Shown here one piece after another: positions 1 through 35,352 of a DNA stretch of 35,352 bases. The DNA lies in the NCBI GenBank assembly GCA_016193365.1, contig JACPSI010000058.1, positions 1 to 35,352 of the forward strand. Direction: 5' to 3'. Within the stretch, counting starts at the first letter, position 1; every line of letters starts with the position of its first letter. Origin of the DNA: Ignavibacteriales bacterium (GTDB lineage Bacteria > Bacteroidota > Ignavibacteria > UBA10030). The notes beneath the pieces are model-generated. The model was not told the origin of the DNA. It was given only the letters and a program-made list of their open reading frames with translations, and made no database searches. The translations under genes were made by a program, and so were the position numbers.

Positions 1-2477
1 CCATCGACCACAGCGCTGGATGAGAATCTCGGCTTAAAATTCCTCGAGACAAATTCTACTTTTTCCACTCGGGCGAGCTTCCTGAGGTACGCGTCGTAAG
101 ACTCGAAAACCGAGCTTTTTTTCTTATTTGCCGTACGAACCTGGACTTTGATTTCCCTCGAAGGCGGAATGTTGTTCTCACCACGAATGTTCCTGACGGA
201 TTCGATAACCTTCTGCACAAAATCCATTTCTTGTTCCGTCTTCTCGTGAAGCCACTTCTTTGTCACTTTTGGAAACTCCGCCCTCATCAATGATTTGTCT
301 TTTCGTTCGCCCAAATGCTGCCAGAGTTCCTCCGTGACAAAAGGCATAAAAGGATGGAGCATTCTCAGCGCCTGGTCGAAAATCCAGATCGCTCGTTGAA
401 CGACACTCTGTTTGATTTTCTTCGATTCGTCGCTATACAAACGGGTTTTGACAAGTTCTACATACCAATCGCAGAAATCGTGCCAGAGGAAGTCGTAGAG
501 AATTTTGCTGGCTTCGTTGATATGAAATTCGTCGAGCGCCTTGTTGTAGTCTCGTGTCGCGTGGTTGAGGCGCGAGAGTATCCACTTGTCTGCAAGGTCG
601 AGATTTTTCGAGGGAAGGACCGTAACGGGTTTGCTTGAATTCTTTCCCTCTATTTCTGACCTGTTCATCAGTAAAAACCTGCCCGCATTCCAGATTTTGT
701 TGGCAAAGTTACGGCCGATTTCACATTTCTCAGCAGAGAAAAGTACGTCCTGGCCCAGGGGAGAGAGGTAGGCAACAGTGAATCGCAATGCATCAGCTCC
801 ATACTCCGAAATCACGTCGAGCGGGTCGGGAGAATTGCCGAGTGTCTTGCTCATTTTACGTCCTTGAGCATCCCGGATGATACTTGTAAAATAAACATCC
901 CGGAACGGTACAAGGTCTTCCTCTTTTTTGCGCGGCTTCCCGTTTCGGTCCGGCATTCCCTTCATGAATTCGATGTTTGCCATGATCATGCGCGCGACCC
1001 AGAAGAAAATAATATCGGGTCCTGTCACCAGAGTGTCCGTCGGGTTGAAATAACGGAGGTCCTCGGTGGCTTTCGGCCATCCTAATGTGGAGAACGGCCA
1101 GAGCCAGGCAGAAAACCAGGTATCAAGAACATCCTCATCCTGACGGTACTCCATCGAGCCGCATTTCGGGCATGGTGTTTTTGGTTTCTCAAGCGAGGCG
1201 TCGTTGAAATCGCATTTCGTACAGTAATAAACGGGAATACGATGCCCCCACCAAATTTGTCGCGAAATGCACCAGTCGCGGATGTTTGTCATCCAGTGTT
1301 CGTACACTTTTTCCCATCGTTCCGGATGGAACTTCACTTTTCCCTGATGGACGACTCTCAGCGCGGGAGCGGCAAGCGGTTTCATCCGAACAAACCACTG
1401 GTCGGAAAGGTAAGGCTCGACGATAGTCTCGCATCGGTAGCATCGGCCGATGTTGAATGTGTAAGCGTCGACTTTTGCAAGACTTCCCTGCGCCTCGAGG
1501 TCCTTCACAAGTTGTTTCCGACATTCAAACCTATCCATGCCTTCATACTGCTTCGGCACCGATTCGTTCATCCGGCCCTTTTCGTCCAGGATGTTGATTT
1601 GTTGCAGGTTATGCCTCTGGCCGAGCAGGAAATCGTTCGCATCATGGGCAGGGGTGACTTTCATCATTCCAGTGGCAAAAGTATAATCGATGTAATCGTC
1701 CGCGATGATCGGCAGCTTGCGGCCAACAATGGGTAGAATCGCAGTTTTCCCTACGAGATGTTTATACCGTTCGTCTTTCGGATGGACACAAACCGCCGTG
1801 TCGCCCAGGATTGTCTCCGGCCTCGTGGTCGCAACGACGGCAAACTCGTTCGAACCTTCAATAGGGTACTTGATAAAATAGAGATGGCCGTTGATCGGGG
1901 AAGAATCTACTTCGTCATCGCTCAAAGCAGTCTGATGAAAGGGGCACCAGTTGACGATATATTTTCCGCGGTAGATGAGCCCCTTCTTATAAAGACGCAC
2001 GAACACTTCATTGACGGCGCGTGAAAGGCCGTCGTCCATTGTAAATCGCTCTCGTTCCCAGTCGCACGATGAGCCCAGCTTGCGCAGTTGTTTAATGATT
2101 GTCCGCCCGTACTCTTCCCTCCATTGCCAAACGCGTTCAATGAACTTCTCGCGCCCAAGGTTATGCCGGTTTGTTCCTTCTTTGGCAAGGGCTTTTTCCA
2201 CTGCGTTCTGTGTCGCGATGCCCGCATGGTCCGTGCCGGGAATCCAACAGGCCTCATAGCCTTGCATGCGTTTCCATCGAACAAAAATGTCCTGAATCGT
2301 ATTATTCAGCACGTGCCCCATCGTGAGAATGCCGGTGATATTCGGCGGCGGAATCACCACGGTATAGGGCTTCTTCTTTCTATTGACCGTGGCGTGAAAA
2401 AGGCCGCTCGATTCCCAGAAATGATACCACCTGTCTTCGACGTCTTTGGGGCTATACGTTTTGGATAAATCGGCCAT
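1..2477 (-). CDS. valS: Valyl-tRNA synthetase, C-terminal end cut by window edge
   Basis: Class I aminoacyl-tRNA synthetase that charges tRNA-Val in the cytoplasm. The frame stays open for 825 codons from the ATG at 2477 to the window edge. Visible landmarks are the HIGH-type motif (PPPNITGILTMGH, residues 43-55), the GTDHAGIATQ segment, the editing-domain stretch ATTRPETILGDTAV, two Cys pairs C419/C422 and C436/C439 that look like a zinc knuckle, WCISRQIWWGHRIP, and the KMSKS-type loop KMSKT at 541-545 followed by LGNS. The anticodon-binding domain is present (DKWILSRLN, FVTEELWQ). The C-terminal coiled-coil arm expected of ValRS lies beyond position 1. The gene is transcribed toward the window start, behind a terminator that separates it from the upstream peptidase gene. 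Confidence 0.97.
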   Translation of the reverse strand, partial: MADLSKTYSPKDVEDRWYHFWESSGLFHATVNRKKKPYTVVIPPPNITGILTMGHVLNNTIQDIFVRWKRMQGYEACWIPGTDHAGIATQNAVEKALAKEGTNRHNLGREKFIERVWQWREEYGRTIIKQLRKLGSSCDWERERFTMDDGLSRAVNEVFVRLYKKGLIYRGKYIVNWCPFHQTALSDDEVDSSPINGHLYFIKYPIEGSNEFAVVATTRPETILGDTAVCVHPKDERYKHLVGKTAILPIVGRKLPIIADDYIDYTFATGMMKVTPAHDANDFLLGQRHNLQQINILDEKGRMNESVPKQYEGMDRFECRKQLVKDLEAQGSLAKVDAYTFNIGRCYRCETIVEPYLSDQWFVRMKPLAAPALRVVHQGKVKFHPERWEKVYEHWMTNIRDWCISRQIWWGHRIPVYYCTKCDFNDASLEKPKTPCPKCGSMEYRQDEDVLDTWFSAWLWPFSTLGWPKATEDLRYFNPTDTLVTGPDIIFFWVARMIMANIEFMKGMPDRNGKPRKKEEDLVPFRDVYFTSIIRDAQGRKMSKTLGNSPDPLDVISEYGADALRFTVAYLSPLGQDVLFSAEKCEIGRNFANKIWNAGRFLLMNRSEIEGKNSSKPVTVLPSKNLDLADKWILSRLNHATRDYNKALDEFHINEASKILYDFLWHDFCDWYVELVKTRLYSDESKKIKQSVVQRAIWIFDQALRMLHPFMPFVTEELWQHLGERKDKSLMRAEFPKVTKKWLHEKTEQEMDFVQKVIESVRNIRGENNIPPSREIKVQVRTANKKKSSVFESYDAYLRKLARVEKVEFVSRNFKPRFSSSAVVD

Positions 2478-2560
2478 GGGCGTTGGTCTCAGTATCTCGA
2501 GGCTATTTGATAATCCGGGGAGAACAATGACTGGTCATGCGCTGGTCGTAAGTCAATGTC

Positions 2561-2590
2561 AAATAAAAAGGTAGCACGACGGCTACCCTT
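2561..2590 (-). terminator. Rho-independent terminator after the M23 peptidase gene
   Basis: Read on the minus strand, a perfect 6-bp stem GGTAGC/GCTACC (arms 2582-2587 and 2570-2575) with a 6-nt loop is followed directly by TTTTTATTT. It lies 37 bases past the stop codon of the M23 gene and about 85 bases before the valS start, so it should insulate valS from the upstream unit. Confidence 0.8.
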
Positions 2591-2626
2591 TTGAATTAAC
2601 GAAAATTCCAGCAGGAAATCAACGGA

Positions 2627-4915
2627 TCAGCGCGTACCACGGCGGACGTTGTACGCCTTGGCTGTGTTGTTCCCCATCTTGTCATACACTTCGATGGCCA
2701 GGCGATGAACTTTGTTGGGAAGTCCCCGAGATTCATCGAACTTCACCAGGTGACGGTACGGGTCGTACTCCGCAATAATCAACTCGTCATCGAGTGTGAT
2801 GCGCGTACGGTTGTAATCCACACCCGACTCTGCATCGCTCAGCCAGAACGAAAAAGACAAACGCCCCCGTCGATGGTTCGATACGAAGTTCGAGATTGTT
2901 GGTGGGGCATGGTCGGACAGGAGAGCGACTTCTCCAAGCTGGCGAGAGAGACGCCCAGTGAGTGCTTCGTCCGTACCTGATTCTGTATAGGCGAGAAGCT
3001 CCCAGCCTCTTTCTTCTGAAACGAAAAGGCCAAGCCGGGGCTTTGGATCTTTAAGGAGGTACCGAACGTGGACGCCCTTGTTCAAGACAATTTCCCTTGG
3101 ATGAAGCATGTATCCTTCCTTTGTTGGTTCAACGCGGATAAACGCAGGCTGATACACGGCGTCACGCGGGAAAAAAATCGTGACGTCATCGTTCGGTAAA
3201 ATTGTTTTGCTGCCGTCTGTTGACACCAGATAGACGGGGATTTCCAGGTTTTCTAACGAGATTCCTCCCAGCGTCGACGCCTGAACTTCGACTCGAAGCG
3301 TATCGTTATAAGCACAGGTGAAAGGAATGGCTGCGACGTATTTACGGAGGTCCTTTGCCGTGGGCAGAATCTGCGATGGTCCGGACGCGCTCTGGACTGA
3401 CACGCGCGGTTCTTGAATGAAAGACGATGATGCAGTGATAGTGAGGTAGAGATAGTCACGGAAAAATTCTTTCTCAAGCCGGAGAGTCGTTTTGCGATTT
3501 CCCGCGATTCCGGGAACGACAAAATGCGGAGCGGAGAGTATGCCAAACGTATTTTCCAGCTCGACCCGAAGAGTACTCCCCTGTGTAAACTTGCCGGGAA
3601 GAACATAACCGTGCTCAGTCGGCGTCAATTCGGTCAAGGGTTGTCGATGCGATTGCCAGCCATTCCCGGTACGGCGTGCCACATGAACCGTCCGGACCGC
3701 CGAAGCTTCTGCCGGATGGAGGGAAACGGATTGTCCTGATGTCTTGACGTCGAAGGCAGGGGGGCGTCCGAAAATAAATGTTCCACGCAGCTCAGACGTA
3801 TGTCCCCGGTCATCGGCTGCGACGACGCGGAACGAGTGCAATCCCTCGGCCAACAACGATCCATCGATAACTCCGGAACCCTCGGGAAGACGCTCGTAGA
3901 CAGGCAAACGGTTCCCCGGTTCGATGTAGAGTCTCTGAAATCGTCCCTTTCGTTTTTGGATCATGCCCCAGTCATAATGGAGCCCGATCTGTTTTGCTTC
4001 ACGCGCAGGAAAGCGGTCAAGCCTTGCGTTGAAAATCAACAGCGAGTCGACATAAAACTCGAACGTCCGGATGCTGTTCCGATGGTACGAGTGGTTTGCA
4101 CGGTCGAAGGCCTTGACGCTCACACCGATTGAGCCCGCGAAACGTACTGGGCCGTCCAATCGATACTCACGCGGCGCTAACTTTTTCACGCGAGCATTCC
4201 ATGGCCGGTGGTCTCCCTGCACAAGAGAAGAATAGTCCAGCGGAGTAAACGCGATTGCTTCAAAAATGGGTGGAGTCGTATCTTCAATCAAATCTGTGAA
4301 TTGTGGCACCAGGAACGGGTTTATCGGGTTCCGTCGTTCGTCGCGAATTTCAAAGTGCAGGTGTGGCGACCCGATGCCCGTATTCCCGGTGTACGCGACC
4401 ACTTCTCCTTTTCGGACTTGAATTTCGTTTGGAGGCAATTCGACTTCCGCCGAATACCGGCCGCTTGCGTATTGTGCTGCCCGGATATGTTTATCAATCA
4501 CATCGCTGAAACGCTGCAGATGTGCATAGAGCGTGGAGTATCCATCCGGATGGCGGAGAATGAGCATCTTGCCGTAGCCGTACGGCGAAACACTGATGCG
4601 GTCGACGTAACCGTCGCGTGAGGCTAAGACTTTATATCCCGTCCGGTTCCACGTCGAAATATCGATGCCCGCATGGAAGTGCGTTGTCCGGAACTCCGCA
4701 AACCCGGACGTCAAAACAGTGCTCGCTTCGGTCGGCCAGCCGTAGTCGCCGAGGTCCGTGTCGAGTGTCTCAAACGCAGCGTAGATCTCGTCCACCTTGT
4801 CGCCAGGAGAAGAGTCTGCAAGGTCAATTCTGAACGAGAGCGGGGATGGATGAAAGGATGGATGAAAAAGAAAGCTGGCAAGCAACCCAAAGGTAAACGT
4901 GCGCCGTGGAATCAT
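2627..4915 (-). CDS. Secreted M23-family (LytM-type) metallopeptidase with long beta-rich C-terminal region
   Basis: Probable envelope peptidoglycan endopeptidase or a LytM-fold regulator of one. I chose the ATG at 4915 because GGAGAG lies just upstream and the product then begins with a signal-peptide-like stretch (MIPRRTFTFGLLASFLF). A TTG start at 4939 would add 8 residues. Counted from the TTG start, the M23 domain spans about residues 80-210. It contains HxxxD (HAGID, H89/D93), LYAHL (H140) and HLHFE (H193/H195), so the zinc ligands and catalytic His are all present. About 550 residues follow without a motif I recognise; they look like several beta-sandwich modules (for example DAESGVDYNRTRITLDD near the end). 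The ParA-type gene lies 91 bases upstream on the same strand. Confidence 0.88.
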   Translation of the reverse strand: MIPRRTFTFGLLASFLFHPSFHPSPLSFRIDLADSSPGDKVDEIYAAFETLDTDLGDYGWPTEASTVLTSGFAEFRTTHFHAGIDISTWNRTGYKVLASRDGYVDRISVSPYGYGKMLILRHPDGYSTLYAHLQRFSDVIDKHIRAAQYASGRYSAEVELPPNEIQVRKGEVVAYTGNTGIGSPHLHFEIRDERRNPINPFLVPQFTDLIEDTTPPIFEAIAFTPLDYSSLVQGDHRPWNARVKKLAPREYRLDGPVRFAGSIGVSVKAFDRANHSYHRNSIRTFEFYVDSLLIFNARLDRFPAREAKQIGLHYDWGMIQKRKGRFQRLYIEPGNRLPVYERLPEGSGVIDGSLLAEGLHSFRVVAADDRGHTSELRGTFIFGRPPAFDVKTSGQSVSLHPAEASAVRTVHVARRTGNGWQSHRQPLTELTPTEHGYVLPGKFTQGSTLRVELENTFGILSAPHFVVPGIAGNRKTTLRLEKEFFRDYLYLTITASSSFIQEPRVSVQSASGPSQILPTAKDLRKYVAAIPFTCAYNDTLRVEVQASTLGGISLENLEIPVYLVSTDGSKTILPNDDVTIFFPRDAVYQPAFIRVEPTKEGYMLHPREIVLNKGVHVRYLLKDPKPRLGLFVSEERGWELLAYTESGTDEALTGRLSRQLGEVALLSDHAPPTISNFVSNHRRGRLSFSFWLSDAESGVDYNRTRITLDDELIIAEYDPYRHLVKFDESRGLPNKVHRLAIEVYDKMGNNTAKAYNVRRGTR

Positions 4916-4998
4916 CTCTCTCCGGAATTTCTCCAACAAAAACAGGGGCAGCCTTGCGTGCTGCGTATAGCCAATAAACGAAAAATCCCGTATGAAAT

Positions 4999-5018
4999 CA
5001 ATCCGTTTAAGCGGATTG
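4999..5018 (-). other. Small hairpin over the ParA-gene stop codon
   Basis: A 7-bp perfect stem (CAATCCG/CGGATTG) with a 6-nt loop contains the TAA stop of the ParA-type gene in its loop. No T-run follows on either strand, so it is not a standard terminator. It could be an mRNA stability or coupling element, or chance. Confidence 0.3.
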
Positions 5019-5819
5019 TTGCTGGACGAGCGGGAGGATTTGCGGTTGAGACATCGCCAGATGTTTCTCGATCAGCTCCCGGGCAAGCTCAAGGTAGGCA
5101 AGAGTGCCTCGTGAAGTGGCGTTGAAAAGGACAGAGGGCTTTCCGTAAAACGATGATTCCGTCAGATGTGTATTCTTTGGTATGAACGTTTTCAAAAGAT
5201 GTTTCCGGAATCTCAGCTGCAGTTCGCGATCCGTTATCTCCGTCACTTTCAAATGCGGCTCATACATTGTCTGGAGAATCCCTTCCACCTGAAGAGTCGG
5301 GTTTGCGGCTTCGTGGATCCATTCAAAATATTTGAACAGCTTTTCTATTCCTTCAAGAGAAAAATGCCCGGACTTTACGGGGATCAGGACGGAATCTGCG
5401 CACGTGAGGGCGTTTGTGGTGATGCCGCGCAAGAACGGAGGCGTGTCGACGATGATGTAATCGTAGTGCGGCACGACCTGACGTAGAACGTTCTTCATCA
5501 TCGTCCTGTTCTCGGCCAGCCGAAGGAGGCGCTCCTCCATTTGAGTCGTACGGACATTGCACGGCACAAAATCCAGGAACGGAATTTCCGTCCGCTGAAT
5601 AACCTGGCTCATCGAATGCATGAAATTGAACACTTCGTAGAGCCCGCTGGTCTGGCGTTCCTGGGTGAAACCGAGGGACATGCTGCACGCGCCGAACGGG
5701 TCGCCGTCAATCAACAGCGTCCTCTTTTCGTACACAGCGAAGCTTGCGGCGAGGTTGACAGCCGTCGTCGTTTTCCCAACGCCACCTTTAGGGATGGCTA
5801 TGGCAATAATCTTGCCCAT
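5007..5819 (-). CDS. ParA/Soj-family ATPase
   Basis: Deviant Walker-type P-loop ATPase of the ParA/MinD superfamily (270 aa, ATG at 5819). The N-terminus carries the ParA signature KGGVGKTTT at residues 11-19 with the family's first signature Lys, then LLIDGDPFGACS (switch region), and IIVDTPPFL at about 122-130 as the Walker B-like motif. Such proteins dimerise with ATP on DNA or membrane and position chromosomes, plasmids or large complexes. No ParB gene or obvious parS site is seen nearby, so the cargo is unknown. It is probably cotranscribed with the M23 peptidase gene downstream. A role in chromosome segregation is only one of several possibilities. Confidence 0.9.
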   Translation of the reverse strand: MGKIIAIAIPKGGVGKTTTAVNLAASFAVYEKRTLLIDGDPFGACSMSLGFTQERQTSGLYEVFNFMHSMSQVIQRTEIPFLDFVPCNVRTTQMEERLLRLAENRTMMKNVLRQVVPHYDYIIVDTPPFLRGITTNALTCADSVLIPVKSGHFSLEGIEKLFKYFEWIHEAANPTLQVEGILQTMYEPHLKVTEITDRELQLRFRKHLLKTFIPKNTHLTESSFYGKPSVLFNATSRGTLAYLELARELIEKHLAMSQPQILPLVQQQSA

Positions 5820-5974
5820 GCCCGCGCTCTGAAATCAATAAGAATGAAAATTGAGTATTACTACAGGGGTGAAAAGGTTAAGAGAAGTTAACGTTTCGGA
5901 GAATAACTATCAAGTCTGACTCCGACAGAATCGACATCGCCCATGAGCACCAACACGCGCCAGGGCCCATCATC

Positions 5975-6358
5975 TCATACGATCTTTCCTAGGACGTACC
6001 CAAGGGTGATTCCGATGAGGAGAGTAATAGTGATGATTCTATGGTTCAGCACATCTTTTGTATAGCCCCTTTGTATGGCAAAAGCCGAGGCCAGATAGCC
6101 AATTCCGTTAATAATCCAGATGAATGGCATGCTGAGAACCTTTGCGAGGATAGGCCCGATCATAGGAACGAGGGCAATCCAGGCAACGAGAGCCCCGAAT
6201 GCCTGTCCCAGCACTCCTACGAGAATAATCACCGCCCCCACAACGTGCTCATCGATATTAAAGTATAAACCGATTGCAATAAGGATTCCGATGGCCAGCC
6301 AGGCAAAAATCGGGCTGCTGTAATTATACAGGAAGGCTTTGATTTTCTGAAACATCAT
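5975..6358 (-). CDS. Small multi-pass membrane protein, unknown function
   Basis: 127-residue protein made mostly of hydrophobic stretches, at about residues 15-32, 38-65, 72-95 and 107-125, consistent with three or four inner-membrane helices. Gly and Ile are abundant and there are few charged residues outside the loops. I recognise no family. The ATG at 6358 lies one base after the TGA of the upstream FAH-family gene (TGA-C-ATG), which indicates translational coupling within one transcript. Confidence 0.75.
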   Translation of the reverse strand: MMFQKIKAFLYNYSSPIFAWLAIGILIAIGLYFNIDEHVVGAVIILVGVLGQAFGALVAWIALVPMIGPILAKVLSMPFIWIINGIGYLASAFAIQRGYTKDVLNHRIITITLLIGITLGYVLGKIV

Positions 6359-6359
6359 G

Positions 6360-7031
6360 TCAGAGGACGGAAACTTTCAGCGATGTCAAGAGTGCGCCAT
6401 CGGGCGCCAGGAGCTGGCCCACAAGCTTGTCTCCCGAAAGAACTTGCGCCACACCTTCGGGAGTCCCCGTAAACAACACATCGCCGCGTTCGAGAGAAAT
6501 AGTTCGTGATATGAACGAAATGAGCTCGTCGATTCTAAAAATGAAATGACGGGTGTTGGAATTCTGGCGAAGGGAGCCGTTCACGGTGAGACGTATGTCG
6601 AGCGCATGAGGGTCGGCGACTGCCGTCGCTGGGATGAACTCTGAAACCGGCGCCGAAGTATCAAATCCTTTTGCGAGTGTCCATGGCAAGCCCTTCTTTT
6701 TCGCATCGGTCTGAATGTCACGCAACGTCATATCCAAACCGACACCATATCCGGCAACATGCGCATAGGCTGTTTCACGCGGAATATTTTTTCCGCCTTG
6801 ACCGATCAGCACGGTCAGCTCTACCTCGTGGTGGACGTCTTTGGAAATTGCAGGCATGACGACGGAACCGCCATCCGGCAAAATCGCAGTCGGCGGCTTC
6901 AAAAAAATGACGGGGAAGTCGGGGAGGTCGGCCTTCATTTCCTTTGCATGCTCTGCATAGTTACGCCCTACGCAAAGGATTTTCCCGACGACAAAAGGTT
7001 CGTTGGAGTCGCGAAGGTTGACGGTGTACAC
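6360..7031 (-). CDS. Fumarylacetoacetate hydrolase (FAH) family protein, acylpyruvase-like
   Basis: FAH-fold metal-dependent enzyme. The best match in style is the small FAHD1/YcgM-like group, which hydrolyses or decarboxylates short acylpyruvates or oxaloacetate; the substrate cannot be read from sequence. Seen: KILCVGRNYAEHAKEM near the N-terminus, the EVE metal-ligand pair in HHEVELTVLIG, GYGVGLDMTLRDIQ with the third acidic ligand, LAKGFDTSAP and GDVLFTGTPEGV. I prefer the GTG at 7031, which gives the usual short N-terminus before KILCVGRNY. The alternative TTG at 7076 falls in a likely promoter (TATATT on the minus strand at 7048-7053). It is divergent from purM and coupled to the membrane protein gene downstream. 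Confidence 0.9.
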   Translation of the reverse strand: MYTVNLRDSNEPFVVGKILCVGRNYAEHAKEMKADLPDFPVIFLKPPTAILPDGGSVVMPAISKDVHHEVELTVLIGQGGKNIPRETAYAHVAGYGVGLDMTLRDIQTDAKKKGLPWTLAKGFDTSAPVSEFIPATAVADPHALDIRLTVNGSLRQNSNTRHFIFRIDELISFISRTISLERGDVLFTGTPEGVAQVLSGDKLVGQLLAPDGALLTSLKVSVL

Positions 7032-7047
7032 GGCAAAATTTCTTGTC

Positions 7048-7076
7048 AATATACTTAAGGCGAAAGTGAGGCGCAA
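7048..7076 (-). promoter_or_regulatory. Candidate promoter for the FAH-family gene
   Basis: On the minus strand TTGCGC (7076-7071), a 17-bp spacer and TATATT (7053-7048) resemble a sigma-70 promoter with a weak -35 box. Transcription would start near 7041, ten bases before the preferred GTG start. The divergent purM start is 65 bases away. Confidence 0.4.
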
Positions 7077-7141
7077 TACGAGATAAAAACTTGTTCAACG
7101 AGAGAAAAAAAATTATCTTCCTCCTGAAGGGAGGAAGGACG

Positions 7142-8197
7142 ATGTGGGCATGGGAAATTGAAAATACGTTGTCTGACAGAAAAACAGACGCAAGAAACGT
7201 GGAGACGTACAAAAAATCTGGTGTCGACATCGACGTGGGTGAAGACCTGGTCAGGCGCATCAAAGGGCCTGTGCGGTCGACGTTCAACAAGAATGTGCTG
7301 GCCGATATTGGACTCTTCGGAGCGCTCTACCGCGCGAGTTTCGACGGCATTAAAAAACCGATTCTTGTTTCGAGTGTCGACGGTGTTGGCACGAAGTTGA
7401 AGATTGCGTTTGCGCTCAACCGGCATGATACGATCGGCCAGGATCTCGTCAATCATTGTGTAAACGACATTTTGGTCTGCGGAGCACGGCCGCTGTTTTT
7501 CTTGGATTATTTTGCCACCGGAAAGCTCTCCGCCGACGTCGCAGAGCGTGTAATTCGAGGGTTTGTCAGAGGTTGCAAAGAGAACGGCTGCGCCCTCATT
7601 GGAGGCGAGACGGCGGAAATGCCGGGGATGTATCTTAGCGGAGAGTACGATATTGCCGGCACCATTGTCGGCGTCGTTGATGCGAGAAGGATCATCGACG
7701 GACGAAAAGTGCGGAAGGGCGATGTTCTCATCGGCATACCGTCAAACGGCCTTCACACGAACGGGTATTCGCTTGCGCGGAAAGTGCTTCTAGAAAAATA
7801 TTCGCTACACACGAATGTCGACAAACGCGGTAAAACACTCGGCGACGACCTTTTGGCCGTCCATCGTTCGTACTTCAAGACGGTGTATCCCCTCCTTTCG
7901 AAATTTGAGGTCAAAGCGATGGCACACATCACCGGCGGCGGCATTGAAGGGAATACGCTGAGGGTTGTGCCGAAGGCGCTCAAGCCCAAAATCGATTGGC
8001 ATGCATGGGAACGGCCAGCACTGTTTCGCCTGATTCAGAAAACAGGAAACGTCCCGGAAGAAGATATGCGGAAAACGTTCAACCTCGGCGTCGGGTTGAT
8101 TTTTATTGTATCGGCTTCGAATGCAGACAGGATGGTGTCTGTCCTTCGCAAGAAGAGAGAGAAACCGTTTGTGATGGGAGAAATAGCCAAGCGATAA
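7142..8197 (+). CDS. purM: Phosphoribosylformylglycinamidine cyclo-ligase (AIR synthetase)
   Basis: Catalyses ATP-dependent ring closure of FGAM to aminoimidazole ribonucleotide in de novo purine synthesis. The ATG at 7142 is preceded by a strong AGGGAGGAAGG ribosome site; a TTG at 7091 would add 17 residues and is unlikely. Family motifs are intact: YKKSGVDID, SSVDGVGTKLKIA, HDTIGQDLVNHCVNDI, PLFFLDYFATGKL, GGETAEMPGMY, HTNGYSLAR, AHITGGGIEGN and TFNLGVG. The length of 351 aa is normal. No other purine gene is adjacent. Instead the glycan genes follow at once on the same strand, so purM probably shares their transcript. Confidence 0.97.
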   Translation: MWAWEIENTLSDRKTDARNVETYKKSGVDIDVGEDLVRRIKGPVRSTFNKNVLADIGLFGALYRASFDGIKKPILVSSVDGVGTKLKIAFALNRHDTIGQDLVNHCVNDILVCGARPLFFLDYFATGKLSADVAERVIRGFVRGCKENGCALIGGETAEMPGMYLSGEYDIAGTIVGVVDARRIIDGRKVRKGDVLIGIPSNGLHTNGYSLARKVLLEKYSLHTNVDKRGKTLGDDLLAVHRSYFKTVYPLLSKFEVKAMAHITGGGIEGNTLRVVPKALKPKIDWHAWERPALFRLIQKTGNVPEEDMRKTFNLGVGLIFIVSASNADRMVSVLRKKREKPFVMGEIAKR

Positions 8198-8213
8198 TCC
8201 TGCAAACTCTCCT

Positions 8214-9197
8214 CTGAAAAAGCCCCCGCACATACTTTTCATTTCTGCGTTCCATACCCCCTTCATTCAAGACGACCTGGATTTCCTGTCGGACCATTTT
8301 CGCGTGCAGCCTCTGATCGGCCACGGCGTGAAACAAATTTTCAAAATTATCGCATCGGTGCCACGCAACGACATCGTGTTTTGTTGGTTTGCTTCCGTCT
8401 ATGCATCGATTGCGGTCTTTGTGGGGGGGGTGTTCGGGAAAAGAACTATCGTAGTTGTCGGTGGTGTGGATGTCGCGAAAGAGCCGGAGCTAAACTATGG
8501 AATTTTTCTGAGTCCCTGGAAGGCGCCACTCATTCGCTACGCTCTTCGAAATGCACACCGCGTGCTGGTTGTCGACGAAAGTCTCAGGCATGAGGCTGTT
8601 TTGCGCGCCGGAAGAGAAGGAAGGAATATTGAATGCGTCCCCACGGGCTATGACCCTTCGTTCTGGAATGCAAAAGGCACAAAGCACCCGGAAGTTTTGT
8701 CCGTTGCTGTCGTCCTCGACAAAAGCAGAGTTCGGCTCAAGGGCATTGATACCATTATCGGAGCCGCAAAAAAGCTCCCCGGGACAAAATTCACGTTGAT
8801 CGGCGTTCGGCCACAGGCAGTACACCATCTCGGAATTCCCCACAATGTCAGGATTATCGAACCTATCCCTCGTTCAGAATTGGTCACATATTATCAGAAA
8901 GCAAAAGTCTACTGCCAGCCTTCGCGCCGCGAGGGGTTGCCGAATACACTCTGTGAAGCAATGCTCTGTGAATGCATTCCCGTTGCCACCGATGTTGGCG
9001 GCAACCGGCATGCCGTTGACAAAAACGGATTCCTTGTCGTGCCCGGCAATGCCGATGCCCTCGTAAATGCTTTGAAACGCGCCTTAAGGACGTCGCCTCG
9101 ATCAGGGAAGCGGGCACGGAAACGCATGGCCGAACTTTTCCCCCGGATGAAAAGAGAAAGAAGTCTTCTGCGGATTATTTCGGATCTCACCGCGTGA
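8214..9197 (+). CDS. GT4-type glycosyltransferase with non-canonical (CTG?) start
   Basis: Probable retaining GT-B glycosyltransferase acting at the cytoplasmic membrane on a surface glycan. The C-terminal half has the GT4 donor-site pattern EGLPNTLCE (E-x7-E) followed by VATDVGGN and NGFLVVPGN. The first canonical start in frame is GTG 8304, but the frame is open from 8187 and the upstream codons read KKPPHILFISAFHTPF, a typical first beta-strand of GT4 enzymes. I therefore place the start at CTG 8214, which gives M-KKPPHILFIS. No clear Shine-Dalgarno precedes it; purM stops at 8197, so coupling to purM termination is likely. The gene ends in a GTGA overlap with the flippase gene. Confidence 0.85.
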   Translation: MKKPPHILFISAFHTPFIQDDLDFLSDHFRVQPLIGHGVKQIFKIIASVPRNDIVFCWFASVYASIAVFVGGVFGKRTIVVVGGVDVAKEPELNYGIFLSPWKAPLIRYALRNAHRVLVVDESLRHEAVLRAGREGRNIECVPTGYDPSFWNAKGTKHPEVLSVAVVLDKSRVRLKGIDTIIGAAKKLPGTKFTLIGVRPQAVHHLGIPHNVRIIEPIPRSELVTYYQKAKVYCQPSRREGLPNTLCEAMLCECIPVATDVGGNRHAVDKNGFLVVPGNADALVNALKRALRTSPRSGKRARKRMAELFPRMKRERSLLRIISDLTA

Positions 9198-10588
9198 AAT
9201 CAACTGCAAGAAACTTCTTTTCTCTGCTGTCGGCCGACATTGTGCGCAGGTTGTTGGGCTTTGTTTCTGTTGCGTATTTGGCGCGCGTGCTCGGCCCTGA
9301 AGGTTTTGGCGCGGTCAATATTGGCTATGCTGTCCTTTCTGCGGGGATCATGTTCAGCGCAATGGGTTTGACTGCAATCGGAGCAAGAGAAATCGCCCGT
9401 GGAAGTTCGGACGAGATTGTGAGCGATATTCTAAGCCTTCGCCTCGTGATTTCCACCGTTGCGGTTCTTATCATTTCCATAATTGTCTTCGCGTTTGTTC
9501 ACGATTCCACAACAGCCTGGATCATCATTGCCTTTTCCGGGAGCATTTTTGCATATGCATTGCTCATTGAGTTCTATTTCCAGGGCAAAGAGGACATGGG
9601 CATCATGGCGGCGGGGCGTGTGAGCTCTCCAGCGTTGTATGTCGTTTTACTTCTCATTGTTGTGCGATCGCCGAATGATATTCTGTGGGTTCCCTTGGCG
9701 GCGGTCATGGGAGATTTTCTGTTTTCGTCCGTATTGCTCCAGAAATACAGAGTTGACGGCGGGAAGCTCAAGCTCCGTCTTCGTCCTAATGTCTGGCTGT
9801 TCTTGCTGAAGCAATCCGTTCCTGTCGGGCTCGGATATATCTTCGCTCAGGTCACAATAAGTTATCCGCCGTTGGTTCTTGCAATGTTCTGGTCCAACAC
9901 AGACGTTGGCGTTTACAGCGCGGCGAGCAAAATTGTCTTCTATCTTCTTATGGTTGACAGGGTTGTGGCGCCCCTGCTGCTTCCTGCTCTCACACGCTGG
10001 CAGGGTGTCTCGGCAGAACACCTGGCTCGGCGCACGGGCGAAACTCTAAGACTACTCATTCTGATAGGGTTGCCCATTGCAGTTGGTGGAACGATGCTTG
10101 CTCAACACATCGTGGGGCTCGTTTTTGGGAGCGAATATGCTGCTGCGGCGGATGTTTTTCGCGTCTTTGTCTGGTATTTCTTTCTTACCGTGATGAATTC
10201 CGTGTATGCAACTTCACTTCTCGCAATCGGTCAAAACAAAGTCTTCGGCCAGGTGATGTTGATCAGCGCAACGGTCCATGCGATTATCGTAACTTATCTG
10301 ACCATGTTGTACGGATACATCGGAACGGCATTCGGTGTTGTGTTGGCGGAAGGAGTGACGCTCGTTGTCCTTCATGTCTGGCTTGGAAAATTCTCCAGGA
10401 TCGTGCCTCCTGCTTCGGTTGGAAAGATACTCTTCGCAAGTATTGTGATGGCGGTGCTTGTCGGAGCATCTTCCTCGATCCATTTTCTCGCGGTGATCGC
10501 CATTGGAGCTGTGGTCTATGGCCTGACAGTCATCGCCCTGCGTGCTGTCACAGTCCGGGAGATTGTTACCCTTTTGAAAAAACCCTGA
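9194..10588 (+). CDS. Oligosaccharide flippase family protein (Wzx-like, MOP superfamily)
   Basis: 464-residue integral membrane protein with about 12-14 hydrophobic helices through its length. The N-terminal SADIVRRLLGFVSVAYLARVLGPEGFGAVNIG is written here only in part: the key signature is the ARxLGPEGFG motif typical of polysaccharide exporters of the MOP superfamily. Such proteins flip lipid-linked oligosaccharides across the inner membrane. The GTG start at 9194 overlaps the preceding glycosyltransferase stop (GTGA), and its own TGA overlaps the ATG of the deacetylase-like gene (TGATG), so the three are translationally coupled. The substrate is presumably built by the flanking glycosyltransferases. 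Confidence 0.92.
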   Translation: MKSTARNFFSLLSADIVRRLLGFVSVAYLARVLGPEGFGAVNIGYAVLSAGIMFSAMGLTAIGAREIARGSSDEIVSDILSLRLVISTVAVLIISIIVFAFVHDSTTAWIIIAFSGSIFAYALLIEFYFQGKEDMGIMAAGRVSSPALYVVLLLIVVRSPNDILWVPLAAVMGDFLFSSVLLQKYRVDGGKLKLRLRPNVWLFLLKQSVPVGLGYIFAQVTISYPPLVLAMFWSNTDVGVYSAASKIVFYLLMVDRVVAPLLLPALTRWQGVSAEHLARRTGETLRLLILIGLPIAVGGTMLAQHIVGLVFGSEYAAAADVFRVFVWYFFLTVMNSVYATSLLAIGQNKVFGQVMLISATVHAIIVTYLTMLYGYIGTAFGVVLAEGVTLVVLHVWLGKFSRIVPPASVGKILFASIVMAVLVGASSSIHFLAVIAIGAVVYGLTVIALRAVTVREIVTLLKKP

Positions 10589-12126
10589 TGCGGCTCAACA
10601 TCGGCATACTCGGCGACTCGCCTGGCTGGCACATTCTCCTCCAGCAAGAGGGATTGCCGCATTCGAAAGTCAACGAAGGAATTTCGCCCGAGGAATACAG
10701 CGCGGTCGTTGTCGGAAATTCAATCGATGAGCGCGAGTCCGAGAGTTTGCGCGCCTATACGAAAAACGGCGGTTCGATTATCTGCTCTGCACAGATGTAT
10801 GCCCAGCTTGCAGGCACAAACTATGCGCGCTTCTTTGTCCGGTATCTCGTAACCGAGACCGACGCTGATTTCGAACAATCGGGACTCATCGACCTGAACC
10901 GCAAATGCCGTGTGCCGCTGAACGCCAACGTCTTTAGGAATGAAAATGGCGCAACGACCGCCTACATCGGAGAATTCATGGGCGGCCATGCTGCCGTCCT
11001 GCCGTTTGCCGTAGACGAACTCTTCCTCGACCATCGTTCAACTCAAAAATCGTTTTACTCGCCCGCAAAGAGACTACCGTTCGAGCGCGTCTCGAGCGTT
11101 TCACGCGGGAACGTCCGAAAAATCATCTCTCGTTCCCTGGAGATTCTCCACCATCGCAGAAGCCTGCCCTATGCACATTTGTGGTATTATCCGAAAAGCG
11201 CTGAATCCTTGTGTGCGTTTCGTGTCGACACCGACCGCGGTACAGCAGAGGAGATTGAAAATCTCTATGACCTTGCTCATCAACATCGCGTCCCGATGAC
11301 GTGGTTTATCGACACGAAGAATCAACAGGAGGTGTTTCCACTTCTCAGGAGGATGGAGAACCAGGAATTCGGCATCCATTGTTATTCCCACCGAGTGTTC
11401 GCAGACTACGACCAGAACAGGGAGAATATCGGAAAAGCACTTGAAATATTTCGCCTTGAAAACTTGTCCGCCCGCGGGTTCGCGGCTCCCTTCGGAACCT
11501 GGAACAAAGGACTTGCCCGCGCCGTCAAGGAATTGGGGTTTGAGTATTCGTCCGAGTTTTCGTACGACTACGATAATTTCCCTTCGCAACCGTATTTTGA
11601 CGATAGAACCACCGGCGTATGGCAAATTCCCGTGCACCCTATCTGCGTCGGAAGCCTGAAGCGTCAGGGGTACAACCACGCAAGAATGATCCAATACTTC
11701 GAGTTTGTTCTTCGTCAGAAATTCGCTGCACGTGATCCGCTCATCTTCTATCATCATCCCAAGGACGGACACCATGGCGTTCTGGAACACATCTTTACAT
11801 ACGTGGACAGTCATAGATTACCTTCGATGAAATTCCATGAGCTCTTGCAATGGTGGAAAAAAAGGGCTGCCATAACGCTTCGTTTGTCGATTGAAGGAAC
11901 ACATATGAAAGTGGAAGCGCCGGACGGAATGGAAGATGTGTTCCTGAGAATCAGCAAGGGAGACGGAACGGAAGTCTTTTCCCCCGTGCGCTTAGATATC
12001 CCCCTGGATACCTTAACATGGGAGCCAAAACCTAGAAACGCACGGTTACCTGCCGATTATCTCCGATGTCGAAAATTCAACTACAGAATCCCCCTCACAC
12101 GCATTGTGGATTTCTTAGCAAGATAA
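10588..12126 (+). CDS. Polysaccharide deacetylase-like protein with extra N-terminal domain
   Basis: The central region (about residues 200-400) looks like a NodB-type carbohydrate esterase: FRVDTDRGT carries the catalytic and metal Asp (D214/D216), HCYSH gives the H-x3-H metal pair (H264/H268), and RGFAAPFGTW corresponds to the RxPxG motif. These enzymes remove N-acetyl or O-acetyl groups from sugars with a divalent metal. The first 180 residues form a separate alpha/beta region (ILGDSPGW, then YSAVVVGNSIDERE, then NGGSIICS) reminiscent of glutamine-amidotransferase-like or ThuA-like folds, which I cannot assign. There is no signal peptide, so action on a cytoplasmic glycan intermediate is likely. 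The C-terminal ~90 residues look beta-rich. Confidence 0.82.
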   Translation: MRLNIGILGDSPGWHILLQQEGLPHSKVNEGISPEEYSAVVVGNSIDERESESLRAYTKNGGSIICSAQMYAQLAGTNYARFFVRYLVTETDADFEQSGLIDLNRKCRVPLNANVFRNENGATTAYIGEFMGGHAAVLPFAVDELFLDHRSTQKSFYSPAKRLPFERVSSVSRGNVRKIISRSLEILHHRRSLPYAHLWYYPKSAESLCAFRVDTDRGTAEEIENLYDLAHQHRVPMTWFIDTKNQQEVFPLLRRMENQEFGIHCYSHRVFADYDQNRENIGKALEIFRLENLSARGFAAPFGTWNKGLARAVKELGFEYSSEFSYDYDNFPSQPYFDDRTTGVWQIPVHPICVGSLKRQGYNHARMIQYFEFVLRQKFAARDPLIFYHHPKDGHHGVLEHIFTYVDSHRLPSMKFHELLQWWKKRAAITLRLSIEGTHMKVEAPDGMEDVFLRISKGDGTEVFSPVRLDIPLDTLTWEPKPRNARLPADYLRCRKFNYRIPLTRIVDFLAR

Positions 12127-12181
12127 TTCCTATCTTCCACTCAACCCCAATCACCACAACCACTCGCCAATCACCAAACAC
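12127..12181 (+). promoter_or_regulatory. G-poor leader before the second glycosyltransferase gene
   Basis: The 55-base spacer contains a single G, is rich in C and A, and has CCAATCAC twice. It has no Shine-Dalgarno. It resembles the CAATC-containing leaders before uvrB and the rhomboid gene in this window. Confidence 0.35.
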
Positions 12182-13216
12182 ATGAAAGTCTGTTTCGCCT
12201 CGTATCAGGCAGTCATGATGCTTCGTGGCGGCCCGCGCACGCAGATTTTTCAGACCAAACGGTGCCTCGAACGCCTGGGCATTCATGTTTCACTTTTTGA
12301 TTCATGGCAGGAGCTGAAGAAAACCGACGTCGACCTTGTGCACATTTTTGGCGCAAACATTGGGACGTATCATCTGGCGAGAGTGCTTCGGCTTCAGGGA
12401 ATACCCTTCGTTGTCACGCCGATATTCTATACGCGTCGTTCCATGGGCGTCGTGAAAATGGCGCTGGCAGCCGACAAATTCGTGCGCAAATTCGTCAGGG
12501 GTTTTTGGTCGGACTACGCTGTGATTGCGGAGATGTGCCGATGGGCGAAAGCAGTCTTGCCGAATACGACGGAGGAATCACTCTTGTATACGGAAGCGTT
12601 TGGTGTTGCGTCAGAGAGAATGACTGTGGTGCCAAACGGTGTCGAAAAGAGGTTTTACTTCGCCCGCCCGCAGATGTTCGGTAAACGTTTCAACGTGAGG
12701 AATTTCGTCCTCAACGTTGGCCATATTGGACCGGAACGGAAAAATGTGCTTCGGCTTGTGCAGGCGCTCGAGGGTATCGACAAACAGGCAGTGATCATCG
12801 GCAGGGTGGAGCGATCGGACGCGGCCAAAGAAATTATGGATCGCGCGAAAAAGAACCCACGCCTGAAGATTCTTGAAAGTATTCCGCACAGCTCGGACCT
12901 CCTCGCATCCGCTTTTTCTGCCTGTGACGTGTTTGTGCTTCCGTCGCTCTTTGAAACCCCGGGACTCGCCGCGCTTGAAGCGGGGTTGGCGGGAGCAAAG
13001 ATCGTTATCACACCTCATGGCGGGACGAAAGACTACTTCGGCCAACAGGCGGAGTACGTTGACCCTTATTCTGTTGCCTCGATCCGTAAGGGCATCGAAA
13101 AGGCCCTTCAGAAAAAGAAAGAATTTGCGCTGCGGGAGCGCATTCGAAAGGAATTCTTGTGGGAACGGGTGGCGGAGAAAACGAAAGCTGCCTACGAGAA
13201 GGTGTTTGCAAAATAA
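12182..13216 (+). CDS. GT4-family glycosyltransferase
   Basis: 344-residue GT-B glycosyltransferase. Seen: an N-terminal MKVCFASYQAVMMLRGGPRTQ strand-and-Gly loop, the interdomain NTTEESLLYTEAFGV and VVPNGVEKRFY segment typical of family 4, LNVGHIGPERKN at the start of the donor domain, and FETPGLAALE (E-x7-E) followed by TPHGGTKDYFG. The donor is a nucleotide sugar, identity unknown. It is the last gene of the purM-glycan block and is followed by a hairpin at 13220-13247. Together with the first glycosyltransferase, the flippase and the deacetylase-like gene it suggests a short surface-polysaccharide or glycolipid pathway; a polymerase and ligase are not in this window. Confidence 0.92.
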   Translation: MKVCFASYQAVMMLRGGPRTQIFQTKRCLERLGIHVSLFDSWQELKKTDVDLVHIFGANIGTYHLARVLRLQGIPFVVTPIFYTRRSMGVVKMALAADKFVRKFVRGFWSDYAVIAEMCRWAKAVLPNTTEESLLYTEAFGVASERMTVVPNGVEKRFYFARPQMFGKRFNVRNFVLNVGHIGPERKNVLRLVQALEGIDKQAVIIGRVERSDAAKEIMDRAKKNPRLKILESIPHSSDLLASAFSACDVFVLPSLFETPGLAALEAGLAGAKIVITPHGGTKDYFGQQAEYVDPYSVASIRKGIEKALQKKKEFALRERIRKEFLWERVAEKTKAAYEKVFAK

Positions 13217-13247
13217 AGAAAGCCCAAACCAGTAAAGATTTGAGCTT
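13211..13247 (-). terminator. Terminator between convergent operons
   Basis: On the minus strand AAGCTCAAA and TTTGGGCTT pair over 9 bp (one U-G wobble) around a 10-nt loop, followed by TCTTTATTT. It lies 24 bases after the stop of the T9SS cargo gene. On the plus strand the same hairpin has one mismatch and a shorter TTTT tail, so it may also serve the glycosyltransferase operon. Confidence 0.6.
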
Positions 13248-13270
13248 TTCAAAATGTTCATTCAGACTCG

Positions 13271-16200
13271 TTACCTCATGAGGATCATCTTATGGACGTG
13301 TGTTTTCCCCTGAGTATCGATCCTGGCAAAATACAGTCCGCTGGGCAACTTCGATGCATCCCAGACAACTTCATGTCTCCCGGGCTGCCTTTCCTCATTG
13401 ATCAACTGCCCCACCTCCCGTCCGAGCAGATCATACACTCTGAGGGAAACGAAACCGGGTTCACTCAACTTAAACTGAATTCTCGTTGAGGGATTGAACG
13501 GATTAGGATAGCTCGAAATCGTTTGTTCATCGCCGGTATTGCTTGCGTTCGAAACCTGCCTGATTTCTTCGGCTGAGGAGCCCATAGCCACCACAAACGC
13601 TTTGTCAACCTTGCTGCCGAACTTCTCCCGGAGTTCCTTCAATGCCGCTGTTGAAACTGATGCCAGCGAACTGGAGTGACCTCTAAGGCTTGCCAGCAGC
13701 ATGAGTGCTCGCATTTCGTAATCTGTTCCTGGATTGGCCGATTTGATCTCATTGGCCACGGACTGAGCTTGAGAGAAATCTCCCGCTGCAAGATAAATCG
13801 AGGCAAGTAATTCTGTAGCAACAAGCCCGAGTCTTCCGCCAACCGAGCGATTTTGAGCAACGTCGGAGATAAGTGCGGCATTGCGGTTATGCCGAAAGAC
13901 GTTATAAAGGCCGCGAAGTGCCTGTTCTCGTTCTTCGGACTTTGTTGAATTGGCCAAAACGCTCCGGTATTTTGTTGTTGCGTTATCAAATTGTTTCAGA
14001 AACAGAGCTCTATGGGCTTCTTTCAATTCGTCGCCGTGTCCTAGGACGTCTTCATTTCCCACGTTGGCCGCCAGCGGTGTTATGGCTTCTTCCGGAGGAC
14101 AGTTGTCATCCGGAAGCGGGCGCCAGGCATAATAGGACAGAGAACTGTTGCCCGACATAGAAAACTTGTTTGGATCCGGTGGACTGCTCCCCCACCAATT
14201 GCCATGAGCATCGAGTGTTGATTGTTCCGCCGCTACGGCAAGCCATGTATTGTTATAGATGTGATTGCATGCGCCGTAGTAATAGCGATAATTGTCAAAT
14301 TCCTGAGTCAATCCAAAGGTGACCGTACTGCCGTAGTAGGCCGCCAAGCCCAGATTGCAGTTGGTAATGATATTGTTGCCCTGGACCCAATAAGACGACA
14401 AATCCGTGCTGCGGAGATACGACGAGAACCACGCCCAGATGCCCGCATAACTGGTTTGGACGGTATTTCCCCACAGCTCAGCCTGGGAGTTGTTCAGTGA
14501 CATCCCTGCATTGTCGCCGCCACCGTTGGACGAAACAGTGTTATACTTAATGAGAGGCATCGCACTTCCATTGAAGGCAACATAGACTCCCGGATAGCGA
14601 TTGTTGTACAAAGTATTCGACTGTATGAGCGCACTTGAGCCGCCTTCGATCAGTATCGCCATGCCAACGCCGCAGTTTTGAATCGTGCTATATGTAACAG
14701 AGCCGCTTGATCCTTGCGAAAAGCGGATACCGCTGTAAGAATCCCAACGGCCATTGATCGTTGTGTTGGAGATATTTGCGCTTGAGCCATACAGCCTGAT
14801 TGCGTCATAGCCGTAGTTTCCCCAGTTATCAACTGTTACGTTGTTGACCGTGAGATTGGAACTGTTTGTGGCTGTAATGGGCGCCAATGCATAATTTATA
14901 TCGCAGTATTGAAGCGACGAGCTACTCGAGCCGTTGAACTCGATTCCTTGCCAACTGTTGGGTTGATTCAATGAGGTCAAGTTTATCCTCTGATTCGCCC
15001 CATTTGCGTTCATTGTTCCGTTAACAGTTAGTTTAGCCCCGTTATCAAAATATAAAGGGTTCATAGATGACTGAACCGTGAAGGTTTGCCCAACAACGAC
15101 GGTTTGTGTTCCAGAAATTATGTTTTTTGGCACCATTGTGTATGTTTCGCTTCCGCTTACAATAACTGCAATGCTATTTGTAAAAAAGCTTTGGCCTGTA
15201 CTCAAACGCGTCCATTTTTCGAAAACTCTTGAAATGGCCACGCCGCTTGGATCGGAATAATTCTGTGGTGAGATCGCTTCTAATGTGAATTGGGTGCCAG
15301 ACGAAGTCAAAAAACCGATGCCATTTGCACCAGTTATCTGATATTGCAAAAGGCCACCAGTCCCCTCTTGTACCTTCACTAACCCCCGGGGAAAAACGTT
15401 TTTTACCAACATCGTAGGCAGCAATCCCGCTTCAGACGCAAATAAATGAAGTAATCCAGCAGTTGCTCGAATCGCATACGTAAACGCTTTGTTCGCTACT
15501 TGATCGACATTGACACTGGCGGGGGGACTTCCTTCGTTTTGCATCTCGGTTTGAATAGCTGCATAGTCATCTTCACTCCAGATCGTTTGACCTTGGTTGG
15601 AGCCATTGTAATAGTTGTTGTCGCCGGCGAGGAAATTGTTCTCATCAAATGTATTGCTCGGGTAATGATCAGTTATTTGGTTCATGCTGTACATTAAATA
15701 GCGAATTGGATTTGCCATCCCCACCACGTTAATGAGCCCCTTCTGAACCTCTGGATTCTGATAATTCCAATTCATCGCATAGAAGGAAGCAGGCGGATTG
15801 TTCCTATCAGGACAAGGCGGATATCCATTTGTTCCCATACTGACCTCGTAACGATCCGGCAAAGAGGCATCTGGGTCGCACGGATGACCTCTTTCATGAA
15901 CATGAGCCGGTACGCTCATGTCAGCTAACAAGTGCGCGATTCTGCCGAGGACTTCCCAAACAATTCTGTTAACCCTGTTTTGTTGAAATTGTGTGTTAAC
16001 GTAGACCCAAACTGCTTCACCAGAGAGCGGAGTGTATCCGCTTCCGCCACCGTTTCCCGTCGCCCAGCAACTGGTACTCCTCCCCTCCCAGTATCCGACG
16101 ATCCGAGCGATACCTGTTTTGTATAAGTTGGCCAAACCATCATAGATAAATACGATGCCATAGTGGGTGAGGGTTATTGTTCCCCCGCCGACTTTGTTAA

Positions 16201-16693
16201 ATGTCTCTGTAGTTGGACTAACACTCTGCCCGGCACTTGAGGGAACGAACAAATCTGTTACATACCATCCCTCGCCTCTCCAGTACATCCTCGCTTTGAT
16301 GTTTGCGTTTCTTTGTCCCGCAAACATGTAAGGAGTGATTATGGGATCATCGTAGTCATTATTGTCCGCATTCCAAAAATGAGAAAGTGACACGGTAACG
16401 CTGGTGTTTTGTTGATCGACAGGGTCGGTAACATCTTCTCTCCAGGCACCATACGTAATGGTTCCCTCTAGCCAATCTGGCGTACAAGGATCGTTACTTC
16501 TTTTTCCAATACTTCCAATTCGACCAGCCATCGCGGTATTCTGAATCAAGGGGTGTTTCTGCTTTAGGAGTTCCCAAGCTTGCACCACAATATATTGATG
16601 AACCCACTCGTGGTGTGTCATCATTTTGGCTGAAGCCAACACTGTGCATATTGCGATGGATGCCAATCTTGTAATTACTCTGCTCGCAGACAT
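13271..16693 (-). CDS. Large secreted protein: phospholipase C-like head, beta-helix, T9SS sorting domain
   Basis: 1140-residue exported protein. The ATG at 16693 is fixed by a strong GGAGAGGAGG ribosome site on the minus strand and gives a signal peptide (residues ~1-22). The first ~430 residues carry THHEWVHQY, YGAWREDVTD and HLLADMSVPAHVHE (about 255-270), which resembles the His/Asp zinc sites of Zn-dependent phospholipase C or S1/P1 nuclease folds; this is a fold-level guess. About residues 570-890 show Asn/Ser-rich parallel beta-helix repeats (NNVTVDNWGN, NTLYNNRYPGVYV). A helical stretch with TPR-like character follows. The last ~80 residues form a type IX sorting domain (SSYPNPFNPSTRIQF, LGREV, LPSGLYFAR), so the protein should be exported and anchored or released at the surface. 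Confidence 0.85.
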   Translation of the reverse strand: MSASRVITRLASIAICTVLASAKMMTHHEWVHQYIVVQAWELLKQKHPLIQNTAMAGRIGSIGKRSNDPCTPDWLEGTITYGAWREDVTDPVDQQNTSVTVSLSHFWNADNNDYDDPIITPYMFAGQRNANIKARMYWRGEGWYVTDLFVPSSAGQSVSPTTETFNKVGGGTITLTHYGIVFIYDGLANLYKTGIARIVGYWEGRSTSCWATGNGGGSGYTPLSGEAVWVYVNTQFQQNRVNRIVWEVLGRIAHLLADMSVPAHVHERGHPCDPDASLPDRYEVSMGTNGYPPCPDRNNPPASFYAMNWNYQNPEVQKGLINVVGMANPIRYLMYSMNQITDHYPSNTFDENNFLAGDNNYYNGSNQGQTIWSEDDYAAIQTEMQNEGSPPASVNVDQVANKAFTYAIRATAGLLHLFASEAGLLPTMLVKNVFPRGLVKVQEGTGGLLQYQITGANGIGFLTSSGTQFTLEAISPQNYSDPSGVAISRVFEKWTRLSTGQSFFTNSIAVIVSGSETYTMVPKNIISGTQTVVVGQTFTVQSSMNPLYFDNGAKLTVNGTMNANGANQRINLTSLNQPNSWQGIEFNGSSSSSLQYCDINYALAPITATNSSNLTVNNVTVDNWGNYGYDAIRLYGSSANISNTTINGRWDSYSGIRFSQGSSGSVTYSTIQNCGVGMAILIEGGSSALIQSNTLYNNRYPGVYVAFNGSAMPLIKYNTVSSNGGGDNAGMSLNNSQAELWGNTVQTSYAGIWAWFSSYLRSTDLSSYWVQGNNIITNCNLGLAAYYGSTVTFGLTQEFDNYRYYYGACNHIYNNTWLAVAAEQSTLDAHGNWWGSSPPDPNKFSMSGNSSLSYYAWRPLPDDNCPPEEAITPLAANVGNEDVLGHGDELKEAHRALFLKQFDNATTKYRSVLANSTKSEEREQALRGLYNVFRHNRNAALISDVAQNRSVGGRLGLVATELLASIYLAAGDFSQAQSVANEIKSANPGTDYEMRALMLLASLRGHSSSLASVSTAALKELREKFGSKVDKAFVVAMGSSAEEIRQVSNASNTGDEQTISSYPNPFNPSTRIQFKLSEPGFVSLRVYDLLGREVGQLINEERQPGRHEVVWDASKLPSGLYFARIDTQGKTHVHKMILMR

Positions 16694-16712
16694 AGATTCC
16701 TCCTCTCCTAAA

Positions 16713-17798
16713 TTATCTACCGTGATAAACATAAGACAATGTGCCATCAGTCCTGACCGCAAAAACCTCCGTTTCATTAGTCCAAACTGATAGATACGGC
16801 TTTGACTGATCTTGAAATTGAGCGAACTGAAACCAATCCTCCCCGTTGAAATGATAAATACTACGTCCCACGGCATAGACGTTCTTCTGCGTGTTTCCCC
16901 TTATCGCTCCAAACAAACTGCCATCCTCGAAAACTTTTTGCCAACCGGCACCTCCTTTCAAAAATATCCCATATCCTGCACTGTACACCGTTGTTGTCAA
17001 CACCGATATATCACCAATGCCAAAGGCATGATTCGGAGGATGCGTGTTTTCAATCAACGAGTCTGTCAAAGTCCATTTGGCCCCATCAAAATGAAAAACG
17101 TAGTGCATGATGGAATCATAAGGCTGACTGTCGAGTGTATATCCCATTGCATACACATCAGTGGCTGAGCCACCTGATATTGCTGTAAACGACACATCCT
17201 GCCTTATTTCTCTTTTTTCCCATCGAGTTCCATCATAAAAAAATGCCGTTCCCTCTCTCCCGACAGTCCAAACATTGTTGTCGGAAATGCCCCACACGGC
17301 GCTCAATCCTTTTCCAGGGAGTTTGCGAATGAACCATTGACCTGCATCGAATAGTAACGCAAGGCTACTATCGAGAAAATTTGGAGGAGGGTTCGGATTC
17401 GGTACTACACGTTCCCCCACGGCGAACACAGTTTTTCCCTCAGGGGCATATACGCCGTAGAGGTTTCTGTAACCAAGATTAGGATCGATAAGAATAGGAG
17501 ACCAATTGCTTCCGTCAAAGTGCCACAAAACGCCTCCGTCGAAATCACATTCTCCCACAGCATATACATCGTTGGGAGAAATTCCGAAAACATCCTGAAT
17601 AACTAGCTGGAATCCGAAACGCAGTGTATCAACACTCCAAGAATATTCTCTCGGGTTTTTCATCCCCCCGGTTGGAGGATCAACAATTGCTTCCTTGCAA
17701 CTTATCATCAAAAGAAAGAGCCCGAAAATAGAGGAAGAGTTTCTTTTTACCCAATCTTTAGAGCGCAAGTTCAACGTAACTTTCCAACCCGCAGACAC
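16713..17798 (-). CDS. Probable outer lipoprotein with repeated beta-propeller-like motifs
   Basis: The N-terminal hydrophobic segment SIFGLFLLMISC ends in a lipobox-like Cys, so a lipoprotein is likely. The body repeats short blocks of the type (D/N)VYAVG followed by WxFDG or FNGxxW: DVYAVGECDFDG, TVFAVGERV, NVWTVGREG, DVYAMGYTL, NVYAVGRSI. This pattern suggests a seven-bladed-type beta-propeller surface protein; the function is unknown. The longest start is GTG 17798, but TTG 17774 overlapping the upstream TGA (TTGA) is equally plausible and leaves the signal intact. The stop lies 19 bases before the T9SS cargo ATG, so the two are probably cotranscribed. Confidence 0.75.
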   Translation of the reverse strand: MSAGWKVTLNLRSKDWVKRNSSSIFGLFLLMISCKEAIVDPPTGGMKNPREYSWSVDTLRFGFQLVIQDVFGISPNDVYAVGECDFDGGVLWHFDGSNWSPILIDPNLGYRNLYGVYAPEGKTVFAVGERVVPNPNPPPNFLDSSLALLFDAGQWFIRKLPGKGLSAVWGISDNNVWTVGREGTAFFYDGTRWEKREIRQDVSFTAISGGSATDVYAMGYTLDSQPYDSIMHYVFHFDGAKWTLTDSLIENTHPPNHAFGIGDISVLTTTVYSAGYGIFLKGGAGWQKVFEDGSLFGAIRGNTQKNVYAVGRSIYHFNGEDWFQFAQFQDQSKPYLSVWTNETEVFAVRTDGTLSYVYHGR

Positions 17799-18280
17799 AA
17801 GACTATCCCGCCGAATGATTTTTCTTTGTTCACATTAGTAAAGGTGTAAAATCCAACTCCGAAAATTGGTGTGATGATGAGGAAAGTTTGAATTTCAACA
17901 GCGAATCCCCATTCGGTAAACGATCCGCCACCCATACGTTCGTCTTGCTTTGCTAACATATACCCTAACCCGATTGAGCCAGAAAGAGAAGTGAATTGTT
18001 GAGTTTCGTTAATTCCTATGAGCAATGCCAATTCGGATATTGTTCTTGTCTGTTGGCTCACCAGATTTCCCGCCTCAAGAAAACGAGACGACACGATATA
18101 GCTTGCCTTGGAATAGCTGAACGAAGCCCCGGTTGCCGAACCGAGGAATCTGCTTCCAACAGTTGCACCTCGTCCAATATTCAACCAAAAGCGAGAGTCA
18201 TCAGATCCCTGACCCATACAATCAGAGAGACCATAAAGCACGACCATTGAAAGAACGCAACATCTAAGTGTTATCGTCAA
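17771..18280 (-). CDS. Small exported protein, probable outer-membrane beta-barrel
   Basis: 169 residues. The N-terminus (LRCCVLSMVVLYGLSDCMGQG) looks like a signal peptide, and the rest alternates hydrophobic and polar residues with many Gly/Ser (ISELALLIGINE, LSGSIGLGYMLAK, GFAVEIQTFLIIT, IFGVGFYTFTNV), as in small 8-stranded barrels. It ends in LRVGKLR rather than an aromatic residue, which is atypical for a Bam substrate. TTG 18280 is preferred because GAGG lies 9 bases upstream; ATG 18247 is the alternative. It is the first gene of the three-gene T9SS-cargo unit. Confidence 0.65.
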   Translation of the reverse strand: MTITLRCCVLSMVVLYGLSDCMGQGSDDSRFWLNIGRGATVGSRFLGSATGASFSYSKASYIVSSRFLEAGNLVSQQTRTISELALLIGINETQQFTSLSGSIGLGYMLAKQDERMGGGSFTEWGFAVEIQTFLIITPIFGVGFYTFTNVNKEKSFGGIVLCLRVGKLR

Positions 18281-18643
18281 TGATTAGCCTCAAAGAAACG
18301 TAACACGATTTAATAGGGGCGAATGATATCTGTAGAACCTGCGCATGTGGATGGTCAGTAAAAGCAGGTGAGGTTGGTTTGTTGAGCATTTCATAGGCCA
18401 TCATCGTCGAATCCCCTCGTAACCTACAGCTCGTATGTATCTTAATCTTGAAAATCCATTTTAAAAAGTCAATTGTACGGGCATACTATTTTTGACAACG
18501 TTTAATTCGGCCTCCCATGAACCAAAGAGAATCTAAGAGTTTTCGTAATTGCTGTCAATCGGCTAGGAACAGTATTTTTTTTACAGGATAGATTTTACAC
18601 GCATTTTCCGTGTGAAAGCGCATGTGATACTGCTCGGCACAAA
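18281..18643. other. AT-rich intergenic region without a gene
   Basis: About 360 bases between the first gene of the T9SS-cargo unit (reading left) and the M16 terminator. I see no supported ORF or RNA. On the minus strand TATTAA at about 18330 is a possible -10 for the gene at 18280, but no good -35 pairs with it. A run of eight T (18571-18580 area) has no hairpin before it. Confidence 0.5.
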
Positions 18644-18672
18644 CAAAAAAGGGGCTACCTGAGGCCGCCCCA
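18641..18672 (-). terminator. Rho-independent terminator of the M16 peptidase operon
   Basis: Read on the minus strand: GGGGC (18671-18667), an 11-nt loop, GCCCC (18655-18651) and then TTTTTTG. It lies about 70 bases after the stop of the last M16 gene, beyond two GACTCC palindromes. Confidence 0.75.
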
Positions 18673-18680
18673 TTTCCGCA

Positions 18681-18732
18681 AAGACTCCCGGAGTCTTACA
18701 AAGAATCAACTCCGTGAGACTCCGGGAGTCTT
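18681..18732. repeat. Tandem palindromic repeat (AGACTCC-n-GGAGTCT twice)
   Basis: Two near-identical 20-base units, AGACTCCCGGAGTCTTACAA and AGACTCCGGGAGTCTTACAA, are separated by about 15 bases. Each begins with a 7-8 bp perfect inverted repeat around one central base (18681-18697 and 18717-18731). They sit directly between the last M16 stop codon and the terminator and can form two hairpins in the 3' UTR. Confidence 0.75.
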
Positions 18733-18738
18733 ACAAGT

Positions 18739-20871
18739 CTACTGAGGTTTCTTAAACACGTCCTCGCTCACCCCGCTGTTGATCTTCACCGAGTTCACGA
18801 TGGATTGCGACTGCTTCTGGCCGTTTGCGAAACTCTCGATTTTGTGCGGCACCATGACACCGCTGACATCGCGGTAGTCAGAAATCATTTCTTCGGTGTC
18901 CGCGGGACCTTGCATTGTTCTTCCCCGATAGACTCGCTTGACTACCAGTGACGTTTGTGGGTCGATGAATAACCTCAACGTTGAATTCGTCGGATTGTGT
19001 TTTACAAACACCACCTGCGCGGGTTTATCGTTGACCTTGTCGTCCTTGAGATATTGCACTACATACTCCGCGTTGTCTATGCTTCTCAACACCGTGTAAA
19101 CATTGATCGCAATTTGCTTGGTGAGTTCTTCTTTCTGAGAAGCTGGAAGATCCTGAGTTCCCATAGGCGACTTCATCCAGCCCTTCTCGCCGTCAAACGC
19201 GCTGGCCATTTCTCCCATCTGGGTTTTCATCGTTTGTGCAACTTTATTGGGAGCGACCCAGGTCATGCTCGCTTCCATCGACATTTCACCCATCGGTGTG
19301 TTCATCGTCATTTGAGAGCTTTGGGCCATGTCCTTCATTGCGAGCACGCGCCCGCCGCCGAAAGCAGCAAGAGACTTCTTCAAGACCTCCTTGCCTTTCG
19401 AAATGGTCTCGGGCGTGGCATCGGGGATTTTCTCAGGCGGTGAGGGAATCGCGATGTCAACGGTCCTCACGGATCCGAGTGCGCTCATCGGTTCGTCGAA
19501 GTCAGCATCCTTTCCAACAACGAGCATTGTCAGAGCGCCGGGATTCCAGCGCTTTGCAATGGCCTCATTAACGGATTGCTTCGTGGCAGCCTGAACTTCT
19601 CTTTGCTGTTTCTGCGTATAGTCTTTTGGATATCCGTAAAACTCGAGAGTCATGAGTCGATTAATGATTTCACCCTTTGTGTCAAACTGAAACACATAGG
19701 AATTCAGGAATGATTCCTTCGCGAATTTCAGTTCGTCGTCCGTCACTCCATTTTTCACGACGCCGTCGAATTCGCGCAGTATCGAGCGCACCATTTTCAC
19801 CGTCGTGCTGGATTTTGTTGAGCCGCCCATGCGGAAGATGCCCGGATAATCCCAGCTTTCACCCCAGAAGCTGAACACGGAATATGCAAGCCCTTCTTCG
19901 GATCGTACTTTTTTGAACAGTCGCGAGGCGAACGCTCCGCCAAATGCCTGGTCGGCAAGGTTCAACTGCGAACTCTCTGGATCCTTCAACAATCCTCCGA
20001 GGTGGCCGATACCAATCTGGGATTGGTTCACATCGTCTTTCTTGATAAAGTTCACACTCCGTTGAGATGTCATCCTCGGTTCCGGCACGGGCGGGAAGTT
20101 CACTTCCTGTCTCGGCCAATCCGAAAAAGTTTTTTCTATTTTGGATTTCAATTCATCTGTCTTGAAATCTCCCCAAAACGCAACGATAATGCCATTGGGC
20201 ACAAAATACTTTTTGTGAAAATCCACCATATCCTGTTTTGTGATGTTCTCAACGGTTGCGTATTCCGTAAGGCGTGCATACGGATGGTTGGGGCCATAGA
20301 TCAAGCGGGTGAATTCGCGGCCGATAATGGCGCCAACCTGGTCGTTGCGTCGGGAAATGCCAGAGCGAGCCCCGATCTTTGCCAAATCGATCTTGTCCTC
20401 ACGGAACGCAGGGTTTCGCAGCAGGTCAGCGAGAATGCTCAGGCCGAGGTCGATATCTTCACGCAGAACTGAAAGGTTCGCTCCGCCCGAACTCGTCCCG
20501 ATAAACGTTTCCACGGACGCGCCCACGCGCTCGAGCATCTCGTCGATTTCATCTCCGGTTTTCGAAGCTGTCCCGCCCGTTCGCATCACCTGCCCCGTCA
20601 TCGACGCAAGGCCAACCTTGTCTCCGGGTTCATAGCGAGATCCTGTCTTTACCATTACTGAGCCGTTGATGACCGGAAGGTTGTGATCTTCCAACAGGTA
20701 GACAACCATTCCGTTGCTGAGCTCGAAACGCGCGGGGTCAGGAATTTGAATCTCCCGCATTTTCGGATACTGAAGCTGTTTGTAATGCTTTGGCCTGACG
20801 GCCTGTGAGAAAGCACAAACCGCAGAGACAACAAACGCCAGTGTGAGGATAAATATGCGATGAGTTTTCAT
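18739..20871 (-). CDS. M16-family peptidase-like subunit without HxxEH, with C-terminal lipoprotein-sorting-like domain
   Basis: 710-residue exported protein (signal peptide MKTHRIFILTLAFVVSAVCAFSQ). Residues ~40-470 form a complete pitrilysin-type pair of M16 halves, but the place of the zinc motif HxxEH reads MTGQVMRTGG, so this subunit cannot bind catalytic zinc. The second half keeps the R/Y substrate site region (SRLFKKVRSEEGLAYSVFS). It is probably the non-catalytic partner of the gene upstream, as in heterodimeric M16B pairs. Residues ~490-710 are an added domain (FGGGRVLAMKDM, GEKGWMKSPMG, LFIDPQTSLVVKR) similar to LolA/outer-membrane lipoprotein-sorting folds. The ATG is preceded by AAGGAG, and the upstream M16 gene ends 10 bases before it. 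Confidence 0.9.
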   Translation of the reverse strand: MKTHRIFILTLAFVVSAVCAFSQAVRPKHYKQLQYPKMREIQIPDPARFELSNGMVVYLLEDHNLPVINGSVMVKTGSRYEPGDKVGLASMTGQVMRTGGTASKTGDEIDEMLERVGASVETFIGTSSGGANLSVLREDIDLGLSILADLLRNPAFREDKIDLAKIGARSGISRRNDQVGAIIGREFTRLIYGPNHPYARLTEYATVENITKQDMVDFHKKYFVPNGIIVAFWGDFKTDELKSKIEKTFSDWPRQEVNFPPVPEPRMTSQRSVNFIKKDDVNQSQIGIGHLGGLLKDPESSQLNLADQAFGGAFASRLFKKVRSEEGLAYSVFSFWGESWDYPGIFRMGGSTKSSTTVKMVRSILREFDGVVKNGVTDDELKFAKESFLNSYVFQFDTKGEIINRLMTLEFYGYPKDYTQKQQREVQAATKQSVNEAIAKRWNPGALTMLVVGKDADFDEPMSALGSVRTVDIAIPSPPEKIPDATPETISKGKEVLKKSLAAFGGGRVLAMKDMAQSSQMTMNTPMGEMSMEASMTWVAPNKVAQTMKTQMGEMASAFDGEKGWMKSPMGTQDLPASQKEELTKQIAINVYTVLRSIDNAEYVVQYLKDDKVNDKPAQVVFVKHNPTNSTLRLFIDPQTSLVVKRVYRGRTMQGPADTEEMISDYRDVSGVMVPHKIESFANGQKQSQSIVNSVKINSGVSEDVFKKPQ

Positions 20872-20881
20872 TGTCGTCTCC

Positions 20882-22314
20882 TTAGTTCAACGGTTCGATC
20901 ATGCCAATGGTGCGGTTCGTAGTGACGAAAACCTGTTGAGCGACCCGTTGCACGTCGGGGGCGGTCACTGCGTTGATTTCGTCAAGCCGTGTAAAGAGCT
21001 TTCGCCAATCTCCCATCTGAATCTGGTAAAACGTCAGCTGGCCCGCCATTCCGGCATTCGATGAAAGCGACCGGATGAGATTGGCTCGAGCACGGGTCTT
21101 GACCGCTTTCAGGTCTTCGTCGCTGACCGGATCTTTTTTCAACTTTTCGATTTCCTCTTCGATTGCCGCCTGACATTCATCATTGGTTTTCCCTTGAGCC
21201 GGGACGGCGAAGAAGGCGAACAAGTTCGGATACTTGTTGCCAGGGAAGCCCGAAAAACCGAAGACTGCAATCGCGAGCTTCTTGTCCCGCACGAGCGAGC
21301 GATAGAGGCGTGATGTTCTGCCCGAGCTTAGCAAATCCGAAATCACTCCGTACGTTGCGTTGTCCGGGCTGTTGATGGAACCTTTTTTGTATCCCATAAG
21401 GAAAATTCTCTGCGACTGTTCTTTGAGTACGACGCGCCGTTCGTTGTTCTGGGGCGGCTCGACCGTTCTCACGGGCTCGGGCTTGGGAGCGGCAGGGATC
21501 CGACCGAAATACGCTTCGGCGAGTCTCTTCACTTCTTTGACCTGAACATCGCCGACAACGGCGATCACCATGTTCGAAGGCACATAATATTTCCTGTAAA
21601 ACGCCGCCGCCTCTGATTTTGTTATGCCTTGAAGATCCGACATATGACCGACAACAGGGTCTCTGTAAGGGTGTGACTTGAACGTTACGGAAAGAAATTC
21701 TTCGATCAGCTTTCCTTGAGGATTGCTTTCGGTGCGCAATCTGCGTTCTTCCATCACGACGTCCTTCTCTTTATAGAAGTCGCGCAACACCGGGTCGACA
21801 AAACGCGAGGATTCCAGCGAGAACCACAGTTCCAGCTTGTTCGACGGCAAGCTGAAATAGTATTGGGTGGCTTCTGCGCCGGTGCTGGCGTTGAGGCCAA
21901 CACCGCCGTTTTGCTCGATGGCCTGTCCGAATTCATTGTTTTCGACAAGCTTTGCGCACGCATCCTGTTTCTTCTCGAATTCGGCTTTTAATTTTGAAAG
22001 CCTTGCTGTGTCCGCTTTCTCCCCCCTGTTGTGCTCGTCTCGCCAGGCCGTCCACGTTTTGTGCCTTTGAATGCAAGGTGCTCAAAGACGTGAGCGAGTC
22101 CGGTGATTCCCCGACTTTCGTTCACCGCGCCGACGTCGACGTATGTGTGGAATGATACCACGGGTGCGTCGTGGCGCGGGAGAACCATGAACCTGAGCCC
22201 ATTCTTGAGCGTGAATTCGACGACCTGTTTCTGGACCTCTTTAAACCCGTCCTGTGCCCAAACGATGGGCACGAAAAGAAAAAGGACAATCAATACGGCA
22301 AATGGTTTGCGCAT
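20882..22314 (-). pseudogene. M16-family zinc peptidase (catalytic subunit), frame broken by short internal deletion
   Basis: Exported pitrilysin-type peptidase. The 5' part, from ATG 22314, has a signal peptide and the zinc motif HVFEH (H75, E78, H79) followed by LAFKGTK, then runs out of frame and stops at 21988. The rest of the family sequence continues in another frame from about 22056: WRDEHNRGEKADTARL, NGGVGLNASTG, LPSNKLELWF, VVMEERRLRTESNPQG (third zinc ligand Glu), YVPSNMVIAVVGD. Homologues of this type normally have about 20 further residues (TIGT..Y..EK.L motif) between FKGT and this point, and these are absent, so more than one base is missing. It may be an assembly error rather than a dead gene. 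It lies 10 bases upstream of the inactive partner. Confidence 0.82.
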
Positions 22315-22418
22315 AAGTGCTCCGTTGTGTGAGGTTGGTTTTCGTGAGCGGCCGTGGGTGGACTTACGAAACGAGCGGTTGGAAGTTACCGCCTTTCAAG
22401 AACAAAATCCAAACGCAG

Positions 22419-22733
22419 TTAATTCTTATCTCTGCGCTCCTGAAGCTTTTTTTGTACCATTTCTATAAATTGACGGAATGCCTGCTGGTCTTTCGAAAGA
22501 TCCTGAATTTGGGCAGCAAATTCTCCTTTCGTGGTTTTGTACTTCTCCAAGACGTCCTGAGTCTTCTGCTGATAATCCTGCTCCGACATGCCCGATGATG
22601 GCTGCTTGTATTCCTCGCTCAACAAAATGAGCTCAGCGTAAAGATCAATGAGCGATTCATCTGCGGGGGTCGGGTCCTGGGTGCAGGCAAAAAACGTCAA
22701 CGAAAGAAGGAGAAAAAGAGGTCGAAACTTCAT
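22419..22733 (-). CDS. Small lipoprotein, unknown function
   Basis: 104-residue protein starting at ATG 22733 (MKFRPLFLLLSLTFFACTQD). The hydrophobic segment ending FFAC is a signal peptidase II lipobox, so the mature protein is lipid-anchored. The remainder is helical and charged (LIDLYAELILLSEEYKQ, DVLEKYKTTKGEFAAQIQ, VQKKLQERRDKN). It resembles small Bacteroidota lipoproteins of the DUF4296 kind, but I cannot confirm that. A longer start at 22754 adds 7 residues that overlap the likely -10 box. It is the first gene of the M16 unit, 104 bases before the catalytic subunit. Confidence 0.75.
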   Translation of the reverse strand: MKFRPLFLLLSLTFFACTQDPTPADESLIDLYAELILLSEEYKQPSSGMSEQDYQQKTQDVLEKYKTTKGEFAAQIQDLSKDQQAFRQFIEMVQKKLQERRDKN

Positions 22734-22753
22734 GGAAGTGATTCTTGTGCCCA

Positions 22754-22782
22754 AATCTATGAAAGAGATAGCCCGAAGGCAA
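22754..22782 (-). promoter_or_regulatory. Promoter of the lipoprotein-M16 unit
   Basis: On the minus strand TTGCCT (22782-22777), a 17-bp spacer and TAGATT (22759-22754) form a sigma-70-like promoter. Transcription would begin near 22747, about 14 bases before the ATG at 22733. Confidence 0.45.
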
Positions 22783-22790
22783 GGCGAACT

Positions 22791-22833
22791 GACCTTTCAA
22801 GGTCTGGAGCAAACAATGGAACCTTGACAAGGT
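22791..22833. promoter_or_regulatory. Paired palindromic operator candidates between divergent promoters
   Basis: GACCTT-TC-AAGGTC (22791-22804) and ACCTT-GAC-AAGGT (22821-22833) share the half-site ACCTT/AAGGT, with centres about 29.5 bp apart. The first ends 8 bases behind the -35 box of the left promoter, the second 10 bases behind the -35 box of the right promoter, so the layout is nearly symmetric. This suits a dimeric regulator acting on both directions. Confidence 0.45.
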
Positions 22834-22843
22834 CAATGAACGG

Positions 22844-22872
22844 TTGAAAAACAAGAAGGGGTCGTGTATATT
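22844..22872 (+). promoter_or_regulatory. Promoter of the DUF2203 gene
   Basis: TTGAAA (22844-22849), exactly 17 bp, then TATATT (22867-22872): a strong sigma-70-like promoter. The start codon at 22890 leaves a leader of only about 11 bases. Confidence 0.6.
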
Positions 22873-22889
22873 GGCTTCTCTGACGAGCC

Positions 22890-23285
22890 ATGGCGAACTA
22901 CCTGCATTCGAGGCATTTTACACTTGAAGAAGCCCAAACCCTGATCCGGAAAGTCAAACCGATGACTGTGCAGCTCGTTCAGCTCAAGAAACAACTCGAC
23001 GAGAAAGGATACAACATTCATCGCCATGAATTCTTTGGAGGGAGCGGGCCGAACGGAGAGCGATTTTTTCCTCCCGAGCTGGAGCAGCTTGTTGACATCC
23101 TGAAGAAACTCGAAAAGCTTGGAATTCTGGTAAAAGGAATCGAGCAAGGACTTATCGATTTTCCCCATCTCAGGTCGAACGGACAGGAAGTCTATTTATG
23201 CTTCAAAGCTGACGAGACAGAAATCAGGTTCTGGCATTCCGTCGAAAGCGGGTTTGCCGGAAGAAAGTCTATTAAGGAATTGTAG
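22890..23285 (+). CDS. DUF2203 family protein
   Basis: 131-residue cytoplasmic protein. It has the recognisable DUF2203 pattern: FTLEEAQTLIRKVKPM at the N-terminus, a coiled helical middle with LGILVKGIEQGLIDFPHL, then EVYLCFKADETEIRFWHSVESGFAGRK at the C-terminus (described here as YLCF, then IRFWH, then GFAGR). The biochemical role of the family is not known to me. It has its own promoter just upstream and is followed by the unknown gene at 23333 and uvrB in the same direction. Confidence 0.88.
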   Translation: MANYLHSRHFTLEEAQTLIRKVKPMTVQLVQLKKQLDEKGYNIHRHEFFGGSGPNGERFFPPELEQLVDILKKLEKLGILVKGIEQGLIDFPHLRSNGQEVYLCFKADETEIRFWHSVESGFAGRKSIKEL

Positions 23286-23332
23286 GTAAAACAATTCTGC
23301 CAAACCTTCACACCTAACGAAAGGATTCACGT

Positions 23333-23785
23333 ATGAACGCAGGCTCAAAAACCATTCTGGATAATACAGTAAAGGAGTGGGCGAAATTTGCAGGGGATAG
23401 GGACAAAATGGGTGCGGTGGCAAACGAGCTAGCTACAATCACTCGAAAAGTGATGCAGGATTGTCTAGCTTACCTCAAAACACAAAACGTCGAAGTAGAA
23501 TGCGACTCACCTGATTCGCTCAAAATCCTTGGCGGTGTAGTGCATGCAGACCCAGTGATCGAAGCGGCGTTTCCGAACGTAAAAGCAAGCGTTGTTCTCA
23601 AATGCGGCCAGGCGACCAGAGCGATTTTGATTAATCCGAATCTGACCATTTCTGCGGGTGGCGTTGCGCTGACTCTGGACCAGCTGAGAAAAGCAATTCC
23701 AGATCCTTTTGCCAACAACGCAGCGGATTTCCTGCGAGATGCATTCTTGTTTGTCGCCCGCTCCGGAAAAGACGAAGCAAAATAA
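23333..23785 (+). CDS. Conserved-looking hypothetical protein
   Basis: 150 residues, no signal peptide or membrane segment, start ATG 23333 with AAAGGA about 9 bases upstream. The N-terminal half is helical ([34 protein letters not shown]) and the C-terminal half mixed ([40 protein letters not shown]). I recognise no family. Codon use matches its neighbours and the gene fills the space between the DUF2203 gene and uvrB, so it is likely real and possibly cotranscribed with the DUF2203 gene. Confidence 0.7.
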
Positions 23786-23796
23786 TTCCCAACCAT

Positions 23797-23829
23797 CAAT
23801 CTACAATCCACAATCCACAATTTGATCGG
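23797..23829 (+). repeat. CAATCNN heptamer repeats in the uvrB leader
   Basis: The leader reads CAATCTA, CAATCCA, CAATCCA, CAATTTG in direct succession (23797-23824), then GATCGG and the start codon. It contains no G until base 23824 and no Shine-Dalgarno. Confidence 0.6.
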
Positions 23830-25776
23830 ATGTCATACCAACTCATCACTGACCTCATGCCCTCCGGCGACCAGCCCGAAGCCATAAGGGAAACGTTCAC
23901 CATTTCCAACGTCATCGGACAATTCGATAAACCCGTCCTCGTCATGTCGCATAACAAGACGCTGGCCGCGCAGCTCTACGCGGAGTTCAAAGGATTTTTT
24001 CCAAAGAATCGCGTTGAGTTTTTCATAAGCTACTACGATTACTACCAACCCGAGGCGTATGTCCCCACGACGGACACCTACATTGCCAAGGATTCCTCAG
24101 TCAATGACGAGATTGACAGGTTGCGCTTGCGTGCAACGAGTGCACTCCTGAGCGGAGACACGAATGTCATCGTTGTTGCCTCGGTCAGTTGTATCTATGG
24201 CATCGGCGCGCCGGAAGACTGGATCAGTCAAACATTGTCATTGAAAGAAGGCCAGAAAGTGGGACGACAGGAGGTTCTCAAGAAACTTCTCGATTTGCTC
24301 TACACACGTAACGACTACGAATTTGCGCGTGGAACATTCAGAGTGAGGGGCGACGTTGTCGAGGTCATTCCCGGCTACGAGAATGAAGAAGCCGTGAGAA
24401 TTGAATTCTTCGGCGATCAGGTCGAGAGACTATCCTACATCAACAAAACGGACGGCAGAATCATCGAAGAGACCGACTATGAAACGATATATCCTGCCAA
24501 ACAATTCATCACGACGCGTCAGAGTATAGAACGTGCGATCAACGGCATTTACGCCGAGTTGAACGAACGTTCGGAAGAATTGCGCGCGATGGGCAAACTC
24601 GTTGAAGCCCAACGACTCCAGCAGAGGACACGGTTTGACATCGAAATGATGCGCGAGGTTGGCTACTGCTCTGGCATCGAGAATTATTCGCGCCATCTCG
24701 CCGGAAGGCCTCCAGGCTCTAGACCATTTTGTCTGCTGGATTATTTTCCAAAAGGCTTTCTCACCGTCATTGACGAGTCGCATGTCACTGTTCCACAAAT
24801 CGGCGGGATGTATGCAGGTGACCGTTCGAGGAAAACCACTCTGGTGGAGTACGGCTTCCGATTGCCGTCTGCACTCGACAATCGTCCCCTGACCTTCGAA
24901 GAATGGGAATCCATAGTCGGCCAGATCATTTTTGTCAGCGCAACGCCGGGAGATTTTGAGCTGGAGAAATGCAAAGGCGTCGTGGTCGAACAGGTTATCC
25001 GCCCGACGGGGCTCGTGGACCCGGATGTTGAAGTGCGCAAAAGCAAGAATCAAATCGACGACCTCATTGCAGAAATCCGCGACCGCGCAAAAAGCAAGGA
25101 GCGAACTCTTGTTACAACACTGACGAAACGTATGGCCGAGGATTTGACAGAGTATCTCTTGAATATCGGCGTAAAAGTGCGATACGTTCACTCCGAAGTG
25201 GACGCGCTGGAGCGCGTGGAAATTCTGCGCGACCTCAGACTCGGTGAGTTCGACGTTCTTGTGGGCGTCAACCTTCTCCGGGAGGGGCTCGATTTGCCGG
25301 AAGTCTCGCTTGTCGCAATCATCGACGCAGATAAGGAAGGCTTTCTGCGCTCCGACCGTTCGTTGATCCAAACCGCAGGCCGCACCGCGCGCAATGTCAA
25401 CGGCAAGGTTATTTTGTATGCAGACACAGTAACCGGCTCTATGAAACGAATGATCGACGAAACGAATCGTCGTCGGAAGAAACAGGTTTCCTACAACGAT
25501 GACCATGGAATCACCCCTGTCACAATCTATAAATCCGTGGAAGAGGTGATGGCCGCAACCGCAGTCGCCGACGTGAAAGCCAGCCGTGATGAACGGAATC
25601 TTCGCTCAAGAATCTCTAAGATTTCCGAACCAGTCGCCAAATACCTGACGAAAGAACAAAAAGAAGATCTGCTGGCGGAGTTGAGGACCGAAATGAAGCG
25701 GGCGGCGAAGGACCTTGAATTTGAACGTGCGGCGGAGCTAAGGGATGAAATAGAAAGGCTTGAAGAGAAGAAATGA
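23830..25776 (+). CDS. uvrB: Excinuclease ABC subunit B lacking the Walker A (P-loop) segment
   Basis: UvrB loads on damage with UvrA and hands over to UvrC in nucleotide excision repair, using a helicase-like ATPase. Nearly all signatures are here: [63 protein letters not shown] (motif II), [38 protein letters not shown] and the C-terminal UVR helices ([19 protein letters not shown]). However, residues 20-22 go from AIR-E directly to TFTISNVIG. The normal protein has about 22 more residues there, including GVTGSGK, so the ATP-binding P-loop is missing in frame. Motif VI reads QTAGRTARN instead of the usual QTIGRAARN. If the sequence is right the ATPase cannot work. The stop overlaps the comF start (ATGA). 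Confidence 0.93.
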
Positions 25777-26495
25777 ATTTCGCCGCTCAGTTTACTCACC
25801 GTGTAGCCGATTCCCTTCTCGAATTCGTTTACCCTCCGGTGTGCGTTTCCTGTAATCGTTCTCTCGAAGACGGTAGCCAGAAAGTGTGCGAACTTTGCTG
25901 GAATTCGATCCAGACACTCAACCGCAATCATCCTCTTTTTCTGGACACGCAGCAAAAACTTCTGGCAGCCGGGTTTCTCAGCGATGTAGTCTCCGCATAT
26001 GTGTTTCAGAAGGAAGGCGCGTTTCAACATATTGCACATTATTTGAAGTATCGAGGCTACGAATCACTCGGTGTGGAACTCGGAAAACGACTGGGATCGG
26101 TGATGGATGAATGGGGTGTACGGCCAGACTTGATTGTTCCAATACCACTCCACAGAGTTAAATTGCGTGAGCGGGGGTACAATCAGGCGGAGATGATTGC
26201 AAACGGCATTTCGTCCGCAACGAAGATTCCTGTTTTCGCGAACATCATTCTACGACGGAGGCATACTCAAACTCAGACTAAGCTTAACCTCGATGAGCGC
26301 CGCAAAAATATGGAAGATGCGTTTGGGATAGCCGTGCAAGGTTCTGAGAAGATTGCGGGAAAAATCTGCTTGATCGTTGATGATGTGATTACAACGGGAG
26401 CAACGATGAATTCATGTGCTGAGGCGTTGCTAAGGGGTAATGCGTTGAGTGCGATCGCAGCATCTGCGGCGCTGGCGCAAAAAGATTCTGTATGA
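25773..26495 (+). CDS. comF: ComF-family phosphoribosyltransferase-like protein
   Basis: 240-residue ComF/GntX-type protein. The N-terminus has a four-Cys zinc motif (C24-x2-C27 and C39-x2-C42). The C-terminal part is a type I phosphoribosyltransferase fold with [19 protein letters not shown] and the PRPP loop [14 protein letters not shown]. ComF acts in DNA uptake during natural transformation in some bacteria, with related roles in others; no other competence gene is in the window. The ATG overlaps the uvrB stop (ATGA), so the two are translationally coupled, which fits a DNA-metabolism link but does not prove one. Confidence 0.92.
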
Positions 26496-26519
26496 AATAG
26501 GTCAAATGTCGTTCCCGTC

Positions 26520-27616
<1,097 letters not shown>

Positions 27617-27645
27617 ACAACCCAAACCACGACAAATCAACTCAG

Positions 27646-27680
27646 CGGGCTGCCGACGGAAGTCTCAGCCCGTTTTTATT
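27646..27680 (+). terminator. Terminator between gap and pgk
   Basis: CGGGCTG (27646-27652), a 13-nt loop and CAGCCCG (27666-27672) form a perfect 7-bp stem followed by TTTTTATT. It lies 30 bases after the gap stop and only 11 bases before the pgk start, so pgk expression needs read-through or an internal promoter. Confidence 0.85.
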
Positions 27681-27690
27681 CTCAACGAAC

Positions 27691-28890
27691 ATGAACAAAC
27701 TCACGATCGATGACGTTCACGTCAAAGGAAAGAGCGTTCTCGTTCGAGTGGATTTCAACGTTCCGCTGGATGAGAATCAAAAAATTACTGATGATACACG
27801 CATAGTTGAGTCTCTGCCCACGATCAAGAAAATCCTCAACGACGGGGGCCGAGCGGTGCTGATGAGTCATCTCGGCAGGCCGAAAGGAAAGTCAACTCCG
27901 GAATTCAGTCTGAGACCTGTCGCCGAGCATCTCACAAAACTTCTCGGGAAGCCGGTCCAAGCCGCTCCCGACTGCATCGGTCCGGATGTTGCCCGTATGG
28001 TGGCCGGGATGAAAGACGGGGATTGTCTTTTGTTGGAAAACCTTCGCTTTCACAAAGCAGAGGAAGCCAACGATGCCGATTTTGCCAAGCAGCTTGCCGG
28101 CTTCGGCGATGTGTATGTGAACGACGCGTTTGGTTCGGCACATCGGGCACACGCTTCGACAGAAGGTGTCACAAAGTATTTCAAGCTGAATGCCGCCGGC
28201 TACTTGATGCGGAAAGAGTTGGAGTACCTTGGGAAAGCCGTAGCCAACGCCGCAAGGCCGTTCGTTGCCATCCTCGGAGGAGCGAAGATTTCAGGTAAGA
28301 TTGACGTGATTCAAAATCTTATGTCGAAAGTGGACGTGTTGCTGATTGGAGGCGGGATGATGTTTACTTTTTACAAAGCGCAGGGAATGGAAATCGGCAA
28401 TTCGCTGTTGGAAGAAGATAAGGTAGAGCTTGCCGCGAAGATCCTCGGCGAGGTTCAATCGAAGAATGTCAGAATGTTGTTGCCGGTTGATTGCGTCATC
28501 GCAAACAAATTCGATAATAATGCAACGTCAAAAGTTGTCGATGTGAATGCAATTCAGCCCGGCTGGCGGGGAATGGACATCGGCCCTGAGACTGTGAAGC
28601 TTTTCTCCCAAGAGATCGCTCAGGCAAAAACGGTGGTGTGGAACGGACCGATGGGAGTGTTTGAAATGGGAAGGTTCGCTCACGGCACCAACGCCGTCGC
28701 GAAAGCTCTTGCCGGCGCTACGAAAAACGGCGCAACAACGATCGTCGGCGGCGGCGATTCGGCAGCGGCTATTGCAAATGCGGGGCTCGAGAATTCTGTT
28801 TCACACGTTTCCACCGGCGGCGGAGCATCGTTGGAGTTTCTCGAAGGAAAAATTCTCCCCGGTGTTGCAGCGCTCACAGAAAAGGACTAA
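27691..28890 (+). CDS. pgk: Phosphoglycerate kinase
   Basis: Transfers phosphate from 1,3-bisphosphoglycerate to ADP in glycolysis. 399 aa, complete. Motifs: [21 protein letters not shown] at the N-terminus (substrate site Asp/Asn/Arg), [50 protein letters not shown] and GGGDSAAAI (nucleotide site). The start ATG at 27691 sits just after the gap terminator, with no clear Shine-Dalgarno. It forms a usual glycolytic pair with gap. Confidence 0.98.
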
Positions 28891-28907
28891 GCAAATTTCC
28901 AATCTTC

Positions 28908-28937
28908 TCCGCCAAAGGCGGATCCGCCTCCGGCGGA
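28908..28937. repeat. Twin TCCGCC/GGCGGA hairpins
   Basis: TCCGCC-AAA-GGCGGA (28908-28922) is followed without gap by TCCGCC-TCC-GGCGGA (28923-28937). Each half is a 6-bp perfect hairpin with a 3-nt loop, and the middle GGCGGATCCGCC is itself a 12-bp palindrome. It lies just after the pgk stop. The form is that of a dispersed intergenic palindromic repeat; it has no T-run, so termination is uncertain. Confidence 0.7.
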
Positions 28938-28942
28938 AATCT

Positions 28943-28970
28943 ACAATCTTCAATCTTCAATCTTCAATCA
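28943..28970 (+). repeat. CAATCTT heptamer repeats in the rhomboid leader
   Basis: Starting just after a TCTA, the leader has CAATCTT three times in tandem, then CAATCAT, ending five bases before the start codon at 28975. It has no G and no Shine-Dalgarno. The uvrB leader carries the same kind of CAATCNN repeat. Confidence 0.6.
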
Positions 28971-28974
28971 TAAA

Positions 28975-29792
28975 ATGTCTTACTACGGTAACTACTATCG
29001 CCCATCAGGATTTGGAGGGTTCTCGTTTTTCCCTCCAGCTATTAAGACCCTGTTAATCGCAAACGGCGTCGTATTTTTGTTTACTTCACCGATGCTATTT
29101 GGCCAGTTTAAGTTTGACGGTGTGAGTCTCACTAGCTTTCTCCACCGATACTTCGCTTTGATTCCTGAAGGGTTTCGACCAGGAATTGGTTCAAGTGAGG
29201 CCTGGAATTTCTATCCATGGCAGCTGATTACGTACCAATTCATGCATTCGGATTTTTTGCACCTTTTTTTCAACATGCTTTTTGGGTTATGGATGTTTGG
29301 AATGGAGATAGAGCATATTTGGGGAACTAAAAAGTTCACGATTTTTTATCTCTCTTGCGGAGTAGTCGCAGGATTATGCCAGTTATTTCTCGCACCAATA
29401 CTTGAGCATTCTGTCGCGCCGGTCGTTGGAGCCTCCGGGGCTGTGTTCGGCGTTCTTGTTGCTTTTGCGATGTTGTTTCCCGACCCGCGCATCTCGGTGG
29501 AGCATTTGCGGGGTACATCTTCCTTCTTTACGACTCCGGGAAAATGCCCTTTCAGGATACCGTCGACCGGATCAGCTGGTCTTTAAACAAATTTTCCGCT
29601 AAGTGGACATCAAAAGATGCTAATGCCGTCGATGCAAAGATTGTCGATTTTGTTGAAAAGAAAACCGACGAACGCAGCGAGCATCAGCGGAGAATCGATG
29701 AAATCCTCGACAAAATCAGTCGCAGCGGTTATCAAAGCCTGAGCGAAGATGAAAAGAAGACCTTGTTTGAAGCAAGCAAAAAGTTGAATTGA
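28975..29792 (+). pseudogene. Rhomboid-family intramembrane serine protease, internal deletion with frame change
   Basis: Inner-membrane rhomboid of the Bacteroidota type. Frame 1, from ATG 28975, gives the first membrane helices, HSDFLHLFFN with the HxxxN oxyanion motif (H96, N100), and the catalytic VVGASGAVFG (S154), then AFAMLFPD at 170. After 29484 the frame yields unrelated residues and stops at 29586. In another frame from 29487 the family resumes as AHLGGAFAGYIFLLYDSGK, which carries the catalytic His of the last core helix, followed by a cytoplasmic tail ending in DEILDKISRSGYQSLSEDEKK. The normal segment between LFPD and AHLGG (about 40 residues, one membrane helix) is missing. Both catalytic residues exist in the DNA but not in one frame. 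Deletion or assembly error. Confidence 0.85.
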
Positions 29793-29828
29793 GTCAAAGA
29801 GAAGGGTACATTTGAAAAATGGCGAACC

Positions 29829-30947
29829 ATGGAAATTTTTCCTGAGATAGAAATACCGCAAGGGCGTCATCAAACGTACAAAATCGGCACACGCAGGAAG
29901 ACCCGCCAAATCAATGTGGGCGGCGTCAAGGTTGGCGGTGACGCGCCGATTTCTGTGCAAACGATGACGAAGACCAAGACGGATGACGTGAAAGGAACAG
30001 TTGGACAAATTCGATCTGCAGCTGAGGCGGGCTGCGATATTGTCCGTGTAACAGTCAACGACAAAGAAGCAGCGGACGCGATGAAATCCATCGTGCAACA
30101 GTCTCCAGTTCCAATTGTTGCGGACATCCATTTCAACCATATCTTTGCCCTGAAAGCTGTCGAAGCGGGAGTGGCAAAAGTCCGCCTCAACCCCGGGAAC
30201 ATCGGCTCGAAGGACCGTATCCGGCAAGTACTGACAGCGGCAAAAGACAAAGGTATCCCGATTCGCATTGGAGTAAACTCCGGTTCTCTGGAAGAAGACA
30301 TCCTCGAGAAACACGGCTATCCGACTCCCGAGGCGCTGTATGAAAGCGCGATGCGGCATGTGGGCATTTGCGACGAATTCGATTTCCATGATGTTGTCAT
30401 ATCAGTGAAATCGACGGATGTAAAGTTGATGATTGAAGCATATCGCCTCGTGGCACAGCGAACGGACATTCCGCTTCATCTTGGAGTCACCGAGGCCGGG
30501 ACGGCGCGTGTTGGTACAATCAAATCCGCCGTCGGCATCGGAACATTGCTTGCACAGGGGATCGGCGACACGATTCGTGTTTCACTGACCGATGACCCCG
30601 TCAAAGAAGTCGAAGTTGGGAAAGAAATACTGCGTTCGCTGAGCCTTGCTTCCCGAAACATCGAACTCATCGCGTGTCCTACCTGCGGCCGACTTGAAGT
30701 GGACCTGTTCGGTATTATGGCTCAGCTTGAGGAGAAACTCGCGGGACAAAAGAAGGCAGTAAAGATTGCCGTTCTGGGTTGTGTGGTCAACGGCCCGGGA
30801 GAAGCGAGTGAGGCCGACATCGGCATAGCCGCGGGGAAGGGCGTTGCGTTGCTCTACAGGAAAGGTGAGCTTGTAAAACGGGTCAAAGAAGAAGAAATCG
30901 TGCGCACCGTTCTCGAAGAGGTTGACCGATTTCAACCGGAAGGTTGA
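29829..30947 (+). CDS. ispG: 4-hydroxy-3-methylbut-2-en-1-yl diphosphate synthase
   Basis: Iron-sulfur enzyme of the MEP isoprenoid pathway that converts MEcPP to HMBPP. 372 aa, the normal bacterial length. Seen: VGGDAPISVQTMTKTKTDD at the N-terminus, DIHFNHIFAL, RLNPGNIGSKDRI, RIGVNSGSLEEDIL, HLGVTEAGTARVG, and the [4Fe-4S] ligands C283 and C286 (CPTCGR) with C318 (LGCVVNGPGEA). It uses the MEP rather than the mevalonate route. It lies 36 bases after the rhomboid tail in the same direction, and a perfect 32-bp palindrome follows its stop. Confidence 0.97.
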   Translation: MEIFPEIEIPQGRHQTYKIGTRRKTRQINVGGVKVGGDAPISVQTMTKTKTDDVKGTVGQIRSAAEAGCDIVRVTVNDKEAADAMKSIVQQSPVPIVADIHFNHIFALKAVEAGVAKVRLNPGNIGSKDRIRQVLTAAKDKGIPIRIGVNSGSLEEDILEKHGYPTPEALYESAMRHVGICDEFDFHDVVISVKSTDVKLMIEAYRLVAQRTDIPLHLGVTEAGTARVGTIKSAVGIGTLLAQGIGDTIRVSLTDDPVKEVEVGKEILRSLSLASRNIELIACPTCGRLEVDLFGIMAQLEEKLAGQKKAVKIAVLGCVVNGPGEASEADIGIAAGKGVALLYRKGELVKRVKEEEIVRTVLEEVDRFQPEG

Positions 30948-30957
30948 ATTCTTAAAA

Positions 30958-30989
30958 CTGTAGGGACACGACATGTCGTGTCCCTACAG
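30958..30989. repeat. Perfect 32-bp palindrome after ispG
   Basis: The arm CTGTAGGGACACGACA (30958-30973) is followed immediately by its exact reverse complement (30974-30989), with no loop and no mismatch. It starts 10 bases after the ispG stop. No T-run follows on either strand. The sequence resembles TAGGGACACG-type dispersed palindromes I know from several bacterial genomes; no second copy is in this window. Confidence 0.85.
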
Positions 30990-31140
30990 CAGCAACCGCC
31001 AAGAAGCCGATTTCCTGTTAACGCTCTAACTCCCTTTTTGTTCCTTGTTTTTCGCCTCTTCGGAACAAATTTTCTGTTAAACCTTCCAGTTGATCGCTCG
31101 TCTAACTCACAAATCTCAATTCCTGAAAGGAGCAGTATCT

Positions 31141-31665
31141 ATGAAATCAAGAATCATTCTTCTCACTTCCTTCCTTCTGACGTTCCCGGTTTCCCAACTA
31201 CTCTCACAGGGTCAGGGTCCCATGGGTGACGGGCCGATGATGCCTCACATGAGGCTCATGGAGGAGCTAAAACTAACCGACGAACAGAAAAAAGAAGTTG
31301 AAAAAATGCATTTCGACCTCCAGAAGCAAATGATCGCTCAACGCTCAAAGATAGCCACCTCGCGGCTGGAGCTTCAACAACTGCTGAGAGCTGACAATCC
31401 GGATAAGGCGGTTCTTGAGAAGAAGATCAACGAAGTCTCACAGCTTGCAACACAAGTACATACCATGAGGCTGAATCAGTGGTTCGCGGTCAATAAACTG
31501 CTTAACGGCGACCAGCAAAAAGTCTGGAAAAAGGCGTTGCACATGAGAGCAGGGATGGCTGAGAGGATGCGAGCCAACAGAGGGATGCGTGGGAAGATGG
31601 GACGCGGGATGATGCAAAGGGAGAGGATGCACCGAGAAATGATGCGCGAGGATGACGACGACTAA
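31141..31665 (+). CDS. Spy/CpxP-like periplasmic protein (LTxxQ type)
   Basis: 174 residues from ATG 31141, chosen because AAAGGAG lies just upstream and a signal peptide follows (MKSRIILLTSFLLTFPVSQLLS). The mature protein is helical, with the LTDEQKKEVEKM repeat of the LTxxQ/Spy-CpxP-CnrX family, followed by long amphipathic helices (LQKQMIAQRSKIATSRLELQ). Such proteins act as periplasmic chaperones or metal sensors. The tail is rich in Met, Arg and Gly (GRGMMQRERMHREMM) and ends DDDD, which could bind metal. A strong terminator follows. It is monocistronic by its surroundings. Confidence 0.82.
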   Translation: MKSRIILLTSFLLTFPVSQLLSQGQGPMGDGPMMPHMRLMEELKLTDEQKKEVEKMHFDLQKQMIAQRSKIATSRLELQQLLRADNPDKAVLEKKINEVSQLATQVHTMRLNQWFAVNKLLNGDQQKVWKKALHMRAGMAERMRANRGMRGKMGRGMMQRERMHREMMREDDDD

Positions 31666-31691
31666 GAATTCTGTGAGACTGTTTAAACATG

Positions 31692-31720
31692 CGCCCGCTG
31701 ACAAGGCGGGCGTTTTTTAT
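31692..31720 (+). terminator. Terminator after the Spy/CpxP-like gene
   Basis: CGCCCGC (31692-31698), a 7-nt loop and GCGGGCG (31706-31712) form a perfect 7-bp stem, then TTTTTTATTTT. It lies 26 bases after the stop codon. Confidence 0.9.
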
Positions 31721-31830
31721 TTTCTCTGTTTCAAAAATTCTTCTGGGTCGTTCTTCATTTGCAGAGCCGCCCGTCGAGCAAGGTTGAATTCCGACGCTGC
31801 TTTACTGATTTACCGAACGTTGCGATTTTC

Positions 31831-32199
31831 CTACAAACCGCATGTTGGGCATTTGAGCCGGGTTCCCTTCGGCCCCTTGGGATGTGCAATATTGTCGCGC
31901 GGCTTGAATAAATGGAAAAGGTCGCATTCTTTTTCGAAGCTTGCTTTTTCTGTTGCGTAGAACATGAATTTGAATTCTTTGTAGATCCCCTCGAACTTCT
32001 TCAGAGTTTCCGCGAGAGTTTTTTCCGACCTTCCCACGCGGTCAATGTAAAACACACCATCTTTCCCTGTAAAGCCAACTGCATACACACCGATTTCTCC
32101 TCCTACCAGATTATGATTGATTTCATATTCGTTGAGGAGGTATGGGCCAAAAAGTCCGCTTGCAACTTCTTCCTTGGAGGAGCCGGGTTGATGTGTCAT
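31831..32199 (-). CDS. Small GIY-YIG-like protein
   Basis: 122 residues. The central segment GVYAVGFTGKDGVFYIDRVGRS has the spacing of a GIY-YIG core (GVY ... YIDRVGRS), and FEKECDLFHLF supplies the family-type Glu helix. The C-terminus HPKGPKGTRLKCPTCGL matches a tail often seen in short stand-alone proteins of this type (HP..P.G...CP.C). A nuclease activity is possible but the full set of catalytic residues is not certain. It is divergent from the sigma factor gene, with 141 bases between the starts. Confidence 0.6.
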   Translation of the reverse strand: MTHQPGSSKEEVASGLFGPYLLNEYEINHNLVGGEIGVYAVGFTGKDGVFYIDRVGRSEKTLAETLKKFEGIYKEFKFMFYATEKASFEKECDLFHLFKPRDNIAHPKGPKGTRLKCPTCGL

Positions 32200-32340
32200 G
32201 CAGTCAGGATTATGAGATTTCGGGGGGAATCAAAAGCAATTTAGCAGAAAATTCATTGTTTTTCAAGTGTTTCAGTTTGAGAAGATCCTCATTTTCTGTA
32301 GTTTCAACTCAACCTTTCCCCGCATAACGAGTCTTTATGG

Positions 32341-32943
32341 ATGCGGGCGAGAGGGCCAAGTAAAGAACCTCAACAACCGGACACACGATTGAGTTCACTG
32401 TCGGACAACGAGCTTATGATACAGGTGCGGGACGGAGATGTGAAGAAGCTGGGGGTTTTGTTTGAGCGCCATAGCATGCGGTTGCTGAATTTTTTCAGCA
32501 GGCATACGAGCAAGCCTGACATCAGCGAGGACCTTGTGCAGGACGTCTTCTTCAGAATGCTGAAATATCGCCAAACGTATCGGGGGGAAGCTCCCTTCAC
32601 CGTGTGGATGTACCAACTTGCCCGAAATGTGTCGGCGGATTATTTCCGAAAATGGAAAGAGCAGGCGTTGACAGACGAAATTTTGGACAAACAGCAGGAT
32701 CCGGATCCCCTTCCCACGGAATTATACCAACAAACAGAAGAACAGGAAATCTTGCGGCAAGCACTAGCGAGGTTGACTCCGGAAAAAAGAGAGGTGCTCG
32801 TGTTGAGCAGATATCAGGATTTGCGCTATGAAGAAATCGGGCGAATCCTTGATTGTCCGGTGGGCACGGTGAAGGCACGAGTTCATTTTGCGCTGAAAGA
32901 TCTACGCGATGAATACATGACGCTCACGAAGACAAAAATCTGA
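32341..32943 (+). CDS. ECF-type RNA polymerase sigma factor
   Basis: 200-residue sigma-70-family factor with only regions 2 and 4. Region 2: LFERHSMRLLNFFSRH, SEDLVQDVFFRML, then TYRGEAPFTVWMYQLARNVSADYFRK. Region 4: LTPEKREVLVLSRYQDLRYEEIG and CPVGTVKARVHFALKDLRDEY, a clear helix-turn-helix. It is followed 22 bases later by a zinc-finger anti-sigma gene, so it should be held inactive at the membrane until a signal releases it. The targets probably include its own operon. The start ATG 32341 lacks an obvious Shine-Dalgarno. Confidence 0.95.
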   Translation: MRARGPSKEPQQPDTRLSSLSDNELMIQVRDGDVKKLGVLFERHSMRLLNFFSRHTSKPDISEDLVQDVFFRMLKYRQTYRGEAPFTVWMYQLARNVSADYFRKWKEQALTDEILDKQQDPDPLPTELYQQTEEQEILRQALARLTPEKREVLVLSRYQDLRYEEIGRILDCPVGTVKARVHFALKDLRDEYMTLTKTKI

Positions 32944-32965
32944 TGATAAGCAATCGAGGTGAGTT

Positions 32966-33802
32966 ATGACAACGGAAAAACATGTCATCGAGTTGTTACC
33001 CGACTTTCTCATGGGCACGTTCAACGAATATGAGCGCTCTGATATCCAGGGACATTTGAAGACCTGCGAGGAGTGTCGGCGTGAGTACGAGAGCCTGAGC
33101 ATGCTCTGGAATTCGCTCGGCGCCTTGCCGGAGCAAAAGCCTTCTCCCGCCATGCGCGAAAGATTCTACGCGATGCTTTCGGCCTATGAGCAGGGAATTC
33201 ATCATGCTGCATCGAAGACCGCCGCCTGGACCTCGCTGAATGATTTTCTCTCTCGCCTCTGGCCAAAACAGCCGGCGATTCAATTTGCTATGGGAATAAT
33301 CCTGTTTCTCCTCGGTGGAGTGTTGGGGACAAGGATTGACCAAGGCATTGAACGTGTGGCGAAGGAAGAATCGAATTCCGAGATTGCACAGCTTCGGGGC
33401 GAAGTGCATGCCATGAGTCGCATGCTGGCCGTTTCGCTTCTCAAGCAACAATCTGCGAGCGAACGCTTGAAGGGCGTGAGCATGAGCTATGACCTTGGAG
33501 AAGGAGACCAGGAACTGACCGCGGCGCTGTTGAGCACGCTCAAGTACGACGCGAGTCCGAATGTCCGCATTGCTGCCCTCGAAGTACTCATACGGTTTAT
33601 CGACCAGGAACGCGTTCGCAAAGAGTTAATTCATTCTTTGCCGACTCAATCCTCCCCGATGGTCCAGCTGGCCATGGTGGAGTTGATGGTGCAGACGCAA
33701 GAACAGGAGTCGAAACCCGTTCTTCAAAAACTCCTTCTTGATCCAAAGATTGACAAGACAGTCAAGAAGCGTGTGGAAGAAAGCATAAAACAAATTCTTT
33801 GA
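32966..33802 (+). CDS. Anti-sigma factor with zf-HC2 domain, one membrane helix and HEAT-like C-terminus
   Basis: 278 residues. The N-terminal cytoplasmic zinc-binding anti-sigma motif is H30-x3-C34-x2-C37 (HLKTCEEC). A single membrane helix lies at about residues 107-124 (FAMGIILFLLGGVLG). After a helical linker, the last ~110 residues form HEAT-like repeats (LLSTLKYDASPNVRIAALEVL, VQLAMVELMVQTQEQESKPVL), which would face the periplasm if the topology is standard. The HEAT-like sensor end is less common than the usual short tail. GAGGTGAG supports the start. It belongs to the sigma, anti-sigma, DUF4097 operon and should inhibit the sigma factor upstream. Confidence 0.88.
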   Translation: MTTEKHVIELLPDFLMGTFNEYERSDIQGHLKTCEECRREYESLSMLWNSLGALPEQKPSPAMRERFYAMLSAYEQGIHHAASKTAAWTSLNDFLSRLWPKQPAIQFAMGIILFLLGGVLGTRIDQGIERVAKEESNSEIAQLRGEVHAMSRMLAVSLLKQQSASERLKGVSMSYDLGEGDQELTAALLSTLKYDASPNVRIAALEVLIRFIDQERVRKELIHSLPTQSSPMVQLAMVELMVQTQEQESKPVLQKLLLDPKIDKTVKKRVEESIKQIL

Positions 33803-33812
33803 AGGTGAATGC

Positions 33813-34661
33813 ATGAAGCCGCTCCTGTTGTTGTCGTTGATGATGCTGTCGGCCGATGTTCAGCGACCCTCCAAAGTATCCCATGAAGAACGGTTCGAAC
33901 GGACATTCCGGAAAACGGCGGAAACTCCGTATGAGAAGGTCGTTATCGACAACCTCGCCGGCGGGATCTCGGTTGAAGGGTACGAAGGCGATGAGATACT
34001 GCTTGTTGTTCGCCAGCGCTATGAAGCTGAATCGCAGGTGAAGCTGAAGGAAGCGAGAGAAGAAATCAGGCTGGAGATCGAGGAACGAAAAGACAGGCTG
34101 ATAATGTACGTGGACGCCCCGTGGCGTGAACGGTGGGGAAAACGTCATGGCGAGTGGAATTACTACGGATATGAAGCCGAGTTCGAGTTTGAGCTCAAAG
34201 TTCCCAAAAAGACCGCACTCTATTTGAGGACTGTTCAAGAAGGGGATATTCTTATGAAAAATACTCATGGAGATTTTGATATCCGGAATGTCAACGGGGG
34301 CATAGAAGCAAAGGACGTCTCGGGCTCCGGAAGGATGTACACAGTGAACGGCCCGGTGAAATCAAGTTTTACGAAGATTCCTCCGGAAGATTGCTCTTTT
34401 AAAACGGTGAACGGCAAGATCGAGCTGGAATTTCCCGGCGAGCTGGCCGCAGAGCTCAGGTTCCAAACTTTCAACGGCGATGTGTTTACGGATTTTGAAG
34501 TCGAAAGCGCTTCACGGCGAATCCTTCCCATCGAGTCCCGGCGCGGACGAAAAGTGTATTACAAGGACGCATCGTTCGGGGTGCGTGTGCGGAAAGGCGG
34601 GCCGACGCTGTTCTTCGAAACACGCAACGGCAATATTTACATACTCAAAAGAGCATCTTAA
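33813..34661 (+). CDS. DUF4097-type beta-repeat envelope protein
   Basis: 282 residues with a short N-terminal signal-like stretch (MKPLLLLSLMMLSADV). The body shows the repeated beta pattern of DUF4097/putative adhesin proteins: IDNLAGGISVEGYEGDEI, LRTVQEGDILMKNTHGDFDIRN (given in part), VNGGIEAKDVSG, FKTVNGKIELEFP, QTFNGDVFTDFEV and ETRNGNIYILKR. These form a long right-handed beta-helix-like solenoid. It lies 10 bases after the anti-sigma stop, so it is in the same operon. A role as an envelope structural or sensing component is inferred from context only. Confidence 0.85.
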   Translation: MKPLLLLSLMMLSADVQRPSKVSHEERFERTFRKTAETPYEKVVIDNLAGGISVEGYEGDEILLVVRQRYEAESQVKLKEAREEIRLEIEERKDRLIMYVDAPWRERWGKRHGEWNYYGYEAEFEFELKVPKKTALYLRTVQEGDILMKNTHGDFDIRNVNGGIEAKDVSGSGRMYTVNGPVKSSFTKIPPEDCSFKTVNGKIELEFPGELAAELRFQTFNGDVFTDFEVESASRRILPIESRRGRKVYYKDASFGVRVRKGGPTLFFETRNGNIYILKRAS

Positions 34662-34677
34662 CAGGAGGTTGTCTAAC

Positions 34678-35352
34678 ATGAAAAGCATTCATATTCTGAC
34701 TGCAGTCGTACTCGCACTTGTAGGGGCGCAAACCCTCGCGCAGCAAGTAAATCCGGATCGTTACACGATTCCGCTGGCGGACCCGGCGAGGCCGATGTTT
34801 TTGCGTGCGTCGCTCATGGCTGGTAGTCTGGTCGTAAAGGGGTACGCCGGGAAAGATGTCATAGTTGACGTTGATATAGCGCCACACAAGGATGAAGATC
34901 ATGACGACGAGGATGCCGGCAAAAAGAAAGGATTGCGCCGGATTCCCAACACCGCCTCAGGACTTTCGATCGAGGAAGAAAACAATACGGTAATGATCAC
35001 GAAGAGTGGCTATGGTTCGAGCGAGGTGCGCGTATCCGTGCAGGTTCCGGTCAATTGTTCGATGAAGCTTAACATCGTTAATGGCGGCGAAATCGTTGTT
35101 GAGGGCGTCAACGGTGACCTCGACGTCAACAACACAAATAACTCCGTCAAGCTGTTGAAGATTTCGGGCTCCGTCGTAGCGCACGCCCTCAACGGGAACC
35201 TGGTCGTGACAATGGCGAAAGTTACACCGGACAAAGCCATGTCGTTCAGCTCCTTGAACGGCGAAGTAGATGTGACGCTTCCTGCAGACACTAAAGCGAA
35301 TGTATCTCTCAAGACGGACATGGGAGGAGAAATCTACAGCGATTTCGACATT
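34678..35352 (+). CDS. Second DUF4097-type envelope protein, 3' end cut by window edge
   Basis: The frame is open from ATG 34678 to the window end (225 codons). AGGAGG at 34663-34668 gives a strong ribosome site. The signal peptide is MKSIHILTAVVLALVGAQTLAQ. After an acidic loop (KDEDHDDEDAGKKK) the DUF4097 repeat pattern appears: LNIVNGGEIVVEGVNGDLDV, LKISGSVVAHALNGNLVV (in part), FSSLNGEVDVTLPADT and DMGGEIYSDFD. It is the fourth gene of the sigma-factor operon and a paralogue in style of the preceding gene. The C-terminus is beyond the window. Confidence 0.9.
   Translation, partial: MKSIHILTAVVLALVGAQTLAQQVNPDRYTIPLADPARPMFLRASLMAGSLVVKGYAGKDVIVDVDIAPHKDEDHDDEDAGKKKGLRRIPNTASGLSIEEENNTVMITKSGYGSSEVRVSVQVPVNCSMKLNIVNGGEIVVEGVNGDLDVNNTNNSVKLLKISGSVVAHALNGNLVVTMAKVTPDKAMSFSSLNGEVDVTLPADTKANVSLKTDMGGEIYSDFDI

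Follow-up and report, generated by a model that had tools for sequence, protein, structure and literature searches.

M16 peptidase pairs and the subfamily in the window

In M16 peptidases the first subunit binds zinc through the HxxEH motif and a distal glutamate, while the partner completes the active site (PMC12731061). The closest described systems are the M16B heterodimers SPH2681/SPH2682 from Sphingomonas (PDB 3amj) and TTHA1264/TTHA1265 from Thermus. In these systems, as at the locus studied here, a gene encoding HxxEH is adjacent to a gene that lacks HxxEH and carries an R..Y-type motif. The locus lies in a window of 35,352 nucleotides (the whole stretch of DNA analyzed) from a draft metagenome-assembled genome (MAG) of an Ignavibacteriales bacterium. 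The intact protein from a genome of the same genus matches the active subunit of the Sphingomonas heterodimer (PDB 3amj, E 2e-53), and by their sequences the intact relatives look like ordinary M16B-type pairs of one catalytic and one non-catalytic subunit. The subfamily in the window (18739-22314) and its relatives (L034-L096) nevertheless differs from the Sphingomonas and Thermus proteins, in that the interval from HxxEH to the zinc-binding glutamate region is longer by approximately 45 residues, so that approximately 120 residues separate HxxEH from V(V/I)xEER. The partner is also distinct, at approximately 710 amino acids with a C-terminal extension, and the window copy of the catalytic subunit is set apart further by the absence of part of the extra stretch and the loss of its reading frame.

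The partner gene is intact in the window (18739..20871, minus strand, 20871-18739) and encodes 710 amino acids with two M16 domains (PF05193, E 1.5e-35; PF00675, E 1.6e-10). The first-pass annotation had described this partner as lacking HxxEH, which would leave the broken gene as the only active subunit of the two. The broken gene does carry HxxEH, and the partner lacks it in the window and in every relative where the next open reading frame (ORF) was found. A regular expression search located the R..Y-type motif in the partners of the relatives. The partner thus has what is expected of a non-catalytic subunit: M16 domains, no HxxEH, an adjoining catalytic gene, and, in the relatives, an R..Y-type motif. 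The window copy of the partner also has a weak LolA-like match. The hydrophobic N-terminus of the catalytic subunit suggests that the protein is exported.

The genome that includes the window holds other HxxEH-bearing M16 genes, at least two of them (on contigs C41 and C53), so it would not be without an M16 peptidase in any case. The C53 gene (L193, G000:C53:43057-44070) has an in-frame TAG shortly before the expected C-terminus.

The catalytic-subunit gene and its missing 58 bp

The catalytic-subunit gene runs from 22314 to 20882 on the minus strand, and its frame is broken between 22061 and 22060. From the ATG at 22314 the frame reads MRKPFAVL...GITGLAHVFEHLAFKGTK, and HVFEH, which is the zinc-binding HxxEH motif (22078..22092, read as 22092-22078 on the coding strand), is followed by ...LAFKGTK, where the family sequence ends. 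The resulting 5' fragment (21988..22314, minus strand; PF00675, E 9e-8) is an ORF of 108 codons consisting of the hydrophobic N-terminus, HVFEH, and 22 out-of-frame residues before the stop at 21988. The next segment of the family, KTWTAWRDEHNRGEKADTARL..., adjoins immediately in another frame that remains open to 20885 and stops at 20882. This 3' remainder (20882..22060, minus strand) has 87% amino acid identity to the same-genus relative. Pfam assigns Peptidase_M16 to both fragments and Peptidase_M16_C to the second, so that two domains found in a single frame in the relatives are split over two frames in the window. HVFEH lies in the N-terminal domain, as in an M16B catalytic subunit, but the polypeptide as assembled does not include the distal glutamate ligand, because its frame stops at 108 amino acids, before the glutamate region. 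The break is confirmed, and the frame change just after HxxEH, with the next family segment following at once in another frame, is as it was first described.

The closest relative compared is the same-genus genome G001 (L034/L005; contig JACQPT010000019.1, Ignavibacteriales, NC_groundwater_1314). A blastn alignment to it splits the gene into two collinear matches of 79% and 78% identity; these share 2 nt of the window, and in the relative 58 bp lie between them. MAFFT alignment with five relatives places an identical 58-bp gap at the identical position. The junction falls between 22061 and 22060 (22060..22062, minus strand), with the AC at 22062-22061 ambiguous, and the residues absent from the window correspond to TTVIGTKDYRKEKIALEEL of the same-genus relative. 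The earlier suggestion of a deletion of about 60 bases that is not a multiple of three was accurate, and the claim that homologues have about 20 additional residues here, including a TIGT..Y motif, agrees with the 19-20 residues found at this site in every relative read. The distance between the end of HVFEHLAFKG and VVMEER is 302 nt in the window, and the closest relatives have 360 nt (120 residues) there.

Approximately 55 intact M16 homologues from Ignavibacteria, Acidobacteria, Zixibacteria, and other groups were compared. The spacing from HxxEH to the glutamate is 119-123 residues in nearly all of them and 111 and 113 residues in two remote ones; none is as short as the window. No relative naturally lacking the segment of approximately 20 residues was found among the homologues compared, and the frame break is absent from all of the relatives. 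Homologues sharing the gap, together with a single-base error in the reads, had been named as the observation that would reduce the break to a simple indel, and no homologue sharing it was found among the approximately 55. The junction has 2 nt of certain microhomology and no nearby direct repeat, so a repeat-mediated deletion was rejected. A scan of viral contigs for the exact junction gave no match.

Both parts of the broken gene appear to be under strong purifying selection. Against G001, the upstream part has a dN/dS of 0.06 and the partner one of 0.04, although these ratios are rough because synonymous sites are near saturation. For the downstream part dN is 0.07 with synonymous change saturated, which is close to the values for intact neighbors. 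Such selection on both parts argues against a long decay, and the rough ratios suggest that the gene was under purifying selection until recently, whatever the cause of the break.

Other breaks in the window and in the draft genome

The break is not specific to the M16 gene. In uvrB (23830..25776, plus strand), comparison with relatives shows an in-frame loss of 66 bp (22 amino acids) with its junction near 23889/23890. The gap removes the QLAEGVIRGDKHQTLLGVTGSGK-type sequence that forms the Walker A motif and is kept by the aligned relatives, and the NCBIfam UvrB model matches the window protein only from profile position 43. A gene for a rhomboid-like membrane protease (28975..29792, plus strand) has, in comparison with the same genus, a frame-breaking deletion of 109 bp at 29485/29486, and the gap and frame change fall between the GASGA motif and AHLGG. 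Conserved genes within 7.5 kb thus have three deletions (58, 66, and 109 bp) found only in the window, and microhomology at their junctions does not exceed a few nucleotides. No N occurs in the window contig. In G001 an assembly break (C138/C97, at the end of L174 and the start of L176, with a 141-bp overlap) falls within the same stretch of uvrB that the window lacks.

The draft genome that includes the window (G000) has 167 contigs and is 97% complete. Samples of 1.08 Mb of G000 and 0.50 Mb of G001 were compared, so the census covers approximately one third of the former and one fifth of the latter. Approximately 136 kb aligned between the samples, and in the approximately 106 kb of this that lies outside the window G000 showed no clean deletion of at least 18 bp inside a gene. 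For one further 20-kb comparison the counterpart was not found. At the protein level, 114 ORFs of G001 had a counterpart in the sampled part of G000, and five convincing breaks were found in G000: M16, uvrB, rhomboid, a Lon-like ATP-dependent protease, and alaS. The reverse comparison of 118 ORFs gave no convincing break. The Lon-like protease gene, which is conserved, has a frame-shifting 11-bp tandem duplication (L281, G000:C52, 2228-2249). Apparent breaks at L264, L287, L191, L271, and the window overlap near 8.2 kb look like extensions of upstream or overlapping ORFs and were rejected, and two short four-helix-type genes (L291 and L274) were left out of the count.

The alaS gene on contig C23 (L206, 1-2371) is frameshifted near codon 394 and is a mosaic, with a divergent middle of approximately 42% G+C between flanks of approximately 50%. 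The only other copy in the sampled part of G000 is a 3' fragment on contig C107 (L295), which differs from C23, being 84% identical over a 212-bp overlap. The bin is probably a mixture of related populations, though its contamination is given as 0. An organism without a working alanyl-tRNA synthetase (AlaRS) is not viable. Since this enzyme is essential and the only alaS found is broken, that break cannot be the true state of the genome, and at least some of the breaks are assembly defects.

Contig ends in G000 share overlaps of exactly 141 or 121 bp, the pattern seen in short-read assembly with a de Bruijn graph. The only N-run in the 1.08 Mb is seven N long (L190, G000:C9, 8111-8117), with GAGACGATG repeated on both flanks, and lies in a gene that is presumably 3-hydroxyacyl-CoA dehydrogenase-like. 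Insertion of Ns at scaffold joins despite overlapping flanks is a known scaffolding error, and public MAGs hold incomplete or incorrect protein-coding genes through local assembly errors (Genome Res. 2020;30:315, PMC7111523). The join at G000:C9 8111-8117 resembles the errors described there; however, clustered losses of 58-109 bp are not described, and neither "deletion" nor "frameshift" occurs in the main text of that report. As in a MAG affected by assembly error, breakage in G000 extends to other genes (uvrB, rhomboid, Lon-like protease, and alaS), the essential alaS among them. Blanket removal of Ns from scaffolds was considered as a source of the deletions, but is weakened by the one N-run kept in the bin and by the approximately 106 kb without a comparable deletion.

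Origin of the break and its meaning

The M16 break is probably a local defect of the draft assembly and not biology. The two nearby deletions and the broken alaS place the defect most likely in the assembled sequence; the same observations leave the enzyme loss in the living organism that the first-pass annotation had implied without support. The loss of the 58-bp stretch from the assembled contig would belong to a cluster of small, localized defects in the draft MAG, arising perhaps by local misassembly or by post-assembly editing where related populations co-occur. The mechanism has to accommodate the junction: where certain microhomology amounts to 2 nt, shared k-mers alone would hardly lead a de Bruijn assembler to make such a join, and a junction that arose in assembly requires either reads that span it or an editing step. 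Because the three deletions within 7.5 kb are unmatched in the other sampled contigs, the cause appears to be local.

The main alternative, which is unlikely, is a genuine and very recent deletion in a dominant or co-occurring strain that inactivated the M16 catalytic subunit, with UvrB and the rhomboid protease inactivated by separate events. The contig is free of N at the junction, the join has almost none of the microhomology that a pure graph artifact would need, none of the M16, uvrB, and rhomboid genes is strictly essential, and purifying selection on the fragments also fits a very recent break. However, this explanation needs three independent, nearly blunt losses of 58-109 bp within 7.5 kb, one of them the Walker A motif of UvrB, in a genome with no other sign of decay, and the one alaS detected in this bin is broken as well. 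The stronger proposal is improbable: that in one population of Ignavibacteria the nearly blunt deletions of 58-109 bp are real, arose in a local burst, and recently disabled nucleotide excision repair (through the UvrB Walker A motif) together with an M16 peptidase and a rhomboid protease.

A natural frameshift, in which -1 slippage at the AAAA run joins the frames and yields a protein without the 19 residues, is very hard to reconcile with the comparisons and was rejected. Slippage by -1 at 22057-22060 would indeed bring ...FKGTK and TWTAWRDEH into one frame, but the run is of four A only, none of the relatives is broken or similarly shortened here, and the 19 residues that would be absent directly follow the zinc-binding helix. 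A single-base sequencing error at the A-run as the whole explanation has nothing in its favor except the frame change itself and is refuted by the alignment, since, as had been anticipated, no one-base change can supply the residues encoded by the 58 bp missing relative to the same-genus genome.

If the break is an assembly defect, the M16 gene in the organism is probably intact, and its product would be the zinc-binding member of a peptidase pair of the ordinary M16B type. This assembly would mislead annotators, who would record the loss of the M16 subunit, of UvrB, and of the rhomboid protease, together with a broken alaS, and species-representative drafts of this kind enter surveys of gene loss. 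Clusters of short deletions that are unlike all relatives should be checked against the reads before loss of function is claimed.
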